Both the position numbers and the translations under genes were made by a program. Below, piece after piece: positions 1 through 58,283 of a stretch of 58,283 nucleotides of DNA. The DNA lies in NCBI GenBank assembly GCA_015488885.1, contig WFMW01000069.1, positions 1 through 58,283 on the forward strand, in the 5' to 3' direction. Every line of letters starts with the position of its first letter. Within the stretch, counting starts at the first letter, position 1. The DNA comes from Gammaproteobacteria bacterium. GTDB lineage: Bacteria; Pseudomonadota; Gammaproteobacteria; SZUA-229. A model generated the notes under the pieces. That model saw only the letters and a list, made by a program, of their open reading frames with translations, was not told where the DNA came from and searched no databases.

Positions 1-949
1 CATAGTTACGTCCGTCCTTGAGAACATGCGGCAAGGGTTGATGAATGGGCAGTTCAAACTGGCCGGTATTAACCGACTGTCTGGCAGTCAGGCAGGACAT
101 ATCAAAACTGACTTTGGCAATGATATTCCGGTTAGCCGTAATCAGATTTTCTGCTATGGTACTGCGAACATCGAAGGTAATAATAAAACTATTACCACCA
201 GCAAGACCGGCCAGTGCTGAAAGCTGGCTTGATGTCCATGTTAACTTTGAACCATTAACTACCGGATTCGCAGCTGTTCCCAGTGTTGTTGTGGTAGTTC
301 CGGGAATGTATTCCAGACCTGATGCCTGTAAATCTTCGGTAACAGTCATATTATTCAGCGCTGCCCCGGTTGGGTTCTGTATCTTCAGTCTAACGGTTCC
401 CTGTCCACAAAGTTCACAATAACTGCTGGCAAGATGTGTCACAACCGAACCAGGCTGGCCGGAAGTAAACTGAAAATCATATTCAATGGATGGTGCAATA
501 GAGCTATCCGTAAAATTACCACTATTCTCTGTAACATTAGCAGTGTTATTAATCACTGGACAGGCATCGACAGCCTGCACGGTTGCATCCAGATTCAGGG
601 TAACCGTTTGTCCGGCTGCCAGGGTATTAAAGTGATACTTGTTAGCACCTGGGCCAGCGCCATTCGCTGGTGGTGATGGACTGGTTACGGTATAAACAAG
701 ACTCGTCAAATTAGCAGGAATATCATCAATAATGACATTACTTAGCGTTGTTGAACCGGTATTTTTTACTGACAGGTTATAGCGAACAGAAGCACCTTCT
801 GCCGCAGGTGATGATGATACAGAATCAACAGTTTTAGTTATCTGCAAACCCGCAAGTACATTTGATACCGGCACTAAAAAACAGCAGATAACAAAAAATA
901 TTTTTGTTAGCCATGCACGGGACAGATTGTTTGCAAATGGATAATACAA
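1..949 (-). CDS. Secreted DUF11-type repeat protein, partial (3' end outside window)
   Basis: The minus strand is open from 949 to the window edge (about 316 codons). The frame has no early ATG. I place the start at TTG 947-949, preceded by GGTGAG. The N-terminus (MYYPFANNLSRAW...) leads into a hydrophobic signal segment, roughly residues 15-33, ending in NVLA. What follows is typical of the DUF11/conserved-repeat fold of extracellular proteins: VRYNLSVKNTGSTTLSNV, then DDIPANLTSL, and further on VRLKIQNPTGAALNNMTVTE. A CELC pair lies between the repeats. Function is unknown; surface structure or adhesin is the usual role. It lies downstream of, and on the same strand as, the Agl/Glt-like cluster, so it could be a substrate or partner of it (inference). 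Total length is unknown because the 3' end is cut. Confidence 0.6.
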   Translation of the reverse strand, partial: MYYPFANNLSRAWLTKIFFVICCFLVPVSNVLAGLQITKTVDSVSSSPAAEGASVRYNLSVKNTGSTTLSNVIIDDIPANLTSLVYTVTSPSPPANGAGPGANKYHFNTLAAGQTVTLNLDATVQAVDACPVINNTANVTENSGNFTDSSIAPSIEYDFQFTSGQPGSVVTHLASSYCELCGQGTVRLKIQNPTGAALNNMTVTEDLQASGLEYIPGTTTTTLGTAANPVVNGSKLTWTSSQLSALAGLAGGNSFIITFDVRSTIAENLITANRNIIAKVSFDMSCLTARQSVNTGQFELPIHQPLPHVLKDGRNY

Positions 950-979
950 AGAGATAACTCACCAATTAATTGAATTTCT

Positions 980-1016
980 TATCAGTTTTTTTTGTAAGCG
1001 CAAAAAAAACCTGATA
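980..1016. terminator. AT-rich hairpin between the Agl/Glt-like cluster and the DUF11 gene
   Basis: Arms TATCAGTTTTTTTTG and CAAAAAAAACCTGATA flank a 6-nt loop. The stem is about 15 bp, with one extra base on the right arm. It sits 140 bp after the last gene of the minus-strand cluster and 30 bp before the TTG start of the DUF11 gene. It may end cluster transcription or form a leader structure for the DUF11 gene. It lacks the GC-rich stem of a standard intrinsic terminator, so the call is tentative. Confidence 0.35.
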
Positions 1017-1157
1017 GATAATTTTTATTTACAATTTTATTGGCAGAGCATCCATAGCGGTCGCTATGAGGCCGTACACTCATTTATGCGTAAATTATAG
1101 TAATAAAGTGAGGATTCGCACGTAATGTAACGAAAAATTGACAATTTTGATGAATAA

Positions 1158-2537
1158 TCAACTGGCCGGTAAAAAGTCAATGGGATAGAGAATAGTAATA
1201 GCCGGAACACCTGCCTTGGCACCAAAATTAAAGCGCTTTACTCTGGCCGCAATTTTCCTGTTCAATGCAGGTGCATCCATATCACTGGAATCGACTTTAC
1301 AGAATGATACCTTGCCATTTGGCTGAATTGTCAGCTTAAGAACCATCTTGCCCTGCAGGGTTGGATTCTTACGTAATTCGCGATTATAAATACGATATAA
1401 AGCAGCTTTATAGCGGTCAAAGACAATCTGGATTTCTTCATCGGTACGTGATGGCCCGGGACCCTCACTCAAAGGTCGATCCTCACCGGCAAAATCTGTA
1501 CCAATAGAGCTTTTCACATGTGAAAATTTCACCCCACCCATGCTGTCACCACCATTACCCACATTACGACTTAAAGACGCAGTGTTAATGCCGCCACTGG
1601 ATGACCCGGCATCAGCAGTAACCAGAGAACGTGTAGTTCTTCTGGATTTTCTGCCTTTACCTTTGGCAAGGCGTGCTGTTGAACCCAGCTTTTTATCCGC
1701 TTTATCATCAATCAGGTCAGCAAAATCATCCTTGAATGCAAGCAAACCGGAATGCTGTACTTTTCTGTGTGCAATTTTTGTTTTATCCGGTTTTGGCGAA
1801 GCACTTTTTTTATCTTTTTCAGGTGACTTTTTATGTAGCTTCTTCTCAGGTTTCTTTTCTTTTTTCGGCTCAGTTTTTTTGGGTTGCGGTGGTGGAGGTG
1901 TTTGCTTAATAATCAGCTGTGCCAGACGCTGTGGCACTGCAACCGGTTCTATACGATCTGGCAAAGGTATTTTCCACAGAGGAATTAACACACCGAGCAC
2001 AATGCTAACCAGCAGAACAATAAGCAGAACCTTTCTGAACTGTCTCTCATCATCACCATTATAATTCCAGGGCATGGATATTTCATGGTAAGGAATAGCT
2101 GTCATTTCACGTTCAATGACAAATTCATCCATGAATGCATCTTCACGTTCCTGCAGGCTCAGGCTTTCAGCATTAAGTACATTTATCTGTGCCAGTAAAA
2201 TTTCCCGCTCCTGATCGCGATCATGCTGTAAATCGCGCAATTCATCAACGTCTGTATCATAATTTACAATTAAATTATGTATTCGTTGTTGCTGTGCTTT
2301 TACCTGCTGCGGATCATAATCATCACCCCAGAAAAGGTTTTCACCACCCAGTTTTTCCAGTTTCTCCAACTGCTCACTAATATCACTTAAAACTGCAAAA
2401 CGCTGACGCTTGATAGTTAATTGCTTAAATGTCTCACTATCGCTGCCTTCATTATTCTGGATTTTTTCAAGGCGTTCATAAGCCTCACTAATCTTTCGAT
2501 TAACTTCTTCCTGTTGTTGTAAGATATCGTTAGACAC
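1158..2537 (-). CDS. AgmX/PglI-type TonB-like linker protein
   Basis: 459 aa, last gene of the machine cluster. Residues 1-140 are charged coiled coil (presumably cytoplasmic). One membrane segment lies at about 169-188 (VLLIVLLVSIVLGVLIPLW). A Pro/Lys-rich periplasmic stretch follows (PPPPQPKKTEPKKEKKPEKK), then a Ser/Gly-rich linker, and a C-terminal domain from about 375 (VFDRYKAALYRIYNRELRKN ... MVLKLTIQPNGKVSFCKV). That end is the AgmX/PglI C-terminal, TonB-like domain. In Myxococcus, GltG (PglI) and GltJ (AgmX) carry this domain and couple an AglRQS motor to periplasmic and outer-membrane parts. Here the motor genes lie directly upstream. Coupling of inner-membrane proton flow to the TPR proteins is inferred from this arrangement. 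Confidence 0.8.
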   Translation of the reverse strand: MSNDILQQQEEVNRKISEAYERLEKIQNNEGSDSETFKQLTIKRQRFAVLSDISEQLEKLEKLGGENLFWGDDYDPQQVKAQQQRIHNLIVNYDTDVDELRDLQHDRDQEREILLAQINVLNAESLSLQEREDAFMDEFVIEREMTAIPYHEISMPWNYNGDDERQFRKVLLIVLLVSIVLGVLIPLWKIPLPDRIEPVAVPQRLAQLIIKQTPPPPQPKKTEPKKEKKPEKKLHKKSPEKDKKSASPKPDKTKIAHRKVQHSGLLAFKDDFADLIDDKADKKLGSTARLAKGKGRKSRRTTRSLVTADAGSSSGGINTASLSRNVGNGGDSMGGVKFSHVKSSIGTDFAGEDRPLSEGPGPSRTDEEIQIVFDRYKAALYRIYNRELRKNPTLQGKMVLKLTIQPNGKVSFCKVDSSDMDAPALNRKIAARVKRFNFGAKAGVPAITILYPIDFLPAS

Positions 2538-2596
2538 AGTGATATATGCTTAAAATGGCTCTATTTGTAGTATAGGTTTATATTTTTAAGGGTTGA

Positions 2597-3094
2597 TTAT
2601 TTTTTTGCTTTTTGAATGACAGCCAGGGAAATTTTTCCATAGCCGGCACTGGTACAGCTGGACATAACTTTTTTCATTAACCGAAATGGCACAGTACGGT
2701 CAGCAAGCAGGGTAATTTCTTTCCCCTGCGCAATGGATTTTGTGCTGATACCAATAACTTTTTTACGCTGCAATAGCAGCCTGTCCCTTATCGCCTTAAT
2801 TGTCGAAGCTTTGGAAGCAAGTGCATCCTTTGTACTGATCACCGGTTTTCCCTGCACCAGAATCTGGCTGTCGGTAATCATTACAATCACTGTTTCGCGT
2901 GGTTTTGTCTGAACGATAGAATCAGGCAATTTAATATTTTTTGGCGGTTCCATGACATCACTGGAACCGGAATTAACCAATAGAAAAAATACCAGAATGG
3001 TAAATACATCCATCAATGAAACCAGATTTAACCCACTAGAAGAATTAAGCTTTTTAGCCCGTGACATGCGTTTTATACGCCGGTTATTCATCAT
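2597..3094 (-). CDS. ExbD/TolR-like motor protein (Asp present)
   Basis: 165 aa. A basic N-terminus (MMNNRRIKRMSRAKK) is followed by one membrane segment, about residues 22-42 (NLVSLMDVFTILVFFLLVNS), which carries the conserved ExbD/TolR/MotB-type aspartate at residue 29. The rest is a periplasmic domain. With the TolQ-like protein it should form a proton channel; Asp29 would be the proton carrier. The start codon overlaps the stop of the upstream ExbD gene in an ATGA arrangement, so the two are translationally coupled. It corresponds in type to AglS/AglQ of Myxococcus. Family assignment is firm; pairing with this cluster is inferred from position. Confidence 0.85.
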   Translation of the reverse strand: MMNNRRIKRMSRAKKLNSSSGLNLVSLMDVFTILVFFLLVNSGSSDVMEPPKNIKLPDSIVQTKPRETVIVMITDSQILVQGKPVISTKDALASKASTIKAIRDRLLLQRKKVIGISTKSIAQGKEITLLADRTVPFRLMKKVMSSCTSAGYGKISLAVIQKAKK

Positions 3095-3645
3095 GGCGCG
3101 TCACCAATAGATATATCTGGAAACAGGACTAATTGCTGCAATATATTTTCTGCCTCACCCGCAGCATTTCTCTTACGAATAAAACCTGAACGCACTGCAT
3201 CCATAACAGATATTAACACCCGGTATTCAATATCCGGTTCCATCAGAACAAGGGCATCTGTTTTAGCCGGGTATTTTTTTTTGATTCCAATCAGATAGTC
3301 ATCAAGTTTTTTAAGATCATAATGATTAACAAAACCATCATCCATTGTTTTGGCATTTCTATCCAGTTGATCATCGGTTAATAAAGGTATATGCGCCAGC
3401 ACCTGTTTTCCATTACCCAGATCAATACCGTTTTTTCGAACAATAACTTCAATACTAAGTTGCTGTTTCTGGCTTTTACCGGAACCTGCGCCAGTTGGCA
3501 AATTCAACTCCATAATAGTAATGCGTGAAAATACCGCTGTTATCAGCAGAAAAGGCACCAGAACAACCATCAGGTTAAGAAAAGTGGTTATATTAAGTTC
3601 AGCAGCTTCTTTTGGCTGGCGCCTGTAATGATGCCGTCTAGCCAT
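3091..3645 (-). CDS. ExbD/TolR-like protein with Asn in place of the motor Asp
   Basis: 184 aa from ATG 3645 (MARRHHYRRQ), the better start; an in-frame ATG at 3696 would add 17 residues inside the tolQ-like gene. The membrane segment reads NITTFLNLMVVLVPFLLITA. Aligned with canonical ExbD (NVTPLIDVVLVLL), the proton-carrying Asp is Asn24 here. The periplasmic part contains GSGKSQKQQ and ends VLFPDISIGDAP. The gene overlaps the tolQ-like gene by 8 nt and its downstream ExbD partner by 4 nt. The pair thus looks asymmetric: one subunit with Asp and one without. The Asn subunit may be structural rather than proton-conducting (inference). Confidence 0.8.
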   Translation of the reverse strand: MARRHHYRRQPKEAAELNITTFLNLMVVLVPFLLITAVFSRITIMELNLPTGAGSGKSQKQQLSIEVIVRKNGIDLGNGKQVLAHIPLLTDDQLDRNAKTMDDGFVNHYDLKKLDDYLIGIKKKYPAKTDALVLMEPDIEYRVLISVMDAVRSGFIRKRNAAGEAENILQQLVLFPDISIGDAP

Positions 3646-4315
3646 TATTGACAGCCTTTGCAGCCAGTGATGCCTGACGTTTTGCAAAATCAGCAATCAA
3701 ATTCAAGGTTTTAACCGAAGCCATTTCCAGGCTATCAATAATCTCTACGGTGCGTGAAGACAACATTGCATGGACGATTAACAGAGGTATAGCCGCCATT
3801 AAACCAAATGCCGTGGTATTCATTGCCACAGAAATACTGGCAGAAAGCAGGTCAGCTTTTTCAGCCGGGTCAGCATTTGCAACAGCCGTAAAGGCAGCAA
3901 TCAAACCCATAATAGTACCGAGCAAACCAAGCAGAGTACAGATATTGGCAAACAGGGCAATATAGGGTGTGCGTTTTTCCAGTTGTGGAATAATTTCCAT
4001 CATACTTTCTTCCATAGCGATCTCAATGTCATCACGACGACGCACTGAACCCTGTCGCGACAGCCCCATATCCAGTAATCGTGCTATGGTAGAGTCATCA
4101 CCATTAATCGCATCTCGTGCCTGGTCAAAATCCCCTGCATCCAGCAATGGATGTACTTTTGCCCAGACTTTTTTATTAATGCGCCGAACCCCCGTCAGCT
4201 TCACATATCGCTCGATACATATCGCCGCACCAAAAGCAAACACGATAAGAATCGGGTACATAAAAGCACCGCCGGTCTGAAAAAATTGCACAATTGACTG
4301 GAGTGTATCCATCAT
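3638..4315 (-). CDS. TolQ/ExbB/MotA-like proton channel protein
   Basis: 225 aa, with three membrane segments at about residues 18-38, 118-142 and 160-185. The family signature appears in TM2 (LLGLLGTIMGLIAAF) and TM3 (ISVAMNTTAFGLMAAIPLLI). It matches AglR-type members of the TolQ/ExbB family in length and topology. The two ExbD genes follow immediately, with an 8-nt overlap, giving the complete TolQ-TolR-like motor set. The neighbouring TPR lipoproteins and the AgmX-like protein point to an Agl-Glt-like machine rather than TonB-ExbBD iron uptake or Tol-Pal: no TonB-dependent receptor, TolA, TolB or Pal is nearby. Confidence 0.87.
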   Translation of the reverse strand: MMDTLQSIVQFFQTGGAFMYPILIVFAFGAAICIERYVKLTGVRRINKKVWAKVHPLLDAGDFDQARDAINGDDSTIARLLDMGLSRQGSVRRRDDIEIAMEESMMEIIPQLEKRTPYIALFANICTLLGLLGTIMGLIAAFTAVANADPAEKADLLSASISVAMNTTAFGLMAAIPLLIVHAMLSSRTVEIIDSLEMASVKTLNLIADFAKRQASLAAKAVNNG

Positions 4316-4381
4316 CTTTCCTCATAAATATAAAATCTGTTACAAATAAATGGCTATAAAACAGGGTGGAATTCAAGAATA

Positions 4382-4681
4382 TTATTTTTGATTATTTTTA
4401 TGGCTTAAAGTGTAAAAATTTAGTTGGCGAAGAAAAACATCCTTATCAATGGCTCGGTTATTATCTTCCAGTAAACCGGATCTGAGACTGGTTGCCACAC
4501 CGACTTCAGAGTTCTGCCACGGCACAATATATAAAGACTTTGGTGCCTCCTTGTTACCGATAATTGAAATACCGGATAATTCTTTTATATCCGTATTATT
4601 TTTCGACTTTGCAGCAAATACCGCAAATGACAGTCCAAGACAAAAATATATAACTGCTTTCAGTATAGCTTTAAAATTCAT
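4382..4681 (-). CDS. Small secreted protein of the Agl/Glt-like cluster
   Basis: 99 aa from the Met at 4681 (MNFKAILKAV); an upstream Met at 4696 is possible. The signal peptide runs to about residue 24 (CLGLSFAVFAAKS). The mature part has the conserved-looking stretch ISIIGNKEAPKSLYIVPWQN and a basic tail. I recognise no named domain. Position between the TPR lipoprotein and the TolQ-like gene, all on one strand with short gaps, makes it a likely periplasmic accessory part of the same machine. It is too small to be an outer-membrane barrel. Confidence 0.65.
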   Translation of the reverse strand: MNFKAILKAVIYFCLGLSFAVFAAKSKNNTDIKELSGISIIGNKEAPKSLYIVPWQNSEVGVATSLRSGLLEDNNRAIDKDVFLRQLNFYTLSHKNNQK

Positions 4682-4735
4682 AATTTCACCTGGCAAGTAA
4701 AAATACAGGATAAATATTTACCTTAATCCGTAGGT

Positions 4736-5404
4736 TTATTTATGCAAGCGTTGCTTTAGGTCTGCCACCCAGATGGCAATTTTTTTATCTGGTTTTATAT
4801 CAACATAATCTTCAAACTGTTGTAATGCACAGTCATAATCATGAAGATATAAATCGCATAAAACACCCAGATTACGTTTTGCCGGTAAATAATCCGAATG
4901 CGCATCAATGGCATTTTGATAGGCAACGCGAGCCGCTTTAAAACGCCCTGCCTTTCTATATAGCAGACCGAGTTCATTATTGGCAACAGGATTACCTATT
5001 TCCAGTTTCAATGCTGAAATCAGCATGTTCTCCGCCTGTTTAACATTATTCAGCCGCTCATAGGCAATAGCCAGATTAATGTATGGCGCTGGTAGACGTT
5101 TTTCGCGCGCTATCACAGTATTTAGTAATTTAATCGCCTGTCTGGTATTTTTTGTAGATTTTTCATGTTGTAACAGCAATACCGCCTGATCAAAATCCCT
5201 GCTGACATCAGCAGCAGGAGTAATTCGTTTGACTTGCTTCTTAACCTTTACAGTTTTTGTTTTTGCATTGCTATGTGCTGGTTTCGGCGTTAGTTCAGTA
5301 CAGCCATTGAGTAATAAAACAGTAGCTGTCAGTAACATCAACAATAAAACAGATAAAGCTGCTTTTCTGATTAAATGGCAATTATTGGCAAATTGCTGAT
5401 ACAT
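4736..5404 (-). CDS. TPR lipoprotein (GltE/AglT-like)
   Basis: 222 aa. A long hydrophobic N-terminus leads to the lipobox LLNGC (Cys35), so the mature protein should be lipid-anchored. After a Lys-rich linker, tetratricopeptide repeats fill about residues 65-215 (for example PAPYINLAIAYERLNNVKQA and PVANNELGLLYRKAGRFKAA). Size and form resemble AglT (GltE), the TPR outer-membrane lipoprotein of the Myxococcus gliding complex. The start overlaps the end of the large TPR gene by 1 nt. Role is probably a scaffold on the periplasmic face of the outer membrane. TPR and lipoprotein calls are direct; the GltE equivalence is by analogy. Confidence 0.75.
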   Translation of the reverse strand: MYQQFANNCHLIRKAALSVLLLMLLTATVLLLNGCTELTPKPAHSNAKTKTVKVKKQVKRITPAADVSRDFDQAVLLLQHEKSTKNTRQAIKLLNTVIAREKRLPAPYINLAIAYERLNNVKQAENMLISALKLEIGNPVANNELGLLYRKAGRFKAARVAYQNAIDAHSDYLPAKRNLGVLCDLYLHDYDCALQQFEDYVDIKPDKKIAIWVADLKQRLHK

Positions 5405-8400
5405 TACCGGCCTCCGTTTACCTTTTTAATCACAACCTTGTCAGCGACAGGTTTTAATGGCTGTTTTTTTATAATTGCAGAAGATTTGACCTGAGCCGCT
5501 TTGGCAAGACCTTGTTTGACCAGGCTTAGAGTTGCTGTTTTCTTTAAATCAGAGACTTTCAGTGGTGGCTGAATTGTCGTTAAAAGGCTTGCGTGCTGCT
5601 CGGTTTTACCATAACGTGCCGGCATTAAAACAGCAAGCTTGTGTAAACTTTTATCTATCCATTTATTATAAATACCCTGATCAAGTAGTTTGGTATTTTT
5701 CTCATGAACCGCAATGGCTTTTTCCTCGAAAGGATAGGCCTTGTCTTCAATAGCTGTTTCATATTGCTCCAGTTCTTCATCATTCAGATTTTGCGGACGT
5801 TCTGAATGTGTTAAGGCAATACTGAACTGGTAATATATTTCTGCGATAGTATAGGTTGCTGCTGCAGCAACATCAGCAATCTGATAATTAATCAGACTGG
5901 TATAAACATCGATAGCCTTACGCATCAGGCGTTTCTTTTTTAACAGATTTTTTTTCAGAGGTTTGACAAGCTGCACCCTGTTATAGGCTTTTAATACAGG
6001 TTCAGCAAGCACCAGAGCTGCATTTGCTGCCAGATATTTTGTTCTTAAGGTTCTGTTTTTACCACCCTTAGCATCTGTTTTGACTATCATTTTCAACTGG
6101 TATATATATTTTTTATGCTGTTTTTCGGCAAGGTATATTTCAGCGATTTTGTGTCGTGATTCAATAACGTCTTCAATCGGAAACGGAAAATAATCAACCA
6201 GTTTTTCATAAACACGCAGGGCTTTTTTGCTGGCTTTGGCTTTTTCATATAACAGTGCCGCCTGATTCAGTGCCTCTCTACGCAAGGCATTATTATGCGG
6301 ATTCTCTTTTTCAATACGCTCAAACTCCGTTGCAGACAATATAAATTTACCTTCCTCACGATATATGACGGCAAGCTTCTGAGTTATATCATGCTGTAAT
6401 TTATTTTCCGGAAACAATCTCCTGAAGTTTGTCAATACTACGGCAGCCTTTTTCCACTGTTTCAGATGGATAAGTTCTGCTGCACCGTCATAATCAGCAG
6501 TTGGACGTATTTTTGATGTTGGCGCTACTTTTGCTACACGCAGGAAATTTGTAGCGGCAAGCTGGTGATTTCCCAGTGTCCGGGCCTGCTCACCCTGTTT
6601 ATACACAGAGGCTGCCAGATTCTCGGTTAATGAATGTCTGCTTTTATCTTTTTTCGACGTTAAGGCAATAGTCTGTATATAGGCGAGTTCAGCATCCTTG
6701 TAATTTGCTATATCAAAAGAGGCATGGGCTACAACCAGCCAGGCTGAACGTAGCAGTTTCCTGTCTGCATGGGGGTAATTTCTTATTATTTTACGCCCTG
6801 TTGTGATTGCATCAGGATAATCTTTCAGTGCATACATGTCATCAATCGCAGCAACCAGAACCACGGCGGCGTATTTATGTTGCGGGAAATGTTCGGCAAA
6901 TTTAAGTGAACTGCGAATAATATCTCGCTTGATACCATTGCGCGTGGATTGTTTTGCCTGTTTTAAATATTCACGATAGGCATAAACAGCAGCATAGCCC
7001 GCATCGGCTGCCTTTGCATACTTTTTATAATGATAAGCTGTATTTTCATATTCTTTTGCGGCATTATTATAATCCTTACCTTCCATTAATAATTCAGCAA
7101 ATTGATTATTCAGTCCTGGTGCCTGCTTACTCTGTGGAAACGAATCAAGATATTCGTGATACCATTTTATCGCCTCATGATAGTTTTCAGCACGATGGTT
7201 TCTAAAACGTTTTTGCTGATATAAAGCATGGTAATGATTTGCCAGATCGATGAGATTGGATTTCAGAAAAGCCAGTATCTGCGGGTTTTTTGTAATTTTA
7301 AAATAGGCCCAGTAGTTTGCGTGCAGGCCATAGGTAACAGAAAAGGCTTTTTTTGCATCGACAACAAGTTTCGGAAAGCCGCCTTTTTTATATATCTCAA
7401 TGACCCTGATACCAAAATAAGGTGATTCTTTTGATAATGGATTAAGTTTTATGTAAGCATTATAAGAACCCGCAGCGTCTGAAAAACGACGTTTACTTAG
7501 ATAATATTCGCCCAGATGACTGTAGATACTGGCTTCATAATCACGATGACCATGCGATGAAAAATAATCACCAATTGCGCTGGCCCCGCCCAGATAGGAA
7601 AAACTAAGGCTGATAACACGGTAGGTGTCATCAACACGTTTCTTTTCTATTTTATTTTTTATGTTCTCCAGGTCATAACCGTTTTTGATTTTGTAGTCCA
7701 GCATTCTTATATAATCAGTCAGCGCTTCTTCGTATAACTCCTGTTTGAAAAATGTCCAGCCCTGTTTATACAATGCAAGCTCATAAAATTCTGAACGTAT
7801 ACCTGTTTTTATTACGGCTTGATAGGCATCTTCAGCATCGAGGTATTTCTTTCTGGTGAAAAAATATTCTGCGCGTCTGAACTGAGCCTCATCAATATGG
7901 CGGGAATTAGGGTAGCGTTTAATTAAGCGTTGCAAGGTTTGCATGGCTTTTTCAACCATACCATTCTCTTCATAAGCGCGAGATAACTGATATAATACTT
8001 CATCATTACGTTTAAACAACGGATATTTTTTTAATAGCCCACGGTACAGTTCTATTGCCTGCTCTGCACCCGCAGCCCTGGCATCTTCAGCATTCTGTAC
8101 AGCGATACCATGCAATTTTCCCTGTGTTTTCCTGTGTAATTTGATTTTTGCACCAGCACGTTTTTCAAAAGCCTTTTCTGTTTCGCCGTTTAAATCTGCA
8201 ATCGGTGACGAACCATCATGTCGTCTGCCTGCTATCGATGTATTACGCTGTGTTCTGTTTATTTCTTTAGCCGCAATAAAATCCATTTTTGGCGCATCAA
8301 TACGGGTTTTCTGTACTGCACTGTCAGCAACTGTTTTTTTACTGCCGTCTGGCTTGCCGGTAGTTTTATCATTACTTTCTTTAACTTTGCTGATTGCTCT

Positions 8401-8700
8401 ACCTACAACCGTTTTATTGCTTTGTTGCGAATTATCAATCGTATAATCTTTCTGAATCTTCAGGTCGGCAAGTCGGCGAATGGCCTCTGGCGTCATGGCT
8501 GTTTCAGGTGTTTTACTCAGGAACTGCTGGTAACTCTCCATTGCCTTATCCAGGCTATCATTTATCTTTTCGTCTTTAACCTTAAAATCTACAGCATCAA
8601 GGCTGCCCAGAGTACCACTTGTGCTGGTGGTTTCACATGACACAAGAAGCACTGAAACAGCAATCATTACACCATGTAAAAAATATTTACGGGGGTTCAT
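5404..8700 (-). CDS. Large TPR lipoprotein (GltD/AgmU-like)
   Basis: 1098 aa. The signal peptide ends in the lipobox LLVSC (Cys22). Residues 25-200 are low-complexity and charged. From about 210 on there is a long array of TPR and TPR-like units (YQLSRAYEENGMVEKAMQTL, and AQFRRAEYFFTRKKYLDAED, among others) to about 970, then a Lys-rich C-terminus. It is a very large periplasmic solenoid, comparable in kind to GltD (AgmU). The ATG shares one base with the stop of the upstream gene (TAATG), indicating translational coupling. No catalytic motif is visible; it is presumably a scaffold spanning the periplasm. Confidence 0.75.
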   Translation of the reverse strand: MNPRKYFLHGVMIAVSVLLVSCETTSTSGTLGSLDAVDFKVKDEKINDSLDKAMESYQQFLSKTPETAMTPEAIRRLADLKIQKDYTIDNSQQSNKTVVGRAISKVKESNDKTTGKPDGSKKTVADSAVQKTRIDAPKMDFIAAKEINRTQRNTSIAGRRHDGSSPIADLNGETEKAFEKRAGAKIKLHRKTQGKLHGIAVQNAEDARAAGAEQAIELYRGLLKKYPLFKRNDEVLYQLSRAYEENGMVEKAMQTLQRLIKRYPNSRHIDEAQFRRAEYFFTRKKYLDAEDAYQAVIKTGIRSEFYELALYKQGWTFFKQELYEEALTDYIRMLDYKIKNGYDLENIKNKIEKKRVDDTYRVISLSFSYLGGASAIGDYFSSHGHRDYEASIYSHLGEYYLSKRRFSDAAGSYNAYIKLNPLSKESPYFGIRVIEIYKKGGFPKLVVDAKKAFSVTYGLHANYWAYFKITKNPQILAFLKSNLIDLANHYHALYQQKRFRNHRAENYHEAIKWYHEYLDSFPQSKQAPGLNNQFAELLMEGKDYNNAAKEYENTAYHYKKYAKAADAGYAAVYAYREYLKQAKQSTRNGIKRDIIRSSLKFAEHFPQHKYAAVVLVAAIDDMYALKDYPDAITTGRKIIRNYPHADRKLLRSAWLVVAHASFDIANYKDAELAYIQTIALTSKKDKSRHSLTENLAASVYKQGEQARTLGNHQLAATNFLRVAKVAPTSKIRPTADYDGAAELIHLKQWKKAAVVLTNFRRLFPENKLQHDITQKLAVIYREEGKFILSATEFERIEKENPHNNALRREALNQAALLYEKAKASKKALRVYEKLVDYFPFPIEDVIESRHKIAEIYLAEKQHKKYIYQLKMIVKTDAKGGKNRTLRTKYLAANAALVLAEPVLKAYNRVQLVKPLKKNLLKKKRLMRKAIDVYTSLINYQIADVAAAATYTIAEIYYQFSIALTHSERPQNLNDEELEQYETAIEDKAYPFEEKAIAVHEKNTKLLDQGIYNKWIDKSLHKLAVLMPARYGKTEQHASLLTTIQPPLKVSDLKKTATLSLVKQGLAKAAQVKSSAIIKKQPLKPVADKVVIKKVNGGR

Positions 8701-10922
8701 TATTTACTCCCCGCTACTGGATTATAATTATTTTTAATCCATGATTTGTTATATTTTCTCGTTGAAAAATATTGCCTGTTTTTCTTTTTTGACCATAATG
8801 CGTCAGCATGTATGCCAGATTGTTTTTTTATTTTTTTCTGTTGCTGTTCAAGCTGTTGTTTAATTAAAATAGCATTTTCTAAACTGGCATTTTTATTTTC
8901 TACTGGTCGTTTCTGTGGTACTTTTTTACCTGTTCTGTTCTTACCCGTTAACTTTTTATAACGCTTTTCTACTTCTTTATCCTGCCGGGACTTTATTGCT
9001 CTGTCATAGCTTTCGGCCAGGGCAAAACGAGCTTTGATCTGATAATCCTCCAGTTGCTTACGTCGTTTATCAAGTTCAGTTGATGCCATTTGTTCTATGA
9101 CATGCCCCTGTTGTGCCATGATTTGATTTAATTTTTTCTGCACGGCAAGAATACGGGTACGAAATTGCTGAATGGGAATCCTGTATCCCTTATAGCTTTG
9201 TGTTGCCGCCTGTCTGGTACGGATAAAAGAGTAATAACGTAACTTGAGAATCTTTATAATGCCATCCAGTTTATGCAGGTGATTATAGGCATCCGTCAGG
9301 CGCTGATTAAAATCACTGCGTACTTCCCATAGTAAAATACCATCCAGTCTGTCAAGCCTGTTTTTAATCTCATCCGTTGATTTATCAGGATGTAAAGCGA
9401 GATAGTTTTTTATTTGTGTCAGTTTGTCCATCGCAATACGTTCGTTATCGGTTGCCAGATATTCGGGGCGTGGTGCGATTAACATATTCTGGATTTTTTT
9501 ATCAAGATTTTTACGCTGTTCCAGGCGCAACTTCATACGTGCATCGATTTTTCTGAATTTCTTTTCAACAACAGGTAACAAGGGTTGCTGATACAGCCTT
9601 CTTTTTTCAATTAACTCTTCATAGGCATTAAGGTCATCAAGCCATTTTGTAAGGTAATGACGTAAACTGGCAAGGTCCTTATAGTTTTTATAGCATTCCT
9701 GAAAATCACTGGATGCCATTAAATCAAGGGTATAACGGGTTTCTGGTGCGTCTTTTAAATGCCGCAGATTAACTACCCAGTTTTTATCTGCATCACCATG
9801 TTTATCCAGTAATGCGTGTAAGAAACTGCCTTCACGAATACTTTTAATAGATTCGCCAAGTCGTTGTATCTCACTGGCAAAGACATCGAGTGCCTGACCA
9901 TATAAATTTGCTGACTTGCCATAGGCTTTTAATTTCCCATAGGCATAAGGCACGGCCATCATGGCTTCCTGCACCGATGAATCGTATTCGCTACGTTGAT
10001 GCAGCAAGGTCCATGGTACCAGCGCTCTATCGAATCTTCCCTGCGATGCAGCCACCCATCCTGCACCAAGCAGGGCTTTATTTGAATATGGCCCCTGTAG
10101 CCTGACTCGCCTGAAATATTTTTCTGCCAGCACAGCTTTGCCCTGCTTGACGTAATGTTCGGCTAGTTTAAGATTGGCTTTATCCCTTAACGCCAGTAAT
10201 TCAGGATCACTGACATCCAGCTTTCCAAGTTCATCAAAAGTTTGTTCACCCTGGTTTAGCTTACCGGCCTGAATCTGGGCAATACCGAGGTTATACAGAT
10301 CAAACCCCTGAAACAGTTTTTCATGTTTTAACGATTGTAAAATTTTAATCGCTGGCTTATTTTTTCCTGTATTGATATAAGCAAGCGCTCGTAGGTAGGC
10401 GGCTTCCTTCTTAAGTGTTTGCGGTGGTTTTCTGCGTAACAGATCGAATGAGAACAATGTTTCATATCGAGATTTATGGACCTTATCGCTGATAAGATCC
10501 AGTGCATAGATAACTTTTTGAGGTTCACCTTTTTTAAAAAATAACTGCGCCAGTTTTAATGCCGCCCTGTTTCGTGTAGCCTGATCGACACCATCACCCA
10601 GCACGGCCTGTATCGCCTTGCCCGCACGCTGGTTCATACGATATTGCAAGGCAAGATCACCGACCAGAAATTCAGCCTGGCCAATATTAGAATGCAGTGG
10701 ATCAAGCTTTTTCTCGTCCACTTCACTGTATTGCTCAAGTTCATTATCCAGCTTACTTATCGCCTTAAAATAGTTATTCTGATAGGCGTCATAAAGCACC
10801 TCGCCAAAATACAGATCATGCACATCAACGTGATGTAATTCAATGGATGCTCTCGACGAAGTGGCTATTAGTAAACCACCCAGAAAAAAGAATAATCTGG
10901 CAAACTCAGGGAACCTGAACAT
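8700..10922 (-). CDS. Periplasmic TPR/coiled-coil protein of the Agl/Glt-like cluster
   Basis: 740 aa with an N-terminal signal peptide (LFFFLGGLLIATSSRA, about residues 10-26) and no lipobox Cys. Degenerate TPR units cover about residues 40-350 (for example FDLYNLGIAQIQAGKLNQGE). The second half is long charged coiled coil (about 430-650), and the last 90 residues are strongly basic. This layout occurs in the conserved TPR component encoded beside ExbBD-type motors in Glt/Nfs-like clusters, but I cannot assign a specific Glt letter. It is coupled to the gene on each side: a 1-nt overlap downstream and a 6-nt gap upstream. Confidence 0.7.
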   Translation of the reverse strand: MFRFPEFARLFFFLGGLLIATSSRASIELHHVDVHDLYFGEVLYDAYQNNYFKAISKLDNELEQYSEVDEKKLDPLHSNIGQAEFLVGDLALQYRMNQRAGKAIQAVLGDGVDQATRNRAALKLAQLFFKKGEPQKVIYALDLISDKVHKSRYETLFSFDLLRRKPPQTLKKEAAYLRALAYINTGKNKPAIKILQSLKHEKLFQGFDLYNLGIAQIQAGKLNQGEQTFDELGKLDVSDPELLALRDKANLKLAEHYVKQGKAVLAEKYFRRVRLQGPYSNKALLGAGWVAASQGRFDRALVPWTLLHQRSEYDSSVQEAMMAVPYAYGKLKAYGKSANLYGQALDVFASEIQRLGESIKSIREGSFLHALLDKHGDADKNWVVNLRHLKDAPETRYTLDLMASSDFQECYKNYKDLASLRHYLTKWLDDLNAYEELIEKRRLYQQPLLPVVEKKFRKIDARMKLRLEQRKNLDKKIQNMLIAPRPEYLATDNERIAMDKLTQIKNYLALHPDKSTDEIKNRLDRLDGILLWEVRSDFNQRLTDAYNHLHKLDGIIKILKLRYYSFIRTRQAATQSYKGYRIPIQQFRTRILAVQKKLNQIMAQQGHVIEQMASTELDKRRKQLEDYQIKARFALAESYDRAIKSRQDKEVEKRYKKLTGKNRTGKKVPQKRPVENKNASLENAILIKQQLEQQQKKIKKQSGIHADALWSKKKNRQYFSTRKYNKSWIKNNYNPVAGSK

Positions 10923-10928
10923 TGTTTA

Positions 10929-11450
10929 TTACCAGTCTTTAAAACGCATGTTTTGATCAGATGAACTTTTGCCACCAATCAGTACTTCAACAAATTTTGG
11001 GCCGACGGCTTTACTGACAACATATTTACCACTGCGCTGGTATTCATCACCGGATTCAGAGCGACCAATAAAATGCATTACCAGGTTATGGTCACCGGTT
11101 TTAATATTGCCGGTATAAATGCGCTGAACGCCCCCTGCACGTAATGCCTCCAGCTCCTTATAGGTATAAATATGCTGGTTTACGACTTTGCCATCCATAC
11201 TTACCTGCATGGAATCAAGCTGAAATTTTTTATTCCCTTTCAGAGCAACAAACACAGCCACCTCAGTATTTGATGGATAGAGCAGCTTTTCTTCCAGCTG
11301 AGATAGTTCTGTACTCAGATCGAGCACATCCTTCTTGATATCCTGCACCTGTTCATCCAGCCCTTTAATCTGTTTGTGACTGACTGGTATAGCCGCATTA
11401 ACCCCGGCCGCAGCTATAAAGCCGATAATAAAAATGACAATTTTAATCAT
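10929..11450 (-). CDS. Secreted coiled-coil protein, first gene of the Agl/Glt-like operon
   Basis: 173 aa. Signal peptide MIKIVIFIIGFIAAAGVNAA, then a heptad-like stretch at about 25-55 (IKGLDEQVQDIKKDVLDLST), then a beta-rich region with VFVALKGNKKFQLDSMQVSM, GNIKTGDHNLVMHFIGR and KFVEVLIGGKSS. The start follows AGGGTTGGGTT. The beta-rich part may be a PEGA- or Ig-like periplasmic domain, but I do not recognise it. As the promoter-proximal gene ahead of the TPR, motor and linker genes, it is likely a periplasmic part of the same complex. Confidence 0.65.
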   Translation of the reverse strand: MIKIVIFIIGFIAAAGVNAAIPVSHKQIKGLDEQVQDIKKDVLDLSTELSQLEEKLLYPSNTEVAVFVALKGNKKFQLDSMQVSMDGKVVNQHIYTYKELEALRAGGVQRIYTGNIKTGDHNLVMHFIGRSESGDEYQRSGKYVVSKAVGPKFVEVLIGGKSSSDQNMRFKDW

Positions 11451-11545
11451 AACCCAACCCTGTTTTGTTTATCCGCTGTTATATCAATCACTTATAGCGA
11501 TAACAAAGATACATCCGGTTTCAATATATTTTTTACATTTAGGTA

Positions 11546-11595
11546 GATAAATGCTTTCTATAAACATCGGTATGTTACCGAATGAGGCATTTATC
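11546..11595. promoter_or_regulatory. Nested inverted repeat in the divergent intergenic region
   Basis: The 415-bp gap 11451-11865 separates the minus-strand machine operon from the plus-strand HxlR gene and must hold promoters for both. It contains 9-bp arms GATAAATGC (11546-11554) and GCATTTATC (11587-11595). Inside them is a second inverted repeat, CGGTA-TGT-TACCG (11568-11580). This two-level symmetry suggests a regulator-binding site or a structured transcript. The HxlR-type regulator next door is the obvious candidate, but that is inference. No convincing -35/-10 pair was assigned. The rest of the gap is AT-rich without a visible ORF. Confidence 0.35.
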
Positions 11596-11865
11596 GAAAG
11601 GAATATTTACGTATTTACTATCATCGACAAAAAGCTGGTGATGATTCAAGACACAGTTCAATGTCTCCCTAACACTTCAATATCTGCTAAACAGCCTGAA
11701 TAACAGCCAGCCTTTTTATCTATTCTGCTAGTAAGTATATTCAAAGAATAGAAAATTACTAATTTAGCGGCTTATTTTTATCAAAAATTAACATAAAGAT
11801 ATCGGGTAATTGCAAAACACAACCTTTATCTTTATAGTTGAACTCGGATTTTTTATGGATAAGTT

Positions 11866-12411
11866 ATGGCAACCACTGAATTTACCTCATTAAACTGTTC
11901 GCTTGCAGATACCTTGCAACTGGTGGGTGATCGCTGGGCCATGCTTATTATTCGTGAAGCATTTTTCGGTACCCATCGTTTTGAAATATTTCAGAAAAAC
12001 CTGGGCATTGCCAGAAACATTCTCACTACTCGTTTACATACTCTGTGTGATAATGACATTCTGTTGCGTGTTCCCGTTAAAACTGGGGCCAGACGTCATG
12101 GCTATAAACTTAGTGACCGAGGATACGACCTGTTACCTGCTATCATCGCCTTGAATCAGTGGGGTGATCGGTGGCTACACGAAAGAACAGGCCCACCAAT
12201 AAGATACCTGGAACGGCGGAGCGATGAAGAAATTGATGATATTGTTATCTTATCCAGCTCTGGTTGCCAGCTTTCTGCCTGGGATCTTAAACTGGTTCCC
12301 GGCCCGGGGGCGACCGAACAAACCATAAAACGACTACAACAACTGGAACGCGACTGGAAAAAACAACGTGAAGATAAGCGAAAAAAAATTAGTCTGAAAA
12401 AGCGATTATAA
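11866..12411 (+). CDS. HxlR-family winged-helix transcriptional regulator
   Basis: 181 aa. The HxlR/DUF24 wHTH covers residues 8-100: SLADTLQLVGDRWAMLIIRE at the front, an RFEIFQKNLGIARNILTTRL recognition region, then the wing RRHGYKLSDRGYDLLP and LNQWGDRW. Residues 105-181 form an extra, poorly conserved domain ending in a very basic tail (KKQREDKRKKISLKKRL). Family members often sense electrophiles or redox state through an N-terminal Cys; one is present at position 11 (NCS). It is divergent from the machine operon and upstream of dgkA with a 78-bp gap. It may regulate either or itself; targets are unknown. Confidence 0.85.
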   Translation: MATTEFTSLNCSLADTLQLVGDRWAMLIIREAFFGTHRFEIFQKNLGIARNILTTRLHTLCDNDILLRVPVKTGARRHGYKLSDRGYDLLPAIIALNQWGDRWLHERTGPPIRYLERRSDEEIDDIVILSSSGCQLSAWDLKLVPGPGATEQTIKRLQQLERDWKKQREDKRKKISLKKRL

Positions 12412-12489
12412 ACAGTCCCCTCACCCCGTACTTTTGTGTACTTAACTGATTATGCACTTAGTTAGTTAAATTCAGGATTAATAAATATT

Positions 12490-12852
12490 ATGGCTAAAAC
12501 TGGCACAACCGGTATCACCCGTATTCTCCATGCTGCCGTCTATTCATGGCAGGGATTCAGGGCGGCGTATAAACATGAAGCAGCCTTTCGTCAGGAACTC
12601 TGGCTGGTGATTGTTGCTATTCCGGTTGCTTTATATGTCGGGAATGATATTGCTGAAAAATGTCTGCTCATTGCCAGCATGATTTTTATCCTGCTGGTCG
12701 AAATCATCAATTCTGCCATCGAAGCTGTCGTCGATCGAGTTGGTGATGAACATCACGAACTGTCTGGCCGCGCAAAAGATATGGGATCTGCTGCAGTTTT
12801 ACTGGCCTTTTTCATTACCGGGCTGATCTGGTTTGGATGCTTATTTTATTAA
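12490..12852 (+). CDS. dgkA: Diacylglycerol kinase (prokaryotic, integral membrane)
   Basis: 120 aa, normal length for DgkA. It phosphorylates diacylglycerol to phosphatidic acid, recycling lipid released by membrane-derived oligosaccharide or LPS modification. The family signature is clear: AYKHEAAFRQEL near the N-terminus, EIINSAIEAVVDR, then DEHHELSGRAKDMGSAAV, with three membrane helices. An upstream AGGA lies 12 nt before the ATG. It stands alone, between the HxlR gene and the convergent yceI-type gene. Confidence 0.95.
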   Translation: MAKTGTTGITRILHAAVYSWQGFRAAYKHEAAFRQELWLVIVAIPVALYVGNDIAEKCLLIASMIFILLVEIINSAIEAVVDRVGDEHHELSGRAKDMGSAAVLLAFFITGLIWFGCLFY

Positions 12853-12863
12853 AAATCAAACAC

Positions 12864-12902
12864 TTAATCAGGATGTTTATTTACATGAGACATCCTGATT
12901 AA
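12864..12902. terminator. Bidirectional hairpin between dgkA and the YceI gene
   Basis: A perfect 13-bp inverted repeat, TTAATCAGGATGT / ACATCCTGATTAA, with a 13-nt loop, lies between the two convergent genes. Its right arm overlaps the stop codon of the YceI gene. The position argues for a shared terminator. A short T-rich stretch follows only on the minus-strand side (GTTTGATTTTT). Confidence 0.6.
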
Positions 12903-13594
12903 AGCGGATCGATAAAATAGCGCTCAGCTTCAGCCTGTACGGTTAGATTGACTTTGTCATCCACCTCTGGCGACAGCGCATTTAAACCAAATTGTGCACG
13001 ACTGATGGTTGTCGTTGCCTTTATATGAATAATATTATGTAAAAAGGCGACATTTCGAGGTTCTGAAAAATCCACATAAAAAGCCACCGGACGGGTCACA
13101 CCATGCATGGTTAATTTACCTTTCAATACTACTCTGGTCGAACTGATCCACTCCACCTTATTACCAACAAAGGTAATTTCAGGGTGTAATTTAGCATCAA
13201 GTAACTGTTTACTCTTAAGTAGACTATCAGCAAAAACAGAATCACTTTCCAGGCTATTTACATCCAGAATAATCAATGTACTGGCTGTACCAGCCTTAGC
13301 ATCAGGTAAGGCAACGCCACCTTTGAAATGCTTAAATTCCGCATTCACCCTGCCCAGCGGCCCCTGAACAGAAAAAGCTGCTTTTGAACTTCCCGGCTTA
13401 ATCTGATATAGCCTGCCATGACCGGCGGCGGCCAGCAATGATGAGATAAAAGATTGATCTATTTTTGCATCCACAACCGATACATATAAATCGCTCACCT
13501 CACCACTCACCTCGCCCTTCGCCTGCACGGGTAATGCGAGAACCAGTAGTAGTGAAAACACCAAACCAACAAAAATATTAGAGACTCTATTCAT
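12899..13594 (-). CDS. YceI-family periplasmic protein
   Basis: 231 aa with signal peptide (NIFVGLVFSLLLVLALPVQA, cleavage near residue 25). The YceI lipocalin-like fold is indicated by SSKAAFSVQGPLGRVNAEFK, HPEITFVGNKVEWISS, KGKLTMHGVTRPVAFYVDF and ISRAQFGLNA. YceI proteins bind polyisoprenoid-type lipids or quinones in the periplasm. The usual KADKTTI-type start is replaced by a longer N-terminal region (about residues 27-65), as in a subset of the family. It is monocistronic, with an inverted repeat directly upstream of the ATG. Confidence 0.85.
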   Translation of the reverse strand: MNRVSNIFVGLVFSLLLVLALPVQAKGEVSGEVSDLYVSVVDAKIDQSFISSLLAAAGHGRLYQIKPGSSKAAFSVQGPLGRVNAEFKHFKGGVALPDAKAGTASTLIILDVNSLESDSVFADSLLKSKQLLDAKLHPEITFVGNKVEWISSTRVVLKGKLTMHGVTRPVAFYVDFSEPRNVAFLHNIIHIKATTTISRAQFGLNALSPEVDDKVNLTVQAEAERYFIDPL

Positions 13595-13595
13595 C

Positions 13596-13634
13596 GCTAT
13601 ATCCTAATATTAGATAATACTAATATAGTATAGC
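13596..13634. promoter_or_regulatory. Palindromic AT-rich region upstream of the YceI gene
   Basis: An imperfect inverted repeat begins GCTATA and ends TATAGC, with inner TAATATTAG and CTAATATA blocks. It abuts the YceI start codon. On the minus strand a weak sigma70-like pair, TTGATT-17-TAGTAT, overlaps it. It could be an operator or a leader hairpin; the evidence is symmetry and position only. Confidence 0.3.
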
Positions 13635-13706
13635 CTAAAAATCAACTTACAAGTGCTTTTTGCCTATTAAAGTTTTTTATCGTTTGGAAAACCAGATGCC
13701 TGAAGA

Positions 13707-14087
13707 TCAGTTTGTCTTCTCTTTTTCTGCCTGCTGCTCGGCAACATCTTTGCGCACCTGATCCATATCCAGCGCTTTGACCTTACCGATAATATCTTCC
13801 AGTGCGCTCTCTGGCAACATACCTGCCTGTGAGAATATAGCAATCTGTTCGCGAATAATCATTAAGGTTGGAATGGAACGTATCTGAAAACTGGCCGCCA
13901 GTTCCTGCTCATCCTCAGTATTTACCTTGGCAAAAACTACATCAGCATGTTTTTCAGAAACCTTCTCATACACAGGGGCAAAAGACTTGCAAGGACCACA
14001 CCAGGGGGCCCAGAAGTCAATAATGACAACATCGTTATTATCAATGGTTTCTTTAAAACTGTCTTTTGTTACCTGTATGGTTGCCAT
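13707..14087 (-). CDS. Thioredoxin-family protein with C-terminal extension
   Basis: 126 aa. A classical thioredoxin fold occupies residues 1-106, with the active site WAPWCGPC (Cys31/Cys34), the buried Asp region (VIIDFW) and the cis-Pro loop RSIPTLMII. A charged tail of about 20 residues (VRKDVAEQQAEKEKTN) is absent from standard TrxA. It should be a cytosolic dithiol reductant: no signal peptide is seen. It stands alone on the minus strand; the 112 bp between it and the YceI gene holds nothing else. Confidence 0.9.
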   Translation of the reverse strand: MATIQVTKDSFKETIDNNDVVIIDFWAPWCGPCKSFAPVYEKVSEKHADVVFAKVNTEDEQELAASFQIRSIPTLMIIREQIAIFSQAGMLPESALEDIIGKVKALDMDQVRKDVAEQQAEKEKTN

Positions 14088-14164
14088 ATCTACCTCATAA
14101 AATTAAACTTGAACAAGTTTACCTTATTTACTCGCCCTCAGCCAACAGGATATCTTCAGGAGAT

Positions 14165-14251
14165 TTAGTGAAAAAAATAATACAGTACCACAACAACAAC
14201 GGCAGCAATTAATAATTCACGGGTTATTTTGCAGGCTTTACATCGAGACAC
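14165..14251 (-). CDS. Possible 28-aa membrane microprotein with CxxC
   Basis: A short frame with GTG start (14249-14251) lies in the 393-bp gap between the thioredoxin gene and folD. The predicted product begins MSRCKACKITRELL and continues with a hydrophobic helix (IAAVVVVVLYYFF), ending in His. A Cys-x-x-Cys ahead of one membrane helix is a reasonable design for a microprotein, but chance cannot be excluded. An AAGAAG lies about 13 nt upstream. The rest of the gap (14252-14480) shows no gene. Confidence 0.25.
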   Translation of the reverse strand: MSRCKACKITRELLIAAVVVVVLYYFFH

Positions 14252-14480
14252 GGGAATAAACTGGCTTCTTATTTAATAAACATAGATATATTACCACATA
14301 GCCTTAAAAATCCGACTTCAAATTAAATCTGACTTAAATTGCCGTCTCCTTGCTTATCAAAACAGACAATAGCCGACATTTGCGCAAAGCACTTGTCGCT
14401 GTATAACACAACGTGCGAAAATTAACCGTTTTACTAATAGCACCGTTAACCCAAACACTTAAAAAAACACCTATATTATT

Positions 14481-15338
14481 ATGCCTGCAAAAATTATTGA
14501 TGGAAAAGCGATCGCTGCTCAACTGCGAGAACAAACCCGAAACAGTGTCGAACAACGCATTACACAGGGTAAACCTGCGCCCGGGCTGGCTGTTATTCTG
14601 GTTGGACTGGATCCTGCCTCACTGGTTTATGTGCGCAAAAAACGTGAAGCCTGCGAGGAAGTTGGTTTTATATCTCATTCCTATGACCTGGATACACACA
14701 CAGATGAAGTGATTTTGTTGGACCTTATCAACGACTTAAACAATGATAATAATATAGATGGCATACTGGTTCAACTACCCCTGCCAGCACATATTGATAG
14801 CACAAAAATACTCGAAGCGATTCACCCAGACAAAGATGTTGATGGTTTTCATCCCTACAATGTCGGACGCCTGATGCAACGTATCCCGTTGTTACGTCCA
14901 TGCACGCCTTATGGCATTATTCATCTACTGAATACCATTGGCGAAGTATATAAAGGCCGACATGCGGTTATTGTGGGGGCATCCAATATCGTTGGCCGCC
15001 CCATGGGGCTGGAATTATTGCTCGCTGGGGCCACGGTTACCACTACTCACCGTTTTAGCAAAGATTTGCAGATGTTTGTCGGCATGGCAGATATTCTGGT
15101 GGTAGCAGTTGGCAAAGCGAATTTTATTCCCGGTAAATGGGTAAAACCCGGTGCCACAGTGATTGATGTCGGTGTTAACCGGCTTGAAAATGGCAAACTT
15201 ACCGGTGATATTGAATTTGAAGAAGCAGCAAAACGCGCTGCCTGGATTACGCCGGTACCAGGTGGTGTCGGCCCGATGACGGTTGCCATGTTGCTGCAGA
15301 ATACCTTACTGGCAGCCCGGAAACATGATTCAGTTTAA
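14481..15338 (+). CDS. folD: Bifunctional methylenetetrahydrofolate dehydrogenase / methenyltetrahydrofolate cyclohydrolase
   Basis: 285 aa, normal FolD length. It interconverts 5,10-methylene-, 5,10-methenyl- and 10-formyl-tetrahydrofolate using NADP. Motifs: [17 protein letters not shown] (catalytic Lys and Tyr region), [38 protein letters not shown] and the nucleotide loop [18 protein letters not shown], ending [14 protein letters not shown]. It is monocistronic on the plus strand, convergent with the next gene. A solo copy of a dispersed repeat lies in the 49-bp gap after it. Confidence 0.97.
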
Positions 15339-15347
15339 AGACCCAGA

Positions 15348-15372
15348 GCATTCCCATGAAATATTCGGGTTA
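15348..15372. repeat. Solo terminal repeat of the dispersed TTCCCATGAAATATTCGGG family
   Basis: This 25-bp sequence matches the terminal inverted repeat of the element at 29984-30254, with two or three differences. It lies alone between folD and the convergent hypothetical gene. No partner end is found nearby, so it is a relic or a solo insertion. Confidence 0.7.
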
Positions 15373-15387
15373 AAGATCCAGGATAGA

Positions 15388-15978
15388 TTAAAGGCCAAAC
15401 GGCGGTGTTTGCCATTCGCTGACTTTACCATCGCTGTCTAACATCACTGAACCAACACCAAGCCCCTTGTATTTATAATACCAGAGTATTTCCCGGTTGA
15501 ATTTGAATTTAGAAGCAGGTTCACCAAGTAACTGTCGTAGTTCAGCTTTTGATAAACCACGATGTAATTTCTCCCAGTTTTTTCGTATATGCCCTACTTC
15601 CTCAAATATCGTTTTTTTCTGTTTAGGTTGAACAACGATAAGAGGTGCTGATGGCGTGACAGCTAATTTTTTTACAGCTGTATTTTTTGCAGGATTATTT
15701 TTTGTATAGTTAACGGTTGTATTACCTGGCTTTGCTGGCAGACAGGCATTGAGTCTTTTTTCCAGTTGCTTGATATGTTTATTCATCACATCAATCTGCA
15801 TCTGTAGATGCGCAATCTGCTGATCGGTTTTTATTGCTAACCTGTTAACTACCGGATTATCCGCCCGTACTATATGCGATAACAGTAATAGCCAGAGCAC
15901 AATGGCGCAACCAACTATACTGTTCAGCCGTCGATAAAAAACTGTAGGTAAGTGAAATAGCTGAATCAATGGTATCAT
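15388..15978 (-). CDS. Exported or membrane-anchored protein with BamE/SmpA-like C-terminus
   Basis: 196 aa. The N-terminal hydrophobic helix (about residues 20-38, SIVGCAIVLWLLLLSHIVRA) is a signal or anchor. A short coiled coil follows (QQIAHLQMQIDVMNKHIKQL), then an Asn/Lys-rich linker. The C-terminal 60 residues (LSKAELRQLLGEPASKFKFN ... WYYKYKGLGVGSVMLDSDGKV) resemble the SmpA/OmlA (BamE) fold, which mediates protein contacts in the envelope. There is no lipobox. Identity is unknown beyond this. It is monocistronic; a 19-bp tandem duplication lies directly before the start codon. Confidence 0.6.
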   Translation of the reverse strand: MIPLIQLFHLPTVFYRRLNSIVGCAIVLWLLLLSHIVRADNPVVNRLAIKTDQQIAHLQMQIDVMNKHIKQLEKRLNACLPAKPGNTTVNYTKNNPAKNTAVKKLAVTPSAPLIVVQPKQKKTIFEEVGHIRKNWEKLHRGLSKAELRQLLGEPASKFKFNREILWYYKYKGLGVGSVMLDSDGKVSEWQTPPFGL

Positions 15979-15980
15979 TG

Positions 15981-16018
15981 CCTGTGGTAGTTTACCTATC
16001 CTGTGGTAGTTTACCTAT
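15981..16018. repeat. 19-bp tandem duplication
   Basis: CCTGTGGTAGTTTACCTAT is repeated twice without a gap, immediately upstream of the minus-strand start codon at 15978. It is one of several short duplications at gene boundaries in this window. The rest of the gap to rsmJ (16019-16234) shows no ORF. Confidence 0.9.
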
Positions 16019-16234
16019 AGAGTATAACAATAAAATTGTTCAATTTGAAAGCCTGAAGTCAAATACCATGAAGTAAGTCATTTTATCCTGCCTGACCGGC
16101 TATGTCCTGATAACATATGTCCTGTTAAAATTTTCTCGAAGTCATGTAAACTATATTCTTCATCGTATTGAGCGGACAAAACAATTACCAGCCAGACTAA
16201 TAACCCGACTTCACGCTGTATTGTCTGCGAAACG

Positions 16235-16972
16235 ATGCAGTACCAGTCTGAAGCCAGAAAACTGGCTCAGACCTTACATCTGCCTTTTCTGACACATAAA
16301 ACCCGTGAATATGACCTGCAATTATGTTACCTGGAAAATTATATTGAGTTGTTTTCCAGTGAACTGAATAGTGCCATTCATATTGATTTTTGTGCAGGCA
16401 AGCTGGCGCATCGTCATCAATACGGCGGGGGACGTGGACAGGCTATTGCCAGAGCGGCAGGGTTGAAACAGGGTAAATCACCGACAGTGCTGGATGCCAC
16501 GGCCGGACTAGCGGCAGACGCATTTATTCTGGCAACACTGGGCTGCCCGGTTACCATGCTGGAACGCTCGCCAATACTGACGACCTTAATTAACGATGCC
16601 ATTGACCGTGCGCAGCATGAAAAATCGCTGGGCAAAGTTTTCCAGCGTGGCTTCTGTGTGCACAATATTGATGCGTTTGACTATATGCAACAGCTGCCGG
16701 AAAAGAACCGGCCAGATGTGATTTATCTCGACCCCATGTATCCGGAAAGAAAAAAATCAGCACGGGTAAAAAAAGCCATGCAAATCCTGCAACAGTTACA
16801 CAGCAGCGACGATAATGCCGAAACTTTGCTGGCAACCAGTCTGCACAAGGCCAGGAAACGCGTTGTCGTCAAGCGCCCTGTTCACGCACCAGCTATTGCA
16901 AACAACAAACCATCAACCAGTATAAAAACTAAAAAAACACGCTTTGATATTTATGTTATTGAAAAACTGTAA
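16235..16972 (+). CDS. rsmJ: 16S rRNA (guanine1516-N2)-methyltransferase
   Basis: 245 aa, RsmJ/YhiQ family. It methylates N2 of G1516 in 16S rRNA using S-adenosylmethionine. Motifs: FCAGKLAHRHQYGGGRGQAI, SAM site VLDATAGLAADAFILATLGC, LERSPILTTLINDAI, and the catalytic IYLDPMYPERKKSARVKK. The C-terminus (RFDIYVIEKL) is also typical. The ATG (ACGATGCAG) has no clear Shine-Dalgarno sequence. It is monocistronic and convergent with yajQ. Confidence 0.95.
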   Translation: MQYQSEARKLAQTLHLPFLTHKTREYDLQLCYLENYIELFSSELNSAIHIDFCAGKLAHRHQYGGGRGQAIARAAGLKQGKSPTVLDATAGLAADAFILATLGCPVTMLERSPILTTLINDAIDRAQHEKSLGKVFQRGFCVHNIDAFDYMQQLPEKNRPDVIYLDPMYPERKKSARVKKAMQILQQLHSSDDNAETLLATSLHKARKRVVVKRPVHAPAIANNKPSTSIKTKKTRFDIYVIEKL

Positions 16973-17003
16973 CCCTGTGTCTGTACCGGTTAATACCAGG
17001 TGC

Positions 17004-17486
17004 TTAATTTCTGAAATTTGTAAACTGCAGGGGATGCTCGATATCTGCGTCTTTTAAAAATGCAATAACCGCCTGCAGGTCATCACGTTTTTTGCCGCTG
17101 ATGCGAATTTGCTCACTCTGTATGGCAGCCTGTACCTTGAACTTGTTACTTTTAATCAGCTTAACGATTTTTTTTGCTGTTTCTGTATCGATACCCTGTT
17201 TGACTGTAATCGCCTGATAGGCACGCAAACCACGTTCTTCAACGTTAGAACGATCCAGACAACGGGTATCAATACCGCGTTTTGTCAGTTTATTCACCAT
17301 GATGTCACGCATCTGTTTTAACTGAAAATCACTCTGTGCTTCAAAATTCATCACCGAATCTTTTAATTCAACTTTGGCATCACTGCCTTTAAAATCAAAC
17401 CGTGAACTTACTTCCCGGTTAATCTGATCCACGGCGTTCATTAACTCATGTTTATCCACGTCAGAAACCACGTCAAAAGAAGGCAT
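17004..17486 (-). CDS. yajQ: YajQ-family nucleotide-binding protein
   Basis: 160 aa, exactly the family size. It begins MPSFDVVSDVDKHELMNAVD, with FDFKGSDAKVEL and VKLIKSNKFKVQAAIQ, and ends DIEHPLQFTNFRN. It has two RNA-recognition-like folds. Some homologues (Xanthomonas, Pseudomonas) bind cyclic di-GMP and act with transcription factors; whether this one does cannot be told from the sequence. It is monocistronic, with its promoter in the 61-bp divergent gap to the DUF423 gene. Confidence 0.95.
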   Translation of the reverse strand: MPSFDVVSDVDKHELMNAVDQINREVSSRFDFKGSDAKVELKDSVMNFEAQSDFQLKQMRDIMVNKLTKRGIDTRCLDRSNVEERGLRAYQAITVKQGIDTETAKKIVKLIKSNKFKVQAAIQSEQIRISGKKRDDLQAVIAFLKDADIEHPLQFTNFRN

Positions 17487-17547
17487 GCAAATTCTCCACT
17501 AACACTTTAAACTGAAACCTATTATACCTGTAATTTGCAAGCTGCCT

Positions 17548-17925
17548 ATGTCAAATCGAATTATTTCTATTGCCGCCATCAATGCCTTTATTGCCATTGC
17601 TGCGGGGGCGTTTGCTGCCCACGCATTAAAACACAGCCTGAGCGCTGATTATCTGGCTGTATTTCATACTGCGGCTTATTATCAGCTGGTTCATGCCCTG
17701 GCTTTATTTGGTCTTGGCATATTAAATAAAATGCAGCCTGCAAGCTGGATTAAAACCACTGCTACGGTTATGACAGCTGGTATTATCCTGTTCAGCGGCA
17801 GCCTGTATGCGCTGGCACTTAGCGATATAAAATGGCTGGGGATGATTACCCCGTTGGGCGGGCTATGTTTTCTGTTTGCCTGGTTATATCTGGCTATTTC
17901 CATACATAAAGAAACAGCTGGTTAA
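17548..17925 (+). CDS. DUF423 (YgdD-like) membrane protein
   Basis: 125 aa, four predicted membrane helices. Family marks: IAAINAFIAIAAGAFAAHAL at the N-terminus, FHTAAYYQLVHALALFGLG and MITPLGGLCFLFAWLYLA. Function is unknown; in enterobacteria ygdD is next to rlmM, and here rlmM is about 2.3 kb away. The last five codons plus stop are duplicated directly downstream. Confidence 0.9.
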   Translation: MSNRIISIAAINAFIAIAAGAFAAHALKHSLSADYLAVFHTAAYYQLVHALALFGLGILNKMQPASWIKTTATVMTAGIILFSGSLYALALSDIKWLGMITPLGGLCFLFAWLYLAISIHKETAG

Positions 17926-17944
17926 AAAAGAAACAGCTGGTTAA
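17908..17944. repeat. 19-bp spaced duplication across the DUF423 stop codon
   Basis: AAAGAAACAGCTGGTTAA occurs at 17908-17925 (coding, with the stop) and again at 17927-17944, a 19-nt period. The second copy is in the 24-bp gap before the trmJ stop. Confidence 0.9.
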
Positions 17945-17949
17945 ATAGT

Positions 17950-18708
17950 CTATTTTTTAGCTGCTGTTCTTCGCCCCTGTATCGCCGAACAGATACCACG
18001 GAATATAGCCACTTCACGTTGTGTTGTTGCCGCACGGTTAAACAGACTTTTAATACGGCGCATCAGTTTTTCGGGATGATGGCTGCCAAAAAAACGCAAT
18101 TCGGTCAAGGTCGCATATAAATGCTGGTATAAACCATCAAGCTGGTCAGCACTGGCAGGCAGGTCATCACGATATTTAGGTTCAGATTTTACCACGGGCA
18201 TAGCCCGGTTTTTCAGCATCGTGCGACGTAACTCATAGGTCATTATCTGTATCGCTGCGGCAACATTCAGGGAACTGTAGGCAGTATCGGTGGGTATATG
18301 TACCAGTGAATTACACTGTTCCAGTTCTTTGTTGGTCAAACCACTGCGCTCACGCCCGAAAACAATCGCCACTTCACCCTCTGTAGTAGCGCCAAGACAT
18401 TTTTGTGCACAAACATCCGGGCTATTCACCTGCCAGTCTAGTGTGCGGCTACGCGCACTGGTACCTGCCACATAGATACAGCCGCGCAATGCCTGTTGCA
18501 GCGTTTCCACCACACTGGCCCGGTCGAGTACATCATCGGCACTGGCTGCACGCTGGTATGCTTCAAAACTGGGAAACCGGTTTGGCGATACCAGAACCAG
18601 TTTCGACAGCCCCATATTTTTAACGGCTCTTGCTGCGGCGCCAATATTTCCCGGATGCGCCGGATAAACCATCACGATGCGCAGCTGCTGTAATATTTCG
18701 TCTGACAT
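17950..18708 (-). CDS. trmJ: tRNA (cytidine/uridine-2'-O-)-methyltransferase TrmJ
   Basis: 252 aa, SPOUT superfamily. It 2'-O-methylates position 32 of tRNAs. Motifs: VMVYPAHPGNIGAAARAVKN, LVLVSPNRFPS, IVFGRERSGLTNKELEQCN and the knot motif SLNVAAAIQIMTYELRR. The C-terminal extension (about 165-252) is the usual TrmJ tail. It is divergent from suhB across a 99-bp gap, the arrangement common in gammaproteobacteria, where trmJ and suhB are neighbours upstream of the isc genes; no isc genes follow here. Confidence 0.95.
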   Translation of the reverse strand: MSDEILQQLRIVMVYPAHPGNIGAAARAVKNMGLSKLVLVSPNRFPSFEAYQRAASADDVLDRASVVETLQQALRGCIYVAGTSARSRTLDWQVNSPDVCAQKCLGATTEGEVAIVFGRERSGLTNKELEQCNSLVHIPTDTAYSSLNVAAAIQIMTYELRRTMLKNRAMPVVKSEPKYRDDLPASADQLDGLYQHLYATLTELRFFGSHHPEKLMRRIKSLFNRAATTQREVAIFRGICSAIQGRRTAAKK

Positions 18709-18807
18709 GGTATTTTCTCATGTTTCAAGGTGGCTATTCTGCTATGCTATGCGCCGAATTAAAACTGTTCTGTAGAAAATTATTCAACCCGGAAAATTAT
18801 ACAAACC

Positions 18808-19620
18808 ATGTTAACCCAACCCATGCTGAATATCGCCGTAAAAGCGGCGCGCGCTGCCGGAAATATCATTGTTCGCCATATGGACAGGCTCGACCGTTTA
18901 AAAGTAACCACCAAACAGAATAATGATTTTGTCAGCAATGTTGATTATCAGTCGGAACAGGCGATTATTGACATCTTAAAATACGCCTACCCCGATCATG
19001 GCATTTTAGCTGAGGAAAGTGGCAAGCAGGATGAGGCCGCCGACTTCCAGTGGATTATCGACCCTCTTGATGGTACCACCAACTACCTGCACGGCTTTCC
19101 GCAATTTGCTGTTTCGATTGCATTAAAACATAAAAACCGGCTTGAAGTCGGCGTTATTTATGACCCGATTGCTCAGGAACTGTTTACCGCCTCTCGGGGT
19201 AATGGCGCGACCTTAAATGGTAAAAAAATTCGCGTTACCACGCATAAAGGACTGCATAACGCTTTACTTGGTACCGGTTTCCCCTATTACGATCAGAGTT
19301 ATCTGGATACCTACCTGGAAACCATGAAAGCACTGATGCAGAAAACCGCTGGCCTGCGCCGCCCCGGCTCCGCCGCACTCGACCTCGCCTGGCTGGCTGC
19401 CGGACGTATTGACGGCTTCTGGGAATTTAATCTGCAAGCCTGGGACATTGCTGCCGGCGCACTGATTGTGCGCGAAGCCGGTGGCATTGTCAGTGATTTC
19501 AACAATCAGGATAGCTATCTGGAAAGTGGTGATATTATTGCCGCAGCCCCTAAAGTTTTCCCGGAAATGATGCAGATTATTCAGGCTAAAGTGAAAGATA
19601 GCGCCTATATGCAACGCTAA
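18808..19620 (+). CDS. suhB: Inositol-1-monophosphatase family protein SuhB
   Basis: 270 aa. Mg-dependent phosphatase fold with AILAEESG-type metal loop (GILAEESG), the signature DPLDGTTNYLHGFPQFAVSI and the C-terminal WDIAAGALIVREAGG. In E. coli SuhB also binds NusA and takes part in rRNA antitermination; inositol phosphate hydrolysis may be secondary. Convergent with ibaG, with a 27-bp gap. Confidence 0.95.
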   Translation: MLTQPMLNIAVKAARAAGNIIVRHMDRLDRLKVTTKQNNDFVSNVDYQSEQAIIDILKYAYPDHGILAEESGKQDEAADFQWIIDPLDGTTNYLHGFPQFAVSIALKHKNRLEVGVIYDPIAQELFTASRGNGATLNGKKIRVTTHKGLHNALLGTGFPYYDQSYLDTYLETMKALMQKTAGLRRPGSAALDLAWLAAGRIDGFWEFNLQAWDIAAGALIVREAGGIVSDFNNQDSYLESGDIIAAAPKVFPEMMQIIQAKVKDSAYMQR

Positions 19621-19647
19621 CGGTATCGGCATCATTGATTCATGCCT

Positions 19648-19887
19648 TCAGTTTTGCTTCTCCCACTCTGCCCGGGTATAAGCTTTAATTGTCAGGGCAT
19701 GTATGGCACCGCTCTGGATATAATCATTCAACAGGGCATAAACCATTTTCTGCTCGGCTACCATACTCATGCCGTCAAAGATATCGGCAATAACCGTTGC
19801 CGTGTACTTGCTACCATCAGCAGTCACCATGGCCTCACTGCCATCAATACCCGATTCAATAATACGTTTAACTTCTTCAGTGCGCAT
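19648..19887 (-). CDS. ibaG: BolA/IbaG-family protein
   Basis: 79 aa, the IbaG (YrbA) size. Motifs: ADGSKYTATVIADIFDGMSM, VYALLNDYIQSGAIHALTIK and AYTRAEWEKQ. BolA-like proteins bind [2Fe-2S] clusters together with monothiol glutaredoxins. In many gammaproteobacteria ibaG sits before murA; here it is alone, with a MITE-like element in its upstream region. Confidence 0.9.
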   Translation of the reverse strand: MRTEEVKRIIESGIDGSEAMVTADGSKYTATVIADIFDGMSMVAEQKMVYALLNDYIQSGAIHALTIKAYTRAEWEKQN

Positions 19888-19906
19888 AATACTCTCAGTC
19901 CTGTTT

Positions 19907-20115
19907 CAAAATAGGTAACTACTCAGTGAGCAGTCAAAGGTAACAGTAACTACTCAGATGGCCGCTGAGATTTTTTCCAAAAACTGCATAGCGGGTAACG
20001 GATACATAGTGTATTTTTCTAATATACCAGTATTTATTAGTATATTCATTATATTAAGCCATATTTATAGCGTTCCCATGAAATATTCGGGTTAGCTGAG
20101 TAGTTACCAAAATAG
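19907..20115. mobile_element. 193-bp MITE-like element with 8-bp target-site duplication
   Basis: The element 19915-20107 begins GTAACTACTCAG and ends with its exact inverse CTGAGTAGTTAC. It is flanked on both sides by the 8-bp direct repeat CAAAATAG (19907-19914 and 20108-20115). A second direct copy of GTAACTACTCAG lies at 19946-19957. The interior 19958-20094 is about 137 bp homologous to the right half of the element at 30109-30254. It has no ORF, so it is non-autonomous. An 8-bp duplication with GTAA ends would fit an IS66-type transposase among others, but no transposase is in the window. It fills the ibaG-rlmM gap and separates their promoters. Confidence 0.75.
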
Positions 20116-20189
20116 ATGTGGTAAAAGACATTATAATAACGCTTCTGTCTTTTTTTAACACCATAGTTTTTACATGATTATCGATCTGT

Positions 20190-21245
20190 ATGTTTAAAAG
20201 AATTCTGCTTATGTGCCGCCCGGGGTTTGAGAAGGAATGCGCCGGAGAAATCATTCAGATTGCTAACAGGCAAGTATCCTCAACCTATATTCAGGCCAGA
20301 GAAAATAGTGGCATCGTCTATCTCGTCAGCCATTCAAACGCTGAAATCACCGGGTTAATCCACACGGTTGTATTCAAACAGCTGGTGTTTAGCCGACAAT
20401 GGATAATGACCACGGATAAAGCGCTTTCACTGCCGGACAACAACCGTCTGCCGGCTATTTTAAACACGATTAAAAAATTCGATTGTCATGTTCAGGCGAT
20501 TGAAATGGATTATGCTGACACCAATGAAGGCAAGGCCTTGAATAAATTTTGCCGCCAGTTTAAACCTCATCTGCTCGAAGCATTACAACAGCACCATTTG
20601 CTGAACGATCACGCCCCCTGGCGGCTACATCTGTTTTTTCATCACTCACAACAGGTTGATATTGGCCTCTCGCCTGTTGCCAACAGTGCGCAGCATGCCA
20701 TGGGTATTCTGCGCCTGAAAATGCCTGCTGCCGCACCCAGTCGTTCCACCTTAAAGCTGGAAGAGGCGATTCACTGGTTTTTATCTCCCGCCCGGCAGCA
20801 GAAATTACTGGTCCCCGGTATGCATGCGGTTGATCTCGGTGCCGCCCCCGGTGGCTGGAGCTGGCAACTGGTACAACGTGGCTGTCTGGTCACCGCCATT
20901 GATAACGGTCCGATGCAGGATGCGTTAATGCATACCGGCATGGTTGAACACCTGCAAACCGATGCTTTTACTTATGCACCGGCAAAAAAAGTGGACTGGC
21001 TGGTGTGTGATATGGCCGAACGCCCTTTGCATGTCAGCCGTTTGATCGCCCGCTGGTTTAACCAGCAACAATGCAGTCACGCCATTTTTAATCTCAAATT
21101 ACCCATGAAAAAACGTCTTGCCTGTGTGCAGGAATGCCTGGCTTTACTGGACAAAAGCCTGTCAAGTGCGAAAATCTCCTACTATATACAGGCCAAACAG
21201 CTTTATCATGACCGTGAAGAAATTACGGTTTGTATCATAACGTGA
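20190..21245 (+). CDS. rlmM: 23S rRNA (cytidine2498-2'-O)-methyltransferase RlmM
   Basis: 351 aa. N-terminal THUMP-like domain (LLMCRPGFEKECAGEI at the start), then a Rossmann methyltransferase domain: VDLGAAPGGWSWQLVQRG (SAM site), VTAIDNGPM, VDWLVCDMAERPLHVSRLIA and NLKLPMKKR (catalytic Lys region). Length and motifs are those of RlmM (YgdE). It is monocistronic. The following 21246-21484 holds no ORF; only a weak inverted repeat (TGTTCTA / TAGAACA) is seen there. Confidence 0.96.
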   Translation: MFKRILLMCRPGFEKECAGEIIQIANRQVSSTYIQARENSGIVYLVSHSNAEITGLIHTVVFKQLVFSRQWIMTTDKALSLPDNNRLPAILNTIKKFDCHVQAIEMDYADTNEGKALNKFCRQFKPHLLEALQQHHLLNDHAPWRLHLFFHHSQQVDIGLSPVANSAQHAMGILRLKMPAAAPSRSTLKLEEAIHWFLSPARQQKLLVPGMHAVDLGAAPGGWSWQLVQRGCLVTAIDNGPMQDALMHTGMVEHLQTDAFTYAPAKKVDWLVCDMAERPLHVSRLIARWFNQQQCSHAIFNLKLPMKKRLACVQECLALLDKSLSSAKISYYIQAKQLYHDREEITVCIIT

Positions 21246-21538
21246 GAGAAAATCCAATATTGTTCTAAATCAGCGCCATATCCATACAACATAAAAATCA
21301 TATAGAACAGTTGCTTACGAGTTAAAACATGTCAACTTGAATATTTAACGCATAATACGATGATTTTATACAGAAATTCAGTAGAATCAGACTATAACAG
21401 ATAAAGCTTGAACCTGAATTCGTGATTTGATAACGGAATCAGGGCTACAAGTTATTATTAATTATTCACTACATTCAGGGTTTTATTATTCAGATTCGTC
21501 AATCTCTTTGCCAACCATTATTATTATCACTTATCGCG

Positions 21539-22924
21539 GTGATAATGAGTGTTGTATTAGCATTTAAAATTATTCCTGCATTCAACAGCAAAAATTTGCT
21601 GGAACAGATTAAGGATAATGGCGAACTTATTGTTATTACCCGTAATAGCCCAACTACCTATTACCAGAATGCAGCCGGCCCTGCCGGACTTGAGTATGAA
21701 CTGGCAAAAATGTTTGCTGACCAACTTGGTGTGAGGTTAAAACTGAAAGTTGCTAACACACTTGATGATTTACTCGATCAGTTACGCAGTGGGCAGGTTA
21801 ATATTGCTGCCGCCGGCCTGACCATTACCAAAGCACGTGAGAAAAACTTTCTGTTTGGCCCAACTTATAAGGAGGTGACCGAACAACTCATTTATAATGC
21901 ATCCCAACCCCGGCCAAAAAATTTAGCCTCTCTGGGAAATGGCCTGCTTGAAATTGTTGCTCACTCAAGTCATGAAGAACGTCTTCAGTATCTTAAGAAA
22001 GTTATTCCAGATCTCAGCTGGAAGGAAAACCACCAACAGGATAGTGATGAACTATTACAGCTGGTTTCAGACGGCATGATTGATTATACCATTGCAGACT
22101 CAAATGAATTTGCACTCAATCAAGCCTATTACCTTAACCTTCGAGTCGCATTTGATATCAGCGAACCTGAACCACTTGCCTGGGCGCTACATAAAACGAA
22201 TGATGACAGCCTGTTACTGGCAGTGCAGAAATTCTTTCATAAAATAAAACATGATGGCGAGCTAGCCAGGATTATTGAACGCAATTATGGTCATGCCGAG
22301 GAATTTGATTATGTTGGCACAAAAGTTTTCCGACGGCATATAAAAACACGACTACCAACCTACGAGAACACATTCCAGTCAGCAGCAAAAAAATACGGGC
22401 TCGACTGGCATCTACTTGCTGCTATCGGTTATCAGGAATCACACTGGAATAAAACCGCCCGGTCACCAACCGGGGTACGCGGCATTATGATGTTAACCTT
22501 AAAAACCGCGCATGAACTGGGTATAAAAAACCGTCTGAAACCAGCGGATAGCATTGCAGGTGGCGCAAAATACTTCAGCCAGATTCTAAAAAAAATGGAT
22601 AAAAATATTCCCCAGCCTGATCGTTTATGGATGGCACTTGCCGCCTATAACGTTGGTTATAGTCATCTTAAAGATGCAAGAAAAATTACCCTATTAAGGC
22701 ACGAAGACCCAAACAGCTGGTATGATGTAAAGAAAAACCTGCCTTTACTGGCACAGAAAAAATGGTATAAAAAAACGCGTTCTGGTTATGCCAGAGGCTG
22801 GGAACCAGTACGATACGTAGAGAATATTCGTAGTTATTATGATTTGCTTAAATGGGTGGATGAAGCGGATAACAGGACAGTAACGATACCCGCTGAATTT
22901 TTAAAAACCCCCGGCAGTTTATAA
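21539..22924 (+). CDS. mltF: Membrane-bound lytic murein transglycosylase F
   Basis: 461 aa from GTG 21539. Domains: N-terminal membrane segment; SBP_bac_3-like domain about 25-260 (GELIVITRNSPTTYY, GPAGLEYELAKMFADQLGV, GLTITKAREKNFLFGPTY); lytic transglycosylase domain about 285-440 with catalytic Glu in AAIGYQESHWN, then SPTGVRGIMMLTLKTAHELG and ALAAYNVGYSH. It cleaves peptidoglycan glycan strands to 1,6-anhydro ends. The frame stays open upstream: codons from 21485 encode LLLSLIAVIMSVVLAF, which would complete the membrane helix, with AGGG at 21477-21480. The only start-like codons there are ATT (21485, 21488), so the true start may be non-canonical. Confidence 0.93.
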   Translation: MIMSVVLAFKIIPAFNSKNLLEQIKDNGELIVITRNSPTTYYQNAAGPAGLEYELAKMFADQLGVRLKLKVANTLDDLLDQLRSGQVNIAAAGLTITKAREKNFLFGPTYKEVTEQLIYNASQPRPKNLASLGNGLLEIVAHSSHEERLQYLKKVIPDLSWKENHQQDSDELLQLVSDGMIDYTIADSNEFALNQAYYLNLRVAFDISEPEPLAWALHKTNDDSLLLAVQKFFHKIKHDGELARIIERNYGHAEEFDYVGTKVFRRHIKTRLPTYENTFQSAAKKYGLDWHLLAAIGYQESHWNKTARSPTGVRGIMMLTLKTAHELGIKNRLKPADSIAGGAKYFSQILKKMDKNIPQPDRLWMALAAYNVGYSHLKDARKITLLRHEDPNSWYDVKKNLPLLAQKKWYKKTRSGYARGWEPVRYVENIRSYYDLLKWVDEADNRTVTIPAEFLKTPGSL

Positions 22925-22949
22925 GCCTGCATTTATATTTCGACATTTT

Positions 22950-22998
22950 ATCAATTTTTATTTATCAATTTTTATTTATCAATTTTTATTTATCAATT
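22950..22998. repeat. 14-bp tandem repeat, three and a half copies
   Basis: ATCAATTTTTATTT is repeated three times, followed by ATCAATT, between the convergent mltF and cheR-like genes. The units are identical, which suggests recent slippage. Confidence 0.95.
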
Positions 22999-23035
22999 CC
23001 TGGTTTGTAAACCTATGCATAAAACGGCTTAATCT

Positions 23036-23878
23036 TTACGTTTTTCGCCGGTAAAACACCCCGTCAGCATGGCCAACATACTCAAAATCAGCGGCATTAA
23101 TCGTCTCATCATCAGCAACCATTAAAATACCTGATGGTGATAACTGACTGGCAAATTGATTTAATATTCTGGCACGATCAACCGGTGAAAAATAAACCAG
23201 AATTTCTGGCGCGATAATTATATTAATCGGCCCCATCTGTTTGCAATGTTCATGTAGATCACAGTGACTGAATTTCACCCTGTCACGAATTTTCTTTTTA
23301 ATTTGATAAACATCGCCACTCTCCTCACCAAATTCATCATTTAGATCATCACGCTTCGCAAAATACATTGATAGCATATCCTGTGGTACCCCCTGCATTC
23401 GCCTGATCGGGTAACAGCCGTTTTCTGCCTGCTCAAGTATTTCATCCGAAATGTCAGTCGCCATAATGGAAAATGACTTTTGCTGGTAATTATTACGATT
23501 GTATTCTGCAATATCAATTGCAACACTGTAGGCTAACGAACCGTCACCACAACCAACCACCCAGATTTGGGTTTCACCTACTACATTGTCCAGTAAATAA
23601 TTCTGTAATAAACGTGAAATCGCAGAATAACGAAACCAGTTAGTGTCGCCAACAGTAATAGCCGAAAGGATAGCGGCGTTTAATCGATTAATATTGCTAC
23701 GGCGCAATTTTTCTGCCAGATCGATAACAGAATCCAGCTCAAATGCCTGCATCACCCGGTTGAGTTTTGCCAGAATGGATAATCTTTGCTCTTCAGTGAT
23801 AACGACACCGAGAATATCCTGGAATGCCAGAGATAGTGTTTGATAATCTTCTATTTCTTTTGCAACAGCAGATGACAT
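23036..23878 (-). CDS. CheR-like protein methyltransferase, divergent and orphan
   Basis: 280 aa from ATG 23878, which has AGGA 9-10 nt upstream; a longer reading to 23923 would translate the upstream tandem repeat and is unlikely. N-terminal CheR helical domain (LAFQDILGVVITEEQRLSIL), then GDTNWFRYSAISRLLQNYLL (canonical TNFFR is TNWFR here) and SAM site WVVGCGDGSLAYSVAIDIAE, then MATDISDEILEQAENGCYP and IIAPEILVYFSPVDRARILN (canonical RNVxIYF is APEILVYF). It should methylate glutamates of chemoreceptors, but no chemotaxis gene is nearby and two signature motifs deviate. It may serve a distant Che/Chp array. Confidence 0.8.
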   Translation of the reverse strand: MSSAVAKEIEDYQTLSLAFQDILGVVITEEQRLSILAKLNRVMQAFELDSVIDLAEKLRRSNINRLNAAILSAITVGDTNWFRYSAISRLLQNYLLDNVVGETQIWVVGCGDGSLAYSVAIDIAEYNRNNYQQKSFSIMATDISDEILEQAENGCYPIRRMQGVPQDMLSMYFAKRDDLNDEFGEESGDVYQIKKKIRDRVKFSHCDLHEHCKQMGPINIIIAPEILVYFSPVDRARILNQFASQLSPSGILMVADDETINAADFEYVGHADGVFYRRKT

Positions 23879-23900
23879 AATTAAATCCTGATGAATGGAC

Positions 23901-23947
23901 CAATAAATAAATAAATCAACCAATAAATAAATAAATCAACCAATAAA
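23901..23947. repeat. 20-bp tandem duplication upstream of the cheR-like gene
   Basis: CAATAAATAAATAAATCAAC occurs twice head to tail, followed by CAATAAA. It sits 23 bp upstream of the cheR-like start, presumably within its promoter or leader. Confidence 0.95.
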
Positions 23948-24000
23948 CTTCTACAAGCATAGAATGAAATTTAAAGAATGCAATTATCTACATGTTTTTA

Positions 24001-24043
24001 TTATATATTTATGTATTATGTATTATATATTTATGTATTATGG
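24001..24043. repeat. 22-bp tandem duplication across the recO stop
   Basis: A 22-bp AT-only-plus-G unit beginning TTATATATTTATGTATTATG is repeated almost completely; the second copy runs through the recO stop codon at 24038-24040. Confidence 0.9.
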
Positions 24044-24814
24044 CGTTAAAAACAGCTCACGACTTTTAAGTGGCCGACCACCAAGGTGAGTATGAATGAT
24101 GTATCGCATCAAATGTTTGAGCTGTTGCAGCTGCTGCCTGTCTCGCTGAATAAGCGCGTAATCTTCCTTCAATAAAGCCAGCAGGGTACGCCCCTGAATA
24201 AACGGTGACGATATTGAATAAACCGGTTTGCTTTCCTGTTTTGTTATTCTGCCGACTGTTGGCTGATTCACCTTTAATTCATTACAGGCGACCGGGCCAT
24301 GTTCAACATAATAGTGATAGTTTTGCGCGGCCAGTATTTTTTTTCCACTGTCTGCATCATGTTCCAGTTGCAGACCAAAACCAAGTAAGGCAAGCATTTT
24401 TATCTCAAATTTACGTAGTTCAATTTCAATCTGCGTGGAGTTTTGCAGTGCATAAAGACATTGATGATAATAATCAAAAATCCCGGACTGAACATCATGT
24501 TTGTGTACTAAATAGATTAACAGCTCATTGATATACATTGCTGATAATAATGACTGCCTGGGTAAAACAGGTGGTTTTATATCAGCACGTTCAACGGTTC
24601 TTAAATAAGGCATACTCCCTTTACCCTGCCAGCCGAGCAGGAGTGGAGAAAACAACTGTAAATGACCGGAAATTCTGGATTTTGATCCACGACTGCCACG
24701 AGACATCAGCGACAAACGACCATGATCGCGGCTAAAAACCTCGATAATCTGACTGGTTTCACGATAAAAGCGTTTATGCAGAATATAAGCCAACTGAGTA
24801 TTGACCTGCGACAT
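24038..24814 (-). CDS. recO: DNA repair protein RecO
   Basis: 258 aa. N-terminal OB fold (AYILHKRFYRETSQIIEVFS ... HGRLSLMSRGSRGSKS), PLLLGWQGKGSMPYLRTVE, then helical domain with INELLIYLVHKHD and FEIKMLALLGFGLQLEHD. It anneals ssDNA and loads RecA with RecR in the RecFOR pathway. It is the last gene of the lepA-lepB-rnc-era-recO block with an 8-bp gap after era. The pdxJ gene that often follows is absent; a cheR-like gene is there instead. Confidence 0.95.
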   Translation of the reverse strand: MSQVNTQLAYILHKRFYRETSQIIEVFSRDHGRLSLMSRGSRGSKSRISGHLQLFSPLLLGWQGKGSMPYLRTVERADIKPPVLPRQSLLSAMYINELLIYLVHKHDVQSGIFDYYHQCLYALQNSTQIEIELRKFEIKMLALLGFGLQLEHDADSGKKILAAQNYHYYVEHGPVACNELKVNQPTVGRITKQESKPVYSISSPFIQGRTLLALLKEDYALIQRDRQQLQQLKHLMRYIIHTHLGGRPLKSRELFLTP

Positions 24815-24822
24815 AAGATAAC

Positions 24823-25719
24823 CTACTCGCTATAACCCAAACCACGCAGTGCCCGTTCATCGTTCGACCAGCCTTCCCTGACTTTTACCCACAGATTAAG
24901 ATAAACTTTTGTATGGATCATCGTTGTAATATCTTTTCTTGCTGAACTTCCAATTTTTTTCAAACGTTCGCCTTTTCGACCGATAATAATGGATTTTTGT
25001 CCTTCTGTTTCCACAAAAATCGTAGCATGAATATGAACAATATCGGTAGATTCCTGGTAACGATCAATCACCACGGTTGATGTATAAGGCAGCTCCTGAC
25101 CGAGTTCACGCACCAGCTTTTCGCGGATAATTTCTGCAGCAAGAAACCGCATACTCCGATCAGTAATTTGATCATCAGCATAAAAATGCGCTGACTTCGG
25201 TAACAGGGAAAATACTGCCTGCTCAAGTTGATCGAGATTAATGTTGTTTAATGCAGACACTGGAATGACAGAGTGAAATGGATACTGCGTTTTCAGGCGA
25301 TCAATATAAGGTAAAAGATCATTCTTATTTTTCAGTCGATCAATTTTATTAACCAGTAAAATAACCGGTACAGACAGATGCTCGAACAGTTTGAGCACCA
25401 CAGCATCTTCCTCAGTCCACTGCTTTGCCTGCACCACAAACAGAACCACATCGACATCATTGAGTACTGATGTGGCTGCCCGGTTCATATATTTATTGAT
25501 TGCGCTACTACGTTGCTGATGAATACCCGGCGTATCAACATAAATAGCCTGATCCTGTGCAACTGTTTTTACCCCCAGAATCTGGTGGCGTGTGGTTTGC
25601 GGTTTCCTGGAAGTGATACTCAACTTCATTCCCAGAATATGATTCAGTAATGTTGATTTCCCAACATTAGGGCGACCTACAATAGCGATATAACCACAAT
25701 GTTCCGGTTTCTTTTTCAT
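24823..25719 (-). CDS. era: GTPase Era
   Basis: 298 aa. G1 GRPNVGKSTLLN, G2 region TSRKPQTTRHQILG, G3 DTPGIH, G4 VNKIDR and G5 SALN lie in the N-terminal GTPase domain. The C-terminal KH domain contains ETEGQKSIIIGRKGERLKKI and ends WVKVREGWSNDERALRGLGY. It binds the 3' end of 16S rRNA and is needed for 30S maturation. 3-bp gap to rnc. Confidence 0.98.
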   Translation of the reverse strand: MKKKPEHCGYIAIVGRPNVGKSTLLNHILGMKLSITSRKPQTTRHQILGVKTVAQDQAIYVDTPGIHQQRSSAINKYMNRAATSVLNDVDVVLFVVQAKQWTEEDAVVLKLFEHLSVPVILLVNKIDRLKNKNDLLPYIDRLKTQYPFHSVIPVSALNNINLDQLEQAVFSLLPKSAHFYADDQITDRSMRFLAAEIIREKLVRELGQELPYTSTVVIDRYQESTDIVHIHATIFVETEGQKSIIIGRKGERLKKIGSSARKDITTMIHTKVYLNLWVKVREGWSNDERALRGLGYSE

Positions 25720-25722
25720 CCT

Positions 25723-26403
25723 TTATTTACGCAGCTCCTCTTCCACCTTGATCAGTGCTTTTTCAGCGGCATGTTGTTCCGCCTTACGGCGGCTTTTACC
25801 TTCGCCATTTATACTTAACGATAATTGTGGGATAAGACATTCCAGATGAAATATCTGGCTATGTGACTTACCACTAATTTTCTGCACATGATAAATCGGT
25901 AAATCAAAATGGCGTGACTGTAATAATTCCTGTAAGCGGGTTTTCGGATCTTTTAAGCTTTTCAGGTCTTTATGTTCGGCCAGTTTTTGTTGATAAAGAT
26001 GCAGAATTAACTGGCGACAGACATCAAAACCACTATCACTATACACTGCACCAAAAATACTTTCGACCGTATCGGCCAGAATAGATGGACGACGAAAGCC
26101 ACCACTTTTTAATTCACCTGAACCAAGTTTTATCACCTCACCCAGATTTAATGTCTGTGCTATTTCTACCAGGGTATCCTTGTTTACCAGACTGGCACGC
26201 AAACGGCTTAAATCACCTTCCTGAACATCAGGGTAACGTGTAAAGAGTTCTGCAGCAATAACGAAATTCAGAATACCATCACCTAAAAATTCAAGCCGCT
26301 CATTATTCCTGGCGCCCACACTTCGATGTGTTAAGGCTTCATCAAGCAATGCAACATTTTTAAACTGATAATCAAGTTTTTTCAGTAATACGGTTTGAGA
26401 CAT
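25723..26403 (-). CDS. rnc: Ribonuclease III
   Basis: 226 aa. Catalytic signature NERLEFLGDGILNFVIAAEL, second acidic cluster ILADTVESIFGAVYSDSGF, and C-terminal dsRNA-binding domain (DPKTRLQELLQSRHFDLPIY ... GEGKSRRKAEQHAAEKAL). It cleaves double-stranded RNA in rRNA and mRNA maturation. It is in the usual order lepB-DUF4845-rnc-era. Confidence 0.98.
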   Translation of the reverse strand: MSQTVLLKKLDYQFKNVALLDEALTHRSVGARNNERLEFLGDGILNFVIAAELFTRYPDVQEGDLSRLRASLVNKDTLVEIAQTLNLGEVIKLGSGELKSGGFRRPSILADTVESIFGAVYSDSGFDVCRQLILHLYQQKLAEHKDLKSLKDPKTRLQELLQSRHFDLPIYHVQKISGKSHSQIFHLECLIPQLSLSINGEGKSRRKAEQHAAEKALIKVEEELRK

Positions 26404-26425
26404 AAAATAACAGTGTGGTGATGAT

Positions 26426-26806
26426 TTAGCGCAAAGGGACTTTTACTTCATGGTGAAACTTGACAACATATTCCAGATTGCCGATCAATGGCCCACGAGG
26501 TTGGTAGTTAATAGTGACAATATTCTCACCACGTCCTTTCTTTACTTCTATATAATCTGGTTTAATTGAATAGACATTATTCATGCGAATACGTTTTTCT
26601 ATTAATATCTTCAACCTTTTTGTAGTCAGCCCCTGCGCTTCGACATCTGTCGGCAGTGCTTTTAAAACAGTTTTTACCGATTCATCAGCTATATACACCG
26701 GAATTACCCGCATCGCAATAACTGCCTGAAACAGGATATAAACCAGTATAATAACCCAGCTAATTAAGGTTAAACCCCGCTGTTTTTCAATATTCGACCT
26801 GTACAT
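26426..26806 (-). CDS. DUF4845 single-pass membrane protein
   Basis: 126 aa. N-terminal QRGLTLISW followed by one membrane helix (VIILVYILFQAVIAMRVIPV). The rest is a small periplasmic domain (YIADESVKTVLKALP ... PLIGNLEYVVKFHHEVKV). The N-terminus resembles a pilin-like class III signal, but no pilin sorting context is present. DUF4845 genes are constantly found between lepB and rnc in gammaproteobacteria; function is unknown. Confidence 0.88.
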   Translation of the reverse strand: MYRSNIEKQRGLTLISWVIILVYILFQAVIAMRVIPVYIADESVKTVLKALPTDVEAQGLTTKRLKILIEKRIRMNNVYSIKPDYIEVKKGRGENIVTINYQPRGPLIGNLEYVVKFHHEVKVPLR

Positions 26807-26950
26807 CTACGATACCCTCGCCTTGACTACCTGTTCTTTAGAAAACATTTATGGAAGTATAGCTCATGGCTACCTGCCCGAGAACAGAAGAACATATTAA
26901 CGACGCATTATTTATCAATTTACCCGGTGCATAGTCAACCTTGTCAGTAG

Positions 26951-27751
26951 CTACTGAATGATTTTACCCAGACGATCCCAATGCCATTCATCACTATAGT
27001 GCATCCAGATCATAAAGGCTCTACCAACCAGATTCTGTTCAGGAACAGGCCCCCAATAGCGACTGTCATTACTGTTATCACGATTATCTCCCATACAGAA
27101 ATACATATTCTTTGGCACAATATATTCGCCCTGTAATGTATTTGGTCTGGAAGGCATTAACAGAATATCATGTTTAACCCCGGTCAGGTTCTCTTTATAT
27201 TCAATTGCATGGGTTTGTCCAGGCCCTTCATAGGGGCCAATTAATTTCTCTTTAATTGCCTTACCATTAACATAAAGCACTTTATTGTAATAAGCAATAT
27301 GATCACCAGGTAGCCCGATTACACGTTTTATATAATCGACTGATGGATTCCGTGGATACCGGAAAACCACCACATCGCCACGTTTGGGTTCGGATATATT
27401 AATGATTTTTTTATTTAATACCGGTATGCGTATGCCATAAGTAAATTTATTGACCAGAATAAAATCGCCAATATACAAGGTGGGCAGCATAGAGCCTGAA
27501 GGGATGCGAAAAGGTTCAACCACAAAGCCGCGCAACAGGAAAACAATCAGTAAAACTGGAAAAAAAGATTTAGCATATTCGACAATAACGTGCTCTTTTC
27601 CACCACGGCTCACTTCGACCCCCTGATGTACCTGTGTTGCTGCCTGTATCACTGCGATACGTTTTGGAGCCAGAACAAATTTATCAAATAACCAGATAAC
27701 ACCGGTTATCAATACACCTAAAAATAAATAAAAAGAAAAATCAAATATCAT
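26951..27751 (-). CDS. lepB: Signal peptidase I
   Basis: 266 aa. Two N-terminal membrane segments (about 5-24 and 60-78); catalytic Ser in FRIPSGSMLPTLYIGDFILV and catalytic Lys in PSVDYIKRVIGLPGDHI. Further boxes are MGDNRDNSNDSRYWGPVP and LVGRAFMIW. It removes signal peptides from Sec/Tat substrates at the periplasmic face of the inner membrane. Downstream of lepA with a 12-bp gap. The following gap 26807-26950 has no feature I can name. Confidence 0.97.
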   Translation of the reverse strand: MIFDFSFYLFLGVLITGVIWLFDKFVLAPKRIAVIQAATQVHQGVEVSRGGKEHVIVEYAKSFFPVLLIVFLLRGFVVEPFRIPSGSMLPTLYIGDFILVNKFTYGIRIPVLNKKIINISEPKRGDVVVFRYPRNPSVDYIKRVIGLPGDHIAYYNKVLYVNGKAIKEKLIGPYEGPGQTHAIEYKENLTGVKHDILLMPSRPNTLQGEYIVPKNMYFCMGDNRDNSNDSRYWGPVPEQNLVGRAFMIWMHYSDEWHWDRLGKIIQ

Positions 27752-27763
27752 TATTAATATACC

Positions 27764-29554
27764 TTAGTTATTAACTTTAAGTACGGCCAGAAAAGCTTCC
27801 TGCGGAATATCCACTTTCCCAAAACGTTTCATCCGTTTTTTACCTGCTTTCTGTTTTTCCAGCAATTTACGTTTACGTGAAACATCACCACCATAGCATT
27901 TTGCCGTCACATTCTTGCGTAACGCTTTGACGGTCGTTCTGGCAATAATATTACGACCAATGGCTGCCTGGATCGCAATATCAAACATCTGCCGGGGAAT
28001 GAGTTCGCGCATTTTTTCGGCTATTTCCCTACCACGACGCATGCTTGTATCACGGTGCGAAATAATTGACAGTGCATCAACCCGCTCATTATTGATAAGA
28101 ATATCAACCTTTACCAGATCAGCATCCTGAAACCTGTCAAACTCATAATCAAATGAGGCATAACCCCGACTGACAGATTTTAACCTGTCGAAAAAATCGA
28201 GTACAACTTCACTTAATGGCATATCATAATTAAGCGAAACCTGATTCCCCAGGTATTGCATATTTGTCTGTACACCTCGTTTTTCAATGCACAGAGTCAT
28301 TACATTACCCAGGTATTCCTGAGGCAACAGGAGGCTGGTTTTGATAATAGGCTCACGGATTTCTGCAATCAGATTAACTTCCGGCAAATCTGCTGGATTA
28401 TGAATTTCGAATACCTCATCGCCGGTTGTCAATACCTGATAGACCACGGTAGGTGCCGTGGTAATCAGATTCATACCATATTCACGTTCCAGCCTCTCCT
28501 GAATAATTTCCATGTGCAACATGCCCAGAAAACCAATCCGAAAGCCCAGCCCCAGTGCCGTTGAATTTTCCGGCACATATTGTAATGAAGCGTCATTTAA
28601 AGTCAGTTTGTCGAGTGAGTCCCGAAAATCGTTGTAGTCATCAGAACTCACTGGAAACATACCAGCAAAAACACGTGGTTGTATTTCCTTGAAACCAGAT
28701 AATGCCTGAGTCGCTGGTTTATCCACCATAGTGATGGTATCACCCACTTTGGCCGAATCAATATCTTTAATACTGGCAATAACAAAACCAACCTGACCGG
28801 CTGATAAATAGTCGCTATTGTGACGTTTGGGGGTAAACACACCTACCTTATCGACCAGATAATGACGCTGCGTTGACATGACCAGCATTTTACGGTTGGG
28901 AGTGATGGTACCCTGCATAATGCGAACCAGTACAATGACGCCTACATAAGCATCAAACCAGGAGTCGATAATAAGTGCCTGTAACGGTGCCTGCGGATCA
29001 CCTTCTGGTGGTGGTACCTCAGCAATCAGTTGTTCCAGTAGCTCATGTATGCCCTGGCCGGTTTTAGCACTCACCTCCAGCGCCGCACTGGCATCAATGC
29101 CGATAATATCTTCAATTTCAAGTTTTACCCTGTCCGGGTCGGCAGCAGGCAGGTCTATTTTATTTAATACCGGAATAACTTCCAGTCCCTGTTCAATAGC
29201 GGTATAACAGTTGGCCACACTTTGTGCTTCGACACCCTGCGAAGCATCAACAATTAATAGTGCACCTTCGCAGGCTGCAAGTGAACGGGAAACTTCATAA
29301 GAAAAATCGACATGCCCGGGGGTATCAATAAAGTTAAGCTGGTAGGTCTGACCATCATCCGCAGTATAGTCCAGAGTAACACTTTGCGCCTTGATGGTAA
29401 TCCCCCGCTCACGCTCAATATCCATGGTATCAAGTACCTGCTCTTCCATTTCGCGTTCACTCAAACCATCACAGGACTGAATAAGGCGGTCAGCCAGTGT
29501 TGATTTACCATGATCAATATGAGCAATAATGGAAAAGTTACGAATATTTTTCAT
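27764..29554 (-). CDS. lepA: Elongation factor 4 (LepA)
   Basis: 596 aa. Translational GTPase: G1 [35 protein letters not shown]3 DTPGHVDF, G4 NKIDLP, then EF-G-like domains and the LepA-specific C-terminus ([20 protein letters not shown], ending [12 protein letters not shown]). It acts on the ribosome during initiation or back-translocation under stress. Its start overlaps the end of the upstream glutaredoxin-like gene by 4 nt. Confidence 0.98.
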
Positions 29555-29799
29555 TTCCCGGAAGCTCTGCTCATTACCTTCTGCAATACATCAGGGTCAA
29601 AAAAATATTCACAAACAAGTTGCTGTTTATACATTAACACAGGGATACGGTGACCGTATAATTGTTCCAGTTCGTTATTATTATCAATAAATATACGTTG
29701 CACGTCTAAGTTGCAGGAAGTTATAAAAGGCTGTAATTCTGCTTCCATTGCTTCACATAAATGACAACCGCTACGTAAATAGAGCGTTAGCTGTTTCAT
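29551..29799 (-). CDS. Glutaredoxin-like protein
   Basis: 82 aa from ATG 29799 ([18 protein letters not shown]), with GGTGA upstream; an ORF to 29826 would add nine implausible residues. CHLC is the glutaredoxin/DUF836 active-site CxxC; a cis-Pro follows in [21 protein letters not shown] small thiol-redox protein directly before lepA is common in gammaproteobacteria. It is translationally coupled to lepA by a 4-nt overlap. Confidence 0.88.
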
Positions 29800-29845
29800 T
29801 GACACATCACCACAGTTCAAGACCACGCCAGTACCCTTTCCTTAA

Positions 29846-29869
29846 TAAAAAAACCGGCAATTGCCGGCA
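29846..29869 (-). terminator. Rho-independent terminator upstream of the glutaredoxin-lepA operon
   Basis: On the minus strand, CCGGCAATTGCCGG (29854-29867) forms a self-complementary stem followed by seven T. It is about 450 bp after the rseC stop and 47 bp before the glutaredoxin start. It should end transcription reading through from rpoE-rseABC, or act as an attenuator for the lepA operon if the promoter is upstream. Confidence 0.75.
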
Positions 29870-29983
29870 CGATAGCGGGTAAGTTTATCACATTTTAGCA
29901 AGGGAACCGAACAAGTCTGAGTCAAACAGATTATGATGAAAATAGCCCTCATTCAAAGCATGGAACACACCATAATTATGCTT

Positions 29984-30254
29984 TAGCCCGGATATTTCAT
30001 GGGAATGCAGACAATGGGGAGATATTCTATAAAAACAGTCAGTGTGTCAGTTTTGTCGATTCGTCGAAAAGCATAGCCATAGCTATGGTTACAGGCGAAT
30101 CGACAAAAATGGCCGCTGATATTTTTCCAAAAACTGCATAGCGGGCAACAGGTACATATTGTATTTTTCTGATACCAATATTTATTAGTATATTTATTAG
30201 TATATTTATTACGTTAAGCCATATTTATAGCGTTCCCATGAAATATCCGGGTTA
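29984..30254. mobile_element. 271-bp non-autonomous element with 25-bp terminal inverted repeats
   Basis: The left end (29984-30008) and the inverted right end (30230-30254) match at 23 of 25 positions around CCCGGATATTTCATGGGAA. Inside is a perfect 13-bp hairpin, TTTTGTCGATTCG (30051-30063) with CGAATCGACAAAA (30096-30108), whose loop holds the palindrome CCATAGCTATGG (30077-30088). The right half (30109-30254) is homologous to 19958-20094. No transposase and no obvious target duplication. The surrounding gap 29870-30317 has no gene. Confidence 0.75.
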
Positions 30255-30317
30255 GGGCAAGGTGTGAAATTTTACTGCAGGCTATTTCAATCGCAAGCAT
30301 CGATTTATATGACCTGT

Positions 30318-30824
30318 TCAGAGCTTCACTGTCTTCACGGGAAATGGATTAACCAGTGTATTTGCTTTGCATGTATCTAAATCCATTTTTTTTATAATAA
30401 CCGGAGTAAGCCTTAAACGAGAATATCTGGAGGATAAAATCCATCGCGCCAGTAATACACACAGCCCGAATCCGAAAAAGGCTGATAGAGCAATACTGAT
30501 ATCTCTGCCAGGGGCACCAGCAAGCAGAATAAAATCAGCCAGTAAAGCCAGTATAATCATGCCAAAGACCGGCAAAAAATAAATTAACAGGGAGCCGCTT
30601 AGCAAAACCCGCTCTGGTAAGCCAATAACAATTGTATCGCCAACCTGTGCATTCACGGTATTTTTCACCTTAAAATGGCTAAACTTTCTACCCACCACCT
30701 TTGATAATACAGCAGTCCCACAGGCCTGCCTGGCTTCACAACTTCCACAGGTAGTTTTTACCTGCGCTTCCAGTATTAGCTGATCGCCCTCTATACCAAC
30801 TACCTGTACCTGCTCTTCAATCAT
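30318..30824 (-). CDS. rseC: RseC/MucC-family regulator of sigma-E
   Basis: 168 aa. N-terminal cysteine cluster TTCGSCEARQACGTAVLSK (possible metal or Fe-S binding), then VGDTIVIGLPERVLLSGSLL and two membrane helices (about 78-98 and 108-130). RseC modulates RpoE activity and, in E. coli, is part of the SoxR-reducing system with Rsx. Fourth gene of the rpoE operon with a 4-bp gap to rseB. Confidence 0.92.
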   Translation of the reverse strand: MIEEQVQVVGIEGDQLILEAQVKTTCGSCEARQACGTAVLSKVVGRKFSHFKVKNTVNAQVGDTIVIGLPERVLLSGSLLIYFLPVFGMIILALLADFILLAGAPGRDISIALSAFFGFGLCVLLARWILSSRYSRLRLTPVIIKKMDLDTCKANTLVNPFPVKTVKL

Positions 30825-30828
30825 CGTC

Positions 30829-31905
30829 TTATTGACTAGCCTGTTTTCGTGTATTAATGGCCTGCTTCAGACTATTAACCTGTTTAGTCGTCTGCGCCAT
30901 TTGCATAACGGTTATCGCCGGTACCTCACCAACCGAAGTAATATAATGATCACCGTATTGCACACCATAAGCATGTATAGCTCCCAATGCCGAACTCCCT
31001 GCCAGATGCACAGTTTTATCGTTCAATTTTTCAATAAAGACGGAAACCGATGCCAGCCCGTCAGAGTATACTAATTGCAATAAAGCCGGTAATGAGAGAG
31101 ATTTTCTATAGTGGCTTCGAATATATTTAAACCCTGCCGGTGGTTTTGTTACCCGCCAGTTTACTGCGTTAACCGGTTTTGTCTCATCCTCCAGCTTCTG
31201 CACAGTGTAGCCTTTTAAATTTATATTTTTAAACGCTGCAATCGGTGGTTTGTCCAGATAGTGCATTTGAGTAAACATCATCTGTTCAATAACCGAATGT
31301 TTGGCATTTAAGATATCACAACGCAGTAACATACCCGTATCATTCTCTAACCAGTAACGATACCCATAACGATATTGATCCTTTGGCTCCAGATCTAACA
31401 CAAAAGTTTTATAACCGGCAATCCGGTCAGAATTAAGCTGATGAAAAGTATAATATTTTGTCAACTTTGCCAGGTTATCTGGTAATTTATGCTTCAGCGA
31501 GGTTGTCGCATCAGACTGGCGAATAGTGAGTAATTTTTTAGCCGGAAAAATAGAGATGACTTTTTTATTCTGCAGGATAACCCTGCGTGGTTCACCATTA
31601 AGCGCCTCCAGACTCTCCCACACGCCACGTTCATCTTTTCCATGGCTAACCCTTAATGTAGAAATCTGGTCAGATTTACGCAAAATAAACGTACCCTGAT
31701 AATTTCGGCTTTGTGATGCTGCCGACATTTTTTCCAGCATACTAATCAGATCACTGGCATAACTGGTTGTTGATGCAGCCAGAAAAAAACCACAGGCTAA
31801 AGCTATCTTTATACCTGTCTTTAAGGATAACTTAGACAAGGCCGCCAACAAGAACAAACCTGAAAAAAACTTATTCTGCTGATTCGTAGCTAACAGCTCT
31901 AACAT
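30829..31905 (-). CDS. rseB: Sigma-E regulatory protein RseB/MucB
   Basis: 358 aa from ATG 31905, which overlaps the rseA end by 35 nt; a TTG just after the rseA stop, before SKLSLKTGIKIALAC, is an alternative. Signal peptide ends near TTSYA. Mature domain: MLEKMSAASQSRNYQGTFIL, RVSHGKDERGVWESLEALNG, PAKKLLTIRQ, then C-terminal domain with WRVTKPPAGFKYIRSHYRKS and QYGDHYITSVGEVPAITVMQ. It binds RseA in the periplasm and blocks its cleavage until lipids or LPS displace it. Confidence 0.93.
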   Translation of the reverse strand: MLELLATNQQNKFFSGLFLLAALSKLSLKTGIKIALACGFFLAASTTSYASDLISMLEKMSAASQSRNYQGTFILRKSDQISTLRVSHGKDERGVWESLEALNGEPRRVILQNKKVISIFPAKKLLTIRQSDATTSLKHKLPDNLAKLTKYYTFHQLNSDRIAGYKTFVLDLEPKDQYRYGYRYWLENDTGMLLRCDILNAKHSVIEQMMFTQMHYLDKPPIAAFKNINLKGYTVQKLEDETKPVNAVNWRVTKPPAGFKYIRSHYRKSLSLPALLQLVYSDGLASVSVFIEKLNDKTVHLAGSSALGAIHAYGVQYGDHYITSVGEVPAITVMQMAQTTKQVNSLKQAINTRKQASQ

Positions 31906-32521
31906 ATGGCATACGGCTCTGTAAGGTATCCTGAGTTGCAAAATGCTGATTTAGATAAGCATTTAATTCACTATTACTGGCTGGCTGATTATTTTGCTGA
32001 TCACCATGAAGACGCTGGTTCGCAGCAAGATTCGCTGACACCGGGACAGCCTGTACGGTTCTCTGCGCAGTAACCGTTGTCGCCGGGATTGCCTGTGCAC
32101 TTGCCATTTGCCCGCCTGTTGATGACTGTATATTATTCTGCATGACGACAAGTACCATTACCACTGCAACAGAGGCAGCAACGGCCATACCGGCAAGTGG
32201 TTTTAACCAGCCTGATGTTAGTCGATTCAGTACCCCGGCCAGAGAAGGTTCCGCTAACCTTGCTGTCTGTGCAGACCGAGCCGCAGTATGCGGAACAGGC
32301 TCATCAAACAGATTTTCCTCCGCCAGTGCCTGACGCACTGCATCGCTCACATCCAGTAACGAAAGTTCAGTTTGCTCACCACGTAAGATATCCCCGATTA
32401 GACGGTAATGTGTCGAGACAGCCGCATCACCTTCCTCAGCAGATAAGGAAAAGGACATAATTTCATCCTGATGAATTTCATCATCAAGATAAGCCGATAT
32501 TTTTTCGTTGCGCATACTCAT
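31871..32521 (-). CDS. rseA: Anti-sigma-E factor RseA/MucA
   Basis: 216 aa. N-terminal RpoE-binding domain (RNEKISAYLDDEIHQDEIMS, THYRLIGDILRGE), one membrane helix at about 107-125 (LAGMAVAASVAVVMVLVVMQ), and a periplasmic region with low-complexity Ala/Gln and C-terminal VRAVSYESAE. It keeps RpoE inactive at the membrane; stepwise proteolysis by DegS- and RseP-type proteases releases the factor. MSMRN offers two start codons; the second (32515) is the family-typical one. Confidence 0.94.
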   Translation of the reverse strand: MSMRNEKISAYLDDEIHQDEIMSFSLSAEEGDAAVSTHYRLIGDILRGEQTELSLLDVSDAVRQALAEENLFDEPVPHTAARSAQTARLAEPSLAGVLNRLTSGWLKPLAGMAVAASVAVVMVLVVMQNNIQSSTGGQMASAQAIPATTVTAQRTVQAVPVSANLAANQRLHGDQQNNQPASNSELNAYLNQHFATQDTLQSRMPYVRAVSYESAE

Positions 32522-32604
32522 TAATATTTACCTTTCTAACGTTCTATATTTTACCACAATAAAAACCACTATCCCGTCATTAAGCCAGATGAACGCCTGA
32601 CTGC

Positions 32605-33222
32605 TTAACTTCCTGGTGCCCTGTAACTTTCGACATCCAGTAACGGCGATAGTTTTACGTCGATGGCTTCGCGCGCACGAAATATTCTCGAGCGTACTGT
32701 TCCAATCGGGCAATCCATAATCTGTGCAATATCCTCATAACTTAAACCTTCAATCTCACGTAAAGTAATGGCCTCACGTAAATCTGGCGGTAAATCCGTC
32801 ATCGCCTGATGCACCACGGTTTCCAGTTCGGTGGCCAGTGCTTCACGTTCAGGCGAAGAATATTCCTTTAACCATTCACTGGCACCATAATCTTCTGCCT
32901 CCTGCACATCAAGACCACCTGTCGATGCCTTGCGCGACACGGAGACCAGATGATTTTTTGCTGTATTAATCGCTATGCGGTACAACCAGGTATAAAAGGC
33001 ACTGTCACCACGAAAATTGGGTAACGCACGATAGGCTTTTATAAACGCTTCCTGCACCACATCGGGTACATCTGAGGCATTGCGCAGAAACCTGGCAACC
33101 AGCTTCGATACCCGTAACTGATATTTCAATACCAGCAGGTCAAATGCCTTCTTGTCACCTTGTTGTACACGCTCAACCAGCCCCTGGTCAGTCGCTCTGT
33201 CACTCATTCTGTTTTCATTCAT
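32605..33222 (-). CDS. rpoE: Extracytoplasmic sigma factor RpoE (AlgU)
   Basis: 205 aa. Region 2: AFDLLVLKYQLRVSKLVARF, DVPDVVQEAFIKAYRALPNF and FYTWLYRIAINTAKNHLV. Region 4: LPPDLREAITLREIEGLSYE, DIAQIMDCPIGTVRSRIFRA. Near-identical in layout to E. coli RpoE and P. aeruginosa AlgU. First gene of rpoE-rseABC. The start is MNENRMSDR; the second Met is also possible. Autoregulation is suggested by a sigma-E-like promoter 27 bp upstream. Confidence 0.97.
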   Translation of the reverse strand: MNENRMSDRATDQGLVERVQQGDKKAFDLLVLKYQLRVSKLVARFLRNASDVPDVVQEAFIKAYRALPNFRGDSAFYTWLYRIAINTAKNHLVSVSRKASTGGLDVQEAEDYGASEWLKEYSSPEREALATELETVVHQAMTDLPPDLREAITLREIEGLSYEDIAQIMDCPIGTVRSRIFRAREAIDVKLSPLLDVESYRAPGS

Positions 33223-33247
33223 GCCAAACGACTAACCACCTTGCTGG

Positions 33248-33274
33248 TGTGACATATTATAATCACTATAGTTC
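33248..33274 (-). promoter_or_regulatory. Candidate sigma-E promoter of rpoE
   Basis: On the minus strand GAACTA (33269-33274) and TCACA (33248-33252) are separated by 16 nt. They approximate the RpoE consensus (GGAACTT, 15-17 nt, TCTAA/TCAAA). The -10 lies about 25 nt before the rpoE ATG, as expected for an autoregulated sigma-E operon. Two mismatches keep this tentative. Confidence 0.4.
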
Positions 33275-33419
33275 TCATTGTTTTTTCGATAAAATAACAG
33301 TTTTAGTAAAATTATTATATTCTGTTGGTAACTGGTGACAAACTTACTCTATTTTCGGCCATTCATAAAGCCGCTGAGCGTAAACTGCCGTATATTAACC
33401 CGAGTAGACGAACAACGCT

Positions 33420-35078
33420 ATGACGAATACTTATAAACATGATGCGCTTATTATCGGCGGCGGTGCAGCCGGTTTAAGCCTGGCTTTACGTCTGGCCGAC
33501 TCTTGCAGTATTGCTATTTTGAACAAACCGAGCAACCCCACTGGTAACACTTATTTTGCTCAGGGCGGTATTTCCTCGGTGATGCGCGAAAAAGACACCT
33601 TTGCATCACATATTAATGATACGCTGATTGCTGGTGCGCAACTGTGTGACCTGGAAGCCGTTACCTTTACCGTTGAACACGGGCCGGAAAATATACGCTG
33701 GCTACAGGATCTGGGAGTTCCCTTTAATACCGAGATTTTTACCTCGGGAAAACGTGAACTCCATTTAACCCGTGAAGGCGGCCACAGCCAACGCCGAGTC
33801 GTCCATGCTGCGGATGCCACCGGCAAAGCGCTTTCCATGACTCTGGAAAACCATGCCCGTGAACACAGTAATATCACTTTCTATGAAAACCATATCGCTA
33901 TTGACCTGATTACGTCAGCAAAACTGGATACAAAACCTGCTCAGAACAACAATGACACAAACACCTGCCTCGGGGCTTATATCTTTAATAACAAAACCCG
34001 TCATGTAGAAATTTTTCAGTCACGTTATATTATTCTGGCAACTGGCGGTGCCAGTAAGGTATATCTCTATACCACCAACCCGGATGGCTCTACCGGCGAT
34101 GGCATTGCGATGGCCTGGCGTGCCGGTTGCCGGGTCAGTAATATGGAATTTAATCAGTTCCACCCTACCTGCCTGTATCATCCTGAGGCAAAATCCTTTC
34201 TGATTAGCGAAGCGGTTCGCGGCGAAGGCGGTAAACTTTTATTACCCGATGGCCAGCCGTTTATGCACAAATTTCATCCCATGGCAGAACTGGCACCCCG
34301 TGATATTGTTGCCCGTGCCATCGACCACGAGATGAAACGTCTGGGTGCCCCCTGCGTCTATCTCGATATCAGCCACCGCTCCACGGCCTTTATAGCCTCA
34401 CATTTCCCCACCATCTACCAGCGCTGTCTGGACTATGGCATTGATATGACCAAAGAACCTGTGCCCGTGGTACCTGCCGCGCATTATACCTGCGGCGGGG
34501 TAAATACGGATCTCCATGGCTGTACCGACATAGCCAACCTCTACGCCATTGGTGAAACCGCCTGTACCGGTCTACACGGTGCCAACCGTATGGCCAGCAA
34601 TTCACTGCTTGAGTGTCTGGTCTTTGCCCAATCGGCAGCACAGCATATTCAGGCTGACCTTCACCATCCCTACTGCTACCCCTATCTTCCAGCATGGGAT
34701 GAAAGTCGGGTTACTGATTCGGATGAAGAAGTTGTGGTTTCCCATAACTGGGATGAATTGCGCCGTTTCATGTGGGATTATGTTGGCATCGTACGAACCG
34801 ATAAACGCCTCGAACGCGCCATGCATCGAGCCAGCCTGCTGGAACATGAAATTGATGATTATTACAGTAATTTCCGTATTAGCCCCGACCTGATTGAACT
34901 GCGTAATCTGCGTCTGGTAGCTGAGCTGATTATTCGCAGCGCAATGCAGCGCAAGGAAAGTCGTGGCCTGCATTTTTCACTGGATTACCCGCTTGCCGAT
35001 AAAGATTCGGCAGCAAAAAACACCATACTCAATCCTGCTCGGCTCTCCACAGACGAAAAGATAAAAATCATCAAATAA
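33420..35078 (+). CDS. nadB: L-aspartate oxidase
   Basis: 552 aa. FAD-binding N-terminus LIIGGGAAGLSLALRLAD; substrate and FAD contacts NTYFAQGGISSVM, HLTREGGHSQRRVVHAADAT, MEFNQFHPTCLYHP, EAVRGEGGKLL and HGANRMASNSLLECLVFAQSA. It oxidises aspartate to iminoaspartate, the first step of de novo NAD synthesis; NadA and NadC are not in the window. It is divergent from rpoE, a common gammaproteobacterial arrangement. The last codons show a short 18-bp-period duplication. Confidence 0.97.
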   Translation: MTNTYKHDALIIGGGAAGLSLALRLADSCSIAILNKPSNPTGNTYFAQGGISSVMREKDTFASHINDTLIAGAQLCDLEAVTFTVEHGPENIRWLQDLGVPFNTEIFTSGKRELHLTREGGHSQRRVVHAADATGKALSMTLENHAREHSNITFYENHIAIDLITSAKLDTKPAQNNNDTNTCLGAYIFNNKTRHVEIFQSRYIILATGGASKVYLYTTNPDGSTGDGIAMAWRAGCRVSNMEFNQFHPTCLYHPEAKSFLISEAVRGEGGKLLLPDGQPFMHKFHPMAELAPRDIVARAIDHEMKRLGAPCVYLDISHRSTAFIASHFPTIYQRCLDYGIDMTKEPVPVVPAAHYTCGGVNTDLHGCTDIANLYAIGETACTGLHGANRMASNSLLECLVFAQSAAQHIQADLHHPYCYPYLPAWDESRVTDSDEEVVVSHNWDELRRFMWDYVGIVRTDKRLERAMHRASLLEHEIDDYYSNFRISPDLIELRNLRLVAELIIRSAMQRKESRGLHFSLDYPLADKDSAAKNTILNPARLSTDEKIKIIK

Positions 35079-35093
35079 CGAAAAATCATCAAA
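35063..35093. repeat. Short duplication across the nadB stop codon
   Basis: AAAAATCATCAAA occurs at 35063-35075 and again at 35081-35093, an 18-nt period that spans the nadB stop. Confidence 0.75.
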
Positions 35094-35109
35094 AAAGAAG
35101 TAACAACCT

Positions 35110-35958
35110 ATGCCAGAAGCCCACTACCTTATCGAGCCAGACCAACTGGAAGCTATTCACGATAACAGTAATATCGTGATTGTCGATTGCTGCAAACCCG
35201 GACAGTACCGACAGGCCCATATTCCCGGTGCCTTGCATATTGATTATGCCAGTATGGTAAAAAATGAAAAACCGGTAATGGGGCTGTTACCCGATGATGA
35301 AAATTTTTCCGGGCTATTATCCAGTCTGGGTATTCACAGGCGTTCACTGATTGTTGCCTATGACGATGAAGGCGGTGGCTGTGCGGCCCGTTTTGTATGG
35401 ACACTACAGGTCTATGGCCATGAAACCGCAGTTATTCTCAATGGCGGTCTGCACAGCTGGGCCAATGAAGGCCACCCACTCAGCAATGAAACCCCTGCTG
35501 CCCAGCTTTCGAGCCACTACCATGTGAACAAAACTCATCATCACACCGCCAGCCGCGCTTATATTCAAACCCATCTGGATGATAAAAATATCTGCCTGCT
35601 CGATGCTCGCTCGCCGGCTGAATACAGCGGCGAAAAAAAACTTGCCGAGCGTGGTGGCCATATACCCGGTGCGATAAATTTTGAATGGACGGCTGCCATG
35701 AACCAGCAAAACAATCTGCGCCGCCTGCCCGCAGACATATTGCAGGCACAACTGGATAAACGGGGTATCACCAAAGACCGGGAAATTATCTGTTACTGTC
35801 AGTCACACCATCGCTCGGCCTATTCCTGGCTGATCCTAAAGTCACTGGGCTATGAAAATGTGCTCGGCTATCCCGGCTCGTGGTCAGAATGGGGTAATCG
35901 TAGTGATACATCGGTGGAAAAAGGTGGCGGCCCGGTTATATCGCCTATATCCGCATAA
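35110..35958 (+). CDS. Tandem-rhodanese sulfurtransferase
   Basis: 282 aa, two rhodanese domains of about 130 residues each. The first ([20 protein letters not shown]) is inactive-type. The second has [26 protein letters not shown] and the active loop [19 protein letters not shown] with the catalytic Cys, followed by [12 protein letters not shown]. It is a thiosulfate or 3-mercaptopyruvate sulfurtransferase; the loop CQSHHRS is not decisive for substrate. 31 bp after nadB, probably one unit. Its 3' end overlaps the convergent orn gene by 14 nt. Confidence 0.92.
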
Positions 35959-36493
35959 TATGCTCACGATAATGCTGTAATTCAGCAATCGAATCTTTAA
36001 TATCGCTCATTGCCAGATGGCTGGAATCTTTCTCAAATACCATTTTTTTATCCGGTGACCAGCGGCTGGTCAGTTCTTTTAAGGTACTAACATCCAGATT
36101 TCGATAATGAAAAAAATCTTCCAGTGTCGGCATCCAGCGCGCCAGGAAACGCCGATCCTGGCAGATACTATTACCGCACATCGGTGATTTACCCTGCGGC
36201 ACATATTGACGCAGAAAAGCCAGGGTAACATTTTCGGCCATTTCTTCAGAAATAGAACTGGTCTTTACCCGGTTCGTCAACCCGGACTTACCGTGTTGAT
36301 GAGTACACCATTCATCCATGCCATCGAGCATTTCATCAGACTGATGGATGACAATAGAAGGCCCCTCATCAAGAATATTCAGGTTTTTATCGGTAACAAT
36401 GGTGGCAATTTCTATAATACGGTCAGAATTAGGATCCAGACCGGTCATTTCCAGATCAATCCAGATCAGGTTTTCATCATTTAATTTTGACAT
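35945..36493 (-). CDS. orn: Oligoribonuclease
   Basis: 182 aa, DEDDh exonuclease. Motifs: [20 protein letters not shown] (Asp/Glu), [20 protein letters not shown] (Asp) and [20 protein letters not shown] (His, Asp). It degrades 2-5-nt RNAs and pGpG, the last step of RNA decay and of c-di-GMP breakdown. It lies upstream of, and divergent from, the M48 protease/rsgA group, as in many gammaproteobacteria. Confidence 0.97.
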
Positions 36494-36591
36494 CTGACTT
36501 TATTTACTCCATATCCAGCATGAGTAATACTGGTTTTATTTTGTTATACATTAGATAATACAACTAATGACAATATTCACAAGGTTTTTTA

Positions 36592-37842
36592 ATGAACGAT
36601 ACACAGGCTTTTACCCTTCTGTTTCTGGCCATGCTGGCGATATCCACCCTGATGCGGCTATACCTGTCACATCGCCAGATTGCACATATCAAAGCACATC
36701 GCAATCAGGTTCCTGCTGCATTTGATGGCGATATCAGCCTGCATGAACATCAGAAAGCCGCCGATTATAGCATTGCTAAAGTCCGTTTCGGCCGTTTGCC
36801 GCTGATTTATGACGTTATGCTGTTATTAATGTGGACTTTAGGAGGTGGCCTGGACTTGCTCGACCAGTTTGTCAGACATTATGCACTTAACCCGATTACC
36901 ACTGGCATTATCGTTATGCTGTCTTATACGCTGCTTAGTGCATTGCTGGATTTACCCTTTTCTATCTATAACACCTTTATCCTTGAAGAAAAATTTGGCT
37001 TTAACCGCACTACCATCAAGACTTTTATCATGGACATGATAAAAGGCGCTGTCCTGGGGCTGATTATTGGCGTACCACTGCTGTATATTATTTTATGGTT
37101 AATGCAACAGGCTGGTAATGCCTGGTGGTTGTATGTCTGGCTGGTTATCAGCGCGTTCAGCCTGTTTATGATGTGGGTTTACCCAACCTGGATCGCACCT
37201 GTATTCAATAAGTTCGAACCACTGGAAGAAGGTGAAACCCTACGACGGATTACCAGCCTGCTGACACGCTGCGGGTTTAACAGCAAAGGCGTTTTTGTTA
37301 TTGATGGTTCCAAGCGTTCATCTCATGGTAACGCCTATTTTTCCGGGTTTGGCAAAAACAAGCGGATTGTCTTTTTTGACACCTTGCTCAATCAATTAAG
37401 CGATGACGAACTCGAAGCCGTGCTGGCGCATGAACTTGGCCATTTCAGGAAAAAACATATTATCAAAGGCCTGTTAATCACCTTTGCCACAACCCTGATC
37501 GGGCTGGCCATCCTTGCCTGGTTGATGAAAACATCGTGGTTATACAGCGGTTTGGGCGTCACCCACCCCTCAACCTATATGGCTTTGTTATTATTTACTT
37601 TAATTACACCGGTGTTTACCTTTGTATTGCAGCCATTATTCAGCCTGTTCTCACGTAAAAACGAATTTGAAGCCGATACCTTCGCTGCCCAGCAAACAGA
37701 TGCAAAATTTTTAATTTCTGCACTGGTGGGCATGTACCGGGAAAATGCCAGCACCCTCACCCCTGACCCTATGTATTCCGCTTTTTACGATTCTCACCCA
37801 CCTGCACCGGTACGTATTGCTCACTTAAACGCACAACATTAA
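36592..37842 (+). CDS. M48-family (Ste24-like) membrane metalloprotease
   Basis: 416 aa. About six membrane helices, with zinc motif HELGH in EAVLAHELGHFRKKHIIKG (near residue 280) and the third ligand in RKNEFEADTFA. N-terminal FNRTTIKTFIMDMIKG, NKFEPLEEGE and GSKRSSHGNAYFSGFGKNKR are typical of the CAAX-protease (Ste24) branch. In bacteria it likely takes part in membrane-protein quality control. RBS AAGG is 11 nt upstream. First of three plus-strand genes ending in rsgA. Confidence 0.93.
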   Translation: MNDTQAFTLLFLAMLAISTLMRLYLSHRQIAHIKAHRNQVPAAFDGDISLHEHQKAADYSIAKVRFGRLPLIYDVMLLLMWTLGGGLDLLDQFVRHYALNPITTGIIVMLSYTLLSALLDLPFSIYNTFILEEKFGFNRTTIKTFIMDMIKGAVLGLIIGVPLLYIILWLMQQAGNAWWLYVWLVISAFSLFMMWVYPTWIAPVFNKFEPLEEGETLRRITSLLTRCGFNSKGVFVIDGSKRSSHGNAYFSGFGKNKRIVFFDTLLNQLSDDELEAVLAHELGHFRKKHIIKGLLITFATTLIGLAILAWLMKTSWLYSGLGVTHPSTYMALLLFTLITPVFTFVLQPLFSLFSRKNEFEADTFAAQQTDAKFLISALVGMYRENASTLTPDPMYSAFYDSHPPAPVRIAHLNAQH

Positions 37843-37864
37843 AAATCTATCAGGAGCCATCATT

Positions 37865-38224
37865 ATGTCTTTTCACCATATTAAAACCCTCACGCTTATC
37901 AGTTACCTGCTGGCTGTTAGCGGATTATTGCCCGCAACGGTTTATGCGAATCATTCAGTAACAACAGATCACGCAGAAAAACAGCTCGCAGCGAATAAAC
38001 AATCCATGCAACAGATTATTGCCCATGGCGAACAGGAACATAAAAACCACTGTTACAAATGCCATACCGATAAAGTTTATACCCGCAAAAATCATTTTGT
38101 CCGCTCACTCGATGCCTTAAGCAAACAGGTCAAACGTTGCAAAAACAACACCAATGCCCCCTGGTTTGATGAAGACACCAATGCTGTCGTCGAATTCCTG
38201 AACCAGAAATATTACAAGTTCTAG
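37865..38224 (+). CDS. Small periplasmic mono-heme c-type cytochrome
   Basis: 119 aa. Signal peptide ends near TVYA (residue 27). One heme-c motif CYKCH at about residue 62 (EQEHKNHCYKCHTDKVYTRK). No distal Met is obvious: the second half is basic with FVRSLDALSKQVKRCKNN, and ends VVEFLNQKYYKF. It resembles the small cytochromes encoded between the M48 protease and rsgA in other gammaproteobacteria. Redox partner unknown. RBS AGGAG 8 nt before the ATG. Confidence 0.83.
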   Translation: MSFHHIKTLTLISYLLAVSGLLPATVYANHSVTTDHAEKQLAANKQSMQQIIAHGEQEHKNHCYKCHTDKVYTRKNHFVRSLDALSKQVKRCKNNTNAPWFDEDTNAVVEFLNQKYYKF

Positions 38225-38256
38225 GATTCTGTCGGACTCAACAGGCATTCCCGTAT

Positions 38257-39258
38257 ATGGCAAAACGTCGCCTCAGCAGACAACAGCAACGCCGTATTGC
38301 CAGCAATCAGCAAAACAAATGTCTGCCTGATACTGTAGCTAAAAATAAGACAGGCAGTAATCAGGCTGACACCATCAATGTGCGTATTATCAGCCATCAT
38401 GGTAAACAGATTATTGCCGAGACCGATAATCAACAGCAGATAAAATGCAAGATACGTCAACACCTCGGTAATATTACCTGCGGTGATTATGTAGCTGTTG
38501 AACAAACCTTAGATACCGAGAACAAGCCCTGCTATATTGCCGTGGCGCTACAGCCACGATATAACCTGTTAGAAAAAACCGGTTTTGCCGGTATAAAAAA
38601 ACCGGTGGCAGCCAATATCGACCAGGTGATTATTGTTTACACACCGCTACCACAGGCCAACACTTATCTTATTGACCGTTATCTGGTTGCCACAGAAAAC
38701 CTGCCAGCAAAAGCCCTGCTGGTTATTAACAAAACAGATTTATTTGATCGTGATAGCCGTCAGACTATCATCCAGATAAAAAAATTATATGAAGATATTG
38801 GCTATCCAGTTATTACCACCAGCGTGAAGAACCATGAGGGCATTGATGAATTAAACATGGCTCTGAAAAACAAAACCAGTATTCTTGTTGGCCTGTCTGG
38901 TGTCGGTAAATCCTCACTGGTGAAAACATTATTACCTGAACAGAATATACGTATTGGTGAAACATCAACGGCCACCGGCGAAGGCAAACATACCACCACC
39001 GTTTCGGCACTCTATCATCTGCACAACAAAGGTATTATTATTGATTCACCCGGCGTGCGCGATTTTACCCCGGTGAATAAATCCATCCAGAGTATCACCC
39101 GGGGGTTTGTAGAGATCCAGCAATATAGCGGACAATGCAGGTTTTCCAACTGTAACCATAGCAATGAACCCGGCTGCATCATTAAAAAGAAAATACAGGA
39201 AAACAGCATCAGCTCGCAACGGTTTAATAGCTATCAACAGATGAAAAAAGAATTATAA
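38257..39258 (+). CDS. rsgA: Ribosome biogenesis GTPase RsgA
   Basis: 333 aa. Circularly permuted GTPase: G4 LVINKTDLFD precedes G1 LVGLSGVGKSSLVKTLLPEQ and G3 IIDSPGVRDF. N-terminal OB domain (ISHHGKQIIAETDNQQQIKC ... GDYVAVE), and C-terminal zinc knuckle CRFSNCNHSNEPGC. It assists late 30S maturation. 32 bp after the cytochrome gene, no clear Shine-Dalgarno sequence, near orn as is usual. Confidence 0.96.
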   Translation: MAKRRLSRQQQRRIASNQQNKCLPDTVAKNKTGSNQADTINVRIISHHGKQIIAETDNQQQIKCKIRQHLGNITCGDYVAVEQTLDTENKPCYIAVALQPRYNLLEKTGFAGIKKPVAANIDQVIIVYTPLPQANTYLIDRYLVATENLPAKALLVINKTDLFDRDSRQTIIQIKKLYEDIGYPVITTSVKNHEGIDELNMALKNKTSILVGLSGVGKSSLVKTLLPEQNIRIGETSTATGEGKHTTTVSALYHLHNKGIIIDSPGVRDFTPVNKSIQSITRGFVEIQQYSGQCRFSNCNHSNEPGCIIKKKIQENSISSQRFNSYQQMKKEL

Positions 39259-39425
39259 CCACTCAACTAATCACTGAAATCCGCCAGCTCTACATTAAAA
39301 AATGATCATTTACGCTTGTGAATCCTGTTTTTCGCCTTGATCTGACTGACGTTAGTGGTAGTCTGAGCTGTTACTGTTTGACTCCTCAATGCGTAATTCG
39401 CAGGAATTTATGAATCACATCAGGT

Positions 39426-40235
39426 TTAATTCTGGTTTAATCGAAAACACACCTGAATAGGATTATGATCGGATGAATCAACCGGCCAGATCTTTTTATT
39501 AATCGGCTCCAGACCCCGATAAAAGATATGGTCTAATTCATTACCAAAAATTCTGGTTTTATGGTGGCGACCATAATTATTGCTCTGTACATTATCCATA
39601 TCGGTGCTTTCATCCAGGGTATGCAGATGCAGTTTCTTTTGCATGGTTTGCAACAGAAACAACCTTGCCCGACTCCAGCTATTAAAATCACCGGCAATAA
39701 TTACCGGCCCATCGTGCTGACTGATAACACTTATTAACTCATGCAGCTGCCTGTTATAAACGGTTGTTCCAAGAGTAAAATTAATACTGTGAATATTTGC
39801 TACCAGTAATGTTCGGCTGGAATTTGCGATCGGATAAAAATTAATCAGCGTGGTTTTAGGTAGACGAATTAAAGGTTCTTTATAGCGCAGCCCATAACTG
39901 TCAACCGCTTTGACGCGTGAGGCGATTAATACCCCAGTTGCTTTTTTGTGGTAAATGAAAGCGGTATTCATCGTCCAGTGTAAATCATTCTCTACAAAAA
40001 TTGCCTCAAGCTCATCACCAAGATGGGCTTCCTGCAGAATAAGCAGATCATGCTGATGACTAAACTGCCTTAAATCAGCAAGCGCATTCTGTTTGCGGGT
40101 TTTATAAATATTCCAGCTTAAAACAGTGATAGCTTCAGGATTACAGACCGCTGACTGATGATTAGTCTGATAACTGCTATGTGATAAATCAACCACGCAC
40201 TGTGGGGTAAAATAATGGCCGGGTGAATGTTTCAT
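39426..40235 (-). CDS. Endonuclease/exonuclease/phosphatase (EEP) family protein
   Basis: 269 aa without signal peptide. EEP motifs: VLSWNIYKTRKQNALADLRQ, LLILQEAHLGDELE (catalytic Glu), VIIAGDFNSWS (Asp/Asn) and LDHIFYRGL ... SSDHNPIQVCF (Asp/His). Substrate unknown. Its divergent neighbour is a phospholipase-D-family protein; in E. coli the EEP protein YbhP is likewise next to cardiolipin synthase ClsB, which supports a shared phospholipid role. The preceding gap 39259-39425 holds nothing I recognise. Confidence 0.88.
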   Translation of the reverse strand: MKHSPGHYFTPQCVVDLSHSSYQTNHQSAVCNPEAITVLSWNIYKTRKQNALADLRQFSHQHDLLILQEAHLGDELEAIFVENDLHWTMNTAFIYHKKATGVLIASRVKAVDSYGLRYKEPLIRLPKTTLINFYPIANSSRTLLVANIHSINFTLGTTVYNRQLHELISVISQHDGPVIIAGDFNSWSRARLFLLQTMQKKLHLHTLDESTDMDNVQSNNYGRHHKTRIFGNELDHIFYRGLEPINKKIWPVDSSDHNPIQVCFRLNQN

Positions 40236-40327
40236 TAATGGCTCAATCTGGTATACAAACAGTATGTTATGATAATGGGGATTATTCTGTAAATAACAAA
40301 GATCATCATACTACAGGAATCATAACA

Positions 40328-41734
40328 TTGAGAACCCGTGTCCAACAATCAGGTTTTTATTTATTAAGCGATAACCGTGATGCCTTGATTGCACGCCGCG
40401 AACTTACCGAACACGCACGCACAACGCTGGATATTCAGTATTATATTTTTCATAATGATGCCAGCGGCCATTACCTGGCCCACTACATTCTACAGGCTGC
40501 CGAGCGTAAGGTAAAAGTAAGAATACTGGTGGATGACATCAATATGGCCGGACGTGACAGCGCCATGAAATTATTCAGCCAGCATCCGAATATCAGTATA
40601 AAGATTTTTAACCCGTTGCTTAATCGTGGTTTTTTTCGCCAGCTTGAATTTATTATCAACCTGCGGCGGGCAGGCAAGCGTATGCACAACAAGGTTTTTA
40701 TCAGCGATAATGAAGAGGCTATTATTGGCGGCAGAAACATCGGTGATGAATACTTCGATGCCCGGCACACCATGAATTTTGTTGACCTGGATGTATTATG
40801 TACCGGGGCAATTACACAGCACATAGCACAGAGTTTTAATGATTACTGGAATAGCCAGTTGGCAATACCGATTGAAAAAATCAGCCGGATAAAAATCCTG
40901 CGCCACCATCTGCTTACCTTTAAAAACAAGTTTAAGGATAAATGGCGAAAAATTAAAAATACCGATTATTTCAAAACTATTGATAACACAGTATTCAGCC
41001 ATCAATACCGGCATAACCAGCTTGACTATAGCTGGGCAACCGCCAGTTTCTTTTACGACCGACCGGAAAAAATCACCGCCAGCAAAATACTCATCCGCAC
41101 ACGTATGGGACAACAACTGTTACCCTGTTTTGAACAGGCACAGTCTGAATTATTAATCGCCACCCCCTATTTTGTTCCCGGAAAATCCGGTGTGGCCTGG
41201 TTTCATAAAATGATAAAAAAGGGCATTGCTATTCATGTATTAACCAATTCACTGGCAGCTACCGATGTCAAGGCGGTACATGCCGGTTATAAAAAATACC
41301 GCCCTGCCCTGCTTGCCATTGGTGTAAAACTGTACGAATTAAAAGCTACCGCACTTTTTCTAAAGAGCAAAACACGGCGTTTTGTAGAAAGCCATTCCCG
41401 TGCCAGTCTGCATGCAAAATATATGGTGATGGATAAAACAAAGTTATTTGTAGGCTCCGCCAACCTCGACCCGCGTTCTGAATTATTAAACACAGAAGTC
41501 GAAATGGTTATTCACAGCCCAATGCTGGCACAGCAGGCCGCAAAACTGTTTGATAAAACCCGTTCAGCCGATAACAGTTATGCTCTGACAATAAATCCCG
41601 CCAGCAAAAAACTCAACTGGTCAACCCGCCTTGATCAGCATCCGGTTTATTATAACCATGAACCCAATGCGGGCTTGCTTACCCGTCTGGGCATTTTTCT
41701 ACTCAGCCTGTTACCTATCGAAAGCCTGTTATAA
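40328..41734 (+). CDS. Phospholipase-D-family protein (cardiolipin-synthase-like)
   Basis: About 468 aa from TTG 40328 (LRTRVQQSGFYLLSD), which has AGGA at 40315. Longer readings from 40238 or 40223 exist, and the latter overlaps the divergent EEP gene. Two PLD motifs: HNKVFISDNEEAIIGGRNIG (HxK) and HAKYMVMDKTKLFVGSANLD (HxK...N). The N-terminal domain has ARTTLDIQYYIFHNDASG and the second half ATPYFVPGKSG. No membrane helix at the N-terminus. Probably transfers or hydrolyses phosphatidyl groups; ClsB/YmdC-like enzymes are the closest type. A solo repeat end lies 8 bp after the stop. Confidence 0.88.
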   Translation: MRTRVQQSGFYLLSDNRDALIARRELTEHARTTLDIQYYIFHNDASGHYLAHYILQAAERKVKVRILVDDINMAGRDSAMKLFSQHPNISIKIFNPLLNRGFFRQLEFIINLRRAGKRMHNKVFISDNEEAIIGGRNIGDEYFDARHTMNFVDLDVLCTGAITQHIAQSFNDYWNSQLAIPIEKISRIKILRHHLLTFKNKFKDKWRKIKNTDYFKTIDNTVFSHQYRHNQLDYSWATASFFYDRPEKITASKILIRTRMGQQLLPCFEQAQSELLIATPYFVPGKSGVAWFHKMIKKGIAIHVLTNSLAATDVKAVHAGYKKYRPALLAIGVKLYELKATALFLKSKTRRFVESHSRASLHAKYMVMDKTKLFVGSANLDPRSELLNTEVEMVIHSPMLAQQAAKLFDKTRSADNSYALTINPASKKLNWSTRLDQHPVYYNHEPNAGLLTRLGIFLLSLLPIESLL

Positions 41735-41742
41735 GAAAACCT

Positions 41743-41768
41743 GCGTTCCCATAAAATAGCCCGGTTAA
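41743..41768. repeat. Diverged solo terminal repeat between the PLD gene and tadA
   Basis: GCGTTCCCATAAAATAGCCC and the following GGTTAA match the right end of the element at 29984-30254 with several changes. The final TTAA supplies the tadA stop codon (41765-41767), so the insertion set or replaced the end of that gene. Confidence 0.6.
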
Positions 41769-42220
41769 CGTCGTGCCTGAAAAAACTGTTGCAATAAAGC
41801 AGCACTTTCTGCTCCCAGCACACCGGATACCACATTAAAACAATGATTGTGCCGGTTGGCCGTTAACAGATTAAATGCACCTCCTAAGGCGCCACTGCGT
41901 GGTTCAGATGCGCCAAATACCACAGTGCCAACTCTGGCATGAAGCATCGCCCCGACACACATTGCACAGGGTTCAAGGGTGACATACAAAACGGTATCCA
42001 CCAGCCGATAATTATTAAGTTTTTTACCCGCAGCACGCAACGCCACAATTTCCGCATGGGAGCTGGCATCGTGCGTCGATATTGGCTGGTTCCAGCCTTC
42101 AGCAAGCAGGGTATTATCCTTGACAATAACTGCCCCGACCGGCACCTCACCCGCCAGTTCCGCTTTTCTGGCAAGTGCCAGTGCCTGCTGCATCCAGTGC
42201 TGATGTTGTTGGCTACTCAT
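41765..42220 (-). CDS. tadA: tRNA adenosine(34) deaminase TadA
   Basis: 151 aa. Zinc-dependent deaminase: SSHAEIVALRAAGKKLNNYR (His ligand and catalytic Glu) and LEPCAMCVGAMLHARVGTVV (two Cys ligands), with GASEPRSGALGGAFNLL. It converts A34 of tRNA-Arg(ACG) to inosine and is normally essential. It ends FQARR with the stop inside a dispersed repeat remnant, slightly shorter than many homologues. Confidence 0.96.
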   Translation of the reverse strand: MSSQQHQHWMQQALALARKAELAGEVPVGAVIVKDNTLLAEGWNQPISTHDASSHAEIVALRAAGKKLNNYRLVDTVLYVTLEPCAMCVGAMLHARVGTVVFGASEPRSGALGGAFNLLTANRHNHCFNVVSGVLGAESAALLQQFFQARR

Positions 42221-42374
42221 ATAACGACATTATAAATTAATATGTCTATAATTTTATAGTCCAGGAGCCATTTAAAGAATTCACGACTATTTATTCTGAC
42301 TCAGGGAATTTTTCAACAGGCTGCTAATCTTAACCAGACACAATATGGATTCATGCTATAAAGAGGAAAAATAC

Positions 42375-43181
42375 ATGTCAGAAGATGTTTTAACAGGTCA
42401 ACGAGCGCTGGTTACCGGTGCGAATTCGGGGATTGGTAAAGGGGTTGCGATTGCGCTCGGCAAGGCCGGGGCAAAAGTGGTGGTGAACTATATCAGTAGT
42501 GAGGAAGATGCCAATGCAGTGGTCGAGGAAATCAGGGCCAATGGCAGCGATGCACTGGCGATTCGCGCCGATGTCAGCAAGGAAGATCAGGTGCAGACGA
42601 TGTTCAAACAAATGATTGATGCCTGGGGCAGTATCGATATTCTGGTCGCCAATGCAGGGGTACAGCGGGATGCTGATTTTATCGAAATGACCTTGCAGCA
42701 ATGGCAATTCGTTATTGATGTCAATCTCACCGGGCAGTTTCTGTGTGCCCGTGAGGCGGCGCGGGAATTTGTTCGCCGCGGTATTGTGCCTGAGCTTTCC
42801 TGCTCTGCCGGCAAGATTATCTGCATGTCATCAGTGCATGAAGTCATCCCCTGGGCCGGACACGTCAATTATGCCGCCTCCAAGGGTGGTGTGAATCTGA
42901 TGATGCAAAGTATCGCCCAGGAAATGGCAATGCAAAAAATTCGTGTCAACAGTATTTCACCCGGCGCTATTGCCACGCCAATCAATACTGATGCCTGGCA
43001 AACACCGCAAGCCAGGGAAGAGTTGCTCAAGCTGATTCCCTACCACCGCGTCGGGGTACCCGAAGATATTGCCAAAGCTGCTGTCTGGCTGGCTTCCGAT
43101 GCATCGGATTACGTCACTGGCACGAGTCTGTTCGTCGATGGTGGTATGACCCTCTATCCCGGATTCCGGGAAGGCGGATGA
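42375..43181 (+). CDS. SDR-family glucose 1-dehydrogenase
   Basis: 268 aa from ATG 42375 (MSEDVLTGQ) with AGAGGA upstream; an extra 10 residues from 42345 are unlikely. Classical SDR: TGANSGIGKG (cofactor loop), LVANAG, Ser-Tyr-Lys active site in MSSVHEVIPWAGHVNYAASK. The stretches SSVHE-IPW, SPGAIATPIN and LFVDGGMTLYPGF match Bacillus-type glucose 1-dehydrogenase (EC 1.1.1.47), which oxidises beta-D-glucose to gluconolactone with NAD(P). First of four coupled genes; its stop overlaps the next start (ATGA). Visibly GC-richer than flanking genes. Confidence 0.88.
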   Translation: MSEDVLTGQRALVTGANSGIGKGVAIALGKAGAKVVVNYISSEEDANAVVEEIRANGSDALAIRADVSKEDQVQTMFKQMIDAWGSIDILVANAGVQRDADFIEMTLQQWQFVIDVNLTGQFLCAREAAREFVRRGIVPELSCSAGKIICMSSVHEVIPWAGHVNYAASKGGVNLMMQSIAQEMAMQKIRVNSISPGAIATPINTDAWQTPQAREELLKLIPYHRVGVPEDIAKAAVWLASDASDYVTGTSLFVDGGMTLYPGFREGG

Positions 43182-45157
43182 TCCGCTTTGGTCGAGCGAC
43201 AGGCGGTGATCTGGCACAGGCGGAACGCCGCGAGTGGTGGCTGACCGATAGCCTCGGCGGCTATGCCTCAGGCACCATTGCTGGCACACTGACCCGACGC
43301 TATCATGGCCTGCTGATTACACCGATAGATACGGCGCTGGATCGGCATTTACTGCTGGCGCGCGCCGAAGCAAGCCTGCAATTTGCCGGTCGTGACCATC
43401 CCTTATTCACCAATCGCTGGGGTTCTGGCGCTATCGAACCACAGGGGCACAGGCATATCGAATCATTTCGGCTCGATGGTCGTCTGCCGGTGTGGATATT
43501 TTCGATTGATGGTGTGCGTATCGAGCAGCGAATTTTTATGGAACAGGGCGTACATGCCAGCTGGATCGCCTTTCGATGCCTGAATGCCGACGATATTGAT
43601 GAACCGGTCATGCTAAGCGTTCGCCTGCTGGCCAATTTCCGCGACCACCATGGCCAGATGACGACCGGGGAGTTTGCCCCGGAAACCGAACAGCCACAGC
43701 CAAATCATTTGATACTGGGCATCCCTGCCAGCAAGGTGCAGCTACACATCCAGAGCCACTCTGAACCTTTGCATACTGAACACAACTGGATCAGTAATTT
43801 TCTATTATCCGAGGAACAGCAACGCGGTCTGCCTGCACTGGACAATCACCTCGCCGTGGCCTCAGTAAATTTCAGATTCAACGATGCCAACTGGCACGCA
43901 CTGCGCTTTGGGTTGGCACCAACTACCGAGTTCGACCCTGGCAGGGCTTTGCAACGGATTAGCAAGCAGCAACAGTCAGCCCGTTTAATGCACAAAACCA
44001 GAACCTGTCCACAACCCGACTGGATTGAAGCCTTGCATCTGACCGCCCGTGACTTCCAGTTTCAGCGTCCGCTCGAGCACAGCAGCAATGGCGAATCCAT
44101 TATTGCTGGCTACCCCTGGTTTGGCGACTGGGGTCGTGACACCATGATCGCCCTTCCCGGCCTGACACTGGCAACCGGGCAACCAGAAACAGCGCGCCAT
44201 ATTCTCAAAACCTGGGCGGCCTACATCAACCGGGGCATGCTCCCCAATCGTTTTCCTGAATCTGACGCCACGCTGGAATACAACAGCGTCGATGCGCCAC
44301 TGTGGTACATTCTCGCCTGGCGGCAATACAGCGAGATTAACCAAATGGAAAGTCTGGCAACAATTATGCCGGTGCTAAAACAGATCATCGACGCCTACCA
44401 GAACGGAACCCGCTATGGCATTAAGATGGATGCGCAAGATGGCCTGATTCGCACCGGGGATGAAAACAGCCAGTTAACCTGGATGGATGCCCGCGTCAAT
44501 GGCGTTGCGGCCACGCCTCGAACCGGCAAGCCAGTGGAAATCAACGCCCTGTGGTGTAACGCATTGCGGTGCATGCAGGCATTCAGTGAACAACTCAGGC
44601 AGGATGCGGAACACTATCGGAACCTGGCCGAACTTGCACAACAAGGCTTTCAGCGTTTTATTCGCGCCGATGGGTCGGGGCTTTACGATGTGCTCGATAC
44701 ACCAAACGGTGAAAATGACGCCAGTATTCGCCCCAATCAAATTTTCGCCATCAGCCTGCCAGCACCACTACTTACAGAGGAAATTACCAGCCAGGTATTA
44801 AATACAGTACAACGTCACCTCTACACCTCTTATGGCTTGCGCTCACTAAGCCCGGAAGACCCCGACTACCACGGTGTTTATCAGGGCGGCGTTGAGGCGC
44901 GCGATGGCAGTTATCACAATGGCCCGGTGTGGGGCTGGTTGCTGGGCCATTATGCCATGGCGCATTTTCGTCTGAATCAGGATACAGCCGCCGCCCTGGC
45001 GCTACTCGAACCGATGCGCGATCACCTGTTCGATGCCGGGCTGGGCACGATCAGCGAAATTTTCGATGGCGATCCCCCGCACCACCCGCGCGGTGCGCCA
45101 TCGCAGGCCTGGTCAGTGGCAACCGTACTGGAAGCCTGGAAGCTGATTACACAATAA
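43178..45157 (+). CDS. Amylo-alpha-1,6-glucosidase / archaeal-type glycogen debranching enzyme
   Basis: 659 aa. N-terminal GDE domain: WWLTDSLGGYASGTIAGTLT and RRYHGLLITPI. C-terminal (alpha/alpha)6 catalytic domain: YPWFGDWGRDTMIALPGLTL, RFPESDATLEYNSVDAPLWY, NSQLTWMDARVNGVAATPRT, GKPVEINALWCNALR and HNGPVWGWLLGHYAMAHF. These belong to the GDE/GH133-like family that removes alpha-1,6-linked glucose from branched glucans. No signal peptide, so it is cytoplasmic. Coupled on both sides: ATGA overlap with the SDR gene and 20 bp to the glucosidase. Confidence 0.92.
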   Translation: MIRFGRATGGDLAQAERREWWLTDSLGGYASGTIAGTLTRRYHGLLITPIDTALDRHLLLARAEASLQFAGRDHPLFTNRWGSGAIEPQGHRHIESFRLDGRLPVWIFSIDGVRIEQRIFMEQGVHASWIAFRCLNADDIDEPVMLSVRLLANFRDHHGQMTTGEFAPETEQPQPNHLILGIPASKVQLHIQSHSEPLHTEHNWISNFLLSEEQQRGLPALDNHLAVASVNFRFNDANWHALRFGLAPTTEFDPGRALQRISKQQQSARLMHKTRTCPQPDWIEALHLTARDFQFQRPLEHSSNGESIIAGYPWFGDWGRDTMIALPGLTLATGQPETARHILKTWAAYINRGMLPNRFPESDATLEYNSVDAPLWYILAWRQYSEINQMESLATIMPVLKQIIDAYQNGTRYGIKMDAQDGLIRTGDENSQLTWMDARVNGVAATPRTGKPVEINALWCNALRCMQAFSEQLRQDAEHYRNLAELAQQGFQRFIRADGSGLYDVLDTPNGENDASIRPNQIFAISLPAPLLTEEITSQVLNTVQRHLYTSYGLRSLSPEDPDYHGVYQGGVEARDGSYHNGPVWGWLLGHYAMAHFRLNQDTAAALALLEPMRDHLFDAGLGTISEIFDGDPPHHPRGAPSQAWSVATVLEAWKLITQ

Positions 45158-45177
45158 TGTCATCAAGAGGCAAAGCA

Positions 45178-47844
45178 ATGACCAAACCCGCTAACACTGC
45201 TGAACAACAACGCCTGCAATCTGCTGAGAACTGGGATCACTGGGGGCCGTATCTGTCTGAACGCGCCTGGGGTACGGTACGTGAGGATTACAGCGAAAAC
45301 GGTACTGCCTGGGAATACTTCCCGCATGATCATGCGCGCTCACGCGCCTACCGCTGGAACGAGGATGGCATCGGCGGTATCTGTGACCGCGAACAGCACT
45401 TATGCCTGGCGCTGGCGCTGTGGAATGGTGTTGACACCATTCTCAAGGAGCGCGCCTTTGGCCTGACCGGCAACCAGGGTAACCATGGCGAGGATGTCAA
45501 AGAGGTGTATTTCTATGCGGATGGCACACCAACACACAGCTATCTGGAATACCGTTACTGTTATCCACAGGCAGCCTATCCCTACCAGCAACTGGTAAAA
45601 GAAAACAGCCATCGTTCGCGCACAGACCCACCCTTCAACCTGATTGATAGCGGCGTTTTTGAAAATGACCGCTACTGGGATGTAAAAGTGGAATATGCGA
45701 AGCGAACACCCGGAGAAATTCATTTACGCATTAGTGCCCACAATCCTGGCGACCAGTCCGCTGATATCTGGCTGATCCCGCAACTGTGGTTCCGTAATGA
45801 CTGGTCCTGGGGTGATGATCTGGCACGACCGGAGATATCATTAACACCTGAACCGTTACCCGATCAATGGTGTGCGAAAACACAACATCGTAGCCAGAAA
45901 ACCATGTTTCTATATGGCCAGTACGATGCCGAACTGCTGTTTACCGAGAACGAATCCAATGCGCAACGCCTCTGGAACGCGCCAAATGCTTCAGCCTGGG
46001 TCAAGGATGCCTTTCATCGCTATCTGATTGATGGCGAGCGGGTAGCCGTCAACCCGGCCAACCGGGGCAGCAAATTCGCCGCCGCCTGCCATCGAACCGC
46101 CGCAGCAGGCGACACCGTTTGTATCGAACTGGTGCTCAGCGAAGCTGAACTCGAAGATCCGTTTCATGACAGCGATGCCCTGTTTAGCCAACGTCGTAAA
46201 GAAGCCAGTGAGTTTTATAGCGCATTATTACCCAATGCCAATGTTGAGCATCACGCCATTATGCGCCAGGCCTTCGCAGGTATGATCTGGAGTAAACAGT
46301 TTTTTCACTACGATGTGGAGCGCTGGCTGCAAGGCGATCAAATGCCGCCTCCGCCGGCACGGCGACACGGACGCAATGCACAATGGAAACATGTACAGGC
46401 AGCCGATATTATCTCGATGCCGGATTGCTGGGAATACCCGTGGTTCGCGGCCTGGGATCTGGCCTTTCACACCGCGACGCTAGCGCATATCGACCTCGAT
46501 TTCGCGAAGGCGCAAATCGAACTGATGGTGAATGAACGCTATTTGCATCCGAATGGCCAGATACCTGCTTACGAATGGGCCTTTGGCGATACCAATCCAC
46601 CGGTACACGGCTGGGGTGCGCTCAAGGTTTTTCGCGCCGAACAGATGCAACGTGGCGAAGGTGACACCGGCTTTTTGCAACGGGTTTTTCACAAGTTATT
46701 GCTGAATTTTTCCTGGTGGATCAATCGCAAGGATCATAGCGGCAATAACCTGTTCGAGGGTGGTTTTCTCGGTCTGGACAATATTTCTGTGTACGACCGC
46801 TCACGCGACCTGCCGCCGGGGTATTCGCTGAAACAGGCCGACGCCACAGGCTGGATGGCCATGTTCTCGGCCAATATGGTGGTCATGGCGCTGGAGATTA
46901 ACCGTCATAATCCGCAATACGAAGATATCGCTATTCAATGCTATCAGCAGTTTCTCGCCATTGCGGAAACCATTGCCGGCACCAACGATGGCGGTGTTTC
47001 GCTGTGGGATTTCGATGCCGGTTTCTTCAAGGATCTGCTAATTACGCCACAGGGCGAATCACACCGCATCGATGTCTATTCCTGGGTCGGCCTGATTCCC
47101 CTGTTCGCCTGCGAAGTCATCGACCAGCGCTTACTACAGGCCGCGCCGCGATTCCGTGCTTTACTGCGTGAACACAAAGGTGGCCTGTTTCATGGTAATA
47201 ATATCTGCGCCTGCCCGGATTGGGAAAATGAGCGCGGCGAGCATTTGCTGGCGCTGGTCGATCATTCACAGTTACCACGCATCATCAAACGGCTACTCAA
47301 CGAAGATGAATTCTGTTCGCCCTACGGCATCCGTAGCGTTAGCAAGATTCACCAGCATCAGCGCGATCTGGGTTACATCCCCGGGCTGGGCGAAGCGCGT
47401 ATCGAATATGTACCCGGTGAATCCAATTCCGGGCTGTTTGGCGGTAACTCCAACTGGCGCGGGCCAATCTGGATGCCAACCAACTATGCACTGATTCAGG
47501 CACTGGAAAAATACCACCAGTTTCTCGGTGACGGTTTTACCGCCCCCGTGCCACAGCTGGATGGTCAGGCATTGAACATGCGCGAAATTGCCACCATGAT
47601 CGCCGACCGACTGGTTGACCTCTATCGTAGCAACGACGCGGGCGTGATTCCTGCGATGAGAAACGCAGGGCCTTATGCCCGTCATGATCCACGGCTCTAC
47701 AATTTTTACGAATACTTCCACGCCGAAACCGGCCAGGGTCTCGGCGCCGCACACCAGACCGGCTGGACTGGCCTGCTGGCCAATCTTGTTATGCGCCGTT
47801 ACTGGCGCGATATTCCGGTTCGGGGCACGGAGCCAAAGCCATGA
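45178..47844 (+). CDS. MGH1/GH63-like glucosidase
   Basis: 888 aa from ATG 45178 (MTKPANTAEQQ) with AGAGG 8 nt upstream; the frame is open much further upstream but there overlaps the debranching gene. Family marks: WGPYLSERAWGTVREDYSEN, YFPHDHARSRAYRWNEDGIG, NHGEDVKEVYFYADGTPTHS, PPVHGWGALKVFR, GGFLGLDNISVYDRSRDLPP and SNWRGPIWMPTNYALIQALE. This widespread cytoplasmic family is related to GH63 and mannosylglycerate hydrolase; substrate is not settled, probably alpha-glucosides. The genes around it argue for release of free glucose. ATGA overlap with the kinase-lactonase gene. Confidence 0.85.
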   Translation: MTKPANTAEQQRLQSAENWDHWGPYLSERAWGTVREDYSENGTAWEYFPHDHARSRAYRWNEDGIGGICDREQHLCLALALWNGVDTILKERAFGLTGNQGNHGEDVKEVYFYADGTPTHSYLEYRYCYPQAAYPYQQLVKENSHRSRTDPPFNLIDSGVFENDRYWDVKVEYAKRTPGEIHLRISAHNPGDQSADIWLIPQLWFRNDWSWGDDLARPEISLTPEPLPDQWCAKTQHRSQKTMFLYGQYDAELLFTENESNAQRLWNAPNASAWVKDAFHRYLIDGERVAVNPANRGSKFAAACHRTAAAGDTVCIELVLSEAELEDPFHDSDALFSQRRKEASEFYSALLPNANVEHHAIMRQAFAGMIWSKQFFHYDVERWLQGDQMPPPPARRHGRNAQWKHVQAADIISMPDCWEYPWFAAWDLAFHTATLAHIDLDFAKAQIELMVNERYLHPNGQIPAYEWAFGDTNPPVHGWGALKVFRAEQMQRGEGDTGFLQRVFHKLLLNFSWWINRKDHSGNNLFEGGFLGLDNISVYDRSRDLPPGYSLKQADATGWMAMFSANMVVMALEINRHNPQYEDIAIQCYQQFLAIAETIAGTNDGGVSLWDFDAGFFKDLLITPQGESHRIDVYSWVGLIPLFACEVIDQRLLQAAPRFRALLREHKGGLFHGNNICACPDWENERGEHLLALVDHSQLPRIIKRLLNEDEFCSPYGIRSVSKIHQHQRDLGYIPGLGEARIEYVPGESNSGLFGGNSNWRGPIWMPTNYALIQALEKYHQFLGDGFTAPVPQLDGQALNMREIATMIADRLVDLYRSNDAGVIPAMRNAGPYARHDPRLYNFYEYFHAETGQGLGAAHQTGWTGLLANLVMRRYWRDIPVRGTEPKP

Positions 47845-49160
47845 TCATTATCCTGACCGGCGTATCCGGCACCGGAAAAACCACCATCGGGCAACAGCTG
47901 TCGAAGCACCTGGACTGGCCATTTCTGGATGCCGACGATTTCCACCCCGAAGCCAATATACAGAAAATGGCCAGTGGCCATGCGCTCACCGATACCGATC
48001 GCTGGCCATGGCTGGATCGTTTGCGTGATGAATTATCCCGGCGTATCCAACAAAGGCAATCCGCTATTCTCGCCTGTTCTGCCTTAAAACAAAGCTACCG
48101 CAAACATCTCAGCACAGACCCTGCCAATATCCGTTTTGTCCATTTGCAGGGCGATTACGCATTGATACTTGCGAGGCTGCAACAACGCGACAAACATTTC
48201 ATGCCACCCGAACTATTAACAAGCCAGTTTGACGATCTGGAAGAATGTATTCATGGACTCATCGTCAATATTGATCAGAGTACGACACAAATCACCACAG
48301 AGATTATTGTCGCACTCGGGCTGCAAAACCGCCGCCAGACCACCACACTGGCGAATGCACTGATGTTCCCGGAAGCGCCACGCTGGCACAATGGCACACT
48401 CTGGTTTACCGACCAGCATGCGCGCAAGGTGATACGTATGCACCCCGACGGTGAATTGCACACTATGGCCGAAACACCGGACTTACCCGGTGGCCTGGGC
48501 TGGTTGCCCGATGGCACGCCACTGGTTGTTATGATGACGCAACGACAGATTTGCCGCATTGAAAATGGTACACTGCGCGAATACGCAGATCTATCTCAAC
48601 TCGCCAGTTTTCACTGCAATGACATGCTGGTCGATGCTCAGGGCCGCTGCTGGGTAGGTAATTTTGGTTATGACCTACATGGCGGCGAAGCCATCAAACC
48701 CGCTGAAATCATCCTCATTCCACCTGGACAAAATCCGCGCGTGGTGACCCATGATGTGATTTTTCCCAATGGCATGGCCATCACGCCCGATGCCAACACC
48801 CTGATCGTCGCCGAAACCTTTGCTGCTCGTATTCGTGCATTCTCCATTGGGGCAAACGGCCAGCTGGACAACCCCACTGTCTGGGTCGATCTCGATGGCG
48901 GTTTTCCAGATGGCCTGTGCCTGGCGCAGGATGGCAGCCTGTGGGTCGCCATTCCCAATATCGGTGAAGTCCTGCAAATTGAACCAGGTGGGAACATTCT
49001 CACCCGCATCACCACCAGAGGTCGCCCCTATGCCTGCATGCTCGATGATGATAACAGGAAAATCTACATCACCAGCTCTGAAACTGACAACCCGGATGAA
49101 GCCCGCCGCCTGCGTAGCGGACGTATTGAAGTTGCAACCATTGGCGAGGAGAATATCTAG
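47841..49160 (+). CDS. Gluconokinase - gluconolactonase (SMP-30) fusion protein
   Basis: 439 aa. Residues 1-165 are a complete GntK-type gluconokinase: P-loop ILTGVSGTGKTTIGQQLSKH, DADDFHPEANIQKMASGHAL, DRWPWLDRLRDEL and LACSALKQSYRKHL. Residues 175-435 are a SMP-30/gluconolactonase beta-propeller: LMFPEAPRWHNGTLWFTDQH (Glu ligand), FHCNDMLVDAQGRCWVGNFG (Asn), FPNGMAITPDANTLIVAETF (Asn) and FPDGLCLAQDGSLWVAI (Asp). It would hydrolyse gluconolactone and phosphorylate gluconate in one polypeptide, the two steps after the SDR. Last gene of the operon. A weak hairpin plus T-run follows (GGTTTTTTC at 49173). Confidence 0.92.
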   Translation: MIIILTGVSGTGKTTIGQQLSKHLDWPFLDADDFHPEANIQKMASGHALTDTDRWPWLDRLRDELSRRIQQRQSAILACSALKQSYRKHLSTDPANIRFVHLQGDYALILARLQQRDKHFMPPELLTSQFDDLEECIHGLIVNIDQSTTQITTEIIVALGLQNRRQTTTLANALMFPEAPRWHNGTLWFTDQHARKVIRMHPDGELHTMAETPDLPGGLGWLPDGTPLVVMMTQRQICRIENGTLREYADLSQLASFHCNDMLVDAQGRCWVGNFGYDLHGGEAIKPAEIILIPPGQNPRVVTHDVIFPNGMAITPDANTLIVAETFAARIRAFSIGANGQLDNPTVWVDLDGGFPDGLCLAQDGSLWVAIPNIGEVLQIEPGGNILTRITTRGRPYACMLDDDNRKIYITSSETDNPDEARRLRSGRIEVATIGEENI

Positions 49161-49266
49161 GAGCCTGGTTGTAGGTTTTTTCTTACATGAAGACAGTGAA
49201 TAGAACTGAACAGCTATCAATTATTCCATAATAATAAAACGATAAAACCAGACATCCATCCATACC

Positions 49267-52200
49267 TTAAGTTCGCCAGCGCTCAGTGGCAATATAAATC
49301 ACCGGCAGCACATTCAGTGTTAACAGGGTGCCGGCGGTGAGACCGCCGAACAGCATTATCCCCAGCGGTTGCAAAAGTTGCGGCCCTGCCCCCAGACCCA
49401 AAGCTGCCGGTATCAATGCCAGCAGCGTGGTTAAATGGGTTAATAACATGGGTCGGGTTCGCAGACGCACGGCTTCGCGTACTGCGCTGACGGCACCCAT
49501 ACCCTGACGGCGAAATTTCTGGGTGAAGGTCAGCAGCATAATACCGTTATTGGTGGACACACCAATCAGCGTAATAAAACCAATGGCTACGGTTAAATCC
49601 AGATGTTGACGGGTGATAAATAATGCCAGTGCAGCGCCCATAAAATCCAGTGGTAACTTGGTTAACACCACTGCCGGATCGAGTAAATTACCTAACTGGA
49701 TAGCAATAATGCCATACACTAATAATGCCGAAGCCAGCAGTATCCATAATATCTGTACACCGGTTTTTAATAACTGGCCATATTCGCCGGTATAAGCCCA
49801 CTGAATTCCCCGCGGTAGATGCAGGGCAGTCAAGGCCTGATCCAGACGATTGATGACGGCATACGGGTTGCCATCAATTTCGGCGCTGAGGGTTAAGGTG
49901 CGCATCCCGCGTTGATGTTCGATAGTGGGATAACTGGACAGAATTTTACTCTGGCTGAGTACCGACAGTGGAATCAGCGAGCCGTCTGGACCCGGTATCT
50001 GCACCTGTTTAAGCGCAGCCACGGTGTCACGCCAGGGCCGGCTATAACGTAGATAAATATCCACCGGCTGCTGTTCGATAACCACCTGGCTGATAGTGTC
50101 ACCCTGCATCGCAGTGCGGACTGCCTGCGCTACCGTTCGGGCGCTGACATCAAACCGCGCCAGTGCGTCCCGGTCTATCGACAGACGCAGCTGATCGACC
50201 GGGACTTTGGTGTTGTTGACCACATTCGCTATCCCGTCCACCTGCCGCGCTGCGACTTCGACACGGCTGGCGCTGGCATACAGCTGTTTCAGGTTGGTGC
50301 CATACAGGGTGATGCCAAACAGAGCAGGCAGGCCGGAAAAAGATTCATCCAGTTTTTCACTGGTAGGTTCATTTACCCGTCCGATCACCCCCGGCATCTC
50401 AGCGAGGACTTTTTTAATTTTGCCCTGCAAGGCCAGCACATCGGTTACTTTGCCGGTAGCCAGGCGAATCACCAGCTCTCCTTCATTCGGTGCTTCAATA
50501 AAATAACTCGATTCAGGTGAACCGGTGCGGCGATAGACCGATTTCACACCGGGTATCGCCAGCAGTTTCTGTTCCAGCTCATCGCCGACCCGGTTGCTTT
50601 CAGTCAGTGAACTGCCCGGCGCCAGACCGTAACTCAATAACAGGCTGTTTTCATCCAGCAAGGGCAGCATCCGCGCTGGATTAAACACCAGTAAGAGCAG
50701 ACTCCCCAGTAACAGCAGGCTGACCATCACCAGGGTTTTACCACGATGTAACAACAGACGATCAAGCAGCCGCAAATTAAATTTTTCAAACCCGCTCACC
50801 AGGCGAGTGCTCAAACTGGCCGACTGTGGTTTAAGCGCCGTTTTTGGCCGCATCCAGTGTGCAGCTGCCAGCGGAATCAGCGTTACTGACAGCAACAGTG
50901 AAAACATCAGCAGCAGACTGAAACTGATAGCAAACGGATGAAACAGGCGACCGGCCAGACCGCCGACAAACACCAGTGGCGCAAAAGCCGCCAGCACCGT
51001 TAATGTACCGCTAATATCCGCACCGAGAATTTCATGCAGGCCATCCAGCGTTGCCTGTCGTGGTGGCTGACCGAAATTTCGATGCCGGTCAATATTCTCC
51101 AGCACCACAATCGCATCGTCAGCGACCATGCCAATAGCAACCGTCAACGCCCCCAGCGTCATCAGATTAAGCCCCAGATCAAACCCGTGCATCAACCACA
51201 ATGTAGCCAGTACGGTAAGTGGAAAGGTAATCACAATCACCATACTGGCGCGGTTACGCCCCAGAATAAACACCACAGCCGCCATTGCCATCAGTGCGCC
51301 AATAAACAGATTATTACGCATATTCCGATAGGCCAGGCCAATAATTTCCGCCTGATCATAAAATTTCTGCAAGCGGACACCCGCTGGTAACTGTAACTGC
51401 GCCAGCGCTTTATCCACCTCACTGGAAACCGCCAGGGTGCTGGCAGCAGGCTGTTTCTGAATACTAAATGCCACTGCCGGCAGGCGGTTGCTGCTAATCA
51501 CATAGCGTTGCGGTTTGGCGCCGGCATAAACCGTGGCGACATCCGCCAGCCGTAGTGGACGATTATTTTTACCATGACCAACCGTCACCTGTTTTAAATC
51601 ATTGAGTGTCAGCAGGCGACCTTCACTGCGAATCAGCAGGTCACGCCCCTGCGAAGTAATATAACCGCCCGTATCCAGCACATTCGCTGCACGCACAGCG
51701 TGGGCAATCGCTGCAGTAGACAGATGGTGGCGTTTAAGTTGCAGTGGATTTATATCTATACGCCAGGCGCGTTGACCGCCGCCCATGACCTGCACCCGGG
51801 CAATGCCCGGCAGCGCGGCCAGCCGGGGCGCCAGTTGATACTGCGTGTAGGAACGCAGCGCCACCGGGTTGCCACCACTTAAGGTATAGGTCGATAACAT
51901 GGCCAGCGAAGTACCGATATTTTCCAGCTTTGCTGTACTGCCGGCCGGCAGAGGCACATTCGCCAGCCGGCTGCTCACCAGTTGCCGGGCCTGTAACACC
52001 GGTACACCCCAGGTAAATTCCACGGTTACCTGTGAGAAACCCGGCGCAGAGGTCGAACGTACCCGGCGCAAATGCGTTAACCCCAGCATGGCATTTTCAA
52101 TCGGCCGGGTAACCAGCTGTTCCATGTCTTCTGCCGTACCGGCCGGATAATGGGTAATAATATTAATCAACGGGTAATCCAGATTCGGGAATAAATCCAC

Positions 52201-52293
52201 CGGTAACCTGGACATACTGGCCATTCCTCCCAGCGCCAGTAGTATCATACCGAGGATCAGCGCTATGGGGTGACGTAACAGACGTTCAAACAT
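49267..52293 (-). CDS. RND-family efflux permease
   Basis: 1008 aa, full-length RND transporter with 12 membrane helices. It begins MFERLLRHPIALILGMILLA and has LPVDLFPNLDYPLINI; TM4 carries the paired-acidic motif GMVADDAIVVLENIDRHRNF (proton relay), and the second half has GFITLIGVSTNNGIMLLTF. Porter domains flank these. Substrate type is not clear; the sequence is closer to the AcrB/CusA-like environmental group than to heavy-metal CusA, whose Met pairs I do not see. Downstream of its adaptor (52306-53574) with a 12-bp gap. No outer-membrane gene on this strand. Confidence 0.93.
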   Translation of the reverse strand: MFERLLRHPIALILGMILLALGGMASMSRLPVDLFPNLDYPLINIITHYPAGTAEDMEQLVTRPIENAMLGLTHLRRVRSTSAPGFSQVTVEFTWGVPVLQARQLVSSRLANVPLPAGSTAKLENIGTSLAMLSTYTLSGGNPVALRSYTQYQLAPRLAALPGIARVQVMGGGQRAWRIDINPLQLKRHHLSTAAIAHAVRAANVLDTGGYITSQGRDLLIRSEGRLLTLNDLKQVTVGHGKNNRPLRLADVATVYAGAKPQRYVISSNRLPAVAFSIQKQPAASTLAVSSEVDKALAQLQLPAGVRLQKFYDQAEIIGLAYRNMRNNLFIGALMAMAAVVFILGRNRASMVIVITFPLTVLATLWLMHGFDLGLNLMTLGALTVAIGMVADDAIVVLENIDRHRNFGQPPRQATLDGLHEILGADISGTLTVLAAFAPLVFVGGLAGRLFHPFAISFSLLLMFSLLLSVTLIPLAAAHWMRPKTALKPQSASLSTRLVSGFEKFNLRLLDRLLLHRGKTLVMVSLLLLGSLLLLVFNPARMLPLLDENSLLLSYGLAPGSSLTESNRVGDELEQKLLAIPGVKSVYRRTGSPESSYFIEAPNEGELVIRLATGKVTDVLALQGKIKKVLAEMPGVIGRVNEPTSEKLDESFSGLPALFGITLYGTNLKQLYASASRVEVAARQVDGIANVVNNTKVPVDQLRLSIDRDALARFDVSARTVAQAVRTAMQGDTISQVVIEQQPVDIYLRYSRPWRDTVAALKQVQIPGPDGSLIPLSVLSQSKILSSYPTIEHQRGMRTLTLSAEIDGNPYAVINRLDQALTALHLPRGIQWAYTGEYGQLLKTGVQILWILLASALLVYGIIAIQLGNLLDPAVVLTKLPLDFMGAALALFITRQHLDLTVAIGFITLIGVSTNNGIMLLTFTQKFRRQGMGAVSAVREAVRLRTRPMLLTHLTTLLALIPAALGLGAGPQLLQPLGIMLFGGLTAGTLLTLNVLPVIYIATERWRT

Positions 52294-52305
52294 CAGGCTG
52301 ACACT

Positions 52306-53574
52306 CTAATCAACAAACTGGATCAGTTGTTTGAGATCACGGTAGAGCAACTCATAAGCACCCTGTGTCACCACTCTGTCCCCGGCTTTAAGTCCCGTCA
52401 GTACCGGTACGCGTCCGGCAACCGCCTCCCCTGCAGTGATTGCAACGGATTTAATCTGCTGCTTATGCACCACAATACACCAGGCTTTGCGCTGGCGCGA
52501 CACCACTGCCGATGTCGGTACCCACACCACCGCTTCGGGTGCCGCTACATGTTTCACTTTTAACCAGCTGCCATCACGCAAGCTCAGGCCCGGATTATTG
52601 CCTGTGAAACGTAATAACCATAGCCCGGTGCTGGCATCATAAAGCGCCTCACCACCTGATGGCTGTAATATTTCTGTCGCGGTTGTGGTGTGTGCGGGTG
52701 CCGACTGTGTCGCGGGTGAGTAAGCATAAGTTTTACCGCTTTGCCAGAAAGACAGTGCAGCCTGCGGCACACCCACATCCACATATATCTGCTGCAATGC
52801 TTCCAGCTCAAACACCGGACTGTCGGCGCCAATCTGTTCCCCCAGCGTTACCCGACGTTGAGTTACTATCCCTGCAAACGGCGCTTTTAAACTGCCAAGT
52901 TGTTGTATGATCAGGCTCGGATCATCTTTTTTAAGTTGCTTTGCCAGTATTTTTTTATCGATTTTAATATGTAAAAGATCCAGACTTGCCGCCAGCGTCT
53001 CCCATTGCAGTTGCGCTTTACCCTGCGCCTTTGCCAGCACCTGCTGCGCCACCACCCGCTGCTGACGAGTGCTGACATGCTGGGATTCGTTCTCGCGTAT
53101 TATCTGTAACTGTTTCTGCGCCAGCCGCACCTCAAGCAATGCCTGTTTCCAGCTGGCCAGATATTGCCTGAGTAGCGGTGCATCAAACCGCGCCAGCTCG
53201 GTCCCCGCCGCTACTCTGGCACCGGGTTCAACCGTCAACGCCGTAATGCGTGCAGCAAATGGCAGTCTGAGAACAACCTGCTGACGTGCGCTAACACGTC
53301 CAGGAGCAATAGCCGAGGGTTGCCAGCTGCCAGCCACCGCAACTGCCGTCGTTGGCGCTGCAGTCGTCATTGATGTTGCAGCCGTCGTTGGCGTAGCGGC
53401 CACCGGCACGGGCAGCAAACACACAGCAACAGGGAGTAATCGTAGTAAGCCAGAGTTTATACATTGTGTCTTCATCCATGCACAGACTGATTTTATTTTT
53501 TTCATAGACCTTATCTTCATAACCTTTATTTTCATAGCCTTTATTTTCATAGCCTTTATTGTAGCAACTTTCAA
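52306..53574 (-). CDS. RND periplasmic adaptor (HlyD/MFP family) with repeated start region
   Basis: 422 aa as read from 53574. Signal-peptide-like sequence is at SGLLRLLPVAVCLLPVPVAA, so true translation may start at one of several Met just before it. The core is an MFP: barrel-sandwich VVLRLPFAARITALTVEPGA, hairpin about 160-215, FAGIVTQRRVTLGEQIGADS, and C-terminal VLTGLKAGDRVVTQGAYELL. The 5' end carries a 15-bp tandem repeat that creates successive in-frame ATGs (KIKAMKIKVMKIRSMKK). It links the permease to an outer-membrane channel. Confidence 0.88.
   Translation of the reverse strand: MKVATIKAMKIKAMKIKVMKIRSMKKIKSVCAWMKTQCINSGLLRLLPVAVCLLPVPVAATPTTAATSMTTAAPTTAVAVAGSWQPSAIAPGRVSARQQVVLRLPFAARITALTVEPGARVAAGTELARFDAPLLRQYLASWKQALLEVRLAQKQLQIIRENESQHVSTRQQRVVAQQVLAKAQGKAQLQWETLAASLDLLHIKIDKKILAKQLKKDDPSLIIQQLGSLKAPFAGIVTQRRVTLGEQIGADSPVFELEALQQIYVDVGVPQAALSFWQSGKTYAYSPATQSAPAHTTTATEILQPSGGEALYDASTGLWLLRFTGNNPGLSLRDGSWLKVKHVAAPEAVVWVPTSAVVSRQRKAWCIVVHKQQIKSVAITAGEAVAGRVPVLTGLKAGDRVVTQGAYELLYRDLKQLIQFVD
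53503..53560. repeat. 15-bp tandem repeat carrying SD-like and ATG signals
   Basis: CCTTTATTTTCATAG (plus strand) is repeated at 53523-53537 and 53538-53552, with diverged units on either side. On the minus strand each unit reads AATAAAGG-CT-ATG, so every unit adds a start codon and an AAGG. It lies in the 5' end of the adaptor gene. Confidence 0.9.
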
Positions 53575-53697
53575 TTATTCATTCCTTACGGTTTGGTAAT
53601 GTTCAGGGCAACTACTGGCAGGCCAAACTGTGGCATAATTATCGGTAGCGTTATGCCGTTAGCAACCACAAAATCGTTATTCAATGAGGAAATTATC

Positions 53698-54162
53698 ATG
53701 ATTAATCTTGCCCATATACACCCTATGCTAGTGCATTTTCCACTTGCCCTGCTACCTGTCGCACTGGCGGCACAAATGCTTGCCATGTATAAAGGTGAGA
53801 ATTTATTCAGTCGTCATTGTCTTGCTTCGAGCGCAGTAAGCCTGATTTTTCTGGCTGCACTTAGTGCAATTATCGCGGCGGTATTTGGCGACATGGCGCT
53901 GGATCAGGCAGTGGCAGCCGGGGTGCCTGCCGATTTACTGGAAACCCATGAAGACCTTGGCCAGTTAAGTGCTATTCTTATTTCCACGTTAAGTGTTTTT
54001 GAAATCTGGTTTTACTTCAAACAGACAACCAGCATCAGTATTAACTGGATTACCCTGCTGGCAGGTATGCTTGTCTTTGCTGTTGTCATAACCACTGCCT
54101 GGTTTGGTGGCCATCTGGTGTATGACCTTGGCGTCAATGTGACACTGCCAACGTTAAAATAA
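53698..54162 (+). CDS. DUF2231 membrane protein
   Basis: 154 aa from ATG 53698 (MINLAHIHPMLVHFPLALLP), which has GAGGA 7 nt upstream; a reading from 53593 would start in the promoter of the divergent adaptor. Four membrane helices. N-terminal HPMLVHFPLALLPVALA, GDMALDQAVAAGVPADLLET and ETHEDLGQLSAIL are typical of DUF2231, a family that often accompanies cytochrome or metal-related membrane proteins; function unknown. Probably first gene of the unit with the TolC-like, adaptor and permease genes (10-bp gap). Confidence 0.85.
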   Translation: MINLAHIHPMLVHFPLALLPVALAAQMLAMYKGENLFSRHCLASSAVSLIFLAALSAIIAAVFGDMALDQAVAAGVPADLLETHEDLGQLSAILISTLSVFEIWFYFKQTTSISINWITLLAGMLVFAVVITTAWFGGHLVYDLGVNVTLPTLK

Positions 54163-54172
54163 AGGAATTTAT

Positions 54173-55561
54173 ATGCTACTTCATCAACGTCGTATATCTC
54201 TATTGCTGACTGGTGCATTAGGCATATTAAGCGGCTGCGCTACCTATCAGCCACAACCCTTAGTGGATCAATCACCGCTGGCAACCAGCCTTAAAATACT
54301 GCAACTTAAGGCATCAGCGCTGCATAATCCACACACTGTGCATGAAATTAATCCGGCTGACGGCTTCGACCTGACCGAAGTGGCAACATTAGCGGTACTC
54401 GGTAACCCGAAGTTACGCGCTCAGCGGGCAAAACTGGGCGTAGCCAGCGCTCAGGCCTTTGCCGCCGGTTTACTGCCCGACCCGCAACTGTCCGCCAGTT
54501 TGGATAAACCCATGGGCGACACCACCGGACTGGTTAATGCATGGGGTGCCGGGATGGCATTTGATATCGTACCGCTGATTACCCGTCAGGCGCGAATTGA
54601 TGCCAAACAGAATGCAAAAACCCAAATAAGACTGGGGCTATTGTGGCAGGAATGGCAGGTGATACAGCAGGCGCAGACACTGGCGGTGCGTTACCGGCTT
54701 GAACAGCAACGGCTGGCATTATTAAACCACATGCGCAGTCTCTATAAAAAACGTTTTCAGCATTCATTGCAGGGTCTGAAGCAGGGCAATATTACACTGG
54801 ATGTTAATGGCACCGACCTGACTGCTCTACTGGGAACATTCAGCCAGATTAATCAGCTTGAACAAACCCATAATCAGACCAGGCACGACCTCAGCCTGCT
54901 GCTGGGACTGCAGGCAGATGTCTCTTTCTCCATCAGCCCTTTACCTGCTGACAATACGTTAACTTCTTCACAGATAAAAAAACGACTGCAGCAGATTACC
55001 AATGTACGCCCGGATTTACTGGCCTTAAAAGCCGGTTACCGGGCGCAGGAGAATCGAGTCAGAGCCGCTATTCTGGCGCAGTTTCCCTCGTTCACTCTGG
55101 GCATCAGTCGCGCCCGTGATACCGGCAGTGTGAATACCAGCGGTTTAACCATTGGCCTGACCATACCGGTGTTTAGTGGCAACCGTGGCGCCATTGCCAT
55201 TGAAAGAGCTACCCGGAGTCTGCTGCAAAGCGAATACCAATCACGACTGGCGCAGGCCGATAACGATGTAAATCGTTTGCTGGATCAGCAGGCTATCATC
55301 ACAGAGCAGCAGGTTAATCTGACCACATATTTACCACGATTACAGGCTATCGTCAGCCGTTCCCGTAGCGCCTATAAACGTGGTGATATTGATGCACTGA
55401 CTTTTCTCAATCTGGAAACCACACTGCTCAACAAACAACTGGAAGTCATCAACTTACAACAAACCCGGTGGCAAATTTATATCGCCCTGAAAACCCTGCT
55501 GGCGCTACCGGAAAATGAAGACCACTCATTAACCGGTAACCAGCTGTTAAAAAATAAGTAA
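54173..55561 (+). CDS. TolC-family outer-membrane efflux lipoprotein
   Basis: 462 aa. Lipobox LSGC (Cys about 22: LGILSGCATYQPQPLVDQSP). TolC/OEP repeats: LTEVATLAVLGNPKLRAQRA, GVASAQAFAAGLLPDPQLSA, LVNAWGAGMAFDIVPL, and in the second half KAGYRAQENRVRAAILAQFP, SFTLGISRARDTGS, ... LNLETTLLNKQLEVINLQQT. Forms the trimeric outer-membrane exit duct. Its stop codon (55559-55561) lies inside a short dispersed-repeat fragment. Confidence 0.92.
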   Translation: MLLHQRRISLLLTGALGILSGCATYQPQPLVDQSPLATSLKILQLKASALHNPHTVHEINPADGFDLTEVATLAVLGNPKLRAQRAKLGVASAQAFAAGLLPDPQLSASLDKPMGDTTGLVNAWGAGMAFDIVPLITRQARIDAKQNAKTQIRLGLLWQEWQVIQQAQTLAVRYRLEQQRLALLNHMRSLYKKRFQHSLQGLKQGNITLDVNGTDLTALLGTFSQINQLEQTHNQTRHDLSLLLGLQADVSFSISPLPADNTLTSSQIKKRLQQITNVRPDLLALKAGYRAQENRVRAAILAQFPSFTLGISRARDTGSVNTSGLTIGLTIPVFSGNRGAIAIERATRSLLQSEYQSRLAQADNDVNRLLDQQAIITEQQVNLTTYLPRLQAIVSRSRSAYKRGDIDALTFLNLETTLLNKQLEVINLQQTRWQIYIALKTLLALPENEDHSLTGNQLLKNK

Positions 55562-55594
55562 CTATTCAGCAAGTAGTCAAATGTAACAGTAACT
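55558..55594. repeat. Fragment of the GTAACTACTCAG element
   Basis: These 37 bp match 19915-19951, the left end of the MITE-like element, at 32 of 37 positions. No inverted partner is present nearby. It includes the stop codon of the TolC-like gene. Confidence 0.8.
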
Positions 55595-55636
55595 GCTGCG
55601 CCATTCACTATTACATCGAAAACATCTGTCAATATC

Positions 55637-56683
55637 ATGAATATAAAACCATTCTTTAACTATCTGATTATTTTTAGTGGTAGCCTGTTGTGCTTAATCA
55701 GCAGTTCGGCTGAAGCCGACAAAGCACCTGCTGTAATGATAGAAACAGCCCCTGTCATTCGCACCCAACTTGGTGATACGCTCGTCAGTTATGGTGTTCT
55801 GGAGCCGGACCCGGATCAGGTTATCAGCCTGTCCCTGCCGCACGCCGGCTTGATTAATCGTGTCTGGGTAAGGCTGGGGCAGCGGGTTAAAATCGGCGAT
55901 AAACTTCTGGAAGTAATTACTGCGCCAGATGAGAGAATGCAATTTCTACAGGCAAAAAGTGCGGTTGATTTTGCAAAACGCGAGCTCGCACGTAAACAGC
56001 AGTTACTGGCCGAGCAACTGACAACAAAAATACAATTTGATGCTGCCCGCAAGAAGTTAAAGGACGCCTTGTCAACCCTTGATGCTTTACACAAACGCGG
56101 ACTGAATAAAGCAGAAAAAATCTTATACGCACCGACTGATGGCATTATTACTCAGCTTAATGTTTCTCAGGGACAGCGTGTACCGACAAATACCACGGCA
56201 GCACTGATTGCCACGCAGGAGCGATTAATTGCACGAATGGGTATTGAACCCGAAGATCTGAGTGAAGTACGCGCTGGAATTCCAGTGACGATTATGTCGG
56301 TATTCATTGCCGATATCAGGGTAAACAGCCGAATCCGTGAAATCCATGCCATGATCGACCCGCACACTCATCTGGTTGAGGTACTGGCGCCGATACCCGG
56401 TGCTCAGGCGAAAAAGCTGGTTCTGGGTAGTCGCATTATTGGTTATATTCATTTACCTGAGCATACAGCGCTGGTGGTGCCGCGCAGTGCTGTCCTTGGT
56501 GCAAAACACCATAAATATCTGTACAAAGTAAAAAATGGCAGAGCAGTACGAGTCGCCGTAAAAACCGGCATCCAGACAGAAAAATCAACCGAAGTCAGTG
56601 GCAATATTCAGGCCGGTGACGTGGTTGTCACTTCCGGTAATTATGAGCTGAGTGATGGTATGACAGTGAGAACAACACCATGA
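55637..56683 (+). CDS. RND periplasmic adaptor (HlyD/MFP family)
   Basis: 348 aa. Signal peptide LIIFSGSLLCLISSSAEA. MFP motifs: LPHAGLINRVWVRLGQRVKI (lipoyl half), a short coiled hairpin about 95-150 (AKSAVDFAKRELARKQQLLA), ILYAPTDGIITQLNVSQGQR (second half), then beta-barrel VRAGIPVTIMSV and C-terminal VSGNIQAGDVVVTSGNYELS. Connects the TolC-like duct and the RND permease. Overlaps the permease start by 4 nt (ATGA). Confidence 0.92.
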   Translation: MNIKPFFNYLIIFSGSLLCLISSSAEADKAPAVMIETAPVIRTQLGDTLVSYGVLEPDPDQVISLSLPHAGLINRVWVRLGQRVKIGDKLLEVITAPDERMQFLQAKSAVDFAKRELARKQQLLAEQLTTKIQFDAARKKLKDALSTLDALHKRGLNKAEKILYAPTDGIITQLNVSQGQRVPTNTTAALIATQERLIARMGIEPEDLSEVRAGIPVTIMSVFIADIRVNSRIREIHAMIDPHTHLVEVLAPIPGAQAKKLVLGSRIIGYIHLPEHTALVVPRSAVLGAKHHKYLYKVKNGRAVRVAVKTGIQTEKSTEVSGNIQAGDVVVTSGNYELSDGMTVRTTP

Positions 56684-58283
56684 AACTTTCACACTGGGCA
56701 GCCGGTCATCGTCGCTCCATCCTGTTCCTGGTACTTATTATGGCGATTGGTGGCGTGGTTGCCGCCCTGAAACTTCCGGTTGCACTGTTTCCACATGTTG
56801 ATTTTCCGCGCGTCGTGGTATCACTGGAGGCTGGAGACAGACCAGCCAGTCAGATGGTTATTGCACTTACCCGCCCCGTCGAACAGGCGGTGCGTTCAGT
56901 GCCTGGTGTAAGCTCAGTGCGCTCGAAAACCAGTCGTGGCAGTGCAGAACTCTCCATTAATTTCGGCTGGGGTGATAACATGATCGCCGCAATGCTGCAG
57001 GTGGAATCCGCCATCAACCAGATCCTGCCGGCATTACCCGCCGGCACCCGCTTCAGTGTGCGGCGTATGGATCCCACTGTTTTTCCGGTTGCCGCCTACA
57101 GCTTAACCTCAAACACTCAGTCACTGGTACAACTGCGTGACTTCGCCAAATATCAGCTGGTCCCCCTGCTGTCGGCCATTAACGGCGTGGCAAAAGTAAG
57201 GGTAATGGGCGGCAAGCAGGCTGAATACCGGGTTGAAATCAACCCGGATAAACTGGCCGCTTACGAACTAACATTCAGCGATGTCGTCAAAGCAGTATCC
57301 GCCAGTAATGTTTTGCAGGCAGTCGGTCGGCTTGAAGACCATTACAAATTATATCTGCTGTTATCCGACACCCGCATCCGTTCATTGCATACACTGGAAG
57401 AAACGATATTACGCAGTGGCGCAGACGGACTGGTGCGGCTGGATGATATTGCCACTGTTTATGCCAGCACCACACCACAGTGGTTACGCGTTACTGCCGA
57501 TGGTCACGATGCTGCGCTGGTGCAGGTTTATCAGCAACCGGGTGGAAATACCGTACAGATTGTTGCCGACATTCAACAACAGTTGAAAGACTATGCAAGC
57601 AAAATACCTGCCGGCGTAAAGATTGCCAACTGGTATGACCAGAGCCAGCTGATTACTGAATCAGCCAAAAGTGTGCGTGATGCAATTGCTATCGGGGTCG
57701 CACTGGCGGCAATTGTCCTGCTGGTTTTTTTACGTAGCCTGAAGATTACGCTGGTAGCGATGCTGATAGTGCCAGCTGTACTGGCAACGACCATTTTATT
57801 GCTGAACATTTTACACATGAGTTTTAATATTATGACACTGGGCGGTATGGCCGCTGCTGTCGGCCTGATTGTCGATGATGCCATTGTCATGATCGAACAT
57901 ATCATCCGTCGCCTGCGCCAGCACAGTAATAATGTCGCGCTGACTATTCGTGATGCAGCGATAGAGTTTACCTCCCCACTAACCGGCTCTTCTGCTGCAA
58001 CCATTATTATTTTTGTACCGCTGGCGTTTCTTGGTGGTGTTACGGGCGCTTTTTTTAAAGCCCTGTCACTGACCATGGCCAGCAGTCTGTTCATTTCCTA
58101 TCTGCTCGCCCTGCTGGCCGTACCATTACTCGCTGAACATCTACTCACGAAAAAAGATGCGGAAAAAGAAGATGCAGGACCAGTATTCACAAAAATACAA
58201 CAGGCTTACTCTCGACTCATGCAACGCCTGATAAAAACGCCATTGTTAGTATTGGTTGGTATTATTCCTTTACTGGGCGTCGG
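56680..58283 (+). CDS. RND-family efflux permease, partial (3' end outside window)
   Basis: First 534 codons of an expected 1000 or so. Starts MKLSHWAAGHRRSILFLVLI, then LPVALFPHVDFPRVVVSLEA, porter region (VRVMGGKQAEYRVEINPDKL), and TM2-TM6, with the acidic motif GMAAAVGLIVDDAIVMIEHI in TM4. Truncation is due to the window edge, not a mutation. It forms a complete tripartite set with the preceding adaptor and TolC-like genes. The paralogous permease at 49267-52293 is only distantly similar, so this is not a recent duplication. Confidence 0.93.
   Translation, partial: MKLSHWAAGHRRSILFLVLIMAIGGVVAALKLPVALFPHVDFPRVVVSLEAGDRPASQMVIALTRPVEQAVRSVPGVSSVRSKTSRGSAELSINFGWGDNMIAAMLQVESAINQILPALPAGTRFSVRRMDPTVFPVAAYSLTSNTQSLVQLRDFAKYQLVPLLSAINGVAKVRVMGGKQAEYRVEINPDKLAAYELTFSDVVKAVSASNVLQAVGRLEDHYKLYLLLSDTRIRSLHTLEETILRSGADGLVRLDDIATVYASTTPQWLRVTADGHDAALVQVYQQPGGNTVQIVADIQQQLKDYASKIPAGVKIANWYDQSQLITESAKSVRDAIAIGVALAAIVLLVFLRSLKITLVAMLIVPAVLATTILLLNILHMSFNIMTLGGMAAAVGLIVDDAIVMIEHIIRRLRQHSNNVALTIRDAAIEFTSPLTGSSAATIIIFVPLAFLGGVTGAFFKALSLTMASSLFISYLLALLAVPLLAEHLLTKKDAEKEDAGPVFTKIQQAYSRLMQRLIKTPLLVLVGIIPLLGV

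What the first reader, a model, noticed from the sequence alone, without database searches (positions are those of the whole stretch)
19907..20115. MITE-like element with clean 8-bp target duplication and a chimeric interior
CAAAATAG flanks a 193-bp unit with exact 12-bp ends GTAACTACTCAG / CTGAGTAGTTAC. The interior 137 bp are the right half of another element (30109-30254). So one mobile unit seems to have captured part of another. The clean duplication suggests recent movement.
Basis: seen in the sequence. Interest (0 to 1): 0.6.

Follow-up and report, generated by a model that had tools for sequence, protein, structure and literature searches.

The report
Nested, internally deleted bacterial MITE insertion
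This is a tiny non-coding jumping element (an IS66-type MITE) that landed between two genes; a second kind of mini-transposon apparently jumped into it and an internal deletion then fused the two, which is a neat fossil of two known processes and not a new kind of system.

Summary
In detail: window 19915-20107 is a 193-bp element with perfect 12-bp inverted ends and a perfect 8-bp duplication (CAAAATAG). The interior is the right half of another repeat family whose full copy lies at 29987-30251.
The outer family (A) is a ~152-bp MITE with a dozen near-full copies and several mini-derivatives in this genome; 16 copies, this one included, keep 7-8/8 of an 8-bp duplication. Full-length insertion sequences in other gammaproteobacteria with the same ends and perfect 8-bp duplications encode a single IS66-family transposase (ISBst12 type), so A is an IS66/ISBst12-derived MITE.
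The inner family (B) has 4-bp YTAR duplications and ends like those of an IS1380-type transposase fragment in the same genome.
The right junction sits exactly where B's 4-bp duplication (TTAG) coincides with a TTAG native to A. The left junction sits at the longest word A and B share (GCCGCTGA). Best explanation: A inserted, B inserted into A's TTAG, then a short-homology deletion removed the middle. 'Capture' is not needed. The chimera is single-copy in this genome and absent from 53 relatives; orthologous gene spacers fit an empty site. 'Recent' cannot be tested.

The parts
19907..19914 (.). left copy of the 8-bp target site duplication CAAAATAG
   Evidence: sequence
19915..19957 (+). left end of MITE family A: GTAACTACTCAG, hairpin-like TGAGCAGTC segment, second GTAACTACTCAG at 19946
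   Evidence: 91% match to full A copies over 19915-19971; alignment
19958..19971 (+). junction zone ATGGCCGCTGAGAT, where A (ATTGCCGCTGAAAT) and B (ATGGCCGCTGAGAT) share 12 of 14 bases; crossover at or near AT/GCCGCTGA
   Evidence: best 14-mer and longest exact word shared by A and B
19960..20091 (+). right half of MITE family B, ending ...CCCATGAAATATTCGGG
   Evidence: 95% to G000:C23:68736-68871
20092..20095 (+). TTAG: native to A and identical to B's 4-bp target duplication
   Evidence: A alignment; B duplications
20096..20107 (-). right terminal inverted repeat of A (CTGAGTAGTTAC)
20108..20115 (.). right copy of the 8-bp target site duplication CAAAATAG
   Evidence: sequence
29987..30251 (+). 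complete family B element (265 bp), flanked by TTAG 29983-29986 and 30252-30255
39256..39394 (-). degenerate further copy of family A
55558..55597 (+). solo left end of family A
19648..19887 (-). BolA/IbaG-like gene; start codon 19 bp from the left duplication
   Evidence: name from own knowledge of the sequence
20190..21245 (+). RlmM-like methyltransferase gene on the other side of the insertion
   Evidence: name from own knowledge of the sequence

Best explanation
The element is a miniature inverted-repeat element (A) derived from an ISBst12-type IS66 insertion sequence and mobilised in trans by such a transposase, giving the 8-bp duplication CAAAATAG. An IS1380-derived MITE (B) then transposed into the TTAG site near A's right end, duplicating TTAG. 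A deletion between the short shared stretch ATTGCCGCTGAAAT in A and ATGGCCGCTGAGAT in B removed A's centre, one TTAG and B's left half, leaving A-left / B-right / TTAG / A-right. Shown: both families, their ends and duplications, parent-type IS with the same ends, junctions at TTAG and at the longest shared word. Inferred: order of events, the deletion mechanism, and whether the fusion arose at this site or elsewhere and then moved here as a unit.
For: A: 16 end pairs with 7-8/8 8-bp duplications, 0 in reversed control. Parent: complete IS with GTAACTACTCAG at both ends and perfect 8-bp duplications (L245 1487 bp, GAAAACCC; L250 1473 bp, GATTTTTT) plus close variants, with single IS66 transposases (PF03050 E 2.6e-42 and 8.5e-41); G037 and G066 IS66 genes run into CTGAGTAGTTAC / CTGAATAGTTAC. 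PMC12898284 reports observed transposition of ISDge4, ISBst12 group, ends GTGACTACTCAGCA / GTAACTGCTCAGCA, 8-bp repeat. B: 14 of 15 distinct copies with perfect 4-bp duplications, mostly TTAA/TTAG, once the spurious second pairing within L004 is left out; the PF13701 (IS1380) fragment at contig C64 has the end CCCGAATATTTCACGC next to TTAG. Junctions: TTAG is present in the A copies at that position; GCCGCTGA is the longest exact word and lies in the best 14-mer shared by A and B. The predicted deletion product matches the observed sequence apart from ordinary copy-to-copy divergence. Other A copies show internal deletions with intact ends and 8/8 duplications (67, 62 and 31 bp). Spacers of most orthologous loci are 65-150 bp against 101 predicted for the empty site.
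Against: No undeleted B-in-A intermediate was found in the genome (one search finds only this junction). The right junction could also arise by recombination at the shared GGTTAG. A 12/14 best match occurs in 5 of 60 shuffles, so that homology alone is weak evidence. The own genome holds no IS66 transposase with matching ends, so the mobilising enzyme is inferred from other genomes.
Confidence: 0.7

Rival explanations
1. The chimera formed elsewhere (by nesting plus deletion) and then transposed into this site as one 193-bp unit using its IS66-type ends.
For: Perfect 12-bp ends and perfect 8-bp duplication; IS66-type ends flank many different interiors in G066, so interiors look interchangeable.
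Against: No second copy of the chimera in this genome or in 53 others of the family.
Confidence: 0.2
2. The interior of a resident A element was replaced by B sequence through two short-homology exchanges or template switches (at GCCGCTGA and GGTTAG), without transposition of B into A.
For: Both junctions lie in short stretches shared by A and B.
Against: Needs two exchanges; the right junction lies precisely at B's terminus next to a YTAR site, as B transposition would give.
Confidence: 0.15
3. Chance or assembly artefact: the inverted ends and duplication are coincidental or a misassembly.
For: The genome is a draft of 72 contigs.
Against: 25 copies of the 12-mer against 0 control, 16 duplications against 0 control, orthologous spacer length fits the empty site.
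Confidence: 0.02

Closest known systems
ISDge4 (ISBst12 group, IS66 family; PMC12898284)
   Same: ends GTGACTACTCAGCA / GTAACTGCTCAGCA, 8-bp duplication, so the same terminal motif and duplication length
   Different: full IS with a 449-aa transposase; our element is 193 bp and non-coding, and its host has no matching transposase
Complete IS66/ISBst12-type IS found here in G373 (L245) and G356 (L250)
   Same: 12-bp ends GTAACTACTCAG at both ends and perfect 8-bp duplications
   Different: 1.47-1.49 kb, encode the transposase; from other families of the class
IS1380-family elements (own-genome fragment, L271)
   Same: end CCCGAATATTTCACGC next to TTAG, like B's CCCGAATATTTCATGG and TTAR duplications
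   Different: coding IS; B is a 140-275-bp non-coding derivative
Bacterial MITEs in general
   Same: short, non-coding, inverted ends, duplications, multi-copy, intergenic
   Different: this copy is a fusion of two MITE families

Membership tests
IS66/ISBst12-derived MITE (outer element) | terminal inverted repeats identical to those of an IS66/ISBst12 element | tested here: met
   12/12 with L245 and L250 ends
IS66/ISBst12-derived MITE (outer element) | 8-bp target duplication | tested here: met
   8/8 here; 7-8/8 in 15 other copies
IS66/ISBst12-derived MITE (outer element) | short, no transposase gene, multi-copy | tested here: met
   193 bp; family copies
IS66/ISBst12-derived MITE (outer element) | matching autonomous IS in the same genome (usual, not required for a MITE) | tested here: not met
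   only one IS66 fragment, with a different end (GTAAGCGCC); not needed to be a MITE, but current mobility is then doubtful
IS66/ISBst12-derived MITE (outer element) | mobilised in trans by the IS66 transposase | not testable with these tools
   needs a transposition assay
IS1380-derived MITE (inner part) | ends shared with an IS1380-type element | tested here: met
   CCCGAATATTTCACGC next to TTAG upstream of a PF13701 fragment; one end only, gene cut by the contig end
IS1380-derived MITE (inner part) | short fixed-length target duplication | tested here: met
   4 bp, 14 of 15 distinct copies perfect

The most novel reading that the evidence does not exclude
The fusion is itself a mobile composite MITE: IS66-type ends can carry arbitrary interiors, so nested insertion plus deletion is a regular route by which new MITE families with swapped interiors arise and spread without their own transposase.
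Probability: 0.15. Interest if true: 0.45.

Novelty: new member of a known kind. Interest (0 to 1): 0.25.

Why it matters
It links an unlabelled, abundant GTAACTACTCAG repeat of gammaproteobacterial genomes to the little-studied ISBst12 branch of IS66, and gives one readable example of how two MITE families fuse by nesting and deletion. No paper on IS66/ISBst12-derived MITEs turned up in the held library, but most subscription papers are not in it.

Tried and rejected
Classical IS66 as parent: the own-genome IS66 fragment ends in GTAAGCGCC, so rejected. A 1352-bp inverted pair in G045:C52 looked like an autonomous IS but holds an ordinary response-regulator-like gene between two separate MITEs. 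TIR copies near contig ends in G045 were at first taken as a sign of a hidden multi-copy IS; they lie about one MITE length from the contig end, so the short MITE itself explains them, though this was not tested contig by contig. Promoter/terminator scan: three weak promoter-like sites (1.8 expected) and two terminator-like hairpins in the element (0.2 expected); suggestive only. Literature searches for IS66 or ISBst12 with MITE gave nothing. The 12-mer's only literature match was in an unrelated paper.

Full report
OBSERVATION. The sequence is as described: CAAAATAG, then a 193-bp unit with exact 12-bp inverted ends GTAACTACTCAG / CTGAGTAGTTAC at 19915-20107, then CAAAATAG. The interior 19958-20095 matches the right half of a second element in the window at 84%, and other genomic copies at up to 95%.

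FAMILY A (outer). GTAACTACTCAG occurs 25 times in the 2.63-Mb genome and 0 times as the reversed control. A ~152-bp consensus has a dozen near-full copies. Among all loci fetched from this genome, 16 end pairs show 7-8 of 8 matching flanking bases, against none in reversed sequence. Lengths range from ~150-193 bp down to 67, 62, 59, 31 and 23 bp, so internal deletions are common while ends and duplications stay intact; in some (for example the 67-bp copy) the deletion end points look like short repeats by eye.

PARENT OF A. In 369 genomes of the class, IS66-like genes related to one in G037 were found. Several lie in complete insertion sequences with the same or similar ends and perfect 8-bp duplications: L245 (1487 bp, GTAACTACTCAG at both ends, GAAAACCC), L250 (1473 bp, GTAACTACTCAG at both ends, GATTTTTT), and near variants L243, L248, L251, L255. 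The L245 and L250 proteins are single-ORF IS66 transposases (PF03050, DUF6444, weak zf-IS66). In G037 and G066 the IS66 gene stops inside the terminal repeat. A published ISBst12-group element, ISDge4, has the same end motif and an 8-bp repeat and was caught transposing (PMC12898284). The own genome holds only an IS66 fragment with a different end, and G045, with 123 copies of the 12-mer, has no IS66 match. These MITE-rich genomes therefore seem to lack the enzyme now, within the limits of draft assemblies.

FAMILY B (inner). One search lists 16 pairings with TSD comparison plus one spurious inner match in L004; counted as distinct copies, 14 of 15 have perfect 4-bp duplications, mostly TTAA or TTAG; the exception is CTAG/CTAA. 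The ends are CCCGAATATTTCATGG-like. A PF13701 (IS1380-type) gene fragment at the end of contig C64 has the end CCCGAATATTTCACGC next to TTAG, so B is most likely an IS1380-derived MITE. The full window copy is 29987-30251 with TTAG on both sides.

THE FUSION. A copies carry TTAG immediately before the right end. In the chimera B's terminal GGG abuts this TTAG, as transposition of B into that site would give. On the left, the sequence changes from A to B in ATTGCCGCTGAAAT / ATGGCCGCTGAGAT. GCCGCTGA is the longest exact word shared by A and B in this orientation, and the 14-mer is their best match; a match this good occurs in 5 of 60 shuffles, so the coincidence of the junction with it is the argument, not its rarity. 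A predicted deletion product aligns with the observed element apart from normal divergence between B copies. Only one such right junction exists in the genome at up to 3 mismatches, and none of 53 relatives in the family has the whole chimera. Recombination at GGTTAG instead of B transposition would give the same right junction and cannot be excluded.

SITE. The insert lies between divergent BolA/IbaG-like and RlmM-like genes, whose start codons are 302 bp apart. Removing the insert and one duplication leaves 101 bp; 14 of 16 orthologous spacers in other genera are 65-150 bp. This supports an empty ancestral site, but these genera are too distant for base-level proof. G021 (spacer 313 bp) carries a different insert flanked by CTAA, with CCCGGATGTTGCA / TGCAACATCCGG ends.

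VERDICT. A known kind of element with a two-step history readable in its junctions. 'Capture' is better read as nested insertion plus deletion; 'recent' is not testable with one genome of the genus.

Noticed in passing
L050 (G000:C67:17748 onward): A 31-bp element, GTAACTACTCAG-ccaggcg-CCGAGTAGTTAC, with a perfect 8-bp duplication GCTTATTT: two IS66-type ends and almost nothing between.
   Followed up: partly
L042 (G000:C29 near 24919): A 23-bp near-palindrome GTAACTACTCACTGAGTAGTTAC (two ends back to back) with 7/8 matching flanks.
   Followed up: partly
L102 (G000:C60:49985) and G045 copies (L204, L206): Copies that start at the inner repeat GTAACTGCTCAG (120-121 bp); L102 has a 7/8 duplication there, so A seems to have two usable left ends.
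   Followed up: partly
G045 (123 copies of the 12-mer): A genome very rich in these MITEs with no IS66 transposase match: apparently orphan MITEs.
   Followed up: partly
G066 loci L208-L210: Elements with the same 12-bp ends but unrelated interiors; the 121-bp one has a perfect 8-bp duplication.
   Followed up: partly
L069 (G021, BolA-RlmM spacer): A different insert at the orthologous spacer, with CCCGGATGTTGCA-like ends flanked by CTAA.
   Followed up: no
L113 (G000:C20:12042-12115): A B end directly followed by an A left end, probably the reverse nesting (A into B).
   Followed up: no
L086 (G000:C46): Short contig with a PIN-like gene pair, a HigA/HigB-like pair and an IS66 remnant; names from own reading of the proteins.
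   Followed up: no
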